A stretch of 64,000 nucleotides of DNA, taken from positions 186,001 to 250,000 of the forward strand of contig DATMZR010000006.1 of the NCBI GenBank assembly GCA_035573435.1. The letters are read 5' to 3'. Both the position numbers and the translations under genes were made by a program. Source of the stretch: Solirubrobacterales bacterium. GTDB taxonomy: Bacteria > Actinomycetota > Thermoleophilia > Solirubrobacterales > 70-9. The notes under the pieces are model-generated. The model did not search any database and was not told where the DNA came from. It saw nothing but the letters and a program-made list of their open reading frames with translations. Positions 1-64,000 of this stretch are shown piece by piece (position 1 is the first letter of the stretch; every line of letters starts with the position of its first letter).

Positions 1-9
1 GGCAAGGGC

Positions 10-966
10 TTGGCGCGCAAGCAGCTCACGCTCGACAACACCGTCGCCGCCGAGCTCGCGGGATCCGAGGACGCTGTGCTCAGGGAGCTCGAGGGCAGGA
101 TCGGTTGCGACCTGCATCTGCGCGGCAACGTGCTGACCCTGGACGGCGAGGAAGGGGAGGTCCGGGACGCCGCCGCGGTCGTCGAGGAGCTGGTGGGCCT
201 GATCGAACGTGGGCACGACGTGGCGCCGGCGACGATCGACACGGTCGCAGGCGCGATGGATGCCAGCCAGCGACCGGCGGAGATCCTCGAGGACGTGATC
301 TGGCGCCACCGGAGCATGAGGGTGGCACCGAAGACGGTCAACCAGAAGCGCTACGTGGACTCGATCCGTGACCACACCGTGACCTTCGGGATCGGCCCCG
401 CCGGAACCGGGAAGACCTTTCTCGCGGTCGCGATGGCGGTCGCCGCACTCGACGCCCGGGAGGTGAACCGGATCATTCTCACCCGTCCTGCGGTCGAGGC
501 TGGAGAGCGCCTCGGGTTCCTGCCGGGAGACATCCAGGCCAAGGTGGACCCGTACCTGCGACCGCTGTTCGATGCCCTGTACGACATGCTCGACCCGGAG
601 CGGGTCAGCACCTACTTCGACCGCGGGATCATCGAGGTGGCACCGCTCGCGTTCATGCGGGGCCGGACCCTCAACGACTCGTTCGTGATCCTGGACGAGG
701 CTCAGAACACGAGCCCCGAGCAGATGAAGATGTTCCTGACCCGGCTGGGCTTCGGCTCCAAGATGGTGGTCACCGGCGACATCACCCAGATCGACCTGCC
801 ACAGGACCAGCGCTCCGGCCTGGTGGTGATCGGGGAGATCCTCGCGAAGGTCGACGACATCTCCTTCGTGCGCTTCGGTGGCGAGGACGTGGTCCGCCAC
901 CAGCTCGTGCAGAGCATCGTCGCCGCCTACGGCGAGTACGAGCGGGACAGCCGCGAGAGGACTTGA
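10..966 (+). CDS. phoH: PhoH-family ATPase
   Basis: Cytoplasmic P-loop NTPase of the PhoH/YbeZ family, thought to act in RNA metabolism together with YbeY. The Walker A motif GPAGTGKT lies near residue 130 and the Walker B segment VILDEAQN near residue 225; TGDITQIDLP follows, as in the family. The length (318 residues) is typical. The TTG start at 10 is the first one visible, but the frame is open to the window edge, so the true start may lie upstream. Its TGA overlaps the ybeY start by 4 nt, the classic phoH-ybeY-era order. The identification is firm; the start is not. Confidence 0.93.
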   Translation: MARKQLTLDNTVAAELAGSEDAVLRELEGRIGCDLHLRGNVLTLDGEEGEVRDAAAVVEELVGLIERGHDVAPATIDTVAGAMDASQRPAEILEDVIWRHRSMRVAPKTVNQKRYVDSIRDHTVTFGIGPAGTGKTFLAVAMAVAALDAREVNRIILTRPAVEAGERLGFLPGDIQAKVDPYLRPLFDALYDMLDPERVSTYFDRGIIEVAPLAFMRGRTLNDSFVILDEAQNTSPEQMKMFLTRLGFGSKMVVTGDITQIDLPQDQRSGLVVIGEILAKVDDISFVRFGGEDVVRHQLVQSIVAAYGEYERDSRERT

Positions 967-1343
967 TCCCGGCCCCCCTGGATCTTGCGGACGTCCCCGG
1001 GAAGCTCCGGCCCGCCGCCAGCGCGGCCCTGCGGGCCGCGGGAATCGCCGAGGGGCACCTCTCGGTGGAGCTGGTGCCGTCAGAACGGATCCACGAGCTG
1101 AACCGGGAGCATCGGGGGCGCGACGAGCCCACCGACGTGCTCTCGTTTCCGATCGACGGGGCCGAACGCGTGGCTGGCCCAAGGGAGCTCGGCGATGTCG
1201 TCATCTGCCCGGAACACGCCGGCGACCTCAATCGGGCGACCGTCCACGGCGTTCTCCATCTGTGCGGCTACGACCACGAGGCCGATGCTGGGGAGATGCT
1301 GGCTCTCGAGGCCGAGCTGATGCAGGCGCTCGGGCGACCGTGA
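963..1343 (+). CDS. ybeY: Endoribonuclease YbeY (rRNA maturation factor)
   Basis: Single-strand-specific metallo-endoribonuclease used in 16S rRNA 3'-end maturation and ribosome quality control. The diagnostic zinc-binding motif HGVLHLCGYDH supplies three histidines near residues 95-105, followed by EADAGEM. At 126 residues it is somewhat shorter than usual (about 150), with the loss in the N-terminal half. The TTG start at 963 sits inside the phoH stop (TTGA), implying translational coupling, and the gene's own stop overlaps era by 4 nt. Confidence 0.93.
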   Translation: MIPAPLDLADVPGKLRPAASAALRAAGIAEGHLSVELVPSERIHELNREHRGRDEPTDVLSFPIDGAERVAGPRELGDVVICPEHAGDLNRATVHGVLHLCGYDHEADAGEMLALEAELMQALGRP

Positions 1344-2242
1344 CTCGCTCCGGCTTCGTCGGCCTCGCCGGGCGCCCCAATGTCGGCAAGTCGACGCTGG
1401 TCAACGCGATCGTGGGCGCCAAGGTGGCGATCGTCTCCGACCGTCCCCAAACCACCCGTCGAGCAATTCGCGGAATCGCCACGGATGAGTCCGCGGGTTG
1501 GCAGATGGTCCTCGTGGACCTGCCCGGCGTGCAGCGGCCACGCGATTCGCTCACCAAGCGAATGCAGCGCCGGGTGGAGCGCGAGCTGCGCGACGCCGAC
1601 GCCGCGCTGCTCGTCGTCGACGGGCATCAGGGAGTCGGTCCCGGCGACAGGTTCATCGCCAGGGCGCTCTTGGGCGCGAAGCAGGGCACGCCGATCGTCT
1701 GCGCCGTCAACAAGTGCGATCGCCTCCGCAGCCCGCAGACCGCTGCCGCGCTGGCCGCGGCCGCCGAGCTCGAGGCTGTGGACGAGCTGTTTCCCATCAG
1801 CGCGCGGACGGGAGCGGGACTGGAACCGCTGACCGCCCAGCTCGCCTCGCTGCTCCCGGAGGGGCCGTTCCTCTATCCGCCAGAGGACCGGTCAGACCTG
1901 CGGAGCGAGGTCCATCTCGCCGAGCTGGTGCGGGAGCAGGTGCTGCGCCGCACTCGCGAGGAGATCCCGCACGCGGTCGAGGTGGAGGTCGGCGAGCTCC
2001 AGCGGCGCGAGCGCGCGCAGGGGACTCTGGTCGAGGTGCACGCCGAGCTCTGGGTCGAGACCCAATCCCAGAAGGGGATCCTGGTCGGGAAAGGAGGGCG
2101 GATGGTGCGCGAGATCGGCACCGCGGCGCGCAAGGAGCTCGAGCGAGAGCTCGGAGCCCAGGTGTTCCTCGATCTTCAGGTCAGGGTTCGCGAGCATTGG
2201 CGCCGCGACGACGCCCTGCTCGACCGGATCGGCATCGAGTGA
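1340..2242 (+). CDS. era: GTPase Era
   Basis: Ribosome-assembly GTPase that binds the 3' end of 16S rRNA. G1 is GRPNVGKS near residue 10, G3 DLPG near residue 60, G4 NKCD near residue 125 and G5 SAR near residue 153. A C-terminal KH domain contains GKGGRMVREIG. Length is 300 residues, typical for Era. The frame is open well upstream, but the GTG at 1340 overlaps the ybeY TGA (GTGA) and starts the protein directly before the G1 motif, so it was chosen. Third gene of the phoH-ybeY-era operon. Confidence 0.95.
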   Translation: MTRSGFVGLAGRPNVGKSTLVNAIVGAKVAIVSDRPQTTRRAIRGIATDESAGWQMVLVDLPGVQRPRDSLTKRMQRRVERELRDADAALLVVDGHQGVGPGDRFIARALLGAKQGTPIVCAVNKCDRLRSPQTAAALAAAAELEAVDELFPISARTGAGLEPLTAQLASLLPEGPFLYPPEDRSDLRSEVHLAELVREQVLRRTREEIPHAVEVEVGELQRRERAQGTLVEVHAELWVETQSQKGILVGKGGRMVREIGTAARKELERELGAQVFLDLQVRVREHWRRDDALLDRIGIE

Positions 2243-2347
2243 TCGGTCCGAGCCGCCGCGCTCGCAAATACCGGGAACCTGGTATCAGTCGAAGACGGAA
2301 TCCAGCCGATACAGATGATGAAGTCAAACCGGTCAGAGGAGTCACGG

Positions 2348-4129
2348 GTGGATTCAGGCAACAGTAGGCGCTTGGCGCCGTTCGCGCTCGTTGCCGTGGC
2401 GGCGTTCGTGGCAGTGCTCGTTGTCGGCACCCGCTCGCGAACAGGCGAGCTGGTTGCGGCCGCGCTGCTCCTGCCTGCCCTGATTGCGTCCGTCTACCTG
2501 GTGCCGTGGTGGCGGCTCCCGGCCTGGGTGCAGGCGGCTCCGCCGCTGCTCTACTTCGCGATCGTCGCCCTGCTTCGAGACGCAGCGGGGGCCGACACGT
2601 CGATCTTCGCCCCGCTGGTGATCCTGCCCGTGTTCTGGTTCGCGCTGTACGGCACCCGGCCCCAGCTGCTCTTCTCCGTGGCGGGGGTGTGGGTGACCCT
2701 GGCCGCGCCCGCTCTGATCGTCGGCGCGCCGGACTACCCACCTCGGGACGAGCTCATCCGCGCTCTCCTCTGGCTGCTGATCGCAGGCGGCGTGGGCTTT
2801 GCCGTCCACCGACTGATGCTCGAGGTTCGCGCTCGGTTCATCGAGTATCGATCGATTCTCGAGACCGCTCACGAATCTTTCATCGCGGCCGGGCCAGATG
2901 GCCGGATCGTCGACTGGAACGAGCAAGCCGAGCGCGACTTCGGCTGGTCTCGCGGCGAGGTGATCGGGTGCGACCTCGCCGACACCGTGATCCCGCCGCG
3001 TTTCCGGGGCGTGTACCGCGAGGGCTTCGAAGAGCTCCTGCGCTCCGGTGACCACACGGTTCTCGGCCGGCGCTTCGAGATGCCGGCCATGCGCCGGGAC
3101 GGCCGGCAATTCCCGGTGGAGATCACCGTTTCCGCGCTGCCGACCGATGGCGGCTACAGGCTCAACGCCTTCCTGCATGACATCTCCGAGCGCCGCAAGA
3201 GCGAGCGGGCGCTCCGCGAGGCAGAGGAGCGTTTCCGGCGCTCCTTCGACGACAGCGCAGCCGGAATGGCGATCGTGAGCACAGAGGGGAAATGGCTCCA
3301 GGTCAATCAGGCGCTCGCCGACCTCACCGCGTATCCGAAGGAGGAGCTCACCGGGATGTCCTTCGCGGACATCACCCACCCGGACGATGTGGACGCCGAG
3401 GTCGCGGCCCTCGAGCAACTCGTCGCCGGCGAACGGCGACGGTACGTGACCGAGAAGCGCTATCTCCGCGCGGACGAGCGCCTCGTCTGGGTATCGCTGA
3501 GCCTCTCTCCCGTTCGCGACGAGCTCGGCGACACCCTGTACCTGATCTCCCACATGCAGGACGTCACCGAGCGTAAGAGGACCGAGGAGAGGCTCGCCCA
3601 TCAAGCCATGCACGACCCGCTGACGGGCCTGCCGAACCGCACCTTGTTCACCGACCGGATGCAGCTCGCCAAGGCGCGCCTCGGGCGAGGGGGCACCCTG
3701 GCGCTCATGTTCTGCGACTTGGACCACTTCAAGGCCGTCAACGACAGCTTTGGGCACGACGCGGGCGATCGAACCCTGATGGAGGTGGCCGACAGGCTGC
3801 GCTCGGTCCTGCGACCCAGCGACACCGTGTCCAGGTTCGGCGGTGACGAGTTCGCGTTGCTCTGTGAGGGAGTGGACGCCGAGGCGGCGGAGAGGATCGC
3901 CTCGCGGATCGCCGAGGCGTTCGCGGTGCCGTTCGTGGTCGATGGCAACGAGATTTCGTTGAGGACGAGCACCGGAATCGCCCTCACGAGCAATCCCGAT
4001 GTCGACATCGACGAGCTGATGGGCGATGCGGACCTCGCCATGTACGCGGCGAAGCAGGGTGGCGGCGGGCGTCACGCCATGTTCGGGCACGACCTCGGCG
4101 CTCGGGTTGCCCCGCCGTCCCGCTCGTAA
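2348..4129 (+). CDS. Membrane PAS-PAS-GGDEF diguanylate cyclase
   Basis: Predicted to make cyclic di-GMP at the membrane. About five hydrophobic segments fill residues 8-160, followed by two PAS domains (about 165-280 and 290-410) each ending in a PAC-like DI/DVTER segment, then a GGDEF domain. The active-site motif is intact (RFGGDEFAL). An RxxD product-inhibition site (RPSD) sits exactly five residues before GGDEF, so feedback inhibition is likely. No EAL domain follows. The GTG start at 2348 has AGAGGAG six bases upstream; an ATG at 2315 is possible but lacks such a site. The signal sensed is unknown. Confidence 0.9.
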   Translation: MDSGNSRRLAPFALVAVAAFVAVLVVGTRSRTGELVAAALLLPALIASVYLVPWWRLPAWVQAAPPLLYFAIVALLRDAAGADTSIFAPLVILPVFWFALYGTRPQLLFSVAGVWVTLAAPALIVGAPDYPPRDELIRALLWLLIAGGVGFAVHRLMLEVRARFIEYRSILETAHESFIAAGPDGRIVDWNEQAERDFGWSRGEVIGCDLADTVIPPRFRGVYREGFEELLRSGDHTVLGRRFEMPAMRRDGRQFPVEITVSALPTDGGYRLNAFLHDISERRKSERALREAEERFRRSFDDSAAGMAIVSTEGKWLQVNQALADLTAYPKEELTGMSFADITHPDDVDAEVAALEQLVAGERRRYVTEKRYLRADERLVWVSLSLSPVRDELGDTLYLISHMQDVTERKRTEERLAHQAMHDPLTGLPNRTLFTDRMQLAKARLGRGGTLALMFCDLDHFKAVNDSFGHDAGDRTLMEVADRLRSVLRPSDTVSRFGGDEFALLCEGVDAEAAERIASRIAEAFAVPFVVDGNEISLRTSTGIALTSNPDVDIDELMGDADLAMYAAKQGGGGRHAMFGHDLGARVAPPSRS

Positions 4130-4139
4130 ACTGCTCCAA

Positions 4140-4802
4140 ATGACGCAGTCATCGCCGCTTGGGGCGGTCCGCTTCGACGAGCAGGGCTTGGTGCCCTGCG
4201 TAACGCAGGATTGGCGCACGGGCGAGGTGCTGACGCTCGCCTACATGAACGACGAGGCGCTGGAGCGCACCCGCGCCACGGGAGAGGTCCACTTCTACAG
4301 CCGCTCCCGCAAGGAGATCTGGCACAAGGGCCAGACCTCGGGCAACGTCCAGCGCGTGCGGCAGATCCGCTACGACTGCGACGGCGATGCTCTCGTTGCC
4401 CTGGTCGATCCGGCGGGCCCCGCCTGCCACACGGGTCAGCGCTCGTGCTTCTACCGCGACCTCGAGGGAAGCGCGGACCCGGCCGAGGACGCCCCACCCG
4501 CCGCCGGGGAGCCCACCCCCGCCGCGTATGAGGCCCTGTCCGTCCTCGAGAGGACCCTGCTCGACCGCCGCGAGCGCCGTCCCGACGGCTCGTACACCGT
4601 TGAGCTCCTCGACGACCCGTCACGGCTCGTGGACAAGGTGCGCGAGGAGGCGGACGAGGTGTCCCGCGCCGCCGGCTCGGAGTCCGATGAGCGGGTGACC
4701 GAGGAGGCCGCTGACGTTCTCTACCACCTGAACGTGCTCCTGGCCTCACGCGGGATCCCGATCGCGTCGGCGCTCGAGATCCTGAACGGCCGACGCCGTT
4801 GA
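4140..4802 (+). CDS. hisI: Bifunctional histidine biosynthesis protein HisIE
   Basis: Fused phosphoribosyl-AMP cyclohydrolase (HisI) and phosphoribosyl-ATP pyrophosphatase (HisE), steps 2 and 3 of histidine synthesis. The N-terminal half has the HisI signatures [20 protein letters not shown] and a metal-binding [12 protein letters not shown]...[10 protein letters not shown] region. After a proline-rich linker (about residues 115-130) the HisE half has [13 protein letters not shown] and [14 protein letters not shown]. The ATG at 4140 follows the cyclase stop by 10 nt. The stop overlaps trpE by 4 nt, linking a histidine gene translationally to the tryptophan cluster. Confidence 0.93.
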
Positions 4803-6370
4803 GCGCCCCGGAGCGCGACGCCGGCCCGATGGCCATCAGCGCCGAGCCCTCGCTCGATCTCGACCCGAGCTTGGAGCGGGCGCGCGAGCTGGCACGCGAG
4901 GGAAACGCCATCCCGGTTCGCCTCTCGTTCGTCGACGACTGCGAGACCCCGGTCTCGGCCTTCCTCAAGCTGCGAACGGACGGCCCCTGCTTCCTGTTCG
5001 AGTCCGCAGAGCAGGGTCGCCTGGGCCGCTACTCGTTTCTCGGCTTCCGGCCCAGATCGGTGCTGCGCTGGCAGGACGGCGTGCTGAGCGAGTGGCCGGG
5101 CGACGCGACCGCCGGCACCGAGCCGGCCGCCCGACACGATGCCCCCGATCCCTACGCCGCGGTCAGCGAGCACCTCGGCCGTTACCGGCTGGCGCCGGTG
5201 AACGACCTGCCCCCGTTCGCGGGGGGCGCCGTCGGATTCTTCGGCTACGACCTGGTTCGCACCGTGGAGCCGCTCGGCGAGCCGAACCCCGACCCGATCG
5301 GGCTCCCGGACATGGCGCTGATGGTCAGCGACGTGCTGGTCGTGTTCGATCACATGCGGCACGAGCTGACCCTGCTGGCCTACGCGTTCCTCGACGAGGG
5401 AACGGACGTGGACATGGCCTACGCCAGGGCAGCCGACGTCCTTTCGGACCTGCGGGAGCGCCTCCGCGGGCCCGTACCGCGGGCGCCAAGGATGGCTCCC
5501 CGGGACGCCCCTGCGGGCACTCCCGTGCCGGAGTTCACCTCGAACATGAGCCGCGAGCAGTTCGAGGACAACGTGCGCCGGATCATCGAGTACATCCACG
5601 CCGGCGACGCCTTTCAGGTCGTCCCGTCGCAGCGCTTCTCGGCCCCCGCGCCGGTGGAGCCCTTCTCGATCTACCGCGGCCTGCGCGCGATCAACCCGTC
5701 GCCGTACATGTACTTTCTCGACTTCGGCGACTTCCAGCTGGCCGGCGCCTCGCCCGAGCCCCTGGTCAAGATCACCGGCCGCCACATCGAGACGCGGCCC
5801 ATCGCTGGCACCTACCCGCGCGGTGGGAGCGAGGAGGAGGACCGCCAGCGAGCAGAGGAGCTCTTGCGCGACCCCAAGGAGCGCGCGGAGCACGTGATGC
5901 TGGTCGACCTGGGGCGCAACGACCTGGGCCGCGTCTGCGAGTACGGGTCGGTGCAGGTGGACGAGCTGATGGCGGTCGAGGCCTACTCGCACGTGCTCCA
6001 CATCGTCAGCCAGGTCTCAGGCCAGCTTCGCCCCGAGGTCACCGCGATGGAGGCCCTGCGGGCGGTGCTGCCGGCGGGGACGCTCTCCGGGGCGCCCAAG
6101 GTCAGGGCGATGCAGATCATCGACGAGCTCGAGCCCCACAAACGCGGCTCCTACGGCGGCGCCGTCGGATACGTGGGCTTCACAGGCGACCTCGACACCG
6201 CGATCCACATCCGCACCGTGGTGGTGAAGGACGGGCTCGTTCACGTGCAGGCCGGTGGCGGCACCGTGGCGGACGCGAAGCCGGACTACGAGTACGACGA
6301 GTCGGTGACGAAGGCGAAGGCGATCTTCCGTGCTGTAGAACTGGCCGTGAACCAGTCGGACTGGCCATGA
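4799..6370 (+). CDS. trpE: Anthranilate synthase component I
   Basis: Converts chorismate plus ammonia to anthranilate, the committed step of tryptophan synthesis. The N-terminal region holds [14 protein letters not shown], resembling the allosteric tryptophan site, so feedback inhibition is likely. The catalytic chorismate domain carries [23 protein letters not shown] and [18 protein letters not shown]. Length 523 residues, normal for TrpE. The TTG at 4799 overlaps the hisIE stop (TTGA); an in-frame ATG at 4829 is a weaker alternative. The stop overlaps trpG by 4 nt, as expected for two subunits made in equal amounts. Confidence 0.95.
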
Positions 6371-6924
6371 AGACCCTCGTGATCGACAACTACGACAGCT
6401 TCACCTACAACCTGGTGCAGTACCTCGGCGAGCTCGGGACTGAGGTGGACGTAGTGCGAAACGACAAGGCAACAGTCGAGGAACTCCTCGGTCGGAGCCC
6501 CGACCGGCTGGTGATCTCGCCCGGGCCCTGCACCCCGGCGGACGCCGGCGTCTCGATCGAGGCGGCGGAGGCCTTTCCCAAGGCCGGGGTTCCCACCCTG
6601 GGCGTCTGCCTGGGCCACCAGTCCATGGTCGAGGCGTTCGGCGGGCGAACGATCCGCGGCGAGCCGATCCACGGCAAGGACGCCGAGATCGAGCACGACG
6701 GCCGGGGCGTTCTACGTGGGTTGGAAAGCCCGCTTCGCGCCGGGCGCTATCACTCGCTGGTCGCCGACCCCGAGCTTCCCGACGAGCTCGAGCTCACCGC
6801 CACGCTGGAGGACGTGGTGATGGGCGTGCGCCATCGTGAGCTGCCCGTGGAGGGCGTGCAGTTCCACCCTGAGTCCGTGCTCACGCCCCGCGGAATGGAC
6901 ATCCTCCGAAACTTCCTTTCCTAG
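6367..6924 (+). CDS. trpG: Anthranilate synthase component II (glutamine amidotransferase)
   Basis: Class I glutamine amidotransferase subunit that delivers ammonia to TrpE. It starts with the family-typical [19 protein letters not shown], has the nucleophile cysteine in GVCLGHQ (about residue 82) and the His/Glu pair in VQFHPES near the C-terminus. Length 185 residues. In many bacteria one such subunit also serves 4-aminobenzoate synthesis (PabA); no pabB is visible here, so a dual role is possible but not shown. The ATG at 6367 overlaps the trpE stop (ATGA). Confidence 0.94.
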
Positions 6925-6945
6925 CCCTCCAGGAAGCCACGCTCG

Positions 6946-7971
6946 ATGCCAAACGACGTCCTCACCCGCGCCATCGACGCCGTCTGCTCCGGCACGCACC
7001 TGACCGCCGACCACGCGTCGGCGGTGCTCGACGAGATCATGGAGGGCAGGGTCGCGGACGTCCAGACCGCTGCCTTCCTGGTCGCGCTGCGTGCCAAGGG
7101 CGAGACGGTCGCCGAGCTGGTCGGGCTGGCGCGGACCATGCGGCGCCTGGCCGCCGAAGTCGCCGTCGCCCGCCACGACCTCGTCGATACGGCCGGTACC
7201 GGAGGCGGCCCCTCCACCTTCAACGTCTCGACCGCCGCCGCGCTGGTCGCAGCGGGAGCAGGATGCGCGGTTGCCAAGCACGGCAATCGCTCCAGCACCA
7301 GCCGCTGCGGCTCCGCGGACCTGCTCGAGGCGCTGGGCGTGCGGATCGACCTCGGCCCGGAGCAGGTCGCCCGCTGCATCGACGAGGTGGGTTTCGGATT
7401 CATGTTCGCGCCCAGGCACCACGCCGCGATGAAGCACGTCGTTCCGGTGCGCAAGGAGTTGGCGGTCCGAACCATCTTCAACTTCCTCGGTCCGCTCACG
7501 AATCCGGCAGGGGCGACCAGGCAGCTGCTGGGTGTCTCGGACCGCCGCTACCAGGAGACGATCGCCGAGGCCCTTGTCGGTCTGGGCTGCGAGCGAGCGC
7601 TGGTCGTCTGCGCCGCCGACGACATGGACGAGATCAGCGTCAGCGTCGAGACCCGGGTGATCGAGGTGAAGGAGGGCGGCACCGAGGAGTGGTTCGTGCG
7701 GCCACAGGACGTCGGCGTCGAGCCCGCCGAGATCGAGCGGATCGCCGGCGGCACCCCCGAGGAGAACGCGGCCACCGTCACGCGTGTGCTGGACGGCGAG
7801 GATGGGCCGGCGCGTAACGTCGTGATGCTCAATGCTGGCGCGGCGATCATGGTCGGCGGCGCCGCGGCCGACTTGGCGGAGGGGATGGACCGCGCCCGGG
7901 AAGCGATCGACTCAGGCGCGGCCCGCGAGGTGCTTCGCAGGCTCATCGATCTGACCGGCGAGTTGGCCTAA
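6946..7971 (+). CDS. trpD: Anthranilate phosphoribosyltransferase
   Basis: Transfers phosphoribose from PRPP to anthranilate, the second step of tryptophan synthesis. The PRPP/magnesium signature DTAGTGGGPSTFNVSTA lies near residues 81-97, then AKHGNRSSTSRCGSADLLEA; FAPRHHAAMKHV and FNFLGPLTNPA are also conserved. Length 341 residues, normal. It follows trpG by 21 nt. A 177-nt gap then separates it from trpC, unusually long for this otherwise overlapping cluster. Confidence 0.95.
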   Translation: MPNDVLTRAIDAVCSGTHLTADHASAVLDEIMEGRVADVQTAAFLVALRAKGETVAELVGLARTMRRLAAEVAVARHDLVDTAGTGGGPSTFNVSTAAALVAAGAGCAVAKHGNRSSTSRCGSADLLEALGVRIDLGPEQVARCIDEVGFGFMFAPRHHAAMKHVVPVRKELAVRTIFNFLGPLTNPAGATRQLLGVSDRRYQETIAEALVGLGCERALVVCAADDMDEISVSVETRVIEVKEGGTEEWFVRPQDVGVEPAEIERIAGGTPEENAATVTRVLDGEDGPARNVVMLNAGAAIMVGGAAADLAEGMDRAREAIDSGAAREVLRRLIDLTGELA

Positions 7972-8015
7972 GTGGGGCCTCTCACGACGTTGCCCCCGAA
8001 GCCGCGGCCCCAGAT

Positions 8016-8030
8016 CGCCGCCATGCGGCG
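8016..8030. other. Short hairpin in the trpD-trpC gap
   Basis: Perfect 6-bp inverted repeat CGCCGC / GCGGCG with a CAT loop, inside the 177-nt space between trpD and trpC. No T-run follows, so it is not a convincing terminator. In DNA this GC-rich a stem this short can arise by chance. The rest of the gap shows no gene and no clear promoter. Confidence 0.25.
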
Positions 8031-8148
8031 TCCTCGGTCGCCTCAATAGCGCCCGGCTGTTGGGGCTCCCTGCGTCCTTGCCTGGCGACGCCTGGGTCTC
8101 GCGGCTTCAGGAACAACGCCATGAGACACCCCACTAGTCTTCAGGACG

Positions 8149-8970
8149 ATGAGCTGGCTCGAGGAGTTGGTCGCGGGCGCGCGAGAGGACGCCGGCCGCC
8201 GCAGCGAGCAGGTGCCGCAGGAGACTCTGCGCACGAGGCTGGTCACCCGCGACGGCGCCCGGCCCTTCAGCGAGGCGCTGGTGCGTCCCGGCCTCTCGCT
8301 GATCGCCGAGTTCAAGCGGCGCTCGCCGAGTGGCGGCGAGATTCGACCCGACGCCGCCGTGGCCGAGACCGTCAGAGCGTACGAGCGGGGCGGTGCCGCG
8401 GCCCTCTCCATCCTCACGGAGGAGCGCCACTTCGGAGGCTCGTTGCACGATCTGCGCGCGGCCCGGGAAGCCTGCGATCTCCCGATCCTGCGCAAGGACT
8501 TCGTCGTCGATCCGTACCAGCTCTACGAGGCGGCGGCCAACGGCGCCGACGCGGTGCTCCTGATCGTCGCGGCGCTCGACGACGAGGAGCTGGCGGCTCT
8601 TTATGCGGAGGCGAGGGCCGTCGACCTGGACTGCCTGATCGAGGTCCACGAGCAGCGCGATCTCGAGCGGGCGCTGATGATCGACGCAGACGTGATCGCG
8701 ATCAACAACCGCGACCTCACCGACTTCAGCGTCGACGTCGAGACGACCGTGGAGCTGCTCACGGATGTCCCGGCGGGAAAGACTGTCGTCTCGGAATCCG
8801 GCTACGCGGGACGCGAGCAGCTCGACGAGCTCGAGCGGATCGGCGTCGATGCCGTGTTGGTGGGGGAGACGCTGATGCGCGCCGAGGACGCCGAGGAGCG
8901 CGTTCGGGAGCTCACCCGCGACGAGGAAGCCACCCGCGAGCACTACCTGGAGCGCGCCTCCGAGGAGTGA
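8149..8970 (+). CDS. trpC: Indole-3-glycerol phosphate synthase
   Basis: Closes the indole ring in the fourth step of tryptophan synthesis; a (beta/alpha)8-barrel enzyme. Seen: the active-site motif LIAEFKRRSPSGGEI (about residues 51-65), LRKDFVVDPYQL with the catalytic lysine, INNRDLTDFSVD, and SESGYAGREQLDEL with VLVGETLMRA in the phosphate-binding end. Length 273 residues, normal. The ATG at 8149 begins the conserved N-terminus. It stands alone in its transcriptional interval, 177 nt after trpD and 81 nt before htrA. Confidence 0.95.
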   Translation: MSWLEELVAGAREDAGRRSEQVPQETLRTRLVTRDGARPFSEALVRPGLSLIAEFKRRSPSGGEIRPDAAVAETVRAYERGGAAALSILTEERHFGGSLHDLRAAREACDLPILRKDFVVDPYQLYEAAANGADAVLLIVAALDDEELAALYAEARAVDLDCLIEVHEQRDLERALMIDADVIAINNRDLTDFSVDVETTVELLTDVPAGKTVVSESGYAGREQLDELERIGVDAVLVGETLMRAEDAEERVRELTRDEEATREHYLERASEE

Positions 8971-8990
8971 CTCGGGCCCTCGACCGCGAT

Positions 8991-9029
8991 TCTTACGGTC
9001 TTTAAAGATTCCCGTTAGCCCACCTTAAG
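8991..9029 (+). promoter_or_regulatory. Direct-repeat array and palindrome upstream of htrA
   Basis: This AT-richer patch in the trpC-htrA gap holds four TTA-centred repeats (CTTACG, CTTTAA, CGTTAG, CTTAAG; TTA at 8993, 9002, 9015 and 9025) spaced 9-13 nt apart, and a perfect 10-bp palindrome TCTTTAAAGA at 8999-9008. Repeats about one helical turn apart are typical of OmpR/PhoB-type response-regulator sites, and envelope-stress proteases are often under such control. The match to any specific regulator is inference. Confidence 0.35.
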
Positions 9030-9051
9030 CGCGATCGCCGAAGCTCGGCGC

Positions 9052-10278
9052 ATGAGCAAGGTGAGGACAGTGACCACCGCCCTCCGACGCTTCGTCGCCA
9101 CCTCGTTTGGCGCCGCCGTGGCGGGCGGGCTCGTCGTGGCCATCGTCGGTTTGATCGCGATCGGCGCCGGGTGGGTGAAGTCGTCGAACGACGATCAGAG
9201 CTCGGCGCTCGCGGCGACGCCGCTCCCCCAGCCGACGACGCGCGAGGTCAGCGGCAAGGGCCTGACGGTGAACCAGATCTATCAGCAGGACTCGCCCGGG
9301 GTCGCGTTCATCCGCGCCCAGTCGGCCCCGCGTCCAGCGTCGCCGCTCAACCCGTTCGGAGGTGGCGGTGGAGGAATCGCGACGGGATCCGGCTTCGTGA
9401 TCGACCACGAGGGCCACGTGCTCACCAACGCGCATGTCGTCGACGGCGCCGACCAGATCCAGGTGACGCTCGGCAACACCGACAATTCCGAGCCGGTGAG
9501 TGCCAAGGTGGTGGGGAAGGATCCCTCCACCGACGTCGCGTTGCTCCAGGTCGACGCGCCGTCCGACGAGCTCCACCCGGTTTCGTTCGGGGACTCCTCC
9601 CAGCTTCAGGTAGGCGACTCGGTGGTTGCCATCGGAAACCCCTTCGGGCTCGATCGCACGGTGACCACCGGGATCGTGTCGGCTCTCCAGCGTGAGATCA
9701 AGGCCCCGAACGGGTTCACGATCAACAACGTCATCCAGACCGACGCCGCCATCAACCCCGGCAACTCCGGCGGGCCGCTCCTCGATGCCGACGGACGCGT
9801 GATCGGGATCAACTCGCAGATCGAGTCTGCAGGCGGAGGGGGAAACGTCGGAATCGGGTTCGCGGTGCCGATCAACACGGCCCGGCAGGTGGTCGACCAG
9901 CTGCTCAGTGGCGGGCAGGTGGAGCACGCCTTCCTCGGGCTCAGCGGGACCGATCTCACCCCGGACATCGCCGACGTGCTCAACCTGCCGGTGAAGCAGG
10001 GGGCGCTGGTCCAAACGGTGGTTCCCGACGGCCCCGCCGACAAGGCCGGGGTCAAGGGTGGAAACGCCACCGTCTCGATCAACGGCCAGCAGATCCGCGC
10101 CGGCGGCGATGTGATCACGGCGATCGACGGCAAGTCCGTGACCGGCATGGACGACGTCATCAACGTGGTCAACCAGAAGCAACCCGGCGACGATGTGCAG
10201 CTCAGCCTGTCCCACGGCGACCAGCAGCGCACGGTCACGGTGACCCTGGGCAACCGTCCCGCGAACGCCAGCGGCTAG
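9052..10278 (+). CDS. HtrA/DegP-type membrane-anchored serine protease with PDZ domain
   Basis: Envelope quality-control protease. A short positively charged N-terminus precedes one hydrophobic anchor (about residues 21-41), then a linker, a glycine run at 103-108 and the trypsin-like domain. The catalytic triad is complete: His128 in TNAHVV, Asp161 in STDVALL, Ser239 in GNSGGPL. One PDZ domain covers about residues 300-395. Length 408 residues, as for actinobacterial HtrA. Its position between trpC and trpF is odd: it has no known link to tryptophan synthesis, and its upstream repeats suggest its own promoter. Confidence 0.93.
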   Translation: MSKVRTVTTALRRFVATSFGAAVAGGLVVAIVGLIAIGAGWVKSSNDDQSSALAATPLPQPTTREVSGKGLTVNQIYQQDSPGVAFIRAQSAPRPASPLNPFGGGGGGIATGSGFVIDHEGHVLTNAHVVDGADQIQVTLGNTDNSEPVSAKVVGKDPSTDVALLQVDAPSDELHPVSFGDSSQLQVGDSVVAIGNPFGLDRTVTTGIVSALQREIKAPNGFTINNVIQTDAAINPGNSGGPLLDADGRVIGINSQIESAGGGGNVGIGFAVPINTARQVVDQLLSGGQVEHAFLGLSGTDLTPDIADVLNLPVKQGALVQTVVPDGPADKAGVKGGNATVSINGQQIRAGGDVITAIDGKSVTGMDDVINVVNQKQPGDDVQLSLSHGDQQRTVTVTLGNRPANASG

Positions 10279-10287
10279 GGAATAACT

Positions 10288-10324
10288 CCGCCGGCATCCT
10301 CCGCTTCGCGTCCGGTGTCGGCGG
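10288..10324. terminator. Imperfect inverted repeat after htrA
   Basis: CCGCCGGCA and TGTCGGCGG (one wobble-type mismatch) are separated by 19 nt, starting 9 nt past the htrA stop. No T-run follows. It could weaken read-through from htrA into trpF, but the evidence is only the stem. Confidence 0.3.
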
Positions 10325-10335
10325 GCGTGGGCACC

Positions 10336-10380
10336 AGCCTGACCCGGCAGGCTCGACCACGTGCACCGGGACTTCGTCCC
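10336..10380. promoter_or_regulatory. Two tandem hairpins in the trpF leader
   Basis: Two perfect stems lie between htrA and trpF: AGCCTG-ACCCGG-CAGGCT at 10336-10353 and GGGAC-TTC-GTCCC at 10368-10380, the second ending 35 nt before the trpF ATG. No leader peptide with clustered Trp codons is present, so a classical attenuator is not supported. They could be RNA structures acting on trpFBA expression or simply chance stems in GC-rich DNA. Confidence 0.3.
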
Positions 10381-10415
10381 TAGCCCCGGCGGGCGCCACG
10401 TATCTTTGTTCTCGC

Positions 10416-11060
10416 ATGCGGGTCAAGTTCTGCGGCATCACGAATCTCGACGACGGGCGCGAGGCAGCGCGCCTCGGCGCCTGGGCGATCGGGCTCAACC
10501 ACCATCCCGAGAGCCCGCGCTTCTGCGAGCCGGAGGTGGCGGCTGAGATCAGCGCCGCGCTCAAGCGCCAGCTCGAGATCGTCGGCGTGTTCGTCAACCC
10601 GAGCCTGGACGAGCTGGCGGCCACGGCCGAGGACGAGTCGCTGACCATGGTCCAGCTTCACGGTGACGAGGGCCCCGCGTTCTGCCAGGAGGCCGCGCGG
10701 CGGACGGGTTGCAAGGTGATCAAGGCGCTACGGGTGCGAAGCGGCGCGGATATTCCTGCCGCCGAGGCGTACCGCACCGACTTCCACCTGCTGGACGCGC
10801 ACCGGCCGGGGACGCCCGGGGGGACCGGCGAGAGCTTCGACTGGGAGCTGCTCGCCGGGCGCCGGTCCGAGATCCCCCTGATCCTGGCCGGCGGTTTGAC
10901 CCCCGAGAACGTCGGCGAGGGAATGGCGGCGGCCCGGCCCTTCGCCGTCGACGTGGCGAGCGGGGTGGAGGTCGAGCCCGGCGTCAAGGATCACGCGCTG
11001 ATGGCACGGTTCGTGGACAGCGCGCAGAGGGGATCGTTCGACCCGCGGGCGGTGGCGTGA
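10416..11060 (+). CDS. trpF: Phosphoribosylanthranilate isomerase
   Basis: Third step of tryptophan synthesis, an Amadori rearrangement on a (beta/alpha)8 barrel. The N-terminal motif [11 protein letters not shown] contains the catalytic cysteine (Cys6), and [19 protein letters not shown] carries the general-acid aspartate followed by the family's G-x-G-x-x-F/W segment. [11 protein letters not shown] and VDVASGVE form the phosphate-binding end. Length 214 residues. A 137-nt leader precedes it; its stop overlaps trpB by 4 nt. Confidence 0.94.
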
Positions 11061-12259
11061 GCACGGCCATGGTCGAAGAGCGCTTCGGGGTCTACGGGGG
11101 CCGCTATGTCCCCGAGGTCCTGATCCCGGCCCTGGACGACCTGTCCGCCGCCTGGGCGGCCGCCCGTGAGGACTCCGGGTTCCGGGGGGAGCTCGATGCG
11201 CTGCTTCGCGACTACGTCGGCCGGCCGACGCCGCTGTACCGCGCCGACCGTCTCTCGGAGCGGATCGGGCGCCGCGTCTATTTGAAGCGGGAGGACCTCG
11301 CCCACACCGGCGCTCACAAGATCAACAACGCGGTCGGCCAGGCGCTGCTGGCGCGCCAGATGGGGAAGGCCCGCGTGATCGCCGAGACCGGCGCCGGGCA
11401 GCACGGCGTCGCGGCGGCAACGGCCTGCGCGCTGCTCGACCTGGAGTGCGTCGTGTACATGGGCACGGAGGACATCCGCCGCCAAGCGCCCAACGTCGAG
11501 CGCATGCAGCTCCTGGGGGCCGAAGTCATCCCGGTCGAGGCGGGCGCGCGGACCTTGAAGGAGGCCGTCAGCGCGGCGATCCGGGACTGGGTCGCCAACG
11601 TGCGCACCACCCATTACATCATCGGCTCCGCGGTCGGGCCGGCGCCGTACCCGGCGCTGGTGCGCGATCTTCAGCGGGTGATCGGCGACGAGGCTCGCCG
11701 GCAGGCGTTGGCGGCCGAAGGGGGACTTCCAGCCAGGGTGATCGCCTGCGTCGGGGGAGGCTCCAACGCGATCGGGATGTTCTACGCCTTCCTGGAGGAC
11801 CGTGACGTGGTGTTGATCGGAGTCGAGGCGGGAGGCGAAGGGCTGGACGCTCGCCACGGCGCTTCGCTCGTCGCCGGGAGAACCGGGGTCCTGCACGGAG
11901 CGATGTCGTCGGTACTAGCCGACGAGCAGGGGCAGATCCTCGAGGCCCACTCCGTCTCGGCCGGGCTGGACTACCCGGGGGTCGGCCCGGAGCATGCGCA
12001 GCTTCGGGATACGGGCCGGGCGCGCTACGAGGCGGTCACCGACGCGGAGGCGCTCCGCGCCTTCCGGGAGCTGGCCCGGATCGAGGGAATCCTGCCCGCG
12101 CTCGAGCCCGCGCACGCCATCGCCTGGCTGCTTCGGTCGGCCGAATCCTCCGCTGGCGCTTCGGATTCGGCCGACGATTATGACCTCCTCTGTCTCAGCG
12201 GCCGAGGGGACAAAGACCTCGCCGAGGCCATCGCGCGGCTCGGTGACCTCGGTGGCTGA
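11057..12259 (+). CDS. trpB: Tryptophan synthase beta chain
   Basis: PLP-dependent subunit that joins indole and serine. The Schiff-base lysine lies in [10 protein letters not shown] near residue 86; [10 protein letters not shown] and the phosphate-binding glycine loop [12 protein letters not shown] are present, as is the C-terminal [11 protein letters not shown]. Length 400 residues, the usual size of TrpB1. The frame is open upstream inside trpF, but the GTG at 11057 overlaps the trpF TGA (GTGA) and gives a normal N-terminus; an ATG lies four codons later. Confidence 0.95.
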
Positions 12260-13079
12260 GACGTCCGTGACCGGCGCGTCCGGGATCGCGGAGGCGTTCG
12301 CCGGGGCGCGCGAGCAGGGCAGGGCCGCGCTGATGCCCTACCTGATGGGCGGCTTCCCCGACACAGAGACCGCGCTGGCCGTCGCCGGGTCCTACGCCGA
12401 TGCGGGGGCGGATCTGATCGAGCTCGGGGTTCCCTTCTCCGACCCGCTCGCCGACGGCCCCGTGATCCACGCGGCAGCCACGCGGGCGCTGGCGGCGGGG
12501 GCCACGCTGGAGCGAGTCCTGTCGATCTGCGAGCGGCTCGCCGAACGGCTTCCGGTGGTACCGATGGTGTACGCGAACATGGTCCTGGCACGCGGCACCA
12601 CCGAGTTCGCCGGGCTGCTCGCCGACGCCGGCGCTGCCGGCGTGATCGTTCCGGACCTGCCAGTGGAGGAGGCCGGGGAGATCGGCGCCGAGCTGGGAGG
12701 CGCCGGTATCTCGCTGGTGCCCCTGGTCGCCCCGACCACGCCGAGCGAGCGCCGCCGCCGCATCTGCGAGCGAGCGAAGGGGTTCGTCTACGTCGTCTCC
12801 GATACCAAGGTCACGGGCGAGCGCGACCAGCTGCCGGCCGGCCTGGCCGAGCTCGTGGCCGCCGTGCAAGCCGACGCATCCGTGCCCGCCGCGGTCGGGT
12901 TCGGGATCGGGGCTCCGGAGCAGGCGGCGGCCGTGGGACGGATTGCCGACGGGGTGATCATCGGCAGTCGGCTGGTGAGGGCGGTCTCCGAGGCCTCCGG
13001 CCGCGACGAGGCCGCCCGGGCGGTTGGCGACTTTCTTCGCGAGACACGAGCGGCGCTCAGCGGCGACGATCAAGCCTGA
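12252..13079 (+). CDS. trpA: Tryptophan synthase alpha chain
   Basis: Cleaves indole-3-glycerol phosphate and channels indole to TrpB. The signature [19 protein letters not shown] contains both catalytic acids (the E of IELG and the D of PLAD). [27 protein letters not shown] and [14 protein letters not shown] match the family. 275 residues from the GTG at 12252, which overlaps trpB by 8 nt. Last recognised tryptophan gene of the cluster. Confidence 0.94.
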
Positions 13080-13112
13080 TCAGCGTCGAGCGCGTCGGAT
13101 AGATTGCGGCAC

Positions 13113-13274
13113 GTGCAGCTGGTCGTGTTCACGGTCGTCGGGCTCAGCGCGATGGTCGTCGCTTACGCCTTTGGGCTCGGCGGCGCGGTCGGCTTCCTGA
13201 TCTTCCTCGCGATCCTCTTCCTCGGCGTCGTGATCCGTGTCTCGGCGCCGCTGATCGAGCGCCTGCGGCCCTGA
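13113..13274 (+). CDS. Small membrane protein (53 residues), function unknown
   Basis: A GTG-started frame of 53 codons fills the gap between trpA and the phosphofructokinase gene, ending 3 nt before the latter's ATG. The product is almost wholly hydrophobic, with two likely membrane helices (about residues 3-20 and 22-43) separated by a glycine-rich turn (GLGGAVG), and ends in a charged tail, PLIERLRP. The run of hydrophobic codons and the tight fit between neighbours support a real gene. I do not recognise the family. It differs from the larger Trp-operon membrane protein known from other actinobacteria (TIGR02234). Confidence 0.6.
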   Translation: MQLVVFTVVGLSAMVVAYAFGLGGAVGFLIFLAILFLGVVIRVSAPLIERLRP

Positions 13275-13277
13275 GCC

Positions 13278-14309
13278 ATGCGTGTCGGCGTCCTCACGGG
13301 AGGCGGCGACTGTCCTGGCCTCAACGCTGCGATTCGCGCCATCGTGCGAAAGGGCATCGATCAGTATGGGCACGCGATCGTCGGCTTTCGCGACGGCTGG
13401 CGGGGGCCGCTCGAGAACCTCCACGAGGAGCTCACCATCGAGAGCACCCGCGGCATCCTGCCGCGCGGGGGAACCATCCTCGGCACCTCCCGCACCAACC
13501 CGTTCAAGGGCGAGGAAGGGCCGGAACGGGTTCGCGAGACGATAGAGGCCCTCCATCTGGACGGGCTGATCGCGATCGGCGGCGAGGACACCCTCGGCGC
13601 CGCAGCGCGTCTCAACGGCGAACACGCGGTGCCGGTGCTCGGAGTCCCGAAGACGATCGACAACGACCTGGCCGCCACCGACATGACCTTCGGCTTCGAC
13701 ACCGCCCTCCAGGTGGCGACCGAGGCGATCGATCGCCTTCATACGACCGCTGAATCCCACCATCGGGTGATGGTCGTCGAGGTGATGGGGCGACACGCAG
13801 GCTGGATCGCGCTCCACTCCGGGCTGGCAGGCGGCGGCGACGTGATCCTGATCCCAGAGCGCCCGTTCGACATCGAGGAGGTATGCCGGTTGATCCAGCG
13901 CCGTCACGCCCGCGGTCGCCTGTTCTCGATCGTCGTGGTTGCTGAAGGTGCGATACCTGCCGAGGGGACGATGGAGGTTGCCGAGGGCGAAAAGGACGAG
14001 TTCGGCCACGTCCGCCTGGGCGGCATTGGCCATCGGCTGGAACGGGAGATCGAGGCGCGGACAGGATTCGAGACCCGCGCCGTGGTCCTGGGCCACATTC
14101 AGCGCGGCGGGACGCCGACCGCGTTCGACCGGGTGCTGGCCACCCGACTGGGCGTCGCCGCGATCGACGCCGCGCACGAGGGCCGGTGGGGGACGATGCC
14201 GGCTCTCCGCGGCACACGGATCGAGCTGGTGCCACTTGATCAGGCGGTGGAGAAGCTGCGCACGGTCCCCCCGGAGGACTACGAGGTAGCCGAGCCCTTC
14301 CTCGGGTGA
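13278..14309 (+). CDS. 6-phosphofructokinase, pyrophosphate-type signature
   Basis: Phosphorylates fructose 6-phosphate in glycolysis. The fold is clear: VGVLTGGGDCPGLNAAIR, catalytic TIDND (Asp128), MGRHAGWIAL and HIQRGGTP. Two specificity positions are informative: GGEDT places Asp at residue 104, where ATP enzymes have Gly, and PKTIDND places Lys at 125, where E. coli PfkA has Gly. In this family Asp plus Lys marks pyrophosphate-dependent enzymes, as in the Amycolatopsis enzyme; actinobacterial ATP enzymes keep Gly with Lys. PPi use is therefore likely but inferred. 343 residues; its stop overlaps the next gene (GTGA). Confidence 0.88.
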   Translation: MRVGVLTGGGDCPGLNAAIRAIVRKGIDQYGHAIVGFRDGWRGPLENLHEELTIESTRGILPRGGTILGTSRTNPFKGEEGPERVRETIEALHLDGLIAIGGEDTLGAAARLNGEHAVPVLGVPKTIDNDLAATDMTFGFDTALQVATEAIDRLHTTAESHHRVMVVEVMGRHAGWIALHSGLAGGGDVILIPERPFDIEEVCRLIQRRHARGRLFSIVVVAEGAIPAEGTMEVAEGEKDEFGHVRLGGIGHRLEREIEARTGFETRAVVLGHIQRGGTPTAFDRVLATRLGVAAIDAAHEGRWGTMPALRGTRIELVPLDQAVEKLRTVPPEDYEVAEPFLG

Positions 14310-15439
14310 CCGCTCGCGCGGTCGGGACCGTCCTGGCAATGCTGGGGCTGGTCGTTGCCGGCCTGGCCGCAGGTTGCGCAGCTACCGGCTCCGGGATCGA
14401 GGGGGGCGAGCGCGTGACGATCTACGTCAGCATGCCGCTGCGCGGCCCCGATTCGGTTGAGGGCCGCGACGTGGTTCGCGCCGCAAAGCTCGCCTTGGCA
14501 GACGCAGGCGGAAAGGTCGGGGAGCTTGCGGTGCGCGCTGTCTACCTCGACGACACCGGCGGCTCGGGCGCCGCCGCTCGCTGGAGCCAGGCGGTGGCCG
14601 CCGCGAATGCCCGGAAGGCGGCGCAGGACTACTCGGCGATTGCCTACCTGGGCGACTTCCACTCCGGCGCCACCCGCGCCTCGCTGCCGATCACGAACGC
14701 GGCGCGGATGCTCCAGGTCTCGCCGGCCAGCGCCGCGGTCGACCTAGTGCAGCCCTACCTTGGAGCGGGGGACCAGATCCCGGAGGAGGTTCAGGCGACC
14801 GGCGACCGTACCTTCGGCCGCGTGATTCCCAGCGACGAGGTGCAGGCCGAGGCGGCCGCTGGATGGACGAGGCGGCTTGGCGCCCGGCGGGTGGGCACGC
14901 TCGCGGATGGCTCCGAGTTCGGCCGGACCATGGTTCGGGCCTTTCGCCAAAGCCTGCCGAGCGCCAGGCTGACGCGTCGCCGCGATGACCTCCGCTACTA
15001 CGGTGGCGGACCCGAGCGCCTGCCGGCCACGCTGATCCACGGCTACACCGGCGCGGTGATGGGGTCGGACGCCCTGCTCGGTGTCCGGAGCGCACCCGGG
15101 ATCCTGGTCACCTCCGCCGCCCAGGATCCCTCGCAGCTGCCGCCGGCGGGGGAACGGTTCGCGCGGGCCTTCAGGCAGCGTTACGCGCGCGAGCCGGGCC
15201 GCTACGCCGCCTACGGCTACGAGGCGATGGGGGTGGTGCTCGACTCGATCCGCCGCGCGGGCGATCAGGGCGACAGTCGCGATGCCGTCGTCGACGCCTT
15301 CTTCGACACACAGGATCGCGACTCGGTGCTGGGTACCTACTCGATCGACGAAGTGGGCAACACGACCCTCGGCCGGCTCTCGGGATACCGGCTCACCCAT
15401 GGCCGGCCACGCGTCCAGTTAGCGTTACGAGTGCGCTGA
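14306..15439 (+). CDS. Lipoprotein ABC-transporter substrate-binding protein (branched-chain amino acid type)
   Basis: Type I periplasmic-binding fold resembling LivJ/LivK proteins. A signal peptide ends in a lipobox (GLAAGC, Cys24), so it is probably anchored on the outer face of the membrane. Conserved features are IYVSMPLRGPDSVEGRDVVRAA near the N-terminus, AYLGDFHSGATRASLPITN and AAYGYEAMGVVLDSI. No permease or ATPase genes adjoin it, so the transporter is elsewhere or the protein acts as a sensor. 377 residues from a GTG that overlaps the phosphofructokinase stop; the ligand is unknown. Confidence 0.82.
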   Translation: MTARAVGTVLAMLGLVVAGLAAGCAATGSGIEGGERVTIYVSMPLRGPDSVEGRDVVRAAKLALADAGGKVGELAVRAVYLDDTGGSGAAARWSQAVAAANARKAAQDYSAIAYLGDFHSGATRASLPITNAARMLQVSPASAAVDLVQPYLGAGDQIPEEVQATGDRTFGRVIPSDEVQAEAAAGWTRRLGARRVGTLADGSEFGRTMVRAFRQSLPSARLTRRRDDLRYYGGGPERLPATLIHGYTGAVMGSDALLGVRSAPGILVTSAAQDPSQLPPAGERFARAFRQRYAREPGRYAAYGYEAMGVVLDSIRRAGDQGDSRDAVVDAFFDTQDRDSVLGTYSIDEVGNTTLGRLSGYRLTHGRPRVQLALRVR

Positions 15440-15453
15440 GCGGCTCTCAGCGC
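15433..15453. terminator. Bidirectional hairpin over two convergent stop codons
   Basis: A perfect 8-bp stem GCGCTGAG / CTCAGCGC with loop CGGCT lies where the binding-protein gene (+) and the epimerase gene (-) meet. Each arm contains the TGA of one gene, so the structure serves both directions symmetrically. There is no T-run. Confidence 0.55.
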
Positions 15454-16358
15454 GGGAGGAGGTCCTTCAGGGCGGGCTCGAGGTCGGGGTGGCGAAATGC
15501 GAAGCCGGCGTCCAGGGCGCGGCGGGGAATTGTGCGCTGTCCACCGGTTGCGATCTCGCCCAGCTCATCGCCGAACCGGGCCTTGAGGGCGAGCTTCGGC
15601 ACGGGGAGCACCGCGGGGCGCCTCAACACTCGCCCGAGCGCCTTCGAGAACTCGCGGTTCGTCACCGGGTTTGGCGCCGCGGCGTTGTAGGTGCCGGACG
15701 CCTGGTCCGTGTCCAGCGCCCAGAGCAGCAGGCCGACCTCGTCGTCGAGGTGGATCCAGGGCATGTATTGCCCGCCACCGGCGAGGGGACCGCCGACCCC
15801 GAGCTTGAACGGGAGCAGGAGTTGCTTCAGCAGGCCGTGGTCGGGATCCAGCACCAGCCCGGTGCGCATCACGACCACCCGGACTCCGACCTTCTCGGCC
15901 TCGTGCGCTGCTGCCTCCCAGGCCACGCAGACCTCGGCGTCGAACGTGGCGCCCGGTCCGTTGGATTCGTCCACCACCGCTTCGCCGCGATCCCCGTAGT
16001 AGCCGACGCCAGACTGACTGACCAGCGTCCTCGGACGCGGCTCGGCCGCGCTGATCGCATCCACGAGGTTCTTCGTGGATCGCACGCGGCTGTCGCGGAT
16101 GCGCTGCTTGGCGGCCTCGGTCCAGCGCTGGTCGAGCGGCTCGCCGATCAGGTTGATGACGCCCTCGACGCCGGCGAGTGCGCTCGGGGGCGGACGCTCG
16201 ATGGCGGGATCCCAGCCATGCCAGGTGACGGTCGGATTTCCGTGCCGCGCTAGCCCAGGGTCGCGAGTCAAGCCCACGACCTCGTCGCCGCGAGCAAGCA
16301 GCGCGTCGCAGACGGCCGAGCCGATGAACCCGCTTGCACCGGTTATGAGTACGCGCAT
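15447..16358 (-). CDS. TIGR01777-family NAD(P)-dependent epimerase (YfcH/SDR39U1 type)
   Basis: Atypical short-chain dehydrogenase of the extended SDR class. The nucleotide motif GASGFIGSAV begins at residue 7, followed by the family marker VINLIGEPLDQRWTEAAKQ, SQSGVGYYGDRGE with the usual Tyr, the PWIHLDDEVGLLLWAL segment and the C-terminal DUF1731-like GDELGEIATGGQR. Length 303 residues, normal. The ATG at 16358 has GGGGAGG a few bases upstream; the frame continues upstream but without such a site. It lies 23 nt behind the malic enzyme on the same strand, so the two are likely co-transcribed. Confidence 0.9.
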   Translation of the reverse strand: MRVLITGASGFIGSAVCDALLARGDEVVGLTRDPGLARHGNPTVTWHGWDPAIERPPPSALAGVEGVINLIGEPLDQRWTEAAKQRIRDSRVRSTKNLVDAISAAEPRPRTLVSQSGVGYYGDRGEAVVDESNGPGATFDAEVCVAWEAAAHEAEKVGVRVVVMRTGLVLDPDHGLLKQLLLPFKLGVGGPLAGGGQYMPWIHLDDEVGLLLWALDTDQASGTYNAAAPNPVTNREFSKALGRVLRRPAVLPVPKLALKARFGDELGEIATGGQRTIPRRALDAGFAFRHPDLEPALKDLLPR

Positions 16359-16381
16359 CGCTGCCTCCCCGCGGTTCGGCG

Positions 16382-17842
16382 CTAGTCGACCGTCGCGAAC
16401 GTTCCCGTCTCTTCGGAGACCCTCGCGATCCCCTCGCGACGCGCCTCCTGGACGACCGCGGCGGCGACCGCCGGCGCGACGTCGCGATCGAAGACGCTGG
16501 GGATGATGTAGTCCTCGCTCAGGTCCTGCTCGGCGACCACCTCGGCGATCCCCTGGGCCGCGGCCAGCTTCATCTCCTCCGTGATTCGGGGCGCCCCGGC
16601 GTCGAGCGCGCCACGGAAGATGCCCGGAAAGCAGAGCACGTTGTTGATCTGGTTCGGGTAGTCGGAGCGGCCCGTGGCCATGATCCGCACATACGGCTCG
16701 GCCTCCTCGGGCGTCACCTCCGGGTTGGGGTTGGCCATCGCGAACACGATCGCGTCGTGGGACATCTTCGCGAGGGCCTCGGCAGGGATGATCCCGGGCC
16801 CCGAGACGCCGATGAACAAATCGCATCCCTCGATCACGTCGGCCGGTGTGCCCTCGAGCTTCTCGGGATTCGAGTTCTCGGCGTACCAGCGCTTGATGTC
16901 GCTCATCTCCCCCGCGGCGTAGTCGTCGCGCTCGGTGGAAAGCGCTCCATCGCGGTCGCATCCGATCACTTGGCTGATCCCGGAGGCCAGCATCATCTTG
17001 GTAACGGCGACCCCCGCCGCTCCGAGACCGACGACCAGCACGCGCAGGTCTTCGAGGTCCTTGCCGACGATCTTCAGAGCGTTGAAGAGTGCCGCCATCA
17101 CCACCACGGCGGTCCCGTGCTGGTCGTCGTGAAAGACGGGGATGTCGAGCTCAGCCTTCAGTCGCTCCTCGATCTCGAAGCAGCGCGGCGCGGCGATGTC
17201 CTCGAGGTTTATCCCCCCGAAGGTCGGCGAGATCAGTTCCACCGTGCGCACGATCTGGTCCGGGTCATGCGTGCTGAGGCAGATCGGAAAGGCGTCGACG
17301 TTGGCGAACTCCTTGAACAGCATCGCCTTGCCCTCCATCACAGGCATCGCGGCCTCCGGCCCAATGTCGCCCAGGCCGAGCACCGCGCTGCCGTCGGAGA
17401 CCACGGCCACCGTGTTGCGCTTGATCGTGTACTCGAAGGCCTTCGAGCGATCGGACGCGATCTGCAGGCAAACGCGGGCGACTCCCGGCGTGTAGGCCAT
17501 GGACAGGTCGTCGCGGGTCTTCAGCGGGTACTTGTTCTGCTGCTCGATCTTGCCGCCCCGATGCATTTGCAGCGTGCGGTCCACGTAGTCGAGCACCCGG
17601 GCCCCGCGGGTGGAGCCGATCGCCCGCAGGATCTCCTCCCAGTGCGCCTGGTCGCGGGCGTCGATGGTGAACTCGCGCACCCGCTTGCCCTCGCTGCCTG
17701 CGCCCGGCACCAGGTCCACGCTCTGGAGGGCGCCCCCCGCCTCGGCGATGCGCCCGGTGAGCTTGCCCAGCGGCTCCTGGCGCGCGTCGAGCTCGACGCG
17801 CACGGTCACGGAGAACTGAGCTTGGGCGGGTGGCGCGACCAT
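16382..17842 (-). CDS. NAD(P)-dependent malic enzyme with N-terminal ACT domain
   Basis: Oxidatively decarboxylates malate to pyruvate. An ACT-like domain (about residues 8-90) suggests amino-acid control. The catalytic part has Tyr117 in AYTPGVARVC, the lysine in MEGKAMLFKEFANVDAFP, metal ligands in FHDDQHGTAVV and a Rossmann motif VVGLGAAGVAV. IAMANPNPEV-like and NQINNVLCFPGIFRG segments complete the match. 486 residues from ATG 17842. It diverges from polA, and the gap carries a palindromic repeat. Cofactor preference cannot be read with confidence. Confidence 0.92.
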   Translation of the reverse strand: MVAPPAQAQFSVTVRVELDARQEPLGKLTGRIAEAGGALQSVDLVPGAGSEGKRVREFTIDARDQAHWEEILRAIGSTRGARVLDYVDRTLQMHRGGKIEQQNKYPLKTRDDLSMAYTPGVARVCLQIASDRSKAFEYTIKRNTVAVVSDGSAVLGLGDIGPEAAMPVMEGKAMLFKEFANVDAFPICLSTHDPDQIVRTVELISPTFGGINLEDIAAPRCFEIEERLKAELDIPVFHDDQHGTAVVVMAALFNALKIVGKDLEDLRVLVVGLGAAGVAVTKMMLASGISQVIGCDRDGALSTERDDYAAGEMSDIKRWYAENSNPEKLEGTPADVIEGCDLFIGVSGPGIIPAEALAKMSHDAIVFAMANPNPEVTPEEAEPYVRIMATGRSDYPNQINNVLCFPGIFRGALDAGAPRITEEMKLAAAQGIAEVVAEQDLSEDYIIPSVFDRDVAPAVAAAVVQEARREGIARVSEETGTFATVD

Positions 17843-17902
17843 CGGGCGGCAATCATAGGCACCGGCCTCGGGCAGGCACCGGCCTCGGGCCGCCGACGAA
17901 TT

Positions 17903-17936
17903 GGCGAGTTTGTGGGGAGTGCGCCACAAAAACGCC
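17903..17936. repeat. Palindromic intergenic repeat, copy 1
   Basis: 34-nt palindrome with nested arms: GGCG-AG-TTTGTGG, a 5-nt spacer, GCGCCACAAA-AA-CGCC. It lies in the divergent gap between malic enzyme and polA. The same layout (GGCG, 2 nt, TTTGTGG..., GCGCCACAAA, 2 nt, CGCC) occurs at 49757-49791, 32 kb away and unrelated otherwise. Its role (operator, extragenic repeat or RNA structure) is unknown. Confidence 0.65.
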
Positions 17937-17981
17937 ATTCGCGCCCTCTTCGTCGTCGACTTCCTTTGGCAGGATGGATGT

Positions 17982-20627
17982 GTGCCGGCAACGAAGGCAA
18001 AGCCGAAGGGCGCCACAAGGGCCTCCCAGGGAACCGAGGAGCTCTTCCTGATCGACGGGAACAGCCTCGCGTACCGGGCGTTCTTCGCCCTGCCGGAGTC
18101 GATCGCGACCGCCGACGGGCGCCCGACCAATGCGATCTACGGCTTCGCGTCGATGATGGCCAAGATCTTGGTCGACCATCACCCGCGCGCGGTGATCGTT
18201 GCGTGGGACGCAGGGATGTCGGGTCGCGAGGTCGAGTACGCGGAGTACAAATCGCAGCGGCCACCGCGCCCGGACCTGCTCTCGGAGCAGTGGCCGCACC
18301 TGTGGCCGCTGGCCGAGGCTTTCGGTTTCCACAACGTCAAGGTCGAGGGCTGGGAGGCCGACGACGTGATCGCCACCCTCGTCCGGCAGGCCCGCGAAAA
18401 GGAGATCCCGGTGATGGTCGTGTCCGGCGATCGAGACGTCTACCAGGTGGTCGGCGACGGGGTCAGGGTGATGACCACCTCGAGGGGCGTCACCGAGACC
18501 AAGATCTACGACCGGGACGGGGTGATCGAGCGCTATGGCGTCCCGCCGGAGCTTGTCAGTGACTTGATTGGCCTCAAGGGAGACACCTCCGACAACATCC
18601 CCGGCGTTCCGGGAATCGGCGACAAGACGGCCGCCCAGCTTCTGCAGGAGTTCGGCTCCCTCGAGGGGGTGCTGGCGAGTGTCGACCAGATCTCCGGGCC
18701 GAAGCGAAAGCAGAATCTCACCGAGCACGCCGACGACGCCCGGGTCTCGAAGCAGCTCGCGACCCTGAAGGAGGACGTGGAGGTGCCGGTCGACGTCTCC
18801 GAGATCGTTCGCTCGACACCGGACCGCAGCCGCTTGCGCGGGTTCGCGGCGGAGTTCGAGCTGCGCGCCGTGATGCAGCGGCTCGACGAGGAGTTCGGCG
18901 AGATCGTGCCCGAGCGCACGGTCGAGGAGACGATCGAGGTCGAGGCGGAGGAGGGCCATCCCGGAGACCTTGGGGCTGAGGAGATCGCGATCGCCGTCGC
19001 GGGGGGGCGTTGGGCGGCGAGCGACGGCGAGCGGGTGGTGGCCGGCGATGCCCCCGATCTCGCGGCCTTCGCCGAGCAGCTGCGCGGCCGGTCGCTGATC
19101 GCGCACGACGCGAAGGGACTCGGCGGGGGCGGGCGTACCGGGCTGCTCGCGGTGGCACCACCGGGCAGCATCGAGCTACGGCACGACACGATCGTCGGTG
19201 CCTACCTGATCGATCCCGCCAGGCGGACGTACGATCTCCACGAGCTGGCCGCCGACGCGGGCCTGGCAGCAGCCCCCGTGGGTGCCGAGCCGGGCCAGCT
19301 ATCCCTCGCGGCCGGGGAGGGGGAGGCGGCCGGGGACCCCGCCGTCGACGCCCGCCTGACCCATGAGCTGGCCGGCCGGCAGCGCGAGCGGCTCGACGAG
19401 CTCGGGCTACATCGCCTTCTGCGGGAGGTCGAGATACCGTTGATCGAGGTCCTGGTCGCGATGGAGCGAGCCGGCGTCAAGCTCGACTCCGAACGACTGA
19501 CAGCGATCGGGCAGGGCATGGAGGAGCGCATCGGTGAGTTGGAGCGCGAGATCTTCGAGCTCGCTGGGCACGAGTTCACCATCGGTTCGCCCCAGCAGCT
19601 CGGAGTGGTGCTGTTCGAGGAGCTGGCGCTGAGCCGAAAGCGCCGCGGCAAGACCGGGTTCTCCACGGATGCGCGCGTGCTGGCCCAGATCCGCGACGAG
19701 CACGAGATCATCGCCAAGGTCGAGAGCTGGCGCGAGCTGACGAAGCTCAAGAACACCTACCTCGACGCGCTTCCGGAGCTGATCGACCCCGTGACTGGGC
19801 GCATCCACACGACCTTCAACCAGGTCGCGACCACCACGGGGCGGCTCTCGAGCACGAACCCGAACCTTCAGAACATTCCGATCAGGTCCGAGATCGGAAG
19901 GCCGGTCCGGGCCTGCTTCGTTGCCGAGCGCGGGATGCGCTTGCTGTCGGCGGACTACAACCAGGTGGAGCTGCGGGTGCTGGCGCACGTCGCCGGCGAG
20001 GATGTGCTGCGCGAGATCTTCGCCTCGGGGGAGGACGTTCACCTTGAGACCGCGGCCGAGGTGCTCGCCATCCAGCCGGAGGAGGTCGGCCCGGCCGAGC
20101 GCTCCAAGGCGAAGATGGTCAACTACGGCATCGCCTACGGACTTTCTGCCTTTGGGCTCGCGGATCGACTCCAGATCTCACGCGAGGAGGCGGCGGTCTA
20201 CATCCAGCGCTACTTCGAGCGCTTCCCGGCCGTGAAGCGATTCATCGACCAGACGATCGCGGACGCCGAGCGCGACGGGTTCGTGACCACGCTGATGGGC
20301 CGCCGTCGAGCGATCCCGGAGCTGCGATCCAACCAGCGCCAGCGGCGCTCCCTGGGCGAGAGGCTGGCCGTCAACACGGTGATTCAGGGAACGGCCGCAG
20401 ACATCATCAAGGTGGCCATGGTGCGCTGTCACGCCGCCCTGGCTGAGGCGGGCTTGGAGAGCAGGCTCGTGCTGCAGATCCACGACGAGCTCTTGTTCGA
20501 GGGGCCGACGGCGGAGATCGACCCCTCGACCGAGCTCGTGCGCCGGGAGATGTGTGGCGCCTTCGACCTCGACCCGCCGTTGGCGGTCGACATCGGAGTC
20601 GGCAAGGACTGGCTGGCGGCGAAGTAG
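17982..20627 (+). CDS. polA: DNA polymerase I
   Basis: Repair and primer-removal polymerase. An N-terminal 5' nuclease (about residues 20-300) has FLIDGNSLAYRAFFAL, GWEADDVIATL and IPGVPGIGDKTAAQLL. The middle 3'-5' exonuclease-like domain is degenerate: the first DxE motif is absent, so proofreading is unlikely. The polymerase domain is complete (LSADYNQVELRVLAH, AKMVNYGIAYGLSAFG, QIHDELLFE). The O-helix has Tyr where E. coli has Phe762. 881 residues from GTG 17982, preceded by AGGATGGA; the frame is open upstream but the usual N-terminus starts here. Confidence 0.95.
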   Translation: MPATKAKPKGATRASQGTEELFLIDGNSLAYRAFFALPESIATADGRPTNAIYGFASMMAKILVDHHPRAVIVAWDAGMSGREVEYAEYKSQRPPRPDLLSEQWPHLWPLAEAFGFHNVKVEGWEADDVIATLVRQAREKEIPVMVVSGDRDVYQVVGDGVRVMTTSRGVTETKIYDRDGVIERYGVPPELVSDLIGLKGDTSDNIPGVPGIGDKTAAQLLQEFGSLEGVLASVDQISGPKRKQNLTEHADDARVSKQLATLKEDVEVPVDVSEIVRSTPDRSRLRGFAAEFELRAVMQRLDEEFGEIVPERTVEETIEVEAEEGHPGDLGAEEIAIAVAGGRWAASDGERVVAGDAPDLAAFAEQLRGRSLIAHDAKGLGGGGRTGLLAVAPPGSIELRHDTIVGAYLIDPARRTYDLHELAADAGLAAAPVGAEPGQLSLAAGEGEAAGDPAVDARLTHELAGRQRERLDELGLHRLLREVEIPLIEVLVAMERAGVKLDSERLTAIGQGMEERIGELEREIFELAGHEFTIGSPQQLGVVLFEELALSRKRRGKTGFSTDARVLAQIRDEHEIIAKVESWRELTKLKNTYLDALPELIDPVTGRIHTTFNQVATTTGRLSSTNPNLQNIPIRSEIGRPVRACFVAERGMRLLSADYNQVELRVLAHVAGEDVLREIFASGEDVHLETAAEVLAIQPEEVGPAERSKAKMVNYGIAYGLSAFGLADRLQISREEAAVYIQRYFERFPAVKRFIDQTIADAERDGFVTTLMGRRRAIPELRSNQRQRRSLGERLAVNTVIQGTAADIIKVAMVRCHAALAEAGLESRLVLQIHDELLFEGPTAEIDPSTELVRREMCGAFDLDPPLAVDIGVGKDWLAAK

Positions 20628-20630
20628 GCC

Positions 20631-21290
20631 CTACCCGAGCAGCTCGATCTCCTCGAAGACCGCGTCGCCGTTCTCGAGCTCCAGCTCGGCCTCTTGGACT
20701 ACGCGATCAAGGGTCAGCGCGTCAACCGAGCACTCGTGCTCGTCGTCCTCGCCCTGGTCGTCTTCGATCTCGTCGTGGTCCTCGACCGGATCGTCGTCGC
20801 CATGGTCTTCGTCCTCGCCCTGGTCGTGGGCGCCCTCGTCGTCGGCGTCACCGGTGTCTCCGTGGCGACCGCCTTCGCCGTCGGCGTCCTCGTCACCGTG
20901 GTCGTCGCCGTTGTCGCACTCGATCTCGGTGTCATCGGTGACCAGGCCGCTCACGGAGCCCCCATGGAAGAGGTTGATCGTCAGCACGCCGTCGTCGAAA
21001 GACGCGATCGTGCCGGCGCCCTCGTCACCGTCCTCGACTCCGTCCTCGTCCGAGTCGGGATCGCGGGGATCCATCCCAGCCTTCCACTCGCGGCGGTTGA
21101 GCAGGCCGTCGTGGTCCTGGTTGCGCCTCGTCTGCTTCTTGTGAAGCGAGAGATGGTGTCGCTTCTCCCAGCGATCGGGAATCCTGTCGTGGTTGCGATC
21201 CCTGGCGGCCGCCGGACCCGCGAGTGCGAGCAGCGAGATCGCCAGTGCGCCGACGAGGACCAGCCAAAACTTCCTCAGCCTGCCTTCCAT
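20631..21290 (-). CDS. Secreted acidic protein with calcium-binding-type repeats
   Basis: Begins with a signal peptide (hydrophobic residues 9-28, ending AGPAAA). Residues 30-90 contain D-x-N/D-x-D repeats like thrombospondin type-3/dockerin calcium loops (DRNHDRIPDRWE, DHDGLLNRREW, DPDSDEDGVEDGD). A small beta-rich domain follows (GTIASFDDGVLTI...VTDDTEIEC) and seems split by a linker of about 60 mostly Asp/Glu/Gly/His residues before CSVDALTLDRVVQEAELEL. The two cysteines flank the linker and could pair. ATG 21290 has a strong GGGAGG site. It lies 77 nt behind the sigma-factor gene. 219 residues; function unknown. Confidence 0.75.
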   Translation of the reverse strand: MEGRLRKFWLVLVGALAISLLALAGPAAARDRNHDRIPDRWEKRHHLSLHKKQTRRNQDHDGLLNRREWKAGMDPRDPDSDEDGVEDGDEGAGTIASFDDGVLTINLFHGGSVSGLVTDDTEIECDNGDDHGDEDADGEGGRHGDTGDADDEGAHDQGEDEDHGDDDPVEDHDEIEDDQGEDDEHECSVDALTLDRVVQEAELELENGDAVFEEIELLG

Positions 21291-21367
21291 GATCTTTCCT
21301 CCCGTTGGGTGATTACGCATTGCGGACCCGTAACCCGCCCCAGCCGCGAAGATCACGGTCGATTGGG

Positions 21368-22621
21368 TCACGCGGGCGGCGGCTCCCCGCCGGGCCCGTC
21401 GGATTCGCTCTCCCCGCTCGTCTCTCCGCCGCTCTCATGGCTGCCGCCGCCGTCGCCACTCCCGTCGCTTTCGCCGCTTGTCCCGCCGCCATCGCCGCCG
21501 GAGGAGCCCGAGCCTTCGTTGAGCGAGCCGCTGCCTGAGCTCCCCTCGTGGCCATCGCCGTCCGAGACTTCCTGCTCGCCGATTCCCGGCCCGGAGGAGC
21601 CTTCGTGGCCCTCCGCTCCGCCGAAGTGGTCATTGCCGCCGGAATGGTCATCGGCTGACGCGTCGTCGCCGCTGCCGCTGGCGACCTCGCGTGAGCCTTC
21701 GGGACCGCCGGAGCCATCACCCGACCCGGAGCCCGTCTCGCCTGGGCCAGAGCCGTCCGCCACTCGCTCCGAGGCCAGGGTCAGATTGGCGGCGGCCGGA
21801 CCGCCGCCATCGGTGCGGTCTGCGGGACCGCTGTGCGCTGCCGACAGATGGCTCGGCTCCGCCTTGCCGTCGTGACCGTTCAGCGCCACCTCCGAGCCAA
21901 TCGCCAGCACCGCGATCGTCAGCGCGGCGCCGGCCTTGATCGCGATTCCGCCGCCTCCTCCGGCAGTCAGTCCCAAGGCCGCGGCGCCGGCCCCAGTGCC
22001 CGCTGCCTCGGTCCCGAGGTTTGAGCTGAGCAAGGCTCGAAGCACTGGCATCGGGATCAGGAGCCCGGCCGCCCCGCGGAGGGCGCAGCGGGCGCGAAAA
22101 ATCAAACCTCGCACCGCGCCTGGGGTTGCTCCCAGAGCGACGGCGATCTCCGCGTGGCTGCGGCCCTCGAGCTCGCGTTGAACCAAAGCCTCGCGCTGCG
22201 CCGGGGGCAGGTCCTTGACCCGCGCCATCAGGGCGGCGAGCTCCTCCCGCCGCGCCGCAACCTCGGGAGGCTGGGGCACGCCGTCGAAGCTCTCGTCAAG
22301 GGGCTCGTGAGCCGGCTCGTCCCGCAGGTCGTTGAGCGCCCGATTGCGCACGATGGTGTAAAGCCAAGGCTTGAGCTTGACCTCGGCCTCGCCGGCGACC
22401 AGGGCAGCGTGGGCCTTCCCAAGCGCCTCCTGGACGACGTCCTCGGCCCGATCCGGGCGGACGATCGATGCGGCGAAGGACACCAGCGGCCCGCGGTAGC
22501 GGCGAACTACCTCCTCGAAGGCGAGCGCCTGCCCCTCGCGAGACAGCCGCACGAGCCTCGAGTCGGATTGGCAGCGCAGTGCCAACCCGGCGAGGGGATC
22601 GGGATCCGGAAGAGCGGGCAT
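21368..22621 (-). CDS. ECF sigma factor with C-terminal transmembrane segment and disordered tail
   Basis: Region 2 spans about residues 34-103 (FEEVVRRYRGPLVSFA, RAEDVVQEALGKAH, KPWLYTIVRNRALNDLR) and region 4 about 127-180 (LPPAQREALVQRELEGRSHAEIA split by the helix-turn-helix). After a link, one hydrophobic segment (about 225-247) predicts a membrane anchor, followed by roughly 170 residues rich in Gly, Ser, Asp and Glu that would lie outside the cell. At 417 residues it is more than twice a normal ECF factor. Sigma factors with membrane-spanning C-terminal extensions are known in actinobacteria. No separate anti-sigma gene adjoins it; the tail may do that job. Confidence 0.85.
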   Translation of the reverse strand: MPALPDPDPLAGLALRCQSDSRLVRLSREGQALAFEEVVRRYRGPLVSFAASIVRPDRAEDVVQEALGKAHAALVAGEAEVKLKPWLYTIVRNRALNDLRDEPAHEPLDESFDGVPQPPEVAARREELAALMARVKDLPPAQREALVQRELEGRSHAEIAVALGATPGAVRGLIFRARCALRGAAGLLIPMPVLRALLSSNLGTEAAGTGAGAAALGLTAGGGGGIAIKAGAALTIAVLAIGSEVALNGHDGKAEPSHLSAAHSGPADRTDGGGPAAANLTLASERVADGSGPGETGSGSGDGSGGPEGSREVASGSGDDASADDHSGGNDHFGGAEGHEGSSGPGIGEQEVSDGDGHEGSSGSGSLNEGSGSSGGDGGGTSGESDGSGDGGGSHESGGETSGESESDGPGGEPPPA

Positions 22622-22752
22622 CCGAATTCTTGATCGTCGAATCGGCTCTACTGCTGAACTCCCTCACTGGCTTCAAGGGCGCCTGGTCCAACAACACCTG
22701 GACGCGCTCGGCATCACGCCCGGCCGATCCAGGCGACTAGCATCCCGCGCCT

Positions 22753-23190
22753 ATGGACCGAGGCCTCGCCGTGCTGCTCACCGCCGCGGTCGGTGGCCTG
22801 ATCGCGCTCCAGCCGGCGATCAATGCCGGCCTCGGACGGGCCACGGGGAACCTTCCGGCGGCTCTGGTCTCGTTCATGGTCGGGACCCTGCTGCTCGCCC
22901 TGATCGTCACCACGGTCGGACAGGCGGGCGGGCTCTCCTCGACCTTCGACGTGCGCTGGTATTACCTGCTGGGTGGCGTGCTCGGCGCGGCTTATGTGAC
23001 CGTAGCTCTGATCGCGGTGAGCTCGATCGGCGCCGGCGGCGTGGCCGCGGCGACGATCACGGGCCAGCTGACCGCGGCGGTGGTCATCGACCGGCTGGGG
23101 ATCCTGGGGCTCGAGGAGACGCCGCTCACCGGGACACGGATCGCCGGCGTCGTCCTGCTGCTCGCCGGCACGTTCCTGGTCGTTCGCTAG
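22753..23190 (+). CDS. DMT-superfamily small membrane transporter (DUF606/YdcZ-like)
   Basis: A 145-residue integral membrane protein with about five hydrophobic helices. The opening GGLIALQPAINAGLGRATGNLPAALVSF (two stretches around residues 15-42) and the ending TRIAGVVLLLAGTFLVV are characteristic of DUF606 half-size drug/metabolite transporters, which often act as dimers. No substrate can be assigned. It meets the flavoprotein gene head-on, with a 4-nt overlap of stop codons (CTAG). The ATG at 22753 begins the first helix normally. Confidence 0.82.
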   Translation: MDRGLAVLLTAAVGGLIALQPAINAGLGRATGNLPAALVSFMVGTLLLALIVTTVGQAGGLSSTFDVRWYYLLGGVLGAAYVTVALIAVSSIGAGGVAAATITGQLTAAVVIDRLGILGLEETPLTGTRIAGVVLLLAGTFLVVR

Positions 23191-24320
23191 GCGGCGACCG
23201 CGCTCGCGCGGCGTGGCTTGGGCCGCGCCGCCAGCTCGCGTGCGTACGCGGGATGCGCGATGCGCAGGTAGTGGCCGAACGACCACCGCACGAACTCGTC
23301 GCGGCTCATCCCGCGCAGGGCGCCTGCCAGGAGCCGCGGAGGGACCCTGGGAACGAGCCTCTGCATGCGGAGCAGCCAGCGAAAGTGCCACTCGTGACGC
23401 GCCGAGAAGGCCGCGTAGCGGTTCAGGGTCGTGTGCCGCGTCGCGCGGCCATCGGTTACGCGGCGGAGCTCGCGCCCGCAGGCAATCCCGAAGTAGAAGG
23501 CGGTGCGTATTCCTTCGGCGGTGAGGGGAAGGCAGTGGCCGGCCGAGTCCCCGACGAAGAACACGTCGCCGTCCGTCGCCTCCCGCAGCTTGTGGGGGAT
23601 CCAGTTCCCCTGGTAGCGAACCGGGTCGCGGTGCAGGTCCTGCGCCAGCCTGACGGTGGATGCCTTGACCCCGACTCGGGGGTCGAACGAGCCCACCCCG
23701 ACCCGGACCTCGTCGTCGGCGGGGAAGCTCCAGCTATAGCCGGCGGGCACATAGCCACGGTCGATCCAGATCTCCAGTTCCTCGGAGGCTCCGCCCGGGT
23801 GCACCTCGAGCCCACGCGAGAGCGGCGCGTCCACCGGCTGGTAGCCGCGGCTGCCGAGCACGCGCCGCCAGCCCATGCAGTCGACCACCAGCGGCGCCCT
23901 CAGATCGCCCCTATCCGTGTGCACGCTGGTGCCCGTCCTCCCGTGGACCTTCGCCGTATCGAACTCGGCGTCGGACTGCTCGAACAGGAGCTCGCAGAGC
24001 GCCGGGTAGTCGAAGGTCGAGAAGGTCCACGGAAGGTGCATGCGGGTGGTCACGTGCGGCGTGTGAATCACGAGGTGACCGAAGGTCTGCTTGATCGAGG
24101 CGCCGATCCCCATCGCATCCAGCCACGCGGTGGGCGCCGCGCAAGCCGAGGTCTGGCGCTCCCCGATCTCGTAGCGATCGACGACCAGGACCCGCGCCCC
24201 GGAGCCCGCCAGCTCGCGGGCCACCGTGAGGCCGCCGAAGCTCGCCCCACAGATCAGCACGTCACAGTCGCGCTTCAGCGGCGTTCGCGTCGAGCCGCGC
24301 TTCGTGCGTCGAGTTGGCAT
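23187..24320 (-). CDS. Geranylgeranyl-reductase-like FAD-dependent oxidoreductase
   Basis: Flavoprotein of the geranylgeranyl reductase / p-hydroxybenzoate hydroxylase fold. An FAD motif (CDVLICGASFGGLTVARELA) starts near residue 19, and the second FAD site is FFVGDSAGHCLPLTAEGIR. Family members saturate prenyl chains of lipids or quinones, which would suit lipid or menaquinone metabolism, but the substrate is not shown. 377 residues from ATG 24320. An in-frame ATG at 24359 would leave only 11 nt to the divergent rpsA-like gene, so the shorter form is preferred. Confidence 0.82.
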   Translation of the reverse strand: MPTRRTKRGSTRTPLKRDCDVLICGASFGGLTVARELAGSGARVLVVDRYEIGERQTSACAAPTAWLDAMGIGASIKQTFGHLVIHTPHVTTRMHLPWTFSTFDYPALCELLFEQSDAEFDTAKVHGRTGTSVHTDRGDLRAPLVVDCMGWRRVLGSRGYQPVDAPLSRGLEVHPGGASEELEIWIDRGYVPAGYSWSFPADDEVRVGVGSFDPRVGVKASTVRLAQDLHRDPVRYQGNWIPHKLREATDGDVFFVGDSAGHCLPLTAEGIRTAFYFGIACGRELRRVTDGRATRHTTLNRYAAFSARHEWHFRWLLRMQRLVPRVPPRLLAGALRGMSRDEFVRWSFGHYLRIAHPAYARELAARPKPRRASAVAA

Positions 24321-24370
24321 TGCAGGCGAGGGTACCGTGGGATCGGCGAGTTTTGCCATAGTTAGCCGCC

Positions 24371-25684
24371 GTGTCCGCGACCGAGACACCGACTGTGGCT
24401 GCCCGCCAGGACGGCGAGGCGCCGGCTGACGGGGCCTCAAACGACCTCCTGATCGAGGTCGACGGCAAGCTCGTCCCGAACTACGACGCGACCATCAAGC
24501 CCTTCGAGGAGGGCGACGTCGTCAGCGGCGAGGTGGTCAGGATCGACAAGGACGAGGTCCTGGTCGACATCGGCTACAAGTCCGAGGGCGTCATCCCGTC
24601 GACCGAGCTCTCGATCCGTCGCTCGGTGGATCCGAGCGAGGAGGTTTCCCTGGGCGAGCGCGTCGACGCGCTGGTGCTCACCAAGGAGGACCAGGAGGGG
24701 CGGCTGCTTCTGTCCAAGAAGCGCGCCCGCTTCGAGAAGGCCTGGCGAAAGATCGAGGCGGCGGCCGAGTCCGGCGAGCCGGTGGAGGGGACAGTGATCG
24801 AGGTCGTCAAGGGCGGGCTCATCCTCGACCTCGGAGTGCGGGGCTTCCTGCCGGCATCGCTGGTCGACATCCGCCGCGTCCACAATCTCGACGAGTTCAA
24901 GGGTCAGACGCTCGAGTGCAAGGTGATCGAGCTGAACCGCAGTCGCAACAACGTGGTGCTCTCGCGGCGTGCCGTCCTGGAAGAGGAGCGCAAGGAGGTT
25001 CGCGAGCAGATCCTCGGTCGCCTGCAGCCCGGCGCGGTGGTCGAAGGGAAGATCTCCAACATCGTCGATTTCGGCGCCTTCGTCGACCTCGACGGGATCG
25101 ACGGGCTGATCCACATCTCCGAGCTCTCCTGGAGCCACGTCAACCACCCCTCCGAGGTGCTCTCAGTGGGCGAGACGGTCAGGGTGAAGGTGCTCGACAT
25201 CGATCGCGACCGCCAGCGGATCTCGCTCGGCCTCAAGCAGACGCAGGAAGACCCGTGGCGCCGGGTGCTGGATGAATACCGTCCTGGCGACGTGCTCGAG
25301 GGCAAGGTCACAAAGGTGGTCGCATTCGGCGCTTTCGTCGAGATCGTTCCCGGTGTCGAGGGGCTGGTCCACATCTCCGAGCTTGCCGAGCATCACGTGG
25401 AGAGCCCGAGCGAGGTGGTCTCGCCCGGTGATGAGACCTGGGTCAGGATCCTCGAGATCGACGAGAACCGACGCCGGATCTCGCTCAGCGTGAAACGCGC
25501 CGAGCCGCAGAACCTGCCTCTCCGAGACCTGATGCCACCTGAGCTCACCGGCGAGGCGGAGGCTGCGCCGGAAAAGGTGCCCGACCTCGACGTGTCCGAG
25601 GAGGTCTTCCCCGAGGCGCCGCCGCAGGGGGAGGCGGCGGACGAGGAAACCGACGAACCGCCCTCGGAGGACGAGGGCTCCTGA
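24371..25684 (+). CDS. rpsA: 30S ribosomal protein S1 (four S1 domains)
   Basis: RNA-binding protein that helps mRNA bind the ribosome. Four S1 domains occupy about residues 46-118, 135-200, 220-290 and 305-376; the third and fourth carry the usual GKISNIVDFGAFVDL and LVHISELA type motifs. A short acidic N-terminal arm and an acidic, proline-rich C-terminal tail flank them. Four domains and 437 residues fit actinobacterial S1, shorter than the six-domain E. coli form. The GTG at 24371 is divergent from the flavoprotein gene; coaE follows after 10 nt. Confidence 0.93.
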   Translation: MSATETPTVAARQDGEAPADGASNDLLIEVDGKLVPNYDATIKPFEEGDVVSGEVVRIDKDEVLVDIGYKSEGVIPSTELSIRRSVDPSEEVSLGERVDALVLTKEDQEGRLLLSKKRARFEKAWRKIEAAAESGEPVEGTVIEVVKGGLILDLGVRGFLPASLVDIRRVHNLDEFKGQTLECKVIELNRSRNNVVLSRRAVLEEERKEVREQILGRLQPGAVVEGKISNIVDFGAFVDLDGIDGLIHISELSWSHVNHPSEVLSVGETVRVKVLDIDRDRQRISLGLKQTQEDPWRRVLDEYRPGDVLEGKVTKVVAFGAFVEIVPGVEGLVHISELAEHHVESPSEVVSPGDETWVRILEIDENRRRISLSVKRAEPQNLPLRDLMPPELTGEAEAAPEKVPDLDVSEEVFPEAPPQGEAADEETDEPPSEDEGS

Positions 25685-25694
25685 TCGACGGGCG

Positions 25695-26321
25695 GTGGCC
25701 CCACCGCCTGACAGCAACAGGGCCCCGCCTGTTTTCGTTGGCCTGACCGGCGCCGTCGCCGCGGGCAAGTCCGAGGCCCTCGCCGCCTTCGCGCGGCTGG
25801 GCGCCGCCACGCTGTCGACCGACGCCGTCACACACGAGCTCCTCGGCACGGCGGAGGTCCGAGAGCGGTTGGTCGAGCGCTGGGGCGAGGCGGTGCTGGC
25901 CGATGGCCGGGTGGAGCGCGGGACGGTCGGGGAGATCGTCTTCGGGCGCCCCGATGAGCTCGCCTGGCTGGAGTCGGTGCTTCATCCGCTGGTCGGCGCA
26001 CGGATCGTCGAGTGGCGCGGGTCGCTGCCGACCGGGACGTCACACGCCGTGGTCGAGGTCCCACTGCTCTTCGAGACCGGGATGGAGGGCGCCTTTGACG
26101 CCACCGTTTGCGTGGTGGCGGACGATCCCATTCGGGTGGCGCGAGCGGGGGACCGGGGGACGGAGCTGCTCGAGGGACGCAGCGGCCGCCAGCTCTCTCA
26201 GGACGAGAAGGCCGCCAGGGCGACGCACGTGATCTCGAACGACGGCTCGCTGGCGGAGCTGGAGGAGCAGGTGGCGCGACTGATGCGGGAGCTGGCCTCG
26301 CTCGCCCCGGAGGCGGCGTGA
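25695..26321 (+). CDS. coaE: Dephospho-CoA kinase
   Basis: Last step of coenzyme A synthesis, phosphorylating the ribose 3'-OH of dephospho-CoA. The P-loop is GLTGAVAAGKSEA near residue 16, followed by the family's STDAVTHELL substrate segment, LHPLVGARI and VVEVPLLFETGMEGAFDATVCV (two conserved stretches). 208 residues, normal. Position 10 nt after rpsA is common in actinobacteria. The GTG start at 25695 is the first good one; the stop overlaps the transglycosylase start (GTGA). The pantothenate genes at 50686-52856 feed the same pathway. Confidence 0.92.
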   Translation: MAPPPDSNRAPPVFVGLTGAVAAGKSEALAAFARLGAATLSTDAVTHELLGTAEVRERLVERWGEAVLADGRVERGTVGEIVFGRPDELAWLESVLHPLVGARIVEWRGSLPTGTSHAVVEVPLLFETGMEGAFDATVCVVADDPIRVARAGDRGTELLEGRSGRQLSQDEKAARATHVISNDGSLAELEEQVARLMRELASLAPEAA

Positions 26322-26950
26322 GCCCGGCGAGGACCGCCACCTCCCGTGGCAGGCGCCGCCAGCGCGCCGACGCCCGCCCCAAGTCGCGCCGCCGCCGGTG
26401 GCTGGCGATCGTCGCGGCGGCCGCCCTCGGCGCCGGCGCGGCGATCGGGATCAGCCGAATCGACTTCGACAAGCTCGCTCGCGAGGTCACCCTGCCGCTT
26501 CGCCACGACGACATCATCCGGCAGCAGGCAGCCGACAAGAACCTGGACCCCTCGCTGATCGCCGCGGTGATCTACGCGGAGTCCCGGTTTCGAAACCAGG
26601 AGTCGGAGGCCGGCGCCCTCGGCCTGATGCAGATAACGCCTGAGACCGCTCACGATATCGCCCGGCTCAGCGGAGGGACGCAGTTCGTCACCGGCGACCT
26701 CTCGGACGCCGACATCAACATCCGCTACGGCTCGTTCTACCTCAGCTACCTGCTGCGCCGCTACGACGGCAACGAGGTGGCGGCACTCGCTGCCTACCAT
26801 GCCGGCCCCGCCAACGCTGACCGCTGGGGCGGCGCTGGCCTCGAGGTCGAGTCGATCGGGTTCGAGGACACTCGACAGTACGTCGAGGAGGTGCTGGACA
26901 AGCGCGAGGAGTACCGGGACAAGTACGCGGATGACCTAGGGCGCCCCTGA
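26318..26950 (+). CDS. Membrane-anchored lytic transglycosylase (SLT domain)
   Basis: Cleaves peptidoglycan glycan strands outside the membrane. A basic N-terminus (Arg/Lys-rich, residues 1-27) precedes one membrane helix (about 28-46), then the Slt70-type domain: catalytic Glu88 in [33 protein letters not shown] and [17 protein letters not shown]. The length (210 residues) fits the short YjbJ/CwlQ-like group. The GTG at 26318 overlaps the coaE stop; the frame is open upstream within coaE, so the overlap decided the start. Confidence 0.9.
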
Positions 26951-26999
26951 CCCTCCGGCGTCCCAAGGCTCCGGCACCGGCTGCCGCTATCTTGGCCTG

Positions 27000-29000
27000 G
27001 TGCCTGATTTCCGGCTGAATCCCGCCTACACGGCGACCGCCGACCAGCCCGAGGCGATCTCGAAGCTCGCGGAGGGCCTGGATGCGAACGAGCGGAATCT
27101 GACCCTGCTCGGGGCCACGGGCACCGGGAAGACGTTCACGATGGCCGGAGTGATCGAGCGCGTCCAGCGCCCGGCCCTGGTGATCGCCCACAACAAGACC
27201 CTGGCCGCGCAGCTCTGCAACGAGTTCCGCGAGTTCTTCGGCGAAAACGCGGTCGAGTACTTCGTCAGCTACTACGACTACTACCAGCCCGAGGCCTACG
27301 TGCCGGCGCAGGACCTCTACATCGAGAAGGACTCCTCGATCAACGACGAGATCGATCGGTTGCGGCACTCGGCGACGGCGGCGCTGCTGGCCAGGCGCGA
27401 CGTCGTGATCGTCGCCTCGGTCTCGTGCATCTACGGGATCGGGTCGCCAGAGCTCTATCGCGAGCAGATGCAGCTGTTCAAGGTGGGGGAGTGGATCGAG
27501 CGGAATGAGCTCTTCCGAAAGCTGATCGGGATGCAGTACGGGCGCAACGACACCAATCTCACCCGCGGCACCTTTCGCGTCAAGGGAGAGCTCCTTGAGG
27601 TTTTTCCCGCGTACGCCGAGACCGCTTACCGGATCGCGCTGTTCGGCGACGAGGTGGAGGGGATCCAGCACTTCGATCCGCTCACCGGCGAGGTGCTCGA
27701 CGAGATCGACCACGTCGCCGTCTGGCCGGCTACCCACTACGTGACCACGGACGAGACGATCGAGCGAGCGGTGACCGAGATCAAGCTGGAGATGGATGAG
27801 CGGGTGGGATGGCTCGAGGAGCGCGGCAAGCTGCTCGAGGCCCACCGGTTGCGTCAGCGCACGGAGTACGACGTCGAGCTGCTGAAGGAGCTCGGCTTCT
27901 GCCCGGGGATCGAGAACTACTCGCGGATCCTCGACGACCGCCCGCCCGGGAGCCCTCCGCACACCCTGATCGACTACTTCCCGGACGACTTCGTGGTGTT
28001 CGTCGACGAGTCGCACCAGACGATTCCCCAGCTGGGCGGCATGTATGAGGGAGACCGCTCCCGCAAGCAGACGCTCGTCGATCACGGCTTCCGCCTGCCC
28101 TCGGCGCTCGACAACCGGCCGCTGCGGTTCGAGGAGTTCCTCAGCCGGGTGGGGCAGATGGTGATGGTCTCGGCCACGCCGGGCGATTTCGAGCGCGGCT
28201 CGTCGGCGCGGATCGTGGAGCAGATCGTGCGTCCGACCGGAATCGTCGATCCCGAGGTGAGGGTGCGCGAGACCCGCAATCAGATCGACGACCTGATGAA
28301 CGAGGTTCGCCGTCGGGCCGAGGCGGGGGAGAGGGCCCTGGTCACGACGCTCACCAAGAAGATGGCCGAGGACCTGACCGGCTATCTGCTCGAGCACGGC
28401 TTCCGGGTCCGGTACCTGCACTCGGAGATCGACACTCTCGAGCGAATCCAGATCGTTCGCGACCTGCGGCTCGGCGAGTACGACGTGCTCGTCGGCGTGA
28501 ATCTGCTCCGCGAGGGCCTCGACCTGCCGGAGGTTTCTCTGGTGGCAATCCTCGACGCGGACAAGGAGGGCTTCCTGAGGGGCGAGACCAGCCTGATCCA
28601 GACGATCGGGCGGGCGGCGCGCAACGTGCGGGGCACGGTGCTGATGTACGCGGACCGGGAGACGGAGGCGATGCGGACGGCGATCCGCGAGACCGACCGT
28701 CGCCGCGAGATCCAGCTCGCCTATAACCGAGAGCACGGGATCACGCCCGAGACGGTCCAGAAGGGCATCTCCGACATCACCGACTTCCTGGCCATGGAGT
28801 CGCGTGCGGCGCCGGCGCGCCGGCGCCGTGCCAGAGGCGATGGGGAGGCGATTCGCAGCCCCGCCGAGCTCGAGAAGCTGATCGTGGAGCTGGAGGAGGA
28901 GATGCTTGCCGCCGCCGAAGATCTGCGCTTCGAGGTGGCGGCCAGGATCCGCGACGAGCTCAAGGAGCTGCGCCGCGACCTCGAGGCGCTGCGGGCCTAG
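27000..29000 (+). CDS. uvrB: UvrABC excinuclease subunit B
   Basis: Damage-verifying helicase-like subunit of nucleotide excision repair. Walker [15 protein letters not shown] lies near residues 37-50; the DNA-gripping beta-hairpin contains [12 protein letters not shown]; helicase motifs include [35 protein letters not shown] and [11 protein letters not shown]-terminal UVR motif (about residues 625-660) binds UvrA/UvrC. 666 residues, standard. GTG start at 27000. No SOS box like the one before uvrA was seen in the 49-nt gap upstream. Confidence 0.96.
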
Positions 29001-29026
29001 CGGCGTAGCGCGTACGCTGGCCTTCG

Positions 29027-29401
29027 GTGCGCTGGCTCGTCGACGGCATGAACGTGATCGGGACGCGTCCCGATCAGTGGTGGAAGGACCGGCATGGAGC
29101 GATGGTCCGGCTCGTCGACCTGCTCGAGCGCTGGGTCGCCACGAGCGGCGAGGACGTGGTGGTGGTCTTCGAGCAGCCGCCGTCGCCGCCCATTTCGTCC
29201 ACCGTGGTGGAGGTCGCGCATGCTCCACGGCCGCGTGCCGACTCCGCGGACGACGAGATCGTCCGCCGCCTCAGGGCGGATCCTGAGCCCGGCCAGGTTC
29301 GCGTGGCCACCTCGGACCGTTGGCTTGCCGATCGCGTGCGCGTCATCGGCGCCACGGTCGAGCCCGCCGAGTCGTTCCGGGCGCGGCTCGAGAGTGACTG
29401 A
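29027..29401 (+). CDS. NYN-domain (YacP-like) putative ribonuclease
   Basis: Small PIN/NYN-fold protein. The N-terminal WLVDGMNVIG carries the first acidic residue, VVVVFE the second, and DDEIVRRL plus VRVATSDRWLADRV the others, in the order seen in YacP/Rae1-type endoribonucleases. 124 residues, shorter than Bacillus Rae1 (about 170). It follows uvrB by 26 nt on the same strand. The fold call is good; an RNase role is inferred from the family. Confidence 0.78.
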   Translation: MRWLVDGMNVIGTRPDQWWKDRHGAMVRLVDLLERWVATSGEDVVVVFEQPPSPPISSTVVEVAHAPRPRADSADDEIVRRLRADPEPGQVRVATSDRWLADRVRVIGATVEPAESFRARLESD

Positions 29402-29430
29402 TCCGCTGGCCAAGCAGATATCGTGCGCGC

Positions 29431-30219
29431 ATGACTACGAGGAGATTCTGGGCGGCGCTCATAGGGGCCGCCACCGCGTTGCTGCTCACCGCTCCTGGCG
29501 CCTCCGCCCTGACCACGGTCAGCGCGACGGGGGCCGACCGGGGGGACGGCGTCTACGTTGGCAAGGCGCGATGTCCGGGCGACAAGCGGGTGGTCTCCGG
29601 CGGCTTCACGATGCCCGACGAGTCCGAGGCGGTCGTCAACAAGGCGAAGGGCAAGCGCTCCTGGATCGTGAAGGGCCAGGACACGTCGGGCCCGCTCGAG
29701 GTGTTCGCCTACTGCTCCGGCAGGCTCGAGCCATCCACGGCTTCGGACAGGTCGGGGTTCTCTCAGAGCAACGACCGGGGCAAGGCAAACGCCCGCTGCG
29801 GCCACGGCAAGACGGCGGTGTCCGGCGGCTGGAAGTTCGACGACCTCTCGGGCAACCAACCGGTCTTCAAGAGCTTTGGCAGGGGCGGCAGGAGCTGGCG
29901 GGTCCACGCCTTCAGCGATGAATCGGAAAGGATCACGGCCTACGCCTACTGCCTGCGGCGCGACGTCAAGACGCGCTCGAAGAGGGGCGACCCGATTCCA
30001 GACGAGGGCGCGGACAGCACCCGGGTGAAGTGTCATCGCGGTGACCAGTTGCTGAGTGGCGGCTTCAACACCAAGCCGAAGTCCGACTTCTCCAACGACG
30101 ACGGACCCGACTTCTTCTACTCGAAGTCGTCTCGAGTCGGCAAGCGGGGCTGGCGGGCGGCAGCGCACAACTACAGCTCCGTCAGCGGGAGGACGACCGT
30201 CACGGCGATCTGCGTCTAG
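29431..30219 (+). CDS. Secreted protein with three cysteine-pair repeats, function unknown
   Basis: A signal peptide (residues 1-26, ending PGASA) precedes three related units of about 50-60 residues. Each begins with a cysteine, then an SGG(F/W) motif about eight residues on, then a Trp-centred segment, and ends with a second cysteine: Cys48-Cys95, Cys123-Cys174 and Cys201-Cys261. The end of each unit reads like FAYC, YAYC or TAIC. The pairing suggests one disulfide per unit. No known catalytic motif is visible. Strongly basic and glycine-rich. I do not recognise a named family. A strong hairpin follows the stop. Confidence 0.72.
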   Translation: MTTRRFWAALIGAATALLLTAPGASALTTVSATGADRGDGVYVGKARCPGDKRVVSGGFTMPDESEAVVNKAKGKRSWIVKGQDTSGPLEVFAYCSGRLEPSTASDRSGFSQSNDRGKANARCGHGKTAVSGGWKFDDLSGNQPVFKSFGRGGRSWRVHAFSDESERITAYAYCLRRDVKTRSKRGDPIPDEGADSTRVKCHRGDQLLSGGFNTKPKSDFSNDDGPDFFYSKSSRVGKRGWRAAAHNYSSVSGRTTVTAICV

Positions 30220-30222
30220 CAG

Positions 30223-30249
30223 CGGGGCCCCGCGCTGCGCGGGACCCCG
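30223..30249 (+). terminator. Strong GC hairpin after the secreted-protein gene
   Basis: CGGGGcCCCGCG pairs with CGCGGGaCCCCG: 11 base pairs with one C-A mismatch and a 3-nt loop, starting 4 nt past the stop codon at 30219. No T-run follows, which is common for terminators in high-GC actinobacteria. Confidence 0.55.
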
Positions 30250-30301
30250 AGCGCCGCTTCCTCGCGCGCAGGATGGCCGTGCTCGGATCGGCGGTGATCA
30301 G

Positions 30302-30721
30302 GTGAGCCGGGCGCGGATCGAGGTGACGCCGGTGGGCACGGTCGAGTCTTCGCTGAAGGATCCCGCGCTGGCGCCGAAGCAAGGCGACGAGGGGGCACCC
30401 GAGGCTTGGCTGGTGTTCGACCCCACGGTGGCCGAGGCCCTGGACGGCATCCGCGTGGGGGATGACGTCATCGTTCTCACCTGGCTGGATCGCGCGCGTC
30501 GCGACGTCCTGCGAGTGCATCCGCGCGGCGATGCGTCGAGGCCGGAGCTGGGCGTGTTCAGCACCCGCTCCCAGCACCGACCGAATCCGATCGGGCTGCA
30601 CCGGGTAGAGGTGGCCTCAATCGAGGGCGACAGAGTCCGTGTGCGCGGCCTCGAAGCGGTGGATGGGACGCCGATCATCGACGTGAAGCCGGTGCTCACG
30701 ACCGACATCGGGGAGCGCTGA
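30302..30721 (+). CDS. trmO: tRNA (t6A37) N6-methyltransferase TrmO
   Basis: Single-sheeted beta-barrel SAM methyltransferase (UPF0066/TsaA) that methylates N6-threonylcarbamoyladenosine at position 37 of certain tRNAs. The defining motif STRSQHRPNPIGLHRVEV lies at about residues 82-99, preceded by VLTWLDRA and followed by VDGTPIIDVKP. 139 residues, normal. The GTG at 30302 was chosen because translation from it begins the conserved VTPVGTVES strand. The t6A-forming genes themselves lie at 54509-57084 in this window. Confidence 0.9.
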   Translation: MSRARIEVTPVGTVESSLKDPALAPKQGDEGAPEAWLVFDPTVAEALDGIRVGDDVIVLTWLDRARRDVLRVHPRGDASRPELGVFSTRSQHRPNPIGLHRVEVASIEGDRVRVRGLEAVDGTPIIDVKPVLTTDIGER

Positions 30722-30795
30722 GCCCGAGCGGCTCCGATGAGTTTCTCCCCATCGACGGGTCTATAGGGTGACCGCGGCCCGAAGGAGGAGCGAAC

Positions 30796-31542
30796 ATGCC
30801 CGAGCACAGGATCGGAACGCGCGAGGAATATCAGGCGGCCCGACAGGAGCTGCTGAAGGCCGAGAACGAGCACGCGGAGGCCAGCGAGGCGCTGGCGAAG
30901 CAGCGGCAGGAGCTCCCCTGGGTGCCGGTGGAGAAGGAATACACGTTCGAGACGGACGCGGGGAGCAAGACGCTCGCCGAGCTGTTCGACGGACGCTCGC
31001 AGCTGCTCGCCTACAACATCATGTTCGGCCCGGACTACAGCGCCGGGGCCTGTCCTGGCTGCTCAAACCTGGGGGACCACCTCGGCGCCGCCGTGGTCCA
31101 CCTCAATCACCGTGACGTCACCCTGCTCGGCTTCTCCCGTGCGCCGATCGACAGGCTTCAGGCGTACAGGGAGCGCATGGGCTGGCAGTTCCCGTATGTG
31201 TCGACGTACGGGAGCGACTTCCCGTTCGATTTCGGTTTGGCGCTCACCGAGGAGCAGATGGGGGAGATCGACGAGGTGCAGGAGATGATCGACCAGCCCC
31301 CCGATTGGCTCCAGGAATGGGCCGTGCAGGTGGGGACCGACCTCGAGCACGGCCTCGCCGAGGGGCCGGGCTGGATCGCGTTCGCGCTCGAGGACGGCGT
31401 CGTCTACCACACGTACACGAGGATGGCGCCCGATCGTGACTTCGTGGTGCCCTACTACCTCCAGCTCCTCGACCGGACGCCGAAGGGACGCCGGGATGGG
31501 TTCCGAGCCTGGCGCCACGACGAGTACCCGGACGCTGCCTAG
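30796..31542 (+). CDS. DUF899 thioredoxin-fold protein
   Basis: Member of the DUF899 family (thioredoxin-like, often annotated as dithiol-disulfide isomerase-like). Residues 1-40 are helical; LPWVPVEKEYTFETDAG opens the conserved domain; YNIMFGPDY...GACPGCSNLGDHL includes a CPGC pair like a redox centre near residue 96; RDVTLLGFSRAP and the C-terminal GWQFPYVSTYGSDFPFDFG segment match. 248 residues. A strong ribosome site, GAAGGAGG, sits 7 nt before ATG 30796. The biochemical role is not established. Confidence 0.83.
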   Translation: MPEHRIGTREEYQAARQELLKAENEHAEASEALAKQRQELPWVPVEKEYTFETDAGSKTLAELFDGRSQLLAYNIMFGPDYSAGACPGCSNLGDHLGAAVVHLNHRDVTLLGFSRAPIDRLQAYRERMGWQFPYVSTYGSDFPFDFGLALTEEQMGEIDEVQEMIDQPPDWLQEWAVQVGTDLEHGLAEGPGWIAFALEDGVVYHTYTRMAPDRDFVVPYYLQLLDRTPKGRRDGFRAWRHDEYPDAA

Positions 31543-31610
31543 TCACGAGCAGCGAAGCTGGTCGTCTCCTGCCACGCAGGTGATGGCCGCGGGGTACCCT
31601 CAAGACGGCC

Positions 31611-32087
31611 ATGGACGCCGAGCAGCTAATCAAGGACACGAGCGAGGCGGTGCGCTCCGCATTGGAGTCGGCGCAGCGCCGGGCTGACGAGATCGTGCGC
31701 GAGGCCGAGGCCGAAGCGCAACGAATTCGCGCTGAGGCCGAGGCGGAGGCGCGGGAGCGACTCGACCAGGTCCGGCAGGCTCTGGAGCGGCTCGAGGCGG
31801 GGCTGGGAGCGGGATCCACTCCCCAGCAGCCGAGCACCGAGGTCAGGGAGGCGCCTGCAGAGCCGCCCCCGGAGCCCCCGGAGCCGGTAGCCGACGCCCC
31901 CGAGCCCGAGGCGGCGTCCGCGGCGTCAAACGCCGGCGACGACGCAGGGGCAGCGCGCCTCGTGGCGATGAAGCTGGCCCTCGACGGGACCTCGCGCGAC
32001 GAGGCCCGGAAGCAGCTCGCCGCGGACTACCGCATCGACGACCTCGACTCGCTCCTCGATGACGTCTACGCGAAGGCGGGCAGGTAG
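31611..32087 (+). CDS. Coiled-coil protein with proline-rich linker, function unknown
   Basis: Residues 1-65 form a charged heptad-rich helix (repeats such as EAEAEAQRIRAEAEAEAR) like a DivIVA- or ATP-synthase-b-type coiled coil. A flexible Pro/Glu/Ala linker (about 70-110) leads to a small globular end (about 115-158: LVAMKLALDGTSRDEARKQL and IDDLDSLLDDVYAKAGR). That end resembles the short helix-turn module found at the tail of some actinobacterial coiled-coil proteins. No signal peptide. Convergent with the next gene. A structural or scaffolding role is a guess. Confidence 0.6.
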   Translation: MDAEQLIKDTSEAVRSALESAQRRADEIVREAEAEAQRIRAEAEAEARERLDQVRQALERLEAGLGAGSTPQQPSTEVREAPAEPPPEPPEPVADAPEPEAASAASNAGDDAGAARLVAMKLALDGTSRDEARKQLAADYRIDDLDSLLDDVYAKAGR

Positions 32088-32093
32088 GGGGTC

Positions 32094-32540
32094 CTAGCCG
32101 GGCCGCTTGAAGCTGCCGGCAGCGCCTCCCTGGCGTGCGCCGGCGCAGTACTCCTCCATGTCCTGGGTCCAGAACTCGACCACGTTGCCGTCAGGATCGG
32201 TTATGTAAATCGCCCTGTCGGCGCCGAGCTGGATTGGTCCCTCGACCTCGACGCCGTCGGCGCGCAGGCGCTCGAGCAGGGGGTCGAGCTCGTCGCGGGG
32301 GAGCTGGAACGCGAAGTGTACGTGGGCGCCCCCGCGTCCGCCGGCAAGCCCAACCTGCGGGGTCCAGAGGCCAAGCCGGGCGCTGGAGCCGATCAGGTAC
32401 CAGCGGCGATCGTCGCGTCCCTCCCCGTAGCGCGTCTCCTCGAAGCCGAGCAGATCCCGGTAGAAGTGGCGGGCAGCGTCGAGATCGGAGACCTCCAGCA
32501 CGAGCTCGGAGATTCCGCTCACAGGGGGCGGTTGCGGCAC
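32094..32540 (-). CDS. VOC-family (glyoxalase/bleomycin-resistance fold) protein
   Basis: A single vicinal-oxygen-chelate domain made of two beta-alpha-beta-beta-beta units. ISELVLEVSDLDAARHFYRDLLGFEE opens unit one (about residues 10-35), HVHFAFQLPRDELDPLLERL opens unit two (about 72-92), and AIYITDPDGNVVEFW ends it with the usual metal-site Glu. 148 residues. Substrate unknown: the fold covers dioxygenases, lyases and resistance proteins. Divergent from uvrA, sharing the 138-nt gap that holds the SOS-like box. Confidence 0.85.
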   Translation of the reverse strand: MPQPPPVSGISELVLEVSDLDAARHFYRDLLGFEETRYGEGRDDRRWYLIGSSARLGLWTPQVGLAGGRGGAHVHFAFQLPRDELDPLLERLRADGVEVEGPIQLGADRAIYITDPDGNVVEFWTQDMEEYCAGARQGGAAGSFKRPG

Positions 32541-32586
32541 TCGCTGAGCCTACCCTCGCTCTCACACGGACCACGCCCGGCAGACG

Positions 32587-32600
32587 GGAACGCCCGTTCG
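32587..32600. promoter_or_regulatory. Probable LexA (SOS) box before uvrA
   Basis: GGAACGCCCGTTCG matches the actinobacterial SOS-box core CGAAC-N4-GTTCG except for the first base. It lies 7 nt upstream of a -10-like hexamer, so a repressor there would cover the -35 region. uvrA is a classic SOS gene. LexA binding itself is inference. Confidence 0.6.
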
Positions 32601-32606
32601 CCCCCG

Positions 32607-32612
32607 TAGAAT
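32607..32612 (+). promoter_or_regulatory. Probable -10 element of uvrA
   Basis: TAGAAT, a good match to the sigma-70-type TATAAT hexamer, stands out in GC-rich DNA 66 nt before the uvrA ATG and just downstream of the SOS-like box. Confidence 0.45.
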
Positions 32613-32678
32613 CGAATAGATGTCATTCGCGGAGCGTTCAGCGACGCGTCAGGCTGGTCAGGCGGCGAAGCCGCCGCA

Positions 32679-35576
32679 ATGGTGATGCCTGTCTCCGATC
32701 GCATCACGATCTCCGGCGCCCGAGCGCACAACCTCAAGGGCATCGATCTGGAGTTGCCGCGCGACGCGCTGATCGTGATCACCGGGCTCTCGGGCTCGGG
32801 CAAGTCGAGCCTCGCCTTCGACACGATCTACGCCGAGGGGCAGCGACGCTATGTGGAGTCGCTGTCCGCTTACGCACGCCAGTTCCTGGGCCAGATGGAG
32901 AAGCCCGATGTGGACTCGATCGAGGGCCTCAGCCCGGCGATCTCGATCGATCAGAAAACGACTTCGCGCAACCCGCGCTCCACGGTCGGGACGGTGACGG
33001 AGATCTACGACTACCTCCGCCTCCTCTGGGCAAGGATCGGAAAGCCCCACTGCTACAGCTGCGGCGCCCCGATCTCGGGTCAGTCGCTGGAGCAGATCAC
33101 CGACCGCGTTCTCACCCTGGCCGAGGGGTCGCGGTTCATGGTCATGGCGCCGGTGGTCCGCGGGCGCAAGGGCGAGTACGGGCGGCTCTTGAACGAGATG
33201 CGCGCCCAGGGCTACGCGCGAGCGCGGATCGACGGCGAGCTTCGCCGCCTCGACGAGCCGATCGAGCTCGACAAGAAGTTCAAGCACGACATCTCGGTCG
33301 TGGTGGACCGTCTGGTGATGAAGGAAGGGGTGCGGAAGCGCCTCTCGGAGTCGGTCGAGGCTGCCTCGCAGCTCGCCGACGGCTTGGTGGAGGTCGAGAC
33401 GATGCCTGATGGCGCCGAGCCCGAGATGATGCTTTTCTCGGAGCGCTTCGCCTGCCTCGAGTGCGGCACCTCGATGCCCGAGCTCGAGCCGCGGATCTTC
33501 TCCTTCAACTCACCCCACGGCTGTTGTCAGCGTTGCCACGGGCTTGGTTTCCAACGGGTCATCGACCCCGAGCTGATCGTCCCCGACCCGACGCTCTCGA
33601 TCTCGGAGGGCGCTCTGGATCCGTGGACCAAGGCGGCCTCCGTGTACCACCGGCGGCTGCTGGAGGCGGTGGCGGAGACGAACGGGATCGACATCGACAT
33701 CCCGTGGCGGGACCTGGCCGAAAGCGATCGCGAGCTGCTCCTGGACGGCACCGGTGACGAGCGGCACACGGTCTCCTATCGCAACCGCTTTGGCCGCCGC
33801 CGCACCTACACGGTGCGGTTCGACGGCATGCTGTCCAGCCTCGAGCGGCGCTACGAGAACACGGATTCCGAGAACACCCGGGACCGCATCGAGGGGCTGA
33901 TGGCGCTCCAGCCCTGCCCGGCCTGCGGCGGGGCGCGCCTGCGGCCGGAGAGCCTCGCGGTGACGGTGGGCGGGCTCAACATCTACGAGTACACGCGGTT
34001 CAGCGCTCGTGCCGCCTTCGAGTGGATCCAGGCGCTGGAGCTGACGGACACCGAGCGAGCGATCGCGCGCCTGGTGGTGCGCGAGATCGCCGAGCGCCTG
34101 CGATTCCTGGACAGCGTCGGAATCGGTTACCTGTCGCTGGAGCGCGCGGCCGCCACGCTCTCGGGCGGCGAGGCGCAGCGGATCCGGCTCGCCACCCAGA
34201 TCGGCTCCTCGCTGGTGGGCGTTCTCTACATCCTCGATGAGCCCTCGATCGGCCTTCATCAGCGAGACAACGCCAAGCTGATCGACACGCTGCGGCGGCT
34301 GCGCGATCTGGGCAACACCGTGATCGTGGTCGAGCACGACGAGGGCACGATTCGCGCCGCAGACCACGTCGTCGACCTCGGCCCCGGAGCCGGCGAGCAT
34401 GGGGGTGAGCTGGTCGCCCAGGGAACGCCCGCCCAGGTCGCCGGCCGGGCAGCCTCCCTCACGGGGCGCTACCTGACCGGCAGGCTCAGCATCCCTGTCC
34501 CGGAGCTCCGCCGGAGCCCCAGTGGCGAGCTGCTGGTTCGGGGCGCGCGTCAGCACAACCTCAAGGACGCCGACGTCAGCGTGCCGCTCGGCGTCCTCTG
34601 CTGCGTCACCGGGGTCTCGGGATCCGGGAAGTCGACGCTCGTCAACGAGATCCTCTATCGGGCGGTGGCCAACCGCCTGCATCGCGCGCGGCTGCGCCCC
34701 GGCGCCCACGACCGAATCGAGGGCCTGGACCAGATCGACAAGATCATCAGCATCGACCAGTCGCCGATCGGCCGCACCCCGCGCTCCAATCCGGCCACCT
34801 ACACCGGGGTCTTCGATCACATTCGTGACCTCTTCTCGCGCACCAAGGAGGCGCGGGTGCGCGGCTACAAGCCCGGGCGTTTCAGCTTCAACGTCAAGGG
34901 CGGGCGCTGCGAGGTGTGCCGCGGCGACGGCCAGATCAAGATCGAGATGCACTTCCTGCCGGACGTCTATGTCCCCTGCGAGCAGTGCCACGGTCGCCGG
35001 TACAACCGCGAGACGCTCGAGGTCAGGTTCAAGGGCAAGTCGATCGCCGACGTGCTCGAGATGTCCGTGGAGGAGGGGGTGGAGTTCTTCGCCCACATCC
35101 CGAAGATCAAGCGACGCCTACAGACCCTCCACGACGTGGGGCTGGACTACATCCGCCTCGGCCAACCGGCGACAACCCTTTCCGGTGGGGAGGCGCAGCG
35201 CATCAAGCTGGCCACCGAGCTGTCGAAGGTGGCCACGGGCGACACCCTGTACATCCTCGACGAGCCGACCACCGGTCTCCACTTCGCCGACGTGCAGCGC
35301 CTGCTCGAGGTGCTCGGGCGGCTGGTCGAGGCGGGCAACACCGTGGTCGTGATCGAGCACAACCTCGACGTCATCAAATCCGCCGACCGGATCATCGACC
35401 TGGGGCCGGAGGGCGGTGAGGCCGGGGGAGAGGTGGTGGCCACCGGCACTCCCGAGGAGATCGCAGCAAGCGCCGCCTCCTATACCGGTCAGTTCCTGCG
35501 CGACCTTGTGGAGCCGGCCGCGCGTCCCGCGCGTCGCCGGCCTGCTCGGCGACGCCGCGAGCCGGTCGCGGCGTAG
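32679..35576 (+). CDS. uvrA: UvrABC excinuclease subunit A
   Basis: Damage-sensing ABC-type ATPase of nucleotide excision repair. Two nucleotide-binding domains: Walker [13 protein letters not shown] (about residue 36) and [12 protein letters not shown] (about 650), signature motifs [12 protein letters not shown] and [12 protein letters not shown]. Zinc-type CxxC pairs are seen at CYSC, CLEC, CQRC, CEVC and CEQC, framing the insertion and DNA-binding modules. 965 residues, standard. ATG at 32679; a GTG and an ATG follow within three codons, so the exact start is loose. Likely SOS-controlled. Confidence 0.96.
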
Positions 35577-35590
35577 GCTGCTGGGCCCCG

Positions 35591-36361
35591 ATGGGCGTCC
35601 AGTACGAGACGGACGGACCCGTCGCCACGGTGACCATCGACCGGCCCGAGGTGGCGAACGCCGTCGACCGCCCGACCGCGGAGGCGCTGGCGGACGTCTT
35701 TCGCCGCTTCGAGGAAGACGACGCGGTGGCGGTCGCCGTGTTGACCGGAGCCGGGGGGAAGTTCTCTGCCGGCGCAGACCTCAAGGCGATGCAGGAGCCG
35801 GGAGCCCCCCGGGCGAGCCGGGTCGAGCCCGACGGCGATGGCCCCGTTGGCCCGACGCGAATGTTGCTGCGAAAGCCCGTGATCGCGGCCGTCGAGGGGA
35901 ACGCCGTGGCCGGCGGCCTCGAGCTGGCGATCTGGTGCGACCTGCGGGTGGCCGCGGAAGACGCGGTGTTCGGCGTCTACTGCCGCCGCTGGGGCATACC
36001 CCTGATGGATGGCGGGACCATTCGGCTGGCGCGGCTGATCGGTCACAGCAACGCCCTCGACCTGATTCTCACCGGCCGGGGAGTGAGCGGCGAGGAGGCG
36101 CTGCGAATGGGCTTGGCGAATCGGCTCGTCCCCACAGGGCAGGCGCTGCCGGAGGCGTTGAAGCTGGCCCACGAAGTGGCCGCCCGCCCGCAGGCGGCGC
36201 TTCGCAGCGACCGGCTGTCCTCATACGAGCAGTGGTCGCTGGGTCTCGACGAAGCCCTCGCGAACGAGTACCGCCACGGAATGGCGACGCTTCAAACCGG
36301 CGAGATGCTGGAAGGGCTCGCGCGGTACGCGTCGGGCGCCTGGCGAGAGGGCTCGCCGTAG
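35591..36361 (+). CDS. Crotonase-family protein lacking one catalytic glutamate
   Basis: Enoyl-CoA hydratase/isomerase fold. The CoA and oxyanion parts are clear: FSAGADLKAM and VAGGLELAIWCDLRVA, whose Glu corresponds to the first catalytic Glu of hydratases. The second catalytic Glu, normally in a PE motif, is absent: the segment reads FGVYCRRWGIPLMDGGT, as in a recognised crotonase subgroup. Classical hydratase activity is therefore doubtful; isomerase, hydrolase or another CoA chemistry is possible. 256 residues. It follows uvrA by 14 nt, with no obvious functional link. Confidence 0.88.
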   Translation: MGVQYETDGPVATVTIDRPEVANAVDRPTAEALADVFRRFEEDDAVAVAVLTGAGGKFSAGADLKAMQEPGAPRASRVEPDGDGPVGPTRMLLRKPVIAAVEGNAVAGGLELAIWCDLRVAAEDAVFGVYCRRWGIPLMDGGTIRLARLIGHSNALDLILTGRGVSGEEALRMGLANRLVPTGQALPEALKLAHEVAARPQAALRSDRLSSYEQWSLGLDEALANEYRHGMATLQTGEMLEGLARYASGAWREGSP

Positions 36362-36375
36362 CCCGGTGATCGCCG

Positions 36376-36759
36376 CTACTTGACCAGCCCGATCACGTGA
36401 CCCTCGGGATCGGTGAACAGGGCGATCTCGATGTTCGCCTCCGGAATCTTGTCCGGGCCCATCATCCGCGTTCCGCCGAGGCTCTCTGCCTTCGCCAGCG
36501 CAGCCTCCACATCGGGGACCTCGACGTAGAAGGTGACGTGGCCCTCGTATCCCTCGGGCCCGGTACCTACGCCGCCTCCGATTCCGACCCCGTCGGCGTT
36601 CGTGTTCCCGTTGCGCGGGAGGACCGCGTAGTTCGTCGGCCCCATCACGTCGCCGAACTCCCAGCCGAAAAGCTCCGAGTAGTAGCTGCGAAGCCCCTCG
36701 CCGTCCTTGCCGACCACTTCGAAGTGGACCACTGGCTGTCCCGTCCCGTCTCCTTCCAT
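36376..36759 (-). CDS. VOC-family protein
   Basis: Single-domain vicinal-oxygen-chelate protein, 127 residues. VVHFEVVGKDGEGLRSYYSELFGWEF is the typical first strand-helix unit, HVTFYVEVPDVEAALAKAESLG the second, and IEIALFTDPEGHVIGLVK the last with the metal-site region. The closest look-alikes are 27-kDa-antigen/CFP30B-type halves in actinobacteria. Substrate unknown. Convergent with the crotonase gene and divergent from the ROK kinase gene. Confidence 0.83.
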   Translation of the reverse strand: MEGDGTGQPVVHFEVVGKDGEGLRSYYSELFGWEFGDVMGPTNYAVLPRNGNTNADGVGIGGGVGTGPEGYEGHVTFYVEVPDVEAALAKAESLGGTRMMGPDKIPEANIEIALFTDPEGHVIGLVK

Positions 36760-36851
36760 TGAGCGCCATTGCGTCGGCGCCTGGTTGCCTCAGCGTATTG
36801 CTATGACCGTGGCCTGCCGCCGGACTCATCGCGCGGCGGCGGAAAGGTAGA

Positions 36852-37862
36852 TTGCGGACGGTGTTCGATGGCCAGCTGATCGGCGTCGATGTGGGCGGCA
36901 CGAAGGTGGCTGTTGCGGCGCTGGAGGACGCCCGGCTGAGCGACTCGTTCGTCACGCCCACCGACGTCACCAGCGCCGAGGGACTGGTGGACGAGATCGT
37001 CGCCGGGGTCGATGCGTTGCGCAGCTCGCGCACGGTCGCCGTCGGCGTCGGTGTTCCGTCGGTGGTCGAGTTCGCAACCGGGCGCGTGCGCTCCAGCGCC
37101 AACCTCCGGCTCGCCGACGTCGATCTTCGCCTCGTGCTCACGGAGCGCCTGGGGCTGCCGGCGTTCGTGGACAACGACGCCACGGTGGCGGCGCTGGCGG
37201 AGGCGTTCGACGATGACGGCCGTTCAGTCGTGCAGAACCTGGTCATGTTCACCGTCGGCACCGGGGTGGGCGGAGGGCTGGTGTTGGGCGGGCGTGTCTA
37301 CAGAGGCACGACCGGCGCCGCCGGCGAGCTCGGCCACACCCTGGTCGGCGTCGATGCGTCCGGGGGCGCGCCGCGGGCGCTCGACTTTCCACAGCCCGGC
37401 TCGCTGGAGTCGCTGGCCGCTGGGCGGGCCCTCGATCACCTTGCGGGTGAGATCGCCGAACGCAGCCCTTCCTCGCCACTTGGGAAGCTCGCGGTGGGTG
37501 GCGGGATGGTCGACGGGAACGCCGCGGTCGACGCGGCGCAGTCAGGCGATTCCGAGGCGACCGAGGCCCTTCGCACGCTCGGGGAGCGCCTCGGGCTCGG
37601 GATCGCCAACGCCCTCAATACGTTCGATCCCGACCTGGTCGCGGTGGGCGGTGGCGTCTCTCGTGCCGGCGATCTGCTCCTCGGCCCGGCCGTGGAGGTG
37701 GCGCGGCGGTTCGCGCTGCCGGGCGTCGGCGAGCGCACGGAGATCAGGCTTGCCCGCTATGGGAGGGAGGCGGGCGTTCGCGGCGCCGCGCTGCTTGCCG
37801 GTCTGGAGCTGGCCGAGGGCGATGCCTCTTTGCCGCCACGACGGGAGGTGGAGCGGGCGTGA
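36852..37862 (+). CDS. ROK-family sugar kinase lacking the zinc motif
   Basis: Probable glucokinase-like protein. The N-terminal phosphate motif IGVDVGGTKVAVAAL (from about residue 10), FVDNDATVAALAEA with the catalytic Asp, and [20 protein letters not shown] match ROK kinases, and GAAGELGHTLV gives the sugar-binding EXGH. The zinc-binding CxCGxxGC that normally follows is missing: the segment runs through LDFPQPGSLESLAAGRAL with no cysteines. 336 residues. TTG start at 36852 after GGAAAGG; a GTG at 36861 is possible. Its stop overlaps zwf (GTGA), placing it at hexose entry. Confidence 0.82.
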   Translation: MRTVFDGQLIGVDVGGTKVAVAALEDARLSDSFVTPTDVTSAEGLVDEIVAGVDALRSSRTVAVGVGVPSVVEFATGRVRSSANLRLADVDLRLVLTERLGLPAFVDNDATVAALAEAFDDDGRSVVQNLVMFTVGTGVGGGLVLGGRVYRGTTGAAGELGHTLVGVDASGGAPRALDFPQPGSLESLAAGRALDHLAGEIAERSPSSPLGKLAVGGGMVDGNAAVDAAQSGDSEATEALRTLGERLGLGIANALNTFDPDLVAVGGGVSRAGDLLLGPAVEVARRFALPGVGERTEIRLARYGREAGVRGAALLAGLELAEGDASLPPRREVERA

Positions 37863-39382
37863 GCGTCGCGACTGCGCCGGCGAACCCGTTCGCCCAGGAC
37901 GTCCAGCAGCCGCTCCCCGATCCCACCACGCTGGTCATCTTCGGCGCCGGGGGGGACCTCGCGTCGCGAAAGCTCCTCCCTGCCGTCTACAACCTGTCGC
38001 TCGCCGGACTGCTCCCCGACCAGATGCGGGTGCTCGGCGTGGCGCGTCGCCACGACGTGCACTCGTTTCGAGCCACCACTCGCGAGGCGATCAAGGCTCA
38101 CTCGCGCACCGGGTTCGACGAGGACGCATGGAAGGCGCTCGAGCCCCGCCTGGAGATCGTCCAGGGTGACTTCTCCCATCCGGAGCTGTTCAAGGCGCTG
38201 GCCGAGCGGTTGGACCGCGACGACGCCCGCCTGGGGCCCACCCAGCGCGTCTTCTACCTGGCCGTCGCCCCGCGCTTCTTCGCGCAGATCGCGAAGGGGT
38301 TGGCGGCGGTTGGGCTGGGCGCCGGCGCCGACCCGCATACCCGCCTGATGATCGAGAAGCCATTCGGCCGCGACCTCGAGTCGGCGCTGGACCTGAACCG
38401 CCAGGTGGCCTCGGCCTTCGACGAGTCGCAGGTGTTCCGCCTGGACCACTATCTGGGCAAGGAGACCGTGCAGAACCTGCAGGTGCTGCGGTTCGCCAAC
38501 GGCATCTTCGAGCCGATCTGGAACCGCCGCTACGTCGAGCACATCCAGATCACGGTCGCCGAGGACCTCGGAATCCAGCATCGCGGCGCCTATTACGACT
38601 CCGCCGGCGCGATTCGAGACGTGATCCAGAACCACGTCATGCAGCTGGTCGCCCTGGTGGGAATGGAGGCCCCGGTGCGATTCGACGCGGACACGATTCG
38701 CGACGAGAAGGTCAAGCTCTTGCGCTCGGTCCGCCGGTACAAGCCCGAGGAGGTCTCCGACTACGCCGTGCGCGGCCAGTACGGGGCCGGCTGGATAGGC
38801 GGAGAGGAAGTCCCCGCCTACCTGGACGAGGACGCCGTCGCCCCGGATTCGCGGACCGAGACCTACGTGGCCATGCGGATCGAGATCGACAACTGGCGTT
38901 GGGCGGGGACGCCGTTCTACGCCCGCACCGGCAAGCGGCTCCCGCGACGGGTCACCGAAATCGCGATCCGCTTCCGGCCCGCGCCGCACCTGCCGTTCGC
39001 GAACGCGGACGTCGGAGACGTGGAACCCAACGAGATGGTGCTCTCCGTGCAGCCCGACGAGGGAGCCTCGCTGCGGCTGGTGGCCAAGGTTCCGGGGCAG
39101 ACGATGAGCGTCAGGCCCGTGCAGATGGAGTTCAAGTACGGGACCTCGTTCCTGGGCGACTCCCCAGAGGCCTACGAGCGGCTGCTCCACGACGCCTTGC
39201 GCGGCGACGCGACGCTGTTCACCCGGGCCGACGAAGTCGAGGCGGAGTGGCGCATCGTGCAGCCCATCCTCGACGCATGGGAATCGGCTCCGGCCCCGGC
39301 CGCGTATGAGGCGGGCAGCCAGGGGCCGAAGCAGGCCGATGAGCTGCTGGCCGTGCGGGGAAGAAGCTGGAGGCAGGTGTGA
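37859..39382 (+). CDS. zwf: Glucose-6-phosphate 1-dehydrogenase
   Basis: First step of the oxidative pentose-phosphate pathway, making 6-phosphogluconolactone and NAD(P)H. The nucleotide motif FGAGGDLASRKLLPAVYNL is near residue 24; the active-site signature RLDHYLGKETVQNL, with the catalytic His and Lys, is near residue 195. FYARTGKRLPRRVTEIAI and GVQ-type C-terminal segments fit. 507 residues, normal. GTG at 37859 overlaps the ROK kinase stop, and its own stop overlaps opcA by 4 nt. Confidence 0.96.
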   Translation: MSVATAPANPFAQDVQQPLPDPTTLVIFGAGGDLASRKLLPAVYNLSLAGLLPDQMRVLGVARRHDVHSFRATTREAIKAHSRTGFDEDAWKALEPRLEIVQGDFSHPELFKALAERLDRDDARLGPTQRVFYLAVAPRFFAQIAKGLAAVGLGAGADPHTRLMIEKPFGRDLESALDLNRQVASAFDESQVFRLDHYLGKETVQNLQVLRFANGIFEPIWNRRYVEHIQITVAEDLGIQHRGAYYDSAGAIRDVIQNHVMQLVALVGMEAPVRFDADTIRDEKVKLLRSVRRYKPEEVSDYAVRGQYGAGWIGGEEVPAYLDEDAVAPDSRTETYVAMRIEIDNWRWAGTPFYARTGKRLPRRVTEIAIRFRPAPHLPFANADVGDVEPNEMVLSVQPDEGASLRLVAKVPGQTMSVRPVQMEFKYGTSFLGDSPEAYERLLHDALRGDATLFTRADEVEAEWRIVQPILDAWESAPAPAAYEAGSQGPKQADELLAVRGRSWRQV

Positions 39383-40389
39383 CGGCGGCGCCGGAGCTCA
39401 GCCGGTGGCGGGGCGAGGACATCCGCCTGGACGCGGTGGTCGCCGAGCTCGCCCGCGTGCACCGCGACCTCCAGGATCGTGGAGACGGGCACGCCTTGGT
39501 CCGGACCCTGAACCTGGTCGTCGCCCCGGCTCCGTCGGCTGCCGCGAAGGTGGTCGACGACGGCCTCGCCGGGCTTGGTGCCCACAGTCCGTCACGGACG
39601 GTCGCTCTGCGACGGCACGAATCGGACCGGCTGGACGCCGAGGTGGTGCTGGAGTGCGAGCAAGCCGGCGCTGCCGGCAGGATGGGCGTCTGCCACGATC
39701 GGGTGACGCTGGTCGGCGACGACTCTCGCCTTGAGCACGCGGCCTCGCTTCTCGCTCCCCTGCTGCTCAGCGACCTGCCGGCCGTCCTCTGGCTCCCGCC
39801 CGGATCCCGGATCCCGGACAGCCGCCTGCTCGAACGCGTCCACCAGGTCCTGGTCGACTCCACCGCCGGCGACGGCTCCGACCTTCCTCTTCTCGAGGAG
39901 CTGACCGGGAGCGTCCGCGTGCACGACCTCGCCTGGGGCCGGCTGGAGTTCTGGCGGGCCGCCACCGCGGCCGCCTTCGCGCCTCCCGAGCGACGGGCGC
40001 TGCTGTCCCGGATCACGCATCTCGACGTCCGCTACCAAGGAGACACCCTGGCCGCCGGATTGCTCTTGGCCGGATGGGTGACAGCCCGGGCAGGCTGGCG
40101 CCCCGGCGCGCTCGAGCGAGTCGATGGCCGCGCGCACGCGCAGGTCGCGCGACCCGACGGCGGGCAGGTGGCGCTGTTGCTGACGCGCGACGCCGAAGCG
40201 CGAGGGTGCGGAGGGATCGAGATGCTGACCTTTCGGTCCGATGCGGAGGAGGTGAGCATTGGTCGCGGCGCCGCCACCAGCCACCTGCGGGACCTGTTTG
40301 CCGAGGCTTTGCAGCCGATGCCCTCGTTTGTCCGCGGCTACGCGGAGAGCCTCAAGGCCGCCACCGCAATGCTCGCCCAGGCGGCCTAG
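39379..40389 (+). CDS. opcA: Glucose-6-phosphate dehydrogenase assembly protein OpcA
   Basis: Partner protein needed for full activity of glucose-6-phosphate dehydrogenase in actinobacteria and cyanobacteria. Seen: an N-terminal domain with VRTLNLVVAP, then RMGVCHDRVTL, the conserved LLLSDLPAVLWLPP segment, VDSTAGDG, VHDLAWGRLEFWR and DVRYQGDTLAAGLLLAGWV. 336 residues. GTG at 39379 overlaps zwf. Its TAG interlocks with the stop of the convergent ROK gene (CTAG), and a hairpin follows directly. Confidence 0.92.
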   Translation: MTAAPELSRWRGEDIRLDAVVAELARVHRDLQDRGDGHALVRTLNLVVAPAPSAAAKVVDDGLAGLGAHSPSRTVALRRHESDRLDAEVVLECEQAGAAGRMGVCHDRVTLVGDDSRLEHAASLLAPLLLSDLPAVLWLPPGSRIPDSRLLERVHQVLVDSTAGDGSDLPLLEELTGSVRVHDLAWGRLEFWRAATAAAFAPPERRALLSRITHLDVRYQGDTLAAGLLLAGWVTARAGWRPGALERVDGRAHAQVARPDGGQVALLLTRDAEARGCGGIEMLTFRSDAEEVSIGRGAATSHLRDLFAEALQPMPSFVRGYAESLKAATAMLAQAA

Positions 40390-41342
40390 CGCTTCGCCTG
40401 AAGCGCGGCGCCGATCGCGCCGCCCAGGTCGCCGAGGGCGGCGACCTTCACCGCGGGCGGGTTGTCGTCATTGAACAGGTGCTTGCCCATCTCCTCGACG
40501 ATCCGCTTCGTATAGGGCTCGCCGAGCCGCGTCCCGATGCCTCCCCCGATGATCACCGCCTCGACGTCGAGCAGGTTGACCACCGAGGCGATACCCGTTC
40601 CGAGTGCTTCCACGGCGCGATCGATCAACTCAGTGGCCAGCGGGTCCTTGGCCTCGAGAGCGCGTTCCCAGATCCCGCTCGTCAGTCGGTCGCGCCCGTG
40701 CTTTTCCATGATCTTGAACAGGTCGGTCTTGTGGCCCTGCTCGTGCTTTCGTCGCGCCCGTGCCTCCATGGCCGCGCGGCCCGCGTAGGCCTCCAGGCAG
40801 CCGCGTCGCCCGCAGGGGCAAGCCGCGCCCCCCATCTTGACCACCATGTGGCCGATCTCGCCGGCTTCGCCTCGTCCCAGCCAGGGCTTGCCGTCAAGCA
40901 CCAGGCCGCCGCCGACCCCGGTGCCCCAGAAGACGCCCACCAATGACTTGTATGGACGGCCAGCGCCCAGGCGGAACTCCCCCTCCGTGGCGACCTGGAC
41001 GTCGTTTCCGACCTGAACCGGCACCCCGAGATGCTCGCGGAGCCAGGGCCCAAGCTTGAACGCACGCTCCCAGTCCGGCAGGTTCCGCGCCTGCGAGACG
41101 GTTCCGGTGCGTCCATTGACGAGCCCCGGGGAGCCCACTCCGACTCCAGCCAGCTCGCCCGGCTCCACTCCCGCGGCCTCGGCCGCCTCCCGCAGCGCCT
41201 CGGCCATCTGCTCAACGACTCCCTTGGGGCCGCCCGTCGTCGGGGTCGGGCGGCGCGCCTCGCCGAGCACCTTCCACCTGCCGTCGACGACCACGGTCTG
41301 AATCTTGGTGCCACCAAGGTCGATGCCGCCCCGAGCGATCAT
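40386..41342 (-). CDS. ROK-family glucokinase (zinc-containing type)
   Basis: Canonical ROK kinase, probably acting on glucose or a related hexose. [17 protein letters not shown] binds phosphate, [16 protein letters not shown] holds the catalytic Asp, [14 protein letters not shown] follows, then GEIGHMVV and the complete zinc motif [16 protein letters not shown]. An insertion with EHQGH-like charged residues (about 195-230) is present in polyphosphate-type relatives as well, so donor specificity is open. 318 residues from ATG 41342, which overlaps the pgi stop by 4 nt. Last gene of the leftward carbon operon. Confidence 0.88.
40389..40406. terminator. Hairpin at the meeting point of the two sugar-metabolism operons
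   Basis: GCGCTTC-GCCT-GAAGCGC, a perfect 7-bp stem, begins at the last base of the opcA stop codon and lies in the final codons of the opposing ROK gene. It may end both transcripts, but codon constraint could also explain it. Confidence 0.35.
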
Positions 41343-42973
41343 CCTCGAAGCCCACGGTAGCGGCGAATCAGCGCGTTGGTGGAGCTGTCGTGGGCGAGCT
41401 CGGGCTCGGTGTCGGCCTCGAGCTCGGGGACGATCCGCTTGGCCAGGGCCTTGCCGAGCTCCACCCCCCACTGGTCGAAGGAGTCGATGCCCCACACGGA
41501 GCCCTGGGTGAAGACGCTGTGCTCGTACAGCGCCACGAGCGAGCCCAGGCACTCGGGCGTGAGCCGCTCGGCAAGAATCGTGTTCGAGGGGCGGTTGCCC
41601 TCGAAGGTTCGATGGGGGACGAGCTCCTCAGGCGTCCCCTCCTTGCGCACCTCGTCCGGCGTCTTCCCGAATGCCAACGCCTCGGTCTGCGCCAATACGT
41701 TGGCGACCAGCAGGTCGTGGTGCCGGCCCAGGGGGTTGAGCGAGCGGCCAAAGCCGATGAAGTCACACGGGATGAGCTTCGTTCCCTGGTGGATCAGTTG
41801 GTAGAAGGAATGCTGGCCGTTGGTCCCGGGCTCGCCCCACCAGACGGCTCCGGTTTCCCACTCCACCGCCTCGCCGTCCAGCGTCACGTGCTTGCCATTC
41901 GATTCCATCGTCAGCTGCTGGAGGTAGGCCGGGAACCGGTGCAGGTACTGGTCGTAGGGCAGAACCGCGACCGTCTGCGCGCCGAAGAAGTTTCCGTACC
42001 AAACAGCCAGTAGGCCCAGCAATGCAGGCAGGTTGTGCTCGAGTGGCGTTTGGAGGAAGTGCTCGTCCATGGCGTGGAAGCCACCGAGCATCTCGGCGAA
42101 CCTCTCGGGCCCGATCGCCAGCATGGTCGAGAGCCCGATCGCCGAGTCCATGGAGTAGCGCCCGCCCACCCAGTCCCAAAAGCCGAACATCTGGTTCGTG
42201 TCGATGCCGAACCCGGCGACTCCCTCGGCGTTGGTCGACACCGCCACGAAGTGTTTCGCGATCGCGGCCTCGTCACCGAGGCCGGCGAGCACCCACTCGC
42301 GTGCTGTGATGGCGTTGGTCATCGTCTCGAGGGTCGTGAAGGTCTTGGAGCAGACGATGAACAGCGTCTCCGCCGGGTCGAGGCCGCGGGTCGCCTCGGC
42401 GAAGTCGGTGCCGTCGACATTGGACACGAAGCGAAAACCCATCTCGCGGGACGCGTAGTGACGGAGCGCCTCGTACGCCATCACCGGCCCCAGGTCCGAG
42501 CCGCCGATCCCGATGTTGACCACGTTGCGGATCGGCTTGCCGGTGTGGCCGCGCCACTCGCCAGCTCGGACACGTTCGCAGAACTCGCTCATCCGGTCGA
42601 GCACTCGGTGCACCTCGCGGACCACGTCGACCCCGTCGACAAGAAGTGAACGATCGCGCGGCATCCGTAGCGCCACGTGAAGGACCGAGCGCTGCTCGGA
42701 GACGTTGATCCGCTCGCCCGCGAACATCGCGGCGCGGCGCTCGGGCAAGCCGCACTCCTCGGCAAGGCTGACCAACAGCCGCAGCGTCTCGTCCGTGGCG
42801 CGGTTCTTCGAGTAGTCCAGGTAAAGGCCCGCGCCCTCGGCGCTCATCCGCTCGCCACGCGCCGGGTCCTGCGCGAACAGGGTGCGCAGGTGCAGGCCCC
42901 CGACCTCATCCAGATGACGCTTCAGCGCGGTCCACGCGGGCCGCCGGGTGAGTGGGGTGGTCGGGGAGGCCAC
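41339..42973 (-). CDS. pgi: Glucose-6-phosphate isomerase
   Basis: Interconverts glucose 6-phosphate and fructose 6-phosphate. Both family signatures are visible: [18 protein letters not shown] with [15 protein letters not shown] nearby, and [18 protein letters not shown] near residue 380. 544 residues, typical of the long bacterial form. The frame is open far upstream into pgl, but the GTG at 42973 sits 14 nt after the pgl stop and starts the normal N-terminus. Coupled to the ROK gene by ATGA. Confidence 0.94.
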
Positions 42974-42987
42974 TTCGTCGTGCCCGT

Positions 42988-43710
42988 CTATCCCGGCCAG
43001 GTGGCCTCCACCGAGAGCTCGCCGGCGGCGGGCTGGTCCAGGATCAACTCCAGCGACCCGTCGGCGAGCAGGCTTGCGGGCACGCCCGGATCGGGACCGG
43101 CCAAAGCCGCGGCCGCGGCCCGCGCCTTGCCCTCGCCTACCGCCAGGACGACCCTGGAGCGGGCCGCCCGGAGCATGTCGATCGTCAGGGTTACTCGGTC
43201 GGGGGGCGGCTTGGGCGCGTCGTGGACCGCAACGCAGACCTCGCCCCGAGCCTCCAATGTCGGCGCGTGAGGGAAGAGTGAGGCTGTGTGCCCGTCCTCG
43301 CCCAGCCCGAGGAGCGCGAGGTCGAGCTCGGGCAAGCCGGTCGGGCCCGGCGGGATGTGCTCCCGGATCTCGCGCGCGTAGCCGCTCGCAGCCTCCTCCG
43401 CCGATCCGCCGGTCGGAACGGCGTGTGCTGTGGCCCCGGCCTGCACCAGGGTCTCGTTCACCAGCCGGTAGTTCGACTCCGGGTCGTCGGGCGGCACCAG
43501 GCGCTCGTCGCCGAGCCACAGCTCGATTCCTTGCCAGTGGTCCACCAGGGTGGCAAGCCGCTCATAGGCGTCGCGCGGCGTCTTGCTGCCGGCCAGGGAC
43601 AGGTGCACCGTCCGGCCATCCCGCTTCCCCGCTGCGATCGCACCAGCAAGCCGCTTGGCGGCCAGGTCGGTCGCCTCCCGGGCGCTCTCGGTGACCGTCA
43701 CCCGGGCCAC
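42988..43710 (-). CDS. pgl: 6-phosphogluconolactonase
   Basis: Hydrolyses 6-phosphogluconolactone, second step of the oxidative pentose-phosphate pathway. Family features: [14 protein letters not shown] near residue 39, [19 protein letters not shown] near 65 and [17 protein letters not shown] near 130. 240 residues, standard DevB/SOL size. GTG start at 43710, 4 nt after the gnd stop region; pgi follows after 14 nt. Its neighbour gnd uses the product. Confidence 0.93.
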
Positions 43711-43714
43711 GCCG

Positions 43715-44731
43715 TTACCGCGCCGCCTTCTCGACGTGACCTCCGAACTGCTGCCGCATCGCCGAGAGCACCTTGTCGGCGAAGTCGTCGAGGCCGCGGG
43801 AGGCGAAGCGCGAGTAGAGCGCCATGCTGAGCACCGGAGCCGGCACGCCCTCCTCGATCGCCGCGATCGACGTCCAGCGCCCCTCGCCCGAGTCGGAGAC
43901 GCGCCCCGCGTAATCGGACAGGTCCGGCGATTCCTGGAGCGCCTGCGCTGTCAGGTCCAGGAGCCAGGAGCCGATGACGCTGCCCCGGCGCCAAACCTCC
44001 GCGACCTCGGGTAGGTCGAGGTCGTATTGATAGTGCTCGGGATGCTCCAGCGGGGCGGTCTCGGCGTCGACCTCTCGCTGGGTCCTCCCGATGTTGGCGT
44101 TCCGCAGGATGTTCAGTCCCTCGGCGTAGGCCGCCATAACGCCGTACTCGATTCCGTTGTGGACCATCTTCACGAAGTGCCCCGCGCCGCTCGGGCCGCA
44201 GTGGAGGTAGCCCTGCTCCGCCTCCGTCGGCTCCCCATCGCGGCCGGGCGTGCGGGCCGCGGAGTCCACTCCGGGGGCGAGAGAGGCAAAGATTGGCTCC
44301 AGGCGGCTGACCGCCTGGTCGGGCCCGCCGATCATCAGGCAATAGCCCCGCTCGAGCCCCCAGACGCCGCCGCTCGTGCCCGTGTCGATGTAGTCGATCT
44401 GTTGCTCGGCCAGGCGCGCGGACCGGTCGAGGTCGTCCCGGTAATAGGAGTTTCCGCCGTCGATCACCGCGTCGCCTGCCTCGAGCAGCGGGTCCAGCGA
44501 GTCGAGCGTCTGGTCGACGACGGCGGCGGGCACCATCAGCCAGACGGAGCGCGGGGGCTCGAGCTTGCCGACCAGGTCCTCGAATGAGTCCGCGCCAACA
44601 GCGCCCTCGTCCGCTATCCGCTGCACCGCACCGGAGTCCAGGTCGAAGACCACGCACTCGTGGTCTGCCCGCATCAGGCGCCGCACCATGTTGGCGCCCA
44701 TGCGCCCCAGTCCGATCATTCCGAGTTGCAT
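43715..44731 (-). CDS. gnd: 6-phosphogluconate dehydrogenase, decarboxylating (short type)
   Basis: Oxidatively decarboxylates 6-phosphogluconate to ribulose 5-phosphate. [19 protein letters not shown] is the dinucleotide motif; [33 protein letters not shown] and the catalytic [16 protein letters not shown] are all present. At 338 residues it is the short class, which is often NAD-dependent; an Asp at the cofactor-ribose position (VVFDLDS) agrees with NAD, by inference. AAAGGAG precedes ATG 44731. Confidence 0.93.
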
Positions 44732-44783
44732 TGCCAGGCTCCTTTCTGGGGATCAGGACCGCCAGCGGCCCGGCGCCGGGACC

Positions 44784-45862
44784 TCACCCGGTCGCGGCGA
44801 GCTTGCGGCTCTTGCTCTCGATCGACTGCATCAACTCGCTCCAGGACGCGTCGAACGCCTTGGCGCCTTCGTGCTGAAGGCGCGCCGCCAGCGCGGCCAC
44901 CTCGATGCCGGCGGCCTCGAACTCGGCCAGCACCTGCCCCGCGTCGCCGCCGTCCGTCGGCAGGGGCTCCCCGACCTCCCCCTGTTCGGCGAAGGCGAGC
45001 AGGGTCTTGTCCGGCATCGTGTTGATGGTGAACGGGGCCGCCAGCGCCTCGATGTAGAGCGCGTCGGAGGCCTCGGGATCCTTGGTGCCGGTGCTCGCCC
45101 AGAGGAGGCGCTGGGGACGGGCGCCCTCGTTGGCGAGGCGCTGCCAGCGCTCGGAGTCGAGCAGCTCGCGATAAATGCGATACGCGTCCTTGGCGACGGC
45201 GATCCCGAGCTGGTTGCGAAGCTCCGCCGGCGCTTCGTCCGCGACCGCCACGTCCCAGCGGCTGATGAAGATCGAGGCAACCGAGGGCACCGCCGGGTCG
45301 AGCCCCGCCTCGATCCGTCGCTCCACTCCGCGCATGTACGCCTCCGCGGAGCCCAGGTACTGGTCGGCCGAGAACAGCAGCGTGACGTTGACGGGCGTGC
45401 CCGCGAAGATCGATTCCTCGATTGCCACGCGCCCCGCCTCGGTGCCCGGGATCTTGATGAAGATGTTCGTGGCCGCGCGTGAGTGCAAGTCGGCCACCTG
45501 TGCGATGGTGCCTTTCGCGTCGTCCGCCAGCAGCGGCGAGACCTCGAGCGAGACCCAGCCATCGACGCCGTCGGTCCGCCGGTTGATCGGCTCGAACATG
45601 CTCGCTGCTTCGCGTAGGTCCGTCAGCGCAAGCTCGAAGAACCGCTGCTCGGGCTCCAGGCCCTTCTCGTGGAGCTCGACGATCTGCTCGTCGTAGGCTT
45701 CGCCCTGGCTGATCGCCTTGTCGAAGATGGTCGGGTTGGAGGTCAGCCCGGTGATCGAGAGCTCATCGATGTAGCGCCGCAGCGTGCCGTCGTGGAGCAT
45801 CGTCCGAGTGATGTTGTCGAGCCAGAGGCTCTGCCCCAGCTCGTGGAGCGACTGCGTCGGCT

Positions 45863-45866
<4 letters not shown>
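44784..45866 (-). CDS. tal: Transaldolase (actinobacterial long type)
   Basis: Non-oxidative pentose-phosphate enzyme transferring dihydroxyacetone units. GLTSNPTIFDKAIS carries the N-terminal signature; the Schiff-base lysine lies in NIFIKIPGTEAG near residue 137; VNVTLLFSADQYLGSAEAY and LLWASTGTKDPEASDALY match the TalB-like class of actinobacteria. 360 residues. GTG at 45866 overlaps the tkt stop (GTGA), the standard tkt-tal pair. gnd follows after 52 nt. Confidence 0.94.
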
Positions 45867-47911
<2,045 letters not shown>

Positions 47912-47979
47912 CTCTGAGGCCGATGCTAGTGGACGAGCGGCATCGCCCGCCAGGGAGGCGAGCGCGTAGATTCCACGCC

Positions 47980-48639
47980 GTGCCGTCGGGCGCCGATGCC
48001 GAACGAGAGAAGCGAGCCGCCGCTGAAGCGGCTGCGGAGCTGGTTGAGGACGGGATGGCCGTTGGGCTGGGGACGGGCTCCACGGTTGCTCACCTGCTTC
48101 CCGCCCTGGCCGCGCGCGAGTTGGACCTCCGTTGCGTGGCCACATCGCCGGCAACCGAGCGCGAGGCACGCGAGCTGGGGCTCCGGGTCGAGCCGTTCGA
48201 CGAGCTCGACGAGCTCGACATCGCAATCGATGGCGCCGACCAGGTGGCGCCGAACGGATGGCTGGTGAAGGGCGGCGGCGGCGCCCACCTCCGCGAGAAG
48301 ATCGTCGCCGCGGCGGCCGAGCGATTTGTGGTCATCGTCGACTCGGGAAAGCCGGTGGAGGAGCTGTCCCCGCCGGTGCCGCTCGAGCTCCTGTCCTTCG
48401 GGCTCGGGGCGACCCTTCGTGCGCTGGGCCCGGCGGAGCTGCGCGATGCGCCCGCGAGCCCCGACGGTGGCTTGCTGGCCGACTACCTGGGATCGATCGG
48501 CGATCCGGGTGTGCTCGCGGCGCAACTTGCCGCGACCGCGGGGGTGGTCGAGCACGGCCTGTTTGCGCCGGAGCTGGTCAGCGACGTCCTGGTGGGTCGC
48601 GGCGATCAGGTGCAGGAGCTGCGGCCGAGTGCCCAGTAG
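47980..48639 (+). CDS. rpiA: Ribose-5-phosphate isomerase A
   Basis: Interconverts ribulose 5-phosphate and ribose 5-phosphate. The phosphate loop GLGTGSTVAHLL is near residue 31, DIAIDGADQV holds the catalytic aspartates near 85, and LVKGGGGAHLREKIVA the catalytic Glu/Lys near 98. 219 residues, normal. The frame starts further upstream at 47923, but that extension is Arg/Pro-rich and unlike the family, so GTG 47980 is preferred. Divergent from tkt. It completes the pathway in this block except for the epimerase. Confidence 0.92.
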   Translation: MPSGADAEREKRAAAEAAAELVEDGMAVGLGTGSTVAHLLPALAARELDLRCVATSPATEREARELGLRVEPFDELDELDIAIDGADQVAPNGWLVKGGGGAHLREKIVAAAAERFVVIVDSGKPVEELSPPVPLELLSFGLGATLRALGPAELRDAPASPDGGLLADYLGSIGDPGVLAAQLAATAGVVEHGLFAPELVSDVLVGRGDQVQELRPSAQ

Positions 48640-48648
48640 GTAGTCCGG

Positions 48649-49245
48649 GTGGCGGAGCTACGCGGCTGGCGGCTCTGGTGGGCGAAGCGCCGCTGGTACG
48701 AGCGCAACCGGCGCCTGGTCCGGCGCTGGCGGATCAACCGGCACATGGCCCGCGCGGGCGCCTATATCCGCTTCCCGGTCGAGGGAGAGGTGCTTGAGGC
48801 CCTCGACGAGGGCCGCCTGGTGATCGGCGAGGGCACCTTGCTGGAGCCCGGGTGCTGGCTGACGCTTTCGCCCCAGGCCCGGATCGAGATCGGCCAGGGC
48901 TGTTTCTTGAACCGCAACGTGATGCTCGCCGCGCTGGAGCGGATCGAGATCGGCGACCACGTCATGTTCGCCAACGGCTGCTTCGTCGGCGACGCCGCCC
49001 ATCGCTTCGACGATCCCGATCGGCCGATCACCTGGCAGGGATTCACCTCCAAGGGGCCGGTCCGGATCGGGTCCAACTGCTGGTTCGGCGTGAACTGCAC
49101 CGTCACCAGCGGGGTCGAGATCGGCGAGCGCTGCGTGATCGGCGCCAACTCGGTGGTCACCGAGGACCTGCCTCCCCGCGTGATCGCGGCCGGGAGCCCG
49201 GCGAAGGTGATCAAGGAGGTCGAGTTTCGGCCACATGATGCGTAG
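48649..49245 (+). CDS. Left-handed beta-helix (hexapeptide) acyltransferase
   Basis: An Arg/Trp-rich amphipathic N-terminus (about residues 1-35) precedes hexapeptide repeats such as RIEIGQGCFLNRNVMLAA, RIEIGDHVMFANGCFVGD and VRIGSNCWFGVNCTVTSGVEIGERCVIGANSVVTED (two stretches), ending in IAAGSPAKVIKEV. The probable catalytic His is in AAHRFDDP near residue 126. These features match the maltose/galactoside-type O-acetyltransferase group used on sugars or polysaccharides. 198 residues; acceptor unknown. Starts 10 nt after rpiA. Confidence 0.87.
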   Translation: MAELRGWRLWWAKRRWYERNRRLVRRWRINRHMARAGAYIRFPVEGEVLEALDEGRLVIGEGTLLEPGCWLTLSPQARIEIGQGCFLNRNVMLAALERIEIGDHVMFANGCFVGDAAHRFDDPDRPITWQGFTSKGPVRIGSNCWFGVNCTVTSGVEIGERCVIGANSVVTEDLPPRVIAAGSPAKVIKEVEFRPHDA

Positions 49246-49744
49246 CCCCTCGATCTGGTTTGCCCTTGCCGTCGCGATCGTCGTCCTGGCCGGATGCGGC
49301 GGGGATGACGACGAGGACACCGCGGGCTCGCCACCGGCCAAGAGCACAACCGCTGTCCAAGAAACGACCTCCCGCCCGGCCGGTACGACCACTGGCAGCG
49401 ATGAGGGGCCTCAAAAGAGAGAGCAAGCAGGGAACCCGCGCAGGGCGGTTGTGGCCGTTCTCACGTCGAGCGATCCCGCCGATGCGTGCGGACGCTACGT
49501 GACCAGTCAGTACCTCAGAGTCGCGTATGGCGGCCGTCAGGGCTGCATCCAGGCACAGGCCCCCGGCAGCGCCGCCAACACGCTCGAGTTCAAGGACCTT
49601 CGCACCGATGGCAACGAGGCGACAGCCGCAGTGGTTCCCTCCGGCGGCCCCTATGACGGCGAGCGAGTCACCGTCGTGCTCGTCCGCGATGGCTCCCGCT
49701 GGGCGGTGGACGACCTCGACGCCAACGTCCCGGTCGGCCCATAA
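49235..49744 (+). CDS. Small lipoprotein, function unknown
   Basis: Signal peptide with lipobox VVLAGC (Cys21), then an acidic and Thr/Ser-rich linker (about 22-65) and one compact domain (about 66-169). The domain pattern, with an N-terminal helix (RRAVVAVLTSSDPADACGRYVT split), a Cys85-Cys105-like pair and closing strands (RVTVVLVRDGSRWAVDDL), resembles NTF2/SnoaL-like lipoprotein domains common in Solirubrobacterales. No enzyme motif is seen. It overlaps the acyltransferase stop by 11 nt, so the two are co-translated. 169 residues. Confidence 0.72.
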   Translation: MMRSPSIWFALAVAIVVLAGCGGDDDEDTAGSPPAKSTTAVQETTSRPAGTTTGSDEGPQKREQAGNPRRAVVAVLTSSDPADACGRYVTSQYLRVAYGGRQGCIQAQAPGSAANTLEFKDLRTDGNEATAAVVPSGGPYDGERVTVVLVRDGSRWAVDDLDANVPVGP

Positions 49745-49756
49745 CCGGGCGCGGAT

Positions 49757-49791
49757 GGCGGGTTTGTGGCGCATAGCGCCACAAAGTCGCC
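49757..49791. repeat. Palindromic intergenic repeat, copy 2
   Basis: 35-nt palindrome: GGCG-GG-TTTGTGGCGC, loop ATA, GCGCCACAAA-GT-CGCC, with perfect 10-bp inner and 4-bp outer arms. It starts 13 nt after the lipoprotein stop, between convergent genes, where it may also serve as a terminator. Same architecture as the copy at 17903-17936. Confidence 0.7.
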
Positions 49792-49805
49792 AGGTCGGCT
49801 GAGGG

Positions 49806-50222
49806 TCAGCTCGTTACCTGGACCAGGACGGTCCGCTCGCGCGGGTGGTCGTCGAAGTCCAGGACGACCAGCTGCTGCCAGGTGCCCAGCGCCAGGCGGC
49901 CTCCCTGGACCGGAACCGCTTCGGAGGGGCCGATGATCGACGCGCGCTGGTGGGCATGGGAATTGGTGTCGTGGTTGAGCCGGTTGTGCTCGTAGTCACC
50001 GCGAACCGGGATCAGCCGGTCGAGGAGGGTCTGGAGGTCGTGGATTCCGCCCGGCTCGTACTCCATGGTCGTGATCGCCGCCGTCGAGCCACGGACGAAC
50101 GCCGTCGCCTGGCCGTCGCCGACCCCGGCCTCGATCACCGCCGCCTGGACGCGATCGGTGATGTCGACGATCTCGGCGTTGCCGCTGGTCGAAAGCCGGA
50201 ACTCGGCGGTGTGCACCGGCAT
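49806..50222 (-). CDS. YjbQ-family protein (UPF0047)
   Basis: Small conserved protein of the YjbQ family, some members of which have weak thiamine-phosphate synthase activity. Conserved pieces: DITDRVQAAVIEAGVGDGQA, VRGSTAAITTMEYEPG, the histidine-rich YEHNRLNHDTNSHAHQRASI and ALGTWQQLVVLDFDDHPRER. The three His/Asp-rich patches probably form a metal site. 138 residues from ATG 50222; the frame continues upstream across a terminator, so that extension is rejected. True function in the cell is unsettled. Confidence 0.87.
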   Translation of the reverse strand: MPVHTAEFRLSTSGNAEIVDITDRVQAAVIEAGVGDGQATAFVRGSTAAITTMEYEPGGIHDLQTLLDRLIPVRGDYEHNRLNHDTNSHAHQRASIIGPSEAVPVQGGRLALGTWQQLVVLDFDDHPRERTVLVQVTS

Positions 50223-50246
50223 GCCGGCAACGTAACAACAAGAGAA

Positions 50247-50271
50247 CGAGCCGGGCGAAACGCCCGGCTCG
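50247..50271 (-). terminator. Intrinsic terminator after the DUF378 gene
   Basis: A perfect 11-bp stem CGAGCCGGGCG / CGCCCGGCTCG with a 3-nt loop. On the minus strand it is followed by a T-rich tract (TTCTCTTGTTGTT), the best intrinsic terminator in the window. It separates the DUF378 gene from the YjbQ gene. Confidence 0.8.
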
Positions 50272-50315
50272 CTCGTTTGCATCCCTCGGCCTCCCCCGAG
50301 GGGGGTGGTTGGGGC

Positions 50316-50549
50316 TTACGCCCCTCTCGGATGGGGGCGTCCGATGTGAAGCGCCTCCATCAACCTTGGGACGAACACCAAGCCGGCCACGCCGACTACC
50401 ACGTAGACCACGTTGAGCAGCGTGCCGTCCCCGAAGATCTCCGAGAGCACGTTGGTGTCACCGTCCGTGACTCCCAGGATGCCCCAGTTGAGGGCGCCGA
50501 GGAAGACGATCAAGAGCGCCAACGGCTCGAGCCTCTTCAGCATTTCCAA
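50316..50549 (-). CDS. DUF378 small membrane protein
   Basis: Two-helix membrane protein of the DUF378 family, marked by LIVFLGALNWGILGV in helix one (about residues 12-27) and LLNVVYVVVGVAGLVFV in helix two (about 45-62). 77 residues. AGGAGGT stands 8 nt before the TTG at 50549; an ATG two codons later is the alternative start. The 5' region has a small hairpin (CGCAC/GTGCG, 50575-50590). Function is unknown across the family. Confidence 0.83.
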   Translation of the reverse strand: MEMLKRLEPLALLIVFLGALNWGILGVTDGDTNVLSEIFGDGTLLNVVYVVVGVAGLVFVPRLMEALHIGRPHPRGA

Positions 50550-50685
50550 GCTGCCTTACCTCCTGAGAAGGTTCCGCACTCCTTCGTGCGAATCGTTACG
50601 AAGTCTACACCCCGCAAGGTCGCGGGTTACCCATTGGGTTGGCGCTATTCAGCAGGGACTTTGTGGTCCGCCGAGGCTCGGAGCC

Positions 50686-51594
50686 CTACCAGTCCCAGGG
50701 TGCCGTCGACAGGCTCTCGGTGTCGAGGAAGCGCTTCAGCTCCTCGACCTCGCCCGGGTCGACCGAGTAGACGTGGTCTGCATCGGGGAAGCGGCGTGCC
50801 CGCACCTCCTCCGCGTAGGCGCGTACGCCCTCGACCATCTGGTCGTGGATCTCGGCGTAGCGCTTCACGAACCGAGGGCTGTGGGGTCCGGTGGTGATGC
50901 CGAGCAGGTCGTGGAACACGAGCACCTGCCCGTCGGTCGCGAGCCCGGCGCCGATCCCGATCACCGGCACCTCGATGTGCGGCATCAACGCGTCCGCGAC
51001 TCCGGCGGGAACCGCCTCGAAGACGATCGCGAAGCAGCCGGCGGCCTGTAGTGCGGCAGCGTCCCGGGCGATGCCCGCCGCCGACTCCGCCGTCCGTCCC
51101 TGAGTCTTGAATCCTCCCAGCGCGCTGGCGGATTGCGGCGTCAGCCCTACGTGGCCCATCACCGGGATCCCCGAGCCGGCGATCGCCCGCGCCCGCTCCA
51201 CCGAAACGCCCCCTCGCTCGAGCTTGACGGCGTCGCAGCCGGCCTCCCTGACGAACCGCTGCGCGCTCTCGATCGCGTGCTCGTTCGAGCGCTCGTAAGA
51301 GCCGAACGGAAGGTCACCGATCAGAAGCGGCGTGCGCAGCCCCCGGCGAACCGCGGCCGCCATGGTCACCATCTCGTCCATCCCCACCGGGGTCGTGGCG
51401 TCGTATCCGAGCACCACCATCGCCGCGGTGTCGCCAACCAGCACGACGTCGACCCCCGCCTCTTCCGCAACCCGGGCAGATGGGAAGTCGTAGGCCGTGA
51501 CCATCACGATCGGCTCGCCGCGCTGCTTCATCTCCGCCAGTCGAGGCAGCGTGACCCGTGGCCGCCCGGTCGGCGTATCCGGCTGGGTGCTCAT
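50686..51594 (-). CDS. panB: 3-methyl-2-oxobutanoate hydroxymethyltransferase
   Basis: First step of pantothenate synthesis, forming ketopantoate from ketoisovalerate and methylene-tetrahydrofolate. VMVTAYDFPSARVAEEAGVD, VLVGDTAAMVVLGYD with the magnesium Asp, TPLLIGDLPFGSYE and VMGHVGLTPQS are family motifs; VQVLVFHDLLGI-type C-terminal sequence is present. 302 residues. ATG 51594 overlaps the panD stop by 4 nt; last gene of the pan operon. Confidence 0.95.
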   Translation of the reverse strand: MSTQPDTPTGRPRVTLPRLAEMKQRGEPIVMVTAYDFPSARVAEEAGVDVVLVGDTAAMVVLGYDATTPVGMDEMVTMAAAVRRGLRTPLLIGDLPFGSYERSNEHAIESAQRFVREAGCDAVKLERGGVSVERARAIAGSGIPVMGHVGLTPQSASALGGFKTQGRTAESAAGIARDAAALQAAGCFAIVFEAVPAGVADALMPHIEVPVIGIGAGLATDGQVLVFHDLLGITTGPHSPRFVKRYAEIHDQMVEGVRAYAEEVRARRFPDADHVYSVDPGEVEELKRFLDTESLSTAPWDW

Positions 51595-51998
51595 GCTCCG
51601 GCTTCGGAGGCGAGCGGCGACCCGAGCAGGAGCTCGGGGCGGGAGTCGACCTGGACGATCGCGTTGCGATCATCAACGTGGACCACAACCGGAGCGTAGG
51701 TTTCGAGCTCGCGCTCGTCGTACGCTCCGAAGGAGGCGACGATCACGATGTCGCCCTCGCTCACCAGCAGGGCGGCGGCGCCGTTCACTCGCACTGCCCC
51801 CGAGCCGGGCTCTCCGGCGATCACGTAGGTGACGAAGCGGGCGCCGTTGTTGATGTCCCACACGTGGACCTGCTCGTTGGCGACCAGATCGGCGCTCCGC
51901 ATCAGCTCGGGGTCCAACGTCAGGCTGCCCACGTAATCCGGGTCGCAGCCGGTGACCGTCGCGCGGTGGATCTTCGATTTCAGCATCTGCCTCTGCAT
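51591..51998 (-). CDS. panD: Aspartate 1-decarboxylase
   Basis: Makes beta-alanine from aspartate with a self-generated pyruvoyl group. The self-cleavage site is Gly24-Ser25 in DPDYVGSLTLD; the proenzyme N-terminus MLKSKIHRATVT and the NNGARFVTYVI, SGAVRVNGAAALLVSEGDIVII-like strands are conserved. 135 residues, slightly long at the C-terminus. ATG 51998 directly follows the panC TGA; a second in-frame ATG four codons later may be the real start. Confidence 0.95.
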   Translation of the reverse strand: MQRQMLKSKIHRATVTGCDPDYVGSLTLDPELMRSADLVANEQVHVWDINNGARFVTYVIAGEPGSGAVRVNGAAALLVSEGDIVIVASFGAYDERELETYAPVVVHVDDRNAIVQVDSRPELLLGSPLASEAGA

Positions 51999-52856
51999 TC
52001 AGCCTCCGATCACGAGATTGTCGATCAGGCGGGCCCGCCCCACCCGCGCCGCGACCGCGACGAGGACCGGCCGCCCGTTCAAGCTCTCTGCTGGAGCGAG
52101 CCCCTCGGCGTCCCTGGCTTCGAGGTACTCCGGTTCGACACCGGCTCGCTCGAGCTCCGCCCTGGCAGCAGCCAGAGCGACCTCGGGGCTTGTCTCGCCC
52201 GAGGCCGCGACGGTTTCGGCTGCACGCAGCGCCCGGCTCAGCGCTGCCGCGCGGTGGCGCTCCTCGCCGCTCAAATACGCGTTTCGGGAGCTCATGGCGA
52301 GCCCGTCGGGCTCCCGCACGGTCGGCAGCACCTCGATCTCGACATCGAAGTCGAGGTCGCGCACCATGCGCTTGATCACGATCGCCTGCTGGGCATCCTT
52401 TTGGCCGAAGAAGGCGACGTGCGGAGCGACTGAGTTGAGCAGCTTCGCGACCACGGTGGTGACCCCGCGGAAGTGGCCGGGTCCACGCCGGTCTGGGGCG
52501 CCGCACAGCACCTCGGTCAGGTGCCCGCTCACCTCGACGCTGGTGGCGAAGCCCTCGGGGTAGACCTCCTCGATCGGCGGTGCGTAGACGAGGTCGACGC
52601 CCTCCCGCTCGGCCAGCTCGGCGTCGCGGGCCTCGTCGCGCGGATAGCTCTCGAGGTCCTCGCCGCGCCCGAACTGGGCCGGGTTGACGAACAGGCTCAT
52701 CACCACGACGTCGCAGCGGTGCCGGGCGGCGCGAAGGAGCGTCGAGTGGCCCTCATGCAGGTAGCCCATGGTGGGCACCAGCCCGATCGTCCGTTCGTCG
52801 CGGCGGGCGGGTTGCAGCGCCCGGCGCAGGTCGGCCCTGTTTCGGACGACTCTCAT
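51999..52856 (-). CDS. panC: Pantothenate synthetase
   Basis: ATP-dependent ligation of pantoate and beta-alanine. IGLVPTMGYLHEGHSTLL holds the HIGH-like motif near residues 25-42; MSLFVNPAQFG, VEVSGHLTEVLCGAPDRRGPGHFRGV (two stretches) and AFFGQKDAQQAIVIKRMV with the KMSKS-like region follow; PDGLAMSSRNAYL is conserved. 285 residues. ATG at 52856 overlaps the upstream reductase stop by 4 nt. Confidence 0.95.
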   Translation of the reverse strand: MRVVRNRADLRRALQPARRDERTIGLVPTMGYLHEGHSTLLRAARHRCDVVVMSLFVNPAQFGRGEDLESYPRDEARDAELAEREGVDLVYAPPIEEVYPEGFATSVEVSGHLTEVLCGAPDRRGPGHFRGVTTVVAKLLNSVAPHVAFFGQKDAQQAIVIKRMVRDLDFDVEIEVLPTVREPDGLAMSSRNAYLSGEERHRAAALSRALRAAETVAASGETSPEVALAAARAELERAGVEPEYLEARDAEGLAPAESLNGRPVLVAVAARVGRARLIDNLVIGG

Positions 52857-53665
52857 GTGCGGGCCTTCGTCTCCCGACTCGCCAGCTGGGCGGCTCGCTC
52901 GGTGAGCGCCTCATACAGCGGCAGCAGCTCGGGGGCGCTCTCGCGGAGCGCCGCCAGGTGACGCTCCACGGTGGCCGCGTCGCCGCGCGCGATCGGGCCC
53001 GTGAGCGCGTCGGGGCCGCGCTCCGCCCAGTTCGCCGCGGTGCGGAGGACCAGCGGCGCAAGCAGCTCGCGCGCATCCTCGACCCCGACTCGCCCGAGAA
53101 GCTCTGTGGATGTCTCCTCGAGGGCGACCAGCAGGTTGGACGCGATCGTTGCGGCGGCGTGGTAGGCGGCGCGCCGCTCCTCGGGCACCTCGAACGGGCG
53201 CATTCCCAGGCGTTCGGCGAGACCCTCGGCGAGCTGGAGGGCAGCCGCGCTCGAGCCCGAGACCGCGCACGGGGCACCCGTGAGGTCGGCGCCGCCGTCG
53301 GGGATGGTCTGCAGCGGATGGAGGGAGAAAGCTTCGGCGCCCTGCGCGCGTGCCGCGGCCAGGGCGTCCAGGGCGGTCGCGCCGCTCACATGGCCGACGA
53401 AGCGAAGCGGCGGCACCGCCTGCGCGATCGTCGCGCAGGCGTCGGCGATCGCGGCGTCGGGAACGCAGAGCAGGGCGACCTCGGCTCGGCGACAGGCCTC
53501 GACGGCATGGTCGCGGCCGGCGAGCTCCGCAGCCACACCTGCGAGGTCGGCCGCGGCGGCGATCGACCGGCCTGTTCTGCCGGCTCCCACCACGGCAAGC
53601 CGCGGCAGGGTGTCCGCTGCCTGGCGCGCGGCGGCGTCGCGAGGGTTTCGTTCCAGTTCTCGCAC
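52853..53665 (-). CDS. Rossmann-like/DUF2520 reductase, candidate ketopantoate reductase
   Basis: N-terminal NAD(P) fold with LAVVGAGRTGRSIAAAA (glycine motif about residues 25-32), then VALLCVPDAAIADA and FVGHVSGATALDALAAAR, and the helical DUF2520 domain (FSLHPLQTIPDGG, AYHAAATIASNLLVALEE). 270 residues from a GTG at 53665; a TTG at 53770 in the same frame is possible but its extension is unlike the family. It overlaps panC by 4 nt and no panE is seen, so it may supply pantoate, as reported for the PanG enzyme of Francisella. That role is inference. Confidence 0.8.
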   Translation of the reverse strand: MRELERNPRDAAARQAADTLPRLAVVGAGRTGRSIAAAADLAGVAAELAGRDHAVEACRRAEVALLCVPDAAIADACATIAQAVPPLRFVGHVSGATALDALAAARAQGAEAFSLHPLQTIPDGGADLTGAPCAVSGSSAAALQLAEGLAERLGMRPFEVPEERRAAYHAAATIASNLLVALEETSTELLGRVGVEDARELLAPLVLRTAANWAERGPDALTGPIARGDAATVERHLAALRESAPELLPLYEALTERAAQLASRETKART

Positions 53666-53716
53666 CGGAGATACCAGACGGCTGAAGTGGCTCTGGTTGA
53701 TTGATCGTGGCCGGAT

Positions 53717-53760
53717 GGCCGTGGTCCACGCCCGGCGGGTCGCGGCCACGGCAAGTATAG
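53717..53760 (+). promoter_or_regulatory. Inverted repeat and -10-like element in the pan/udg divergent gap
   Basis: GCCGTGG at 53717-53723 and CCACGGC at 53745-53751 form a perfect 7-bp inverted repeat, followed 3 nt later by TATAGG (53755-53760), a -10-like hexamer directed toward the glycosylase operon. The transcription start and any regulator are unknown. Confidence 0.3.
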
Positions 53761-53840
53761 GTTGCGCCAATGAGCGCGGCTCCGGCGGACGGCGCGGCTA
53801 CCATCGGACCCATGCGGATTCCCGAGCCCGAAGGGGGCGC

Positions 53841-54512
53841 GTGAACGAGCCACGCGAGGTACGCCGCGATCGACTGGTCGAGGTCTACCAGGAAGCCTCG
53901 GTCTGCACGAAGTGCCCGCTGGCCGAGACCCGCACGAACGTGGTCTTCGGCAGCGGCGACGCCGACGCGCAGTTGATGTTCGTAGGCGAGGCCCCGGGCG
54001 CCGAGGAGGATCGCCAGGGCCTGCCCTTTGTCGGTCGCGCCGGGGCGCTGCTGACCGAGCTGCTCGGCGAGATCGGCATTTCCCGCGAGCAGGTGTGGAT
54101 AACCAACGTCTTGCGGTGTAGGCCGCCCGGCAACCGCGACCCGCAGCCGATCGAGATCGAGTCCTGCCAGCCGTATACGCATCGGCAGGTCGAGCTGATC
54201 GAGCCGCGCGTGATCGCCACCCTGGGCAATTTCGCCACCAAACTGCTCACGGGGAGCAGGGTCGGGATCAGCCGCGTGCGCGGCACGCCGCAGCTCCGCG
54301 AGATCGCCGGCCGGACGGTGTTCCTGATGCCGCTCTTCCATCCGGCGGCGGCGCTGCGGACGCCCTCCCTCGTCGACACGCTGCGCGAGGACTTCGCCAA
54401 GCTGCGTGAGCTTCTCGAGCAGCCTGCTCCCGAGGCGGCGGTTTCATCACCGGTGGCGGAGCTCGCCGGCAGCGCCGCGTCGGGCAGCGATCAGCTCGAC
54501 CTGTTCGGTTGA
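53841..54512 (+). CDS. Family 4 uracil-DNA glycosylase with C-terminal clamp-binding motif
   Basis: Removes uracil from DNA. Four cysteines fit the iron-sulfur cluster of family 4: Cys22, Cys25, Cys93 and Cys109. Motif A is GEAPGAEED (about residue 49), with GRAGALLTELL and a C-terminal LFHPAAALR. The last residues, QLDLFG after a flexible Ala/Ser-rich linker, match the consensus for binding the DNA polymerase sliding clamp. 223 residues from GTG 53841, preceded by AAGGGGG. The frame is open far upstream without homology. Its stop overlaps tsaE (TTGA). Confidence 0.92.
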   Translation: MNEPREVRRDRLVEVYQEASVCTKCPLAETRTNVVFGSGDADAQLMFVGEAPGAEEDRQGLPFVGRAGALLTELLGEIGISREQVWITNVLRCRPPGNRDPQPIEIESCQPYTHRQVELIEPRVIATLGNFATKLLTGSRVGISRVRGTPQLREIAGRTVFLMPLFHPAAALRTPSLVDTLREDFAKLRELLEQPAPEAAVSSPVAELAGSAASGSDQLDLFG

Positions 54513-54949
54513 CGACCCGGCTCAGCGCTTCTCCCGCGGAGACGGAGGCGATCGGCGCGCGACTGGCCGCGGGCCTTCGCCCGGGCGACCTGGTGCTGGT
54601 TCACGGGGAGCTCGGCGCGGGGAAGACGACAATGATCCGGGGAGCCTGCCGGGAGCTGGGCGTGACCGAACAGGTGACCTCGCCAAGCTTCACGATCGGC
54701 CGCCGTTACCTGGGGCGGGTGCCCATCTCACACCTGGACCTCTACCGCCTGGACAGCCTCGCCGGCGAGGACCCGGGCTTGCTGGACGACTACCTGACGC
54801 CCGACGCGGTCGCCTTCGTCGAGTGGCCCGGTGGGCTTGACCAGCTGCTCGGCGAGCGGCGTATCGCCTGGCGGGTCGAGCTGCGTCACGCCGGCGGTGA
54901 TCGGCGCGAGGTGACCCTTCGCGCCGCGGCCTCGGGAAACGAGCGGTGA
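54509..54949 (+). CDS. tsaE: t6A synthesis ATPase TsaE
   Basis: Small P-loop ATPase required for N6-threonylcarbamoyladenosine formation in tRNA. Walker A is HGELGAGKTTMIRG near residue 33; VTSPSFTI and ISHLDLYRLD are family motifs; VAFVEWPGGLDQLL follows. 146 residues, standard YjeE size. TTG start overlaps the glycosylase stop (TTGA), and its stop overlaps tsaB (GTGA). Partner proteins TsaB and TsaD are encoded just downstream. Confidence 0.93.
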   Translation: MTTRLSASPAETEAIGARLAAGLRPGDLVLVHGELGAGKTTMIRGACRELGVTEQVTSPSFTIGRRYLGRVPISHLDLYRLDSLAGEDPGLLDDYLTPDAVAFVEWPGGLDQLLGERRIAWRVELRHAGGDRREVTLRAAASGNER

Positions 54950-55668
54950 CGCTGGTCGTCGGCTTCGATACGGCGACCGATGACGTGGCGGTCGCGCTGG
55001 TCCGCTTCGACTCCCGGAAGCCGGGCGCCGAGCTCGAGGCCGAGGAGCGCTCGAGCGGCGTTTCCCGGGGCGAGCGCCCGCGGCACGCGACGGAGCTACT
55101 GGCCGAGCTTGAGGCGGTGGTCGAGCCTGCGGGCGGCTGGTCGGCGATCGACCTGCTCGCCGTCGGGGTCGGTCCCGGTTCGTTCACCGGATTGCGGATC
55201 GGCGTGGCGACGGCGCGCGCGGTCGCTCAGGCTCTCGGCACGCCGGTGGTGCCGGTGGGGACGCTGGCGGCGCTGGCGCGAGGAATCGGAGAAGCAGGAG
55301 GGGCCAGCGCCCGGGCGCGGCTTGCGGTCCTGGACGCCCGGCGGGGCCAGGCGTTCGCCGCCCTCCACGGTCCGGCGGATGAGGAGCAGTGGGCACCGCT
55401 CGTTGCTCAACCGGGAGAGGTCGCGACGCGGGTTGCGGCGCTGCCTGAGCCGCCGCTGGCAGCCGGTTCGGGGGCGATACGATTTCGAGATGAGCTGGAG
55501 GCCGCGGGCGCCGAGGTGCTCCCGGACGCCGACCGGGCGCACCGGGTTTCAGCACGACAGATCTGCCTGCTGGCCAAAGCGGGTAGCCCTGCGCGACCTG
55601 AGTCGATCGAACCGATCTACCTGAGACCACCCGACGCGGAGCTTTGGCTTGAGCGAGATACGCGTTAG
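54946..55668 (+). CDS. tsaB: t6A synthesis protein TsaB
   Basis: Scaffold member of the TsaB-TsaD-TsaE complex. It has the ASKHA-type N-terminus VVGFDTATDDVAVAL, and the key GVGPGSFTGLRIGVATARAVAQALGTP region (two stretches, about residues 72-98). Later parts are variable, as usual. 240 residues. GTG at 54946 overlaps tsaE; its end overlaps rimI by 20 nt, the longest overlap of the operon. Confidence 0.92.
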   Translation: MTLVVGFDTATDDVAVALVRFDSRKPGAELEAEERSSGVSRGERPRHATELLAELEAVVEPAGGWSAIDLLAVGVGPGSFTGLRIGVATARAVAQALGTPVVPVGTLAALARGIGEAGGASARARLAVLDARRGQAFAALHGPADEEQWAPLVAQPGEVATRVAALPEPPLAAGSGAIRFRDELEAAGAEVLPDADRAHRVSARQICLLAKAGSPARPESIEPIYLRPPDAELWLERDTR

Positions 55669-56104
55669 ACGCTTCGTCTACAGCGACTTGCCGGCGGCGT
55701 TGTCAATCGAGCGCCGTTCGTTCGAGACCCCGTGGTCGCTGGCGATGTTCGTGCTCGAGCTCTCCAAGCCCTCGGGCATCTGCCTCGCGGCCGCCACCGA
55801 CGACGGACTGGTCGGCTACCTGGTCTGCTCGCGCTACGCCGACGTCTGGCACCTGATGAACGTCGCCGTGCCTCCGGACAGGCGTCGCCAGGGGATCGCC
55901 AGCCAGCTTCTGGAGCACCTGTTCTCCGAAGCCGGGCCGGAAGCCCGCTACACGCTCGAAGTTCGGACCTCCAACGGAGGAGCGATCGCGATGTACGAGC
56001 GCTTCGGCTTCCGGCCGGCCGGCCACCGGCGCCGCTATTACCACGACAACGGGGAGGACGCGCTGATCATGTGGCTGGAGTCACCGGCCACCGTAGAAGC
56101 TTGA
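55649..56104 (+). CDS. rimI: Ribosomal-protein alanine N-acetyltransferase (RimI-type GNAT)
   Basis: GNAT acetyltransferase. IERRSFETPWSLAMF near residue 20 is the RimI signature, the acetyl-CoA loop is VAVPPDRRRQGIASQLLEHL near residue 72, and LEVRTSNGGAIAMYERFGF closes the domain. RimI acetylates the N-terminus of ribosomal protein S18 in E. coli; targets may be wider here. 151 residues. TTG start at 55649 inside tsaB; its stop overlaps tsaD by 4 nt. Confidence 0.9.
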   Translation: MSEIRVRRFVYSDLPAALSIERRSFETPWSLAMFVLELSKPSGICLAAATDDGLVGYLVCSRYADVWHLMNVAVPPDRRRQGIASQLLEHLFSEAGPEARYTLEVRTSNGGAIAMYERFGFRPAGHRRRYYHDNGEDALIMWLESPATVEA

Positions 56105-57084
56105 TCCTGGCGATTGAAACCTCCTGCGACGACACGTGTGCAGCGGTGACGGACGGCGGTCGGATCAGGTCCAACGTCATCTCCTCGCAGGCCGGCGTGC
56201 ACGACCGCTACGGAGGGGTGGTGCCGGAGGTGGCCTCTCGACACCACCTCCAGCTGGTCAATCCCGTGGTGGGCGCGGCGCTGTCCGAGGCCGACGTGGA
56301 GCTTGTGGACGTCGACGCGCTGGCGGTCACTCGGGGCCCCGGGCTGATCGGCGCGCTGCTGGTGGGGGTCACCACCGCCAAGGCCCTGGCCGCTGCGACC
56401 CGCAAGCCGCTGATCGGGGTCGACCATCTACACGGCCACGTGGCGGCCAACTTCCTCGAGCCCGAGCCGCTCCAACCCCCGTTTCTGTGCCTGATCGCGA
56501 GTGGCGGCCACACCCTGCTCGCCGGAGTGGTCGACCGCGGTGGCTTCGAGGTGCTCGGTCAAACGCTCGACGATGCGGCCGGAGAGGCGCTGGACAAGGG
56601 CGCGCGCCTGCTCGGGCTCGGATACCCGGGCGGGCCCGCGATCGAGCGCCTGGCGACGGCCGGCGACCCGGGCGCCTTCGAGTTCCCGGTGGGAATGGCA
56701 CGCGGCCCTGGCCTGGATTTCAGCTTCAGCGGCCTGAAGACGGCGCTTCTGTATGCGATCCGGAAGCTTGACGAGAGCGAGTTGTCCGAGCACCGCGCCG
56801 ACCTCGCCGCCGGCTATCAGCATGCCGTGGTGGCTCAGCTGGTCGCCAAGCTCGAGCGGGCGCTCGACGCCGGGGAGTGGGAGGCGGTCGCCCTGGGAGG
56901 CGGCGTGGCCGCCAACGCGTTGCTCAGGGACCGAACCGGCAGGCTTTGTGCCGAGCGGGGGCTGCGGTTGAAGCTCGTGCCGGCCGAGCTCTGCACCGAC
57001 AACGCGGCCATGATCGCGTCCGCCGCCCGCTTCATCGAGCCGGCCCCGTATCCCGAATACCTGAGCTGGGACGCCCTCGCGTGA
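56101..57084 (+). CDS. tsaD: tRNA N6-adenosine threonylcarbamoyltransferase TsaD
   Basis: Catalytic subunit that transfers threonylcarbamoyl to A37 of ANN-decoding tRNAs. ILAIETSCDDTCAAV starts the ASKHA fold; the metal-binding histidines lie in DHLHGHVAA near residue 108; ASGGHTLL, GLDFSFSGLKTALL and ELCTDNAAMIA match. 327 residues. TTG at 56101 overlaps the rimI stop (TTGA); a GTG at 56072 in frame would add ten residues and is the alternative. Confidence 0.94.
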   Translation: MILAIETSCDDTCAAVTDGGRIRSNVISSQAGVHDRYGGVVPEVASRHHLQLVNPVVGAALSEADVELVDVDALAVTRGPGLIGALLVGVTTAKALAAATRKPLIGVDHLHGHVAANFLEPEPLQPPFLCLIASGGHTLLAGVVDRGGFEVLGQTLDDAAGEALDKGARLLGLGYPGGPAIERLATAGDPGAFEFPVGMARGPGLDFSFSGLKTALLYAIRKLDESELSEHRADLAAGYQHAVVAQLVAKLERALDAGEWEAVALGGGVAANALLRDRTGRLCAERGLRLKLVPAELCTDNAAMIASAARFIEPAPYPEYLSWDALA

Positions 57085-57329
57085 CGGCCGTGACGCTCTA
57101 CACCAGACCGGGGTGCCACCTCTGCGACGAGGCGCGCCAAGCCATCCTGGGCCTGCGCGACGAGGTGCCGCCATTTGAGCTGCGCGAGGTGAACATCGCG
57201 CAGGACGAGGACCTCATGGCCCGCTACCTCGAGCGGATTCCGGTGGTCGTCGTCGACGGCGAAGTCGTCTCGGAGCTGGAGCTGAACCTCGACGCGCTTC
57301 GGGCCATGCTGGATACTGTCCCGCGATGA
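57081..57329 (+). CDS. Glutaredoxin-like protein (DUF836 type)
   Basis: Small thioredoxin-fold protein of 82 residues. VTLYTRPGCHLCDEARQAI has the CxxC redox pair (Cys12, Cys15), and ERIPVVVVDGEVV has the cis-proline typical of glutaredoxins. Family members of this size are poorly characterised. GTG at 57081 overlaps the tsaD stop (GTGA). It lies 25 nt before the redox regulator gene rex, so a redox role is plausible but unproven. Confidence 0.85.
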   Translation: MTAVTLYTRPGCHLCDEARQAILGLRDEVPPFELREVNIAQDEDLMARYLERIPVVVVDGEVVSELELNLDALRAMLDTVPR

Positions 57330-57354
57330 CCAGCTGGCCAGGATTCGAGACCCG

Positions 57355-58026
57355 ATGAGTGACGTAATAGTGGCTGACGACACCGCAGCGGACCTGGCCC
57401 TGTCGGACGGCGACCGACTTTCGCTGGGGGTTGCGGCGCGACTGTCGCGCTATCTCCAGGTTCTGATCCAGGCTCGGAAGATGGGCAAGGAGACGATCTC
57501 CTCCCAGGAGCTGGCTGAGTACACGCACATCAACTCGACTCAGATCCGCCGCGACCTGTCGGGATTCGGCAAGTTCGGCAAGCGCGGGGTCGGCTACCGC
57601 GTCGACTCGCTGGTGGACCAGATCCGCAGGATCCTCCGCAGCTCCGGGCAGCACAACATCGTCCTCTTCGGGGCCGGGCATCTGGGCCAGGCGATCGCCA
57701 GCTCGGACATCTTCGCCGACCACGGGTTCCAGATCGTGGCCATCTTCGACGTGGAGCCCGACCTGGTCGGTCAGCAGTTCGGCGACGTCGAGGTGCGCAA
57801 CGTCGACGATCTGGAGCGGGTGGTCGAGGACCAGGACGTGGTGGTCGGTGTGCTCGCCGTTCCTTCCTCCGCGGCGCAGGGCGTGGCGGATCGACTGGTC
57901 GACGCAGGGGTCAAGATCGTGTTCAACTACTCAGAGCAGTTGCTCCAGGTGCCGCCGGACGTGACGGTGCATACCTCGAGCCCCGCCGTCGACCTGCTCT
58001 ATGCCCTTTACTTCTACCTGACCTGA
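57355..58026 (+). CDS. rex: Redox-sensing transcriptional repressor Rex
   Basis: NADH/NAD+-sensing repressor of respiration and fermentation genes. The N-terminal winged helix (about residues 25-85) includes YLQVLIQARKMGKETISSQEL and THINSTQIRRDLSGFGKFGK (each a separate stretch); the Rossmann motif is LFGAGHLGQAI (Gly106 onward), followed by IVAIFDVEPDLVGQQF. The C-terminal helix for dimer swapping is present. 223 residues. No copy of the Rex operator (TTGTG-N8-CACAA) was seen upstream, so autoregulation is not supported here. Confidence 0.94.
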   Translation: MSDVIVADDTAADLALSDGDRLSLGVAARLSRYLQVLIQARKMGKETISSQELAEYTHINSTQIRRDLSGFGKFGKRGVGYRVDSLVDQIRRILRSSGQHNIVLFGAGHLGQAIASSDIFADHGFQIVAIFDVEPDLVGQQFGDVEVRNVDDLERVVEDQDVVVGVLAVPSSAAQGVADRLVDAGVKIVFNYSEQLLQVPPDVTVHTSSPAVDLLYALYFYLT

Positions 58027-58085
58027 CCCTCAAGCTGGATGGGAGCACCGAGCTCCGAGAAGGGAATGCTGGGCGAGGTGCGAGC

Positions 58086-59279
58086 ATGGTGATGGACTCA
58101 GGCGGTCGCTCGGACGCCGAGGCTGCAGGACACCTGGACCTCGGGCGGGTGCGGGAGCTGTTCGATGCCTCCACCGACTTCACGATCGGGCTCGAGGAGG
58201 AGTTCGCGATCGTCGATCCGGAGAGCCTCGAGCTGCTTCACCGTTTCGAGGACCTGTACGCGGCCTGTCTTCAGGACGAGCGGCTGGCGGAGTCCGCCGC
58301 CGGGGAGCTGATCGCCTCCGAGATCGAGATTCGCTCCGGGCGGGCCGAGACGTTTGCAGAGGCTATGGAGCTCCAGCGCGAGCATCGGGCGCGGCTGTTC
58401 ATTCTGGCCGAGCGGATGGGGCTCGCCCTCGCCGCCACGGGCACCCATCCATGGGCCAGCTACCTGGACCAGCAGATCATCGACACGCCCCATTACGCGA
58501 GGCTTCGCGAGGAGCTCCGCTGGGTTGCCCAGCGAAACAACACTTGGAGCCTTCACGTCCACGTGGGCGTGCGCGGTGCCGATCGCGCTGTCGCCGTATG
58601 CGACCACATGCGCGGCGTGCTGCCGGCGCTCCTGGCGCTGTCCGCGAACTCGCCGTTTCTGGACGGCCACGACACCGGCCTCAGCTCGGTCCGCACGGAG
58701 ATCTTCACGCGCACCTTCCCTCGCTGCGGGATCCACGAGCCATTCGGGGGCTGGGACGCCTACAAGGACTTCATCGAGCTCTTGGTTCGCACCAACTCGA
58801 TCGTCGAAGCCACGCAGCTGTGGTGGAGCGTCCGCCCACACCACATCTTCGGCACCGTTGAGGTGCGAATCTGTGACGCCCAGATCGGCGGAGAGGAATC
58901 GTTCGCGCTCGCGGCCTTGATGACCGCGTGCGTCGCGCAGAGTGCGCTGGACTACGACGGGGGCCTGCTCCCCGAGCCCCTGGGCCAGCGCGAGATCGAG
59001 GAGAACCTGTGGCGCGCGATCCGCCACGGCACGGAGGGCAGGATGATCGATTTCGACCGCGGTGAGGAGCTGCCGGCGCTGGAGGCCGTCGAGCGGTTGC
59101 TCGAGTGGACCGCGCCGGCCCGCCAATCGCTGGGGCTCGACCTCGCGCTGCCCGAGCTGAACGGCGCGCGGCGTGCCCAGCAGGCACTCAGCGCGGGCGC
59201 GTCCATCGAGGAGATCTATCGTGAGGCCGTGGCCGAGACCAGACGCACGTACGTCCCCGAAGGAGTGTCGACGAAGTGA
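58086..59279 (+). CDS. YbdK-type carboxylate-amine ligase (GCS2 family)
   Basis: ATP-dependent ligase related to glutamate-cysteine ligase. TIGLEEEFAIVDPESLEL (about residue 33) is the nucleotide/metal motif; ASEIEIRSG, NNTWSLHVHVGV and HHIFGTVEVRICD are conserved. E. coli YbdK has weak glutamate-cysteine ligase activity; in actinobacteria relatives make gamma-glutamylcysteine for ergothioneine. No other ergothioneine genes are visible, so the product is uncertain. 397 residues from ATG 58086. GTGA overlap with the next gene. Confidence 0.87.
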   Translation: MVMDSGGRSDAEAAGHLDLGRVRELFDASTDFTIGLEEEFAIVDPESLELLHRFEDLYAACLQDERLAESAAGELIASEIEIRSGRAETFAEAMELQREHRARLFILAERMGLALAATGTHPWASYLDQQIIDTPHYARLREELRWVAQRNNTWSLHVHVGVRGADRAVAVCDHMRGVLPALLALSANSPFLDGHDTGLSSVRTEIFTRTFPRCGIHEPFGGWDAYKDFIELLVRTNSIVEATQLWWSVRPHHIFGTVEVRICDAQIGGEESFALAALMTACVAQSALDYDGGLLPEPLGQREIEENLWRAIRHGTEGRMIDFDRGEELPALEAVERLLEWTAPARQSLGLDLALPELNGARRAQQALSAGASIEEIYREAVAETRRTYVPEGVSTK

Positions 59280-59707
59280 ACGACGAGCAGAGCCAGGAGC
59301 CGAGGGAGCCCGGACAGCCGAGCCAGGAGGAGCTTCGCCAGCAGATCGAGGAGCAGCTGCGCAAGGTCAGGGTCCAGGATCTGCTGCTCGAGAGCGTGGT
59401 GAGCGTGATCAACCTCTCCGCTCGCCGGATCGCCAAGGATGATGAGCGTGACCTGGAGCAGGCCCGGGTCGGGATCGAGGCGGTGCGGGCCATCGTCGAT
59501 CTGCTCGACGACGATGCGGCGAAGCAGGTGCGGAGCGCTCTCTCCGAGATCCAGGTGCTGTATGCCAGACACGCGGGGGGTGACGCCGGGGAGCCGAAGG
59601 AAGGAGGCGAGGCGCCGCAGCCGGGAGGCGAGGCGCCGCCACGCGAGGGTGCGCAGCGCGAGCCCTCCAGGCTCTGGACACCGCCCGGAAGCACGCCTCC
59701 CCGCTAG
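59276..59707 (+). CDS. DUF1844-like helical protein
   Basis: Residues 1-30 are charged and flexible; a helical core follows (about 30-100: KVRVQDLLLESVVSVINLSA, DLEQARVGIEAVRAIVDLL, ALSEIQVLYAR), similar in pattern to DUF1844, where hydrophobic helices alternate with a DLExAR helix. The C-terminal 40 residues are Pro/Gly/Glu-rich, with a short repeat (GGEAPQP / GGEAPPR). No enzymatic motif. 143 residues; translationally coupled to the ligase gene. Assignment to DUF1844 is by eye. Confidence 0.6.
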   Translation: MNDEQSQEPREPGQPSQEELRQQIEEQLRKVRVQDLLLESVVSVINLSARRIAKDDERDLEQARVGIEAVRAIVDLLDDDAAKQVRSALSEIQVLYARHAGGDAGEPKEGGEAPQPGGEAPPREGAQREPSRLWTPPGSTPPR

Positions 59708-59777
59708 ACTCCGCGCGCTTCAGAGCCGGGAGTTCCCCAACGCGGCCCGCTGCTCGCAAGCCCCCTAGGACTCAGAC

Positions 59778-61865
59778 TTGACCGACTTCCTAACCGACTA
59801 CGGCGTGGTCATCGCGCTCGTCTGCGCTGGCGCCGCTGTCGTCTACGGCGTGCTGGTCACGCAGCGCCTGCTCGCGCTGTCGCCGGGCAGCGACCGTATG
59901 CGCGAGATTTCGGGCGCCGTCCAGGAGGGCGCCAAGGCCTACCTGAGCCGCCAGTACTTGATCATCGCGCTGGTCGCCGTACCGCTCGCGATCCTGCTCG
60001 CGATCCTCCAGGACGTCGTCACGGGCATCGGCTTCGTGATCGGCGGCGTGCTCTCGGGCTCGGCCGGCTTCATCGGCATGAACCTGTCCGTGCGCGCGAA
60101 CGCGCGCGTCGCCGAGGCGGCGCGCGGCGGCGTTCCGCCGGCGCTGGACGTCGCCTTCAAGGGCGGCTCGGTCACGGGCATGTTGGTGGTCGGCATGGCG
60201 CTGCTCGGCGTCGCCGGCTACTTCGGCATCCTCGTGCTCGCCGACAAGACCGACAAGGAGGCCGTCGACGCGCTCATCGGCCTCGGCTTCGGCGGCTCGC
60301 TGATCTCGGTCTTCGCCCGTCTCGGCGGCGGCATCTTCACCAAGGCCGCCGACGTCGGCGCCGACCTGGTCGGCAAGGTCGAGGCGGGGATCCCCGAGGA
60401 CGACCCGCGCAACCCGGCCGTGATCGCCGACAACGTCGGCGACAACGTCGGCGACTGCGCCGGCATGGCGGCCGACCTCTTCGAGACCTACGCGGTCACT
60501 TCGGTGGCCGTGATGCTGCTCGGGGTGCTCTCGTTCGACACCGGCTTCGCCCGCGAGGTGGCGATCTACCCGCTGGTGATCGGCGCCGTGGCGATTATCG
60601 CCTCGATCATCGGCGCGCTGGCGGTGCGGACCACAACCGACAAGGTCGAGGGCGCGCTATATCGCGGCCTGATCATCTCGGGCGGGCTCTCGGCGCTGGC
60701 GTTCTACCCGATCACCAAGTGGCTGATGGAGGACCCGCTGGACCTCGGCGTGCTCGGCTCGGGCGGCGCGCTGGCCGGCGCGAGCGTCACCGACCTGTGG
60801 CTGTGCGGGCTGATCGGCGTCGCCGTCACCGCCGGACTGTTCGTGATCACCGACTACTACACGTCCACGCGGTTCAGGCCGGTGAAGACGATCTCGCGGG
60901 CTTCACAGACGGGCCACGCGACCAACATCATCCAGGGTCTCGCGCAGGGCTTTCAGTCGACCGCGCTGCCGGCGCTGCTGATCGCGTTCGCGATCCTCGC
61001 CGCCAACGAGCTGGCCGGGATTTACGGCATCGGCATCGCGGTGATGGCGCAGCTCTCGCTGTGCGGCCTGATCGTGGCGCTCGACGCGTTCGGCCCGATC
61101 ACCGACAACGCCGGCGGCATCGCCGAGATGGCGGAGCTGCCCGAGTCCGTCCGCAACGTCACCGACCCGCTCGACGCTGTCGGCAACACCACCAAGGCGG
61201 TCACCAAGGGCTACGCGATCGGCTCGGCCGCGCTCGCGGCCCTGGTGCTGTTCTCAGCGTTCAAGGCGGAGTTGGCTCCCGAGGCGCCGTCGAACTTCGA
61301 CCTCGGCGGGCTGTTCAACCTGTCGAGTCCGGACGTATTGATCGGCCTGCTGGTTGGCGGGATCATGGTCTACCTGTTCGCCGCGCTCGCCATTGAGGCG
61401 GTCGGGCGCGCGGGCGGCCAGGTGGTCGAGGAGGTGCGCAAGCAGTTCCGCGAGCACCCGGGGATCATGGAGGGCACCGAGAAGCCCGAGTACGGGCGCA
61501 CCGTGGGAATCGTCACCGCGGCGGCGCAGCGGGAGATGATCTTGCCGTCGCTCATCCCGATCGTTGTCCCGACGATTGTCGGGCTGCTCTCGGTCGACGC
61601 CCTCGGCGGACTGCTGATCGGGGTCATCGTCGTCGGGCTGTTCATGGCCCTGTCGATGACCGCTGGCGGCGGCGCGTGGGACAACGCCAAGAAGTTGATT
61701 GAGGACGGCGCCTACGGCGGAAAGGGCTCCGAGGCCCACGCCGCAGCGGTCACCGGCGACACGGTCGGCGACCCCTACAAGGACACCGCCGGCCCGGCGA
61801 TCAACCCGATGATCAAGGTGGCGAACATCGTCGCCATCCTGATCATCCCCATCGTTCACTTCTAG
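59778..61865 (+). CDS. hppA: Membrane proton-pumping pyrophosphatase, K+-independent type
   Basis: Splits pyrophosphate and pumps protons. About 16 membrane helices; the substrate site is [20 protein letters not shown] followed by [20 protein letters not shown]. The subclass marker reads [10 protein letters not shown], with Lys473 and Thr476 where K+-dependent pumps have Ala and Gly; this marks the K+-independent, proton-pumping class. 695 residues. TTG start at 59778. No polyphosphate or other bioenergetic genes adjoin it, but a PPi-type phosphofructokinase lies at 13278. Confidence 0.94.
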
Positions 61866-61915
61866 GCGAGAACACCGCACTGTCGGGTCCGCGGTGCGCG
61901 GCATAGGCTTGCGCC

Positions 61916-63001
61916 GTGGAAGCTCCGGAAGGCGGTGCGCCTCCGCTCAACGTCGCCGATTACGAGCGCCTGGCCGCTGAGGCGCTGGAGCCAGGAGCCT
62001 ACGGGTACTTCGCCGGTGGCGCAGGGGACGAGCGGACGCTGCGCGAGAACGTCTCGGCGTTCGCCCGCTGGCGGCTGCGGCCGCGGGTGCTGGTCGATGT
62101 CTCTGAGGTCCACACCCGCACGACCGTGCTGGGCGAGCAGCTGTCGATGCCGATCCTGGTCGCCCCGGTCGCGTTCCAGCGGCTTGCTCACCCGGACGGG
62201 GAGGCGGGGATGGCGCGGGCCGCGGCGGATGCGGGGACGGTGATGTGCCTTTCCACCCTCGCCACCGCGTCACCCGGCGAAGTGGCGGCCACGGCGCCCG
62301 GCACGCGGCTTTGGTTCCAGCTCTACTGCTTCCGCGACCGCGGCGTGACCAGGGCGCTGCTCTCCGAAGCGGTCGAGGCCGGGTTCCGCGCCATCGCGCT
62401 GACCGTGGACGCCCCGCGACCGGGCCGGCGGGAGCGCGACCTGCGGAGCGGCTTCCGGTTGCCGGCGAACCTCCCCGTGCCGGGCGTCGCGAAAGCGACC
62501 GGATCCGATGACGCGCCCATCAGCGTTGCCGAGGTGCTCGGCCTGGTGGACCCGGCGCTTGGCTGGACAGACCTCGAAGCGCTGGTCTCGGACTCGAGCC
62601 TACCCGTGCTGGTCAAGGGTGTGATGACCCCTGAGGATGCGGTGCTGGCCGCAGATCGGGGCGCGGCCGGAGTGATCGTCTCCAACCACGGCGGTCGCCA
62701 GCTCGATGGCGTCGCGGCCACCGTCGACGCGGTCGCGGAGGTGGCGGAGGCGGTTGGAGATCGGGTCGAGGTGCTGATGGACGGCGGGGTCAGGCGGGGA
62801 TCCGACGTAGTGACGGCGCTGGCCCTCGGCGCCCGCGCGGTGCTGGTCGGGCGTCCTGCGCTTTGGGGCCTGGCTGCGGCAGGGGAAGCTGGGGCCGGAC
62901 GGGTGCTCGGGCTGCTTCGCGACGAGCTCGAGCTCGCCCTGGCGCTCTGCGGCTGCCCAGGGCCGGAGGCGGTCTCGCGGGCGCACGTGCAGCGGACCTG
63001 A
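61916..63001 (+). CDS. FMN-dependent alpha-hydroxy-acid oxidase/dehydrogenase
   Basis: Oxidises a 2-hydroxy acid such as lactate, glycolate or mandelate. (beta/alpha)8 barrel with LNVADYERLA and GYFAGGAGDE near the N-terminus, LVAPVAFQRLAHPDGE, FQLYCFRDR, LPVLVKGVMTPEDA and the active-site signature VSNHGGRQLDG (His and Arg, about residue 261), then MDGGVRRGSDVVTALALGA. 361 residues, normal. GTG start at 61916. Which acid and which electron acceptor cannot be told from sequence alone. Confidence 0.9.
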   Translation: MEAPEGGAPPLNVADYERLAAEALEPGAYGYFAGGAGDERTLRENVSAFARWRLRPRVLVDVSEVHTRTTVLGEQLSMPILVAPVAFQRLAHPDGEAGMARAAADAGTVMCLSTLATASPGEVAATAPGTRLWFQLYCFRDRGVTRALLSEAVEAGFRAIALTVDAPRPGRRERDLRSGFRLPANLPVPGVAKATGSDDAPISVAEVLGLVDPALGWTDLEALVSDSSLPVLVKGVMTPEDAVLAADRGAAGVIVSNHGGRQLDGVAATVDAVAEVAEAVGDRVEVLMDGGVRRGSDVVTALALGARAVLVGRPALWGLAAAGEAGAGRVLGLLRDELELALALCGCPGPEAVSRAHVQRT

Positions 63002-63048
63002 AAGGAAGCGGCATGAAGCCGCTCAGGCGCCGCCTATAGTCGGGTCAG

Positions 63049-64000
63049 ATGGCCGAGAGGATCCCCAGAGAAGAATCCCTGCGCCGCGTGCACGGCGTCG
63101 GGGCACTGTTCTCGGCGGCCTACGGGAACGTAGGCTCGTCGATCTACTACGCGCTCGGCGTCGTGGCGAGCTTTGCGCTCGGCCTGACCCCGGTGACGTT
63201 CCTGATCGCCGGGCTCATCTTCGCCTTCACCGCCGCCACCTACATCGAGGCGACGGTGATGTACCCGGAGGCCGGGGGGTCGGCGAGCTTCGCGCGCCAT
63301 GCGTTCAACGAGGTGGTCAGCTTCATCGCCGGCTGGGGTCAGATGCTCAACTACATCATCACGGCCGCGATCTCGGCCTTCTTCATACCCCACTACCTGG
63401 CGGTGTTCTGGCCGTCCCTTGGTCACGGCCCAGGCGACGTGATCGCCGGGATCACACTGGTAGCCCTGCTGGCGGCGCTCAACGTCAAGGGGACTCAGGA
63501 GTCCTCGCGGGTGAACCTGGTGCTCGCGATCGGCGACCTGGCCACCCAGGTCCTGCTGGTCGTCATTGGGATCGCGCTCGTGCTGGACCCGGCCACGCTG
63601 GTCGACAATGTCCACCTCGGCGTCGCACCGACCTGGGGCGACGCCGCGCTCGGGATCGCCGTCGGGATGATCGCCTATACGGGGATCGAGACGATCTCGA
63701 ACATGGCGGAGGAAGCGCGCGACGCAGAGCGGACCGTGCCCGATGGCACCCGGCTCGTGGTGCTCGCCGTGCTGGGCCTCTACGTGCTGCTGCCAGTCAT
63801 CGCCCTGTCGGCAATGCCGGTGACCGAGGGCCCCGCCGGCCATTTCTCGACCGAGCTGGGGACGAAGTTCGCCGGCGACCCGGTGCTTGGGATCGTGGAG
63901 AACCTGGGGCTCAGCGCGGGCCTCACGGACGCGATGCGGATCTACGTCGGGATTTTGGCGGCCGTGATCCTCCTGATCGCCACCAACGCGGCGTTGATCG
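63049..64000 (+). CDS. APC-superfamily amino acid permease (3' end outside window)
   Basis: Frame stays open from ATG 63049 to the window edge (at least 317 residues), so the gene is partial. After a short charged N-terminus, residues 15-317 alternate long hydrophobic helices. ALFSAAYGNVGSSIYYALG is the helix-1 substrate motif (G-x-x-x-S), EAGGSASFARHAFNE the typical loop and YTGIETISNMAEEARDAER the helix-6/7 region of amino acid transporters. About eight to nine helices are visible. It follows the oxidase gene by 47 nt. Substrate unknown. Confidence 0.88.
   Translation, partial: MAERIPREESLRRVHGVGALFSAAYGNVGSSIYYALGVVASFALGLTPVTFLIAGLIFAFTAATYIEATVMYPEAGGSASFARHAFNEVVSFIAGWGQMLNYIITAAISAFFIPHYLAVFWPSLGHGPGDVIAGITLVALLAALNVKGTQESSRVNLVLAIGDLATQVLLVVIGIALVLDPATLVDNVHLGVAPTWGDAALGIAVGMIAYTGIETISNMAEEARDAERTVPDGTRLVVLAVLGLYVLLPVIALSAMPVTEGPAGHFSTELGTKFAGDPVLGIVENLGLSAGLTDAMRIYVGILAAVILLIATNAALI

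What the first reader, a model, noticed from the sequence alone, without database searches (positions are those of the whole stretch)
13113..13274. Unrecognised 53-residue membrane protein between trpA and phosphofructokinase
A GTG-started frame encodes a two-helix hydrophobic peptide filling nearly the whole gap, 3 nt before the next ATG. It is below usual annotation size cut-offs and likely missed in automated annotation. Its place at the end of a tryptophan cluster invites a role in export, in a membrane complex or as a small regulator.
Basis: partly seen in the sequence, partly recalled or inferred. Interest (0 to 1): 0.5.

Follow-up and report, generated by a model that had tools for sequence, protein, structure and literature searches.

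The report
Conserved unnamed small membrane protein gene
The tiny reading frame behind the tryptophan gene trpA is a real protein-coding gene for a roughly 53-residue membrane protein that relatives across a whole bacterial order keep, with what looks like its own promoter, but it matches no described family and its job is unknown.

Summary
The frame at 13113-13274 (+) is a real gene. Homologs evolve as protein: pN<pS in 141 of 141 within-family pairs; window versus its congener dN/dS 0.19. A combined profile matches 168 of 176 sampled genomes of the order (E<=0.1; three are probably chance); each of the 8 misses lacks trpA or the DNA behind it in its assembly. Outside the order 33 of 223 match, none better than E 0.005. 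Outside family f1 it lies 7-854 nt behind trpA on the same strand in 75 of 75 genomes where both places were printed. It is not simply the last trp-operon gene: a TANNNT -10 box begins 12-17 nt before the start codon in 57 of 63 loci and in 14 of 14 further loci, against 1.3% of all ATG/GTG. That predicts a leaderless mRNA (window: TAGATT 13100-13105, GTG 13113). The gene persists where other genes separate it from trpA. Pfam, NCBIfam and PDB gave no relative above cut-off; it is not SecG, PF09534 or a LIV-permease partner. Best reading: a lineage-specific two-helix accessory protein of a membrane complex. The gene is shown; the function is inferred.

The parts
13100..13105 (+). TAGATT, predicted -10 box (TANNNT) whose spacing puts the transcription start at or next to the GTG: leaderless-type promoter of the small gene
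   Evidence: Box beginning 12-17 nt before the start in 40 of 40 f1, 10 of 10 f2, 2 of 8 f3, 5 of 5 f4 loci and 14 of 14 further loci with starts set by rule; hand-set starts gave 39 of 40 for f1. Background: 204 of 15871 ATG/GTG in the loci, 32 of 3000 in the window
13113..13274 (+). Conserved small gene, 53 aa, two hydrophobic segments, GTG start, TGA stop
13119..13166 (+). First hydrophobic segment (about residues 3-18), ending at the aromatic position Y18 (Y, W or F in most relatives)
   Evidence: Alignment and hydropathy; boundaries inferred
13188..13235 (+). Second hydrophobic segment (about residues 26-41), with F31 and G38 invariant among the 23 f1 rows of A1; a basic C-terminus with near-invariant P46 follows
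   Evidence: boundaries inferred
12276..13079 (+). trpA, tryptophan synthase alpha (stretch given to Pfam; exact start not settled, the mechanical ORF begins at 11994)
   Evidence: Pfam PF00290, E 4.8e-77
13278..14309 (+). Phosphofructokinase, 3 nt behind the small gene; same transcript is inferred from the spacing
   Evidence: Pfam PF00365, E 2.2e-110; same-strand pfk starting within about 200 nt of the small gene's stop in 18 of the 30 loci L001-L030

Best explanation
The frame is a core gene, usually single copy, of one bacterial order. RNA polymerase starts at or next to its start codon from its own TANNNT promoter, giving a leaderless mRNA that in this genome probably runs on into phosphofructokinase. 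In some f3 genomes the gene instead overlaps or closely follows a SnoaL-like gene and is probably translated by coupling or from a Shine-Dalgarno site. The product inserts as a helical hairpin (TM1, short loop, TM2, basic cytoplasmic tail) and most likely acts as a small accessory or stabilising subunit of a larger membrane complex that members of the order share. Shown: protein-level selection, order-wide presence, promoter-like box at the start codon, two hydrophobic segments, retention when flanking genes change. Inferred: transcription from that box, leaderless translation, the hairpin and its N-in/C-in orientation, and the role as a subunit. I put 'a real translated gene' near 0.97 and the accessory-subunit role near 0.4.
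For: Homologs throughout the family and, with a combined profile, in 168 of 176 sampled order genomes at E<=0.1, of which 162 at E<=1e-3 (totals counted from its rows). The 8 misses have no trpA match (G025; G310, G346, G391, G084) or a contig that ends at trpA (G008; G044, G090). pN<pS in 141 of 141 pairs; window/L002 dN 0.11, dS 0.61, substitutions 6:5:20 at codon positions 1:2:3. Box at the start codon in 57 of 63 loci and 14 of 14 further loci by rule against 1.3% background. Of the six f3 loci without it, L066, L067, L068 and L074 start within 5 nt of or overlap the end of a C6 gene, three of them behind a GGAGG-like site; L069 has a box at -18; L070 is unexplained. Profile-profile comparison: f1 to f2/f3 E 1.5e-7, probability 94; f2/f3 to f4 6e-12, 97.5; f1 to f4 7.7e-5, 62. 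Two hydrophobic segments in all 63 (lowest best-15-mer means 1.99 and 2.02); mean C-terminal net charge +0.6 to +2.6 by family, loop near zero.
Against: No partner is identified. AlphaFold2 from two sequences gave one continuous helix (residues 2-51, mean pLDDT 92.8, pTM 0.53), not a hairpin; the alignment was only two sequences deep, but the result does not support the hairpin. Promoter and leaderless start are sequence predictions without transcript data. Pairwise omega is 0.05-0.38 for pairs at least 75% identical but reaches 0.8 among distant ones. The direct f1-f4 link is weak (probability 62). Order-wide presence means the phylogenetic profile does not say which complex it would serve. 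Some genomes show 2-4 profile matches rather than one; I did not follow the extra ones.
Confidence: 0.45

Rival explanations
1. A tryptophan-pathway membrane protein: exporter, sensor or regulator for the trp enzymes, analogous to the membrane proteins in actinomycete trp operons.
For: Behind trpA on the same strand within 854 nt in 75 of 75 order genomes outside f1 where both places were printed, and trpA directly upstream in 35 of 40 f1 loci. The 13 f2/f3 sequences of A2 have two invariant Trp residues.
Against: Promoter-like box of its own; separable from trpA by unrelated genes, once by 11.6 kb. Other neighbours (pfk, binding-protein genes) also recur across the order, so adjacency may only reflect slow rearrangement. 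No match to the trp-operon membrane family PF09534, which is not found in the window's genome at E<=0.001. The clean test was not available: 54 of 54 good genomes have trpA.
Confidence: 0.2
2. A subunit or helper of the branched-chain amino acid (LIV) ABC transporter whose binding-protein genes lie nearby.
For: LivK-like binding-protein genes lie within a few kb in loci of all four families, with permease genes behind them in some f2 and f3 loci (clusters C5/C12; PF02653 confirmed at the locus in G050 and G073).
Against: Of 14 genomes tested, 4 have no PF02653 permease at E<=1e-3 (G000, 97% complete; G001; G054; G055), and all four have the small gene.
Confidence: 0.05
3. A membrane helper tied to phosphofructokinase or glycolysis.
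For: pfk follows on the same strand within about 200 nt in 18 of the 30 loci L001-L030, and lies on the opposite strand within about 0.85 kb in 5 of 5 f4 and 7 of 8 f3 loci and in some f1 loci.
Against: No pfk within the 5 kb held in 9 of the 10 f2 loci L061-L064, L072, L073, L075-L078; in five f2 genomes it was located elsewhere. Its strand and sequence type change while the small gene and its box stay.
Confidence: 0.08
4. Not a conserved protein gene: a chance frame, or a leader or toxin-like peptide under weak constraint.
For: Short frame in GC-rich DNA with many other frames nearby; type I toxins are also short and hydrophobic (recalled).
Against: Third-position-biased substitutions and pN<pS in 141 of 141 pairs; order-wide at a near-fixed place; no Rfam family in the window.
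Confidence: 0.03

Closest known systems
Trp_oprn_chp (PF09534 / TIGR02234), membrane protein of actinomycete trp operons
   Same: A membrane protein lying with trp genes in Actinobacteria (recalled); works-like analogy only
   Different: No sequence match; profile of 180 positions against 53 residues; not found in the window's genome, over its cut-off in 1 of 61 genomes searched
Small accessory subunits of membrane complexes (CydX, CcoQ/FixQ, KdpF; recalled as a class)
   Same: About 50 residues, hydrophobic, conserved
   Different: FixQ matches only at 9.9-14.5 bits against a cut-off of 29; I recognised no oxidase or Kdp genes among the neighbour clusters, of which only some were given to Pfam
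SecG (PF03840)
   Same: Small two-helix membrane protein (recalled)
   Different: All 10 genomes tested, the window's included, have a separate SecG above cut-off

Membership tests
Trp_oprn_chp (PF09534) | Match to the family profile | tested here: not met
   No hit for P0001 and four f1 homologs at E<=10, nor for two f2, one f3 and one f4 homolog at E<=5
SecG (PF03840) | Match to the SecG profile; being the genome's SecG | tested here: not met
   No SecG hit for the small proteins tried; a separate SecG gene in 10 of 10 genomes
FixQ/CcoQ (PF05545) | Profile score at or above the gathering cut-off (29 bits) | tested here: not met
   10.6 bits for P0001, 14.5 at best among the five sequences
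LIV ABC transporter component | Occurs together with a LIV-type permease | tested here: not met
   PF02653 not found at E<=1e-3 in G000, G001, G054 and G055, which have the small gene
Small accessory subunit of a membrane complex (functional class) | Physical association with a larger membrane complex | not testable with these tools
   Needs co-purification or native gels
Leaderless mRNA | Transcript begins at the start codon | tested here: inconclusive
   -10 box at the right distance in 57 of 63 and 14 of 14 loci; no transcript data
Type I toxin | Antisense RNA antitoxin and growth-inhibiting peptide | not tested
   No Rfam match in the window, but no activity test; order-wide presence speaks against it

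The most novel reading that the evidence does not exclude
The gene founds a new protein family: an order-wide, lineage-specific subunit added to a core membrane machine (respiratory chain, ATP synthase or protein export) when the order arose, expressed constitutively from a leaderless promoter and possibly essential.
Probability: 0.25. Interest if true: 0.6.

Novelty: new member of a known kind. Interest (0 to 1): 0.4.

Why it matters
Small membrane proteins are a known blind spot of genome annotation. This one is found in an order-wide sample wherever it could be judged, is under protein-level selection, and reached no cut-off in Pfam or NCBIfam and no PDB match (NCBIfam was tried with f1 sequences only). 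Its start codon is marked by a promoter box. It is a ready target for a knock-out and pull-down in a cultured member of the order, and an example of how a -10 box fixed at the start codon can help to call short genes in GC-rich genomes that use leaderless mRNAs.

Tried and rejected
LIV-transporter partner: rejected, because 4 of 14 genomes tested, G000 among them, lack the permease at E<=1e-3 and keep the gene. SecG: rejected, a separate SecG exists in 10 of 10. PF09534: not found in the window's genome. RNA element: no Rfam family at gathering score in the window. Structure: AlphaFold2 with two sequences gave one straight helix; no fold search was run on it, because a single helix is uninformative. 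Other orders: behind trpA in 20 loci from other orders of the class (L101-L120) the called neighbours are other genes, and the combined profile scores there only at chance level; I did not inspect every short frame in those 20 loci. The scan of genome contigs with the window protein confirmed one relative. Literature: searches. PMC10783764 was read as passages; PMC9562985 was searched for four terms with no hit; the other papers were seen as search listings only. Nothing on this gene appeared in those few searches of an open-access library, which does not show that it is unpublished. No call gave the order's name; Solirubrobacterales (Thermoleophilia) is my inference from recall of genome sizes and gene content.

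Counting choices. Start codons for L001-L030 were set by hand from the frames printed, where upstream DNA was also in view; those of L061-L097 from the profile matches. I therefore repeated the promoter count by rule (in-frame start codon nearest the first profile position): 57 of 63 instead of 56, because L009 moves to a GTG, and 14 of 14 in loci not used before (L123, L124, L127-L138). The profile itself was built from the 63 hand-set sequences. The loci overlap in ancestry and are not independent. The background is every ATG/GTG on both strands of L061-L120 and of part of the window, not curated gene starts. By a loose test that tries all starts in the first 50 codons, boxes also occur at some neighbouring genes (pfk 18 of 27, trpA 0 of 36), so leaderless-type starts are not special to this gene. 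The dN/dS pairs are those of one family with rough identity of at least 55% (141 pairs; 136 with dS below 1.5 printed). The pairing uses 75 of the 80 genomes: G072 has no trpA match, and for G075, G093, G099 and G245 the small-gene place was not printed. G390, G396 and G402 are counted among the 168 but have weak scores (E 0.006-0.05) and no trpA match; they are probably chance.

Full report
What is there. The frame runs from GTG 13113 to TGA 13274, 53 residues, between trpA (stop at 13079) and phosphofructokinase (ATG 13278). The mechanical ORF list would start it at TTG 13104, but the relatives start at the position of the GTG. Frames of this length are common in this GC-rich window (73 of 30 aa or more touch 9 kb), so everything rests on comparison.

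It is a gene. A single-sequence search of 101 genomes (the window's own and 100 relatives) gave 79% identity in a congener and 37-63% in the 28 further family loci L003-L030. The 23 family members of alignment A1 keep G24, F31 and G38 in every row and M1, Y18, V26 and P46 in at least 90%. Substitutions between the window and its congener fall 6:5:20 on codon positions 1:2:3, with dN 0.11, dS 0.61 and ratio 0.19; in the other two frames pN exceeds pS. In 141 within-family pairs pN is below pS in all 141. The ratio is 0.05-0.38 for pairs at least 75% identical and rises to 0.8 for some distant ones, where short length and saturation make it unreliable.

It belongs to the whole order. The 23 loci L061-L083, taken behind trpA from the other three families of the order, each carry a 52-62 residue frame of the same design on the trpA strand. 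The sequences differ (f2/f3 consensus MGLxxAxTVGLVxWIVLWAxGxKAFDAFL; f4 MINLVAF...). Profile-profile comparison joins them: f1 to f2/f3 E 1.5e-7 (probability 94), f2/f3 to f4 6e-12 (97.5), f1 to f4 7.7e-5 (62). Membrane composition can inflate such scores, and the direct f1-f4 link is weak, so I count position as well. A combined profile run over 399 genomes of the class matched 201; counting its rows, 168 of 176 order genomes match at E<=0.1 (162 at E<=1e-3), and 33 of 223 outside the order, the best of these at 0.005, which I take as chance. The 8 order genomes without a match are G025, G310, G346, G391 and G084, where trpA itself was not found, and G008, G044 and G090, where the contig ends at trpA. 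Three of the 168 (G390, G396, G402) are weak and also lack trpA, so they are probably chance. The misses therefore give no case of the gene being absent where the DNA behind trpA is assembled.

Place. In 80 further order genomes outside f1, trpA was found in 79. In the 75 where both places were printed, the small gene lies on the same contig and strand, 7-854 nt behind trpA: 67 within 130 nt and 8, all f3, at 528-854 nt. In f1, trpA is directly upstream in 35 of 40 loci. Of the other five, two have a PALP-family (threonine-dehydratase-like) and a RidA-like gene between, one about 1.9 kb, one about 11.6 kb, and one shows no trpA in the 1.5 kb upstream that I held (Pfam was run on one of the two PALP/RidA loci). 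Downstream neighbours vary. pfk follows on the same strand within about 200 nt in 18 of the 30 loci L001-L030. It lies on the opposite strand in 5 of 5 f4, 7 of 8 f3 and some f1 loci, and is not within the 5 kb held in 9 of 10 f2 loci. A LivK-like binding-protein gene recurs in loci of all four families.

Promoter. With starts set by rule, a TANNNT hexamer begins 12-17 nt before the start codon in 57 of 63 loci (40 of 40 f1, 10 of 10 f2, 2 of 8 f3, 5 of 5 f4) and in 14 of 14 loci not used to build the test; my first count with hand-set starts gave 56 of 63. At all ATG/GTG codons the figure is 204 of 15871 in the loci and 32 of 3000 in the window. The window has TAGATT at 13100-13105. The spacing puts the transcription start at or next to the start codon, the arrangement known for leaderless mRNAs in actinobacteria (recalled; PMC8485053 and PMC5741613 were seen only as search listings). 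Of the six f3 exceptions, L066, L067, L068 and L074 start within 5 nt of, or overlap, the end of a gene of the SnoaL-like cluster C6, three of them behind a GGAGG-like site; L069 has a box one base outside the range; L070 is unexplained. Thus the same protein appears to be reached by another initiation route. The box stays with the small gene where trpA is 11.6 kb away. Boxes occur at some other genes too (pfk 18 of 27, trpA 0 of 36 by a loose test), so this is not special to this gene.

Protein. All 63 sequences have two hydrophobic stretches (lowest best-15-mer means 1.99 and 2.02) around a dip, and the tail is basic on average. From the positive-inside rule (established knowledge) I infer a hairpin with both ends in the cytoplasm. 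AlphaFold2 with only two sequences gave a single helix over residues 2-51 at mean pLDDT 92.8, which does not support the hairpin; with so shallow an alignment I regard the topology as open. Nothing reached a cut-off in Pfam (P0001 and eight homologs) or NCBIfam (five f1 sequences), and the combined profile matched no PDB sequence at E<=1.

Function. Candidates tested: LIV permeases (PF02653) were not found in 4 of 14 genomes, the window's among them, and all four keep the gene. SecG is present separately in 10 of 10 genomes. PF09534 is not found in the window's genome. A trp role cannot be excluded, because all 54 good genomes have trpA, but the gene's own promoter box and its separability from trpA speak against an obligate trp-operon member. 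A core hairpin of about 53 residues with a standard promoter is best read as an accessory subunit of a common membrane complex. That step is inference, at about 0.4.

Verdict. A real, order-wide small membrane protein family that none of the libraries tried here describes.

Noticed in passing
window 14306-15439 (+): LivK-like binding lipoprotein gene (Peripla_BP_6) in a genome (97% complete) without any PF02653 permease at E<=1e-3: an orphan binding protein that may have a different role.
   Followed up: partly
window 13278-14309; L002-L029, L012, L013, L016, L065-L069, L079-L083: The phosphofructokinase near the small gene varies in type and strand: 58-90% identical to the window's on the same strand in much of f1, 47-55% on the opposite strand in part of f1, 50-53% in f4 and 73-82% in f3, both on the opposite strand, suggesting replacement or inversion at one place.
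   Followed up: partly
L066, L067, L068, L074: In these f3 loci the small gene has no -10 box at its start but overlaps or closely follows a SnoaL-like gene, a possible natural switch of initiation mode.
   Followed up: partly
57 aligned promoter regions of the small gene: Besides TANNNT, a C is found in 86% of the sequences 13 bases before the box (1.3 bits), with no clear -35 hexamer; shared ancestry or overlap with the trpA tail may explain it.
   Followed up: no
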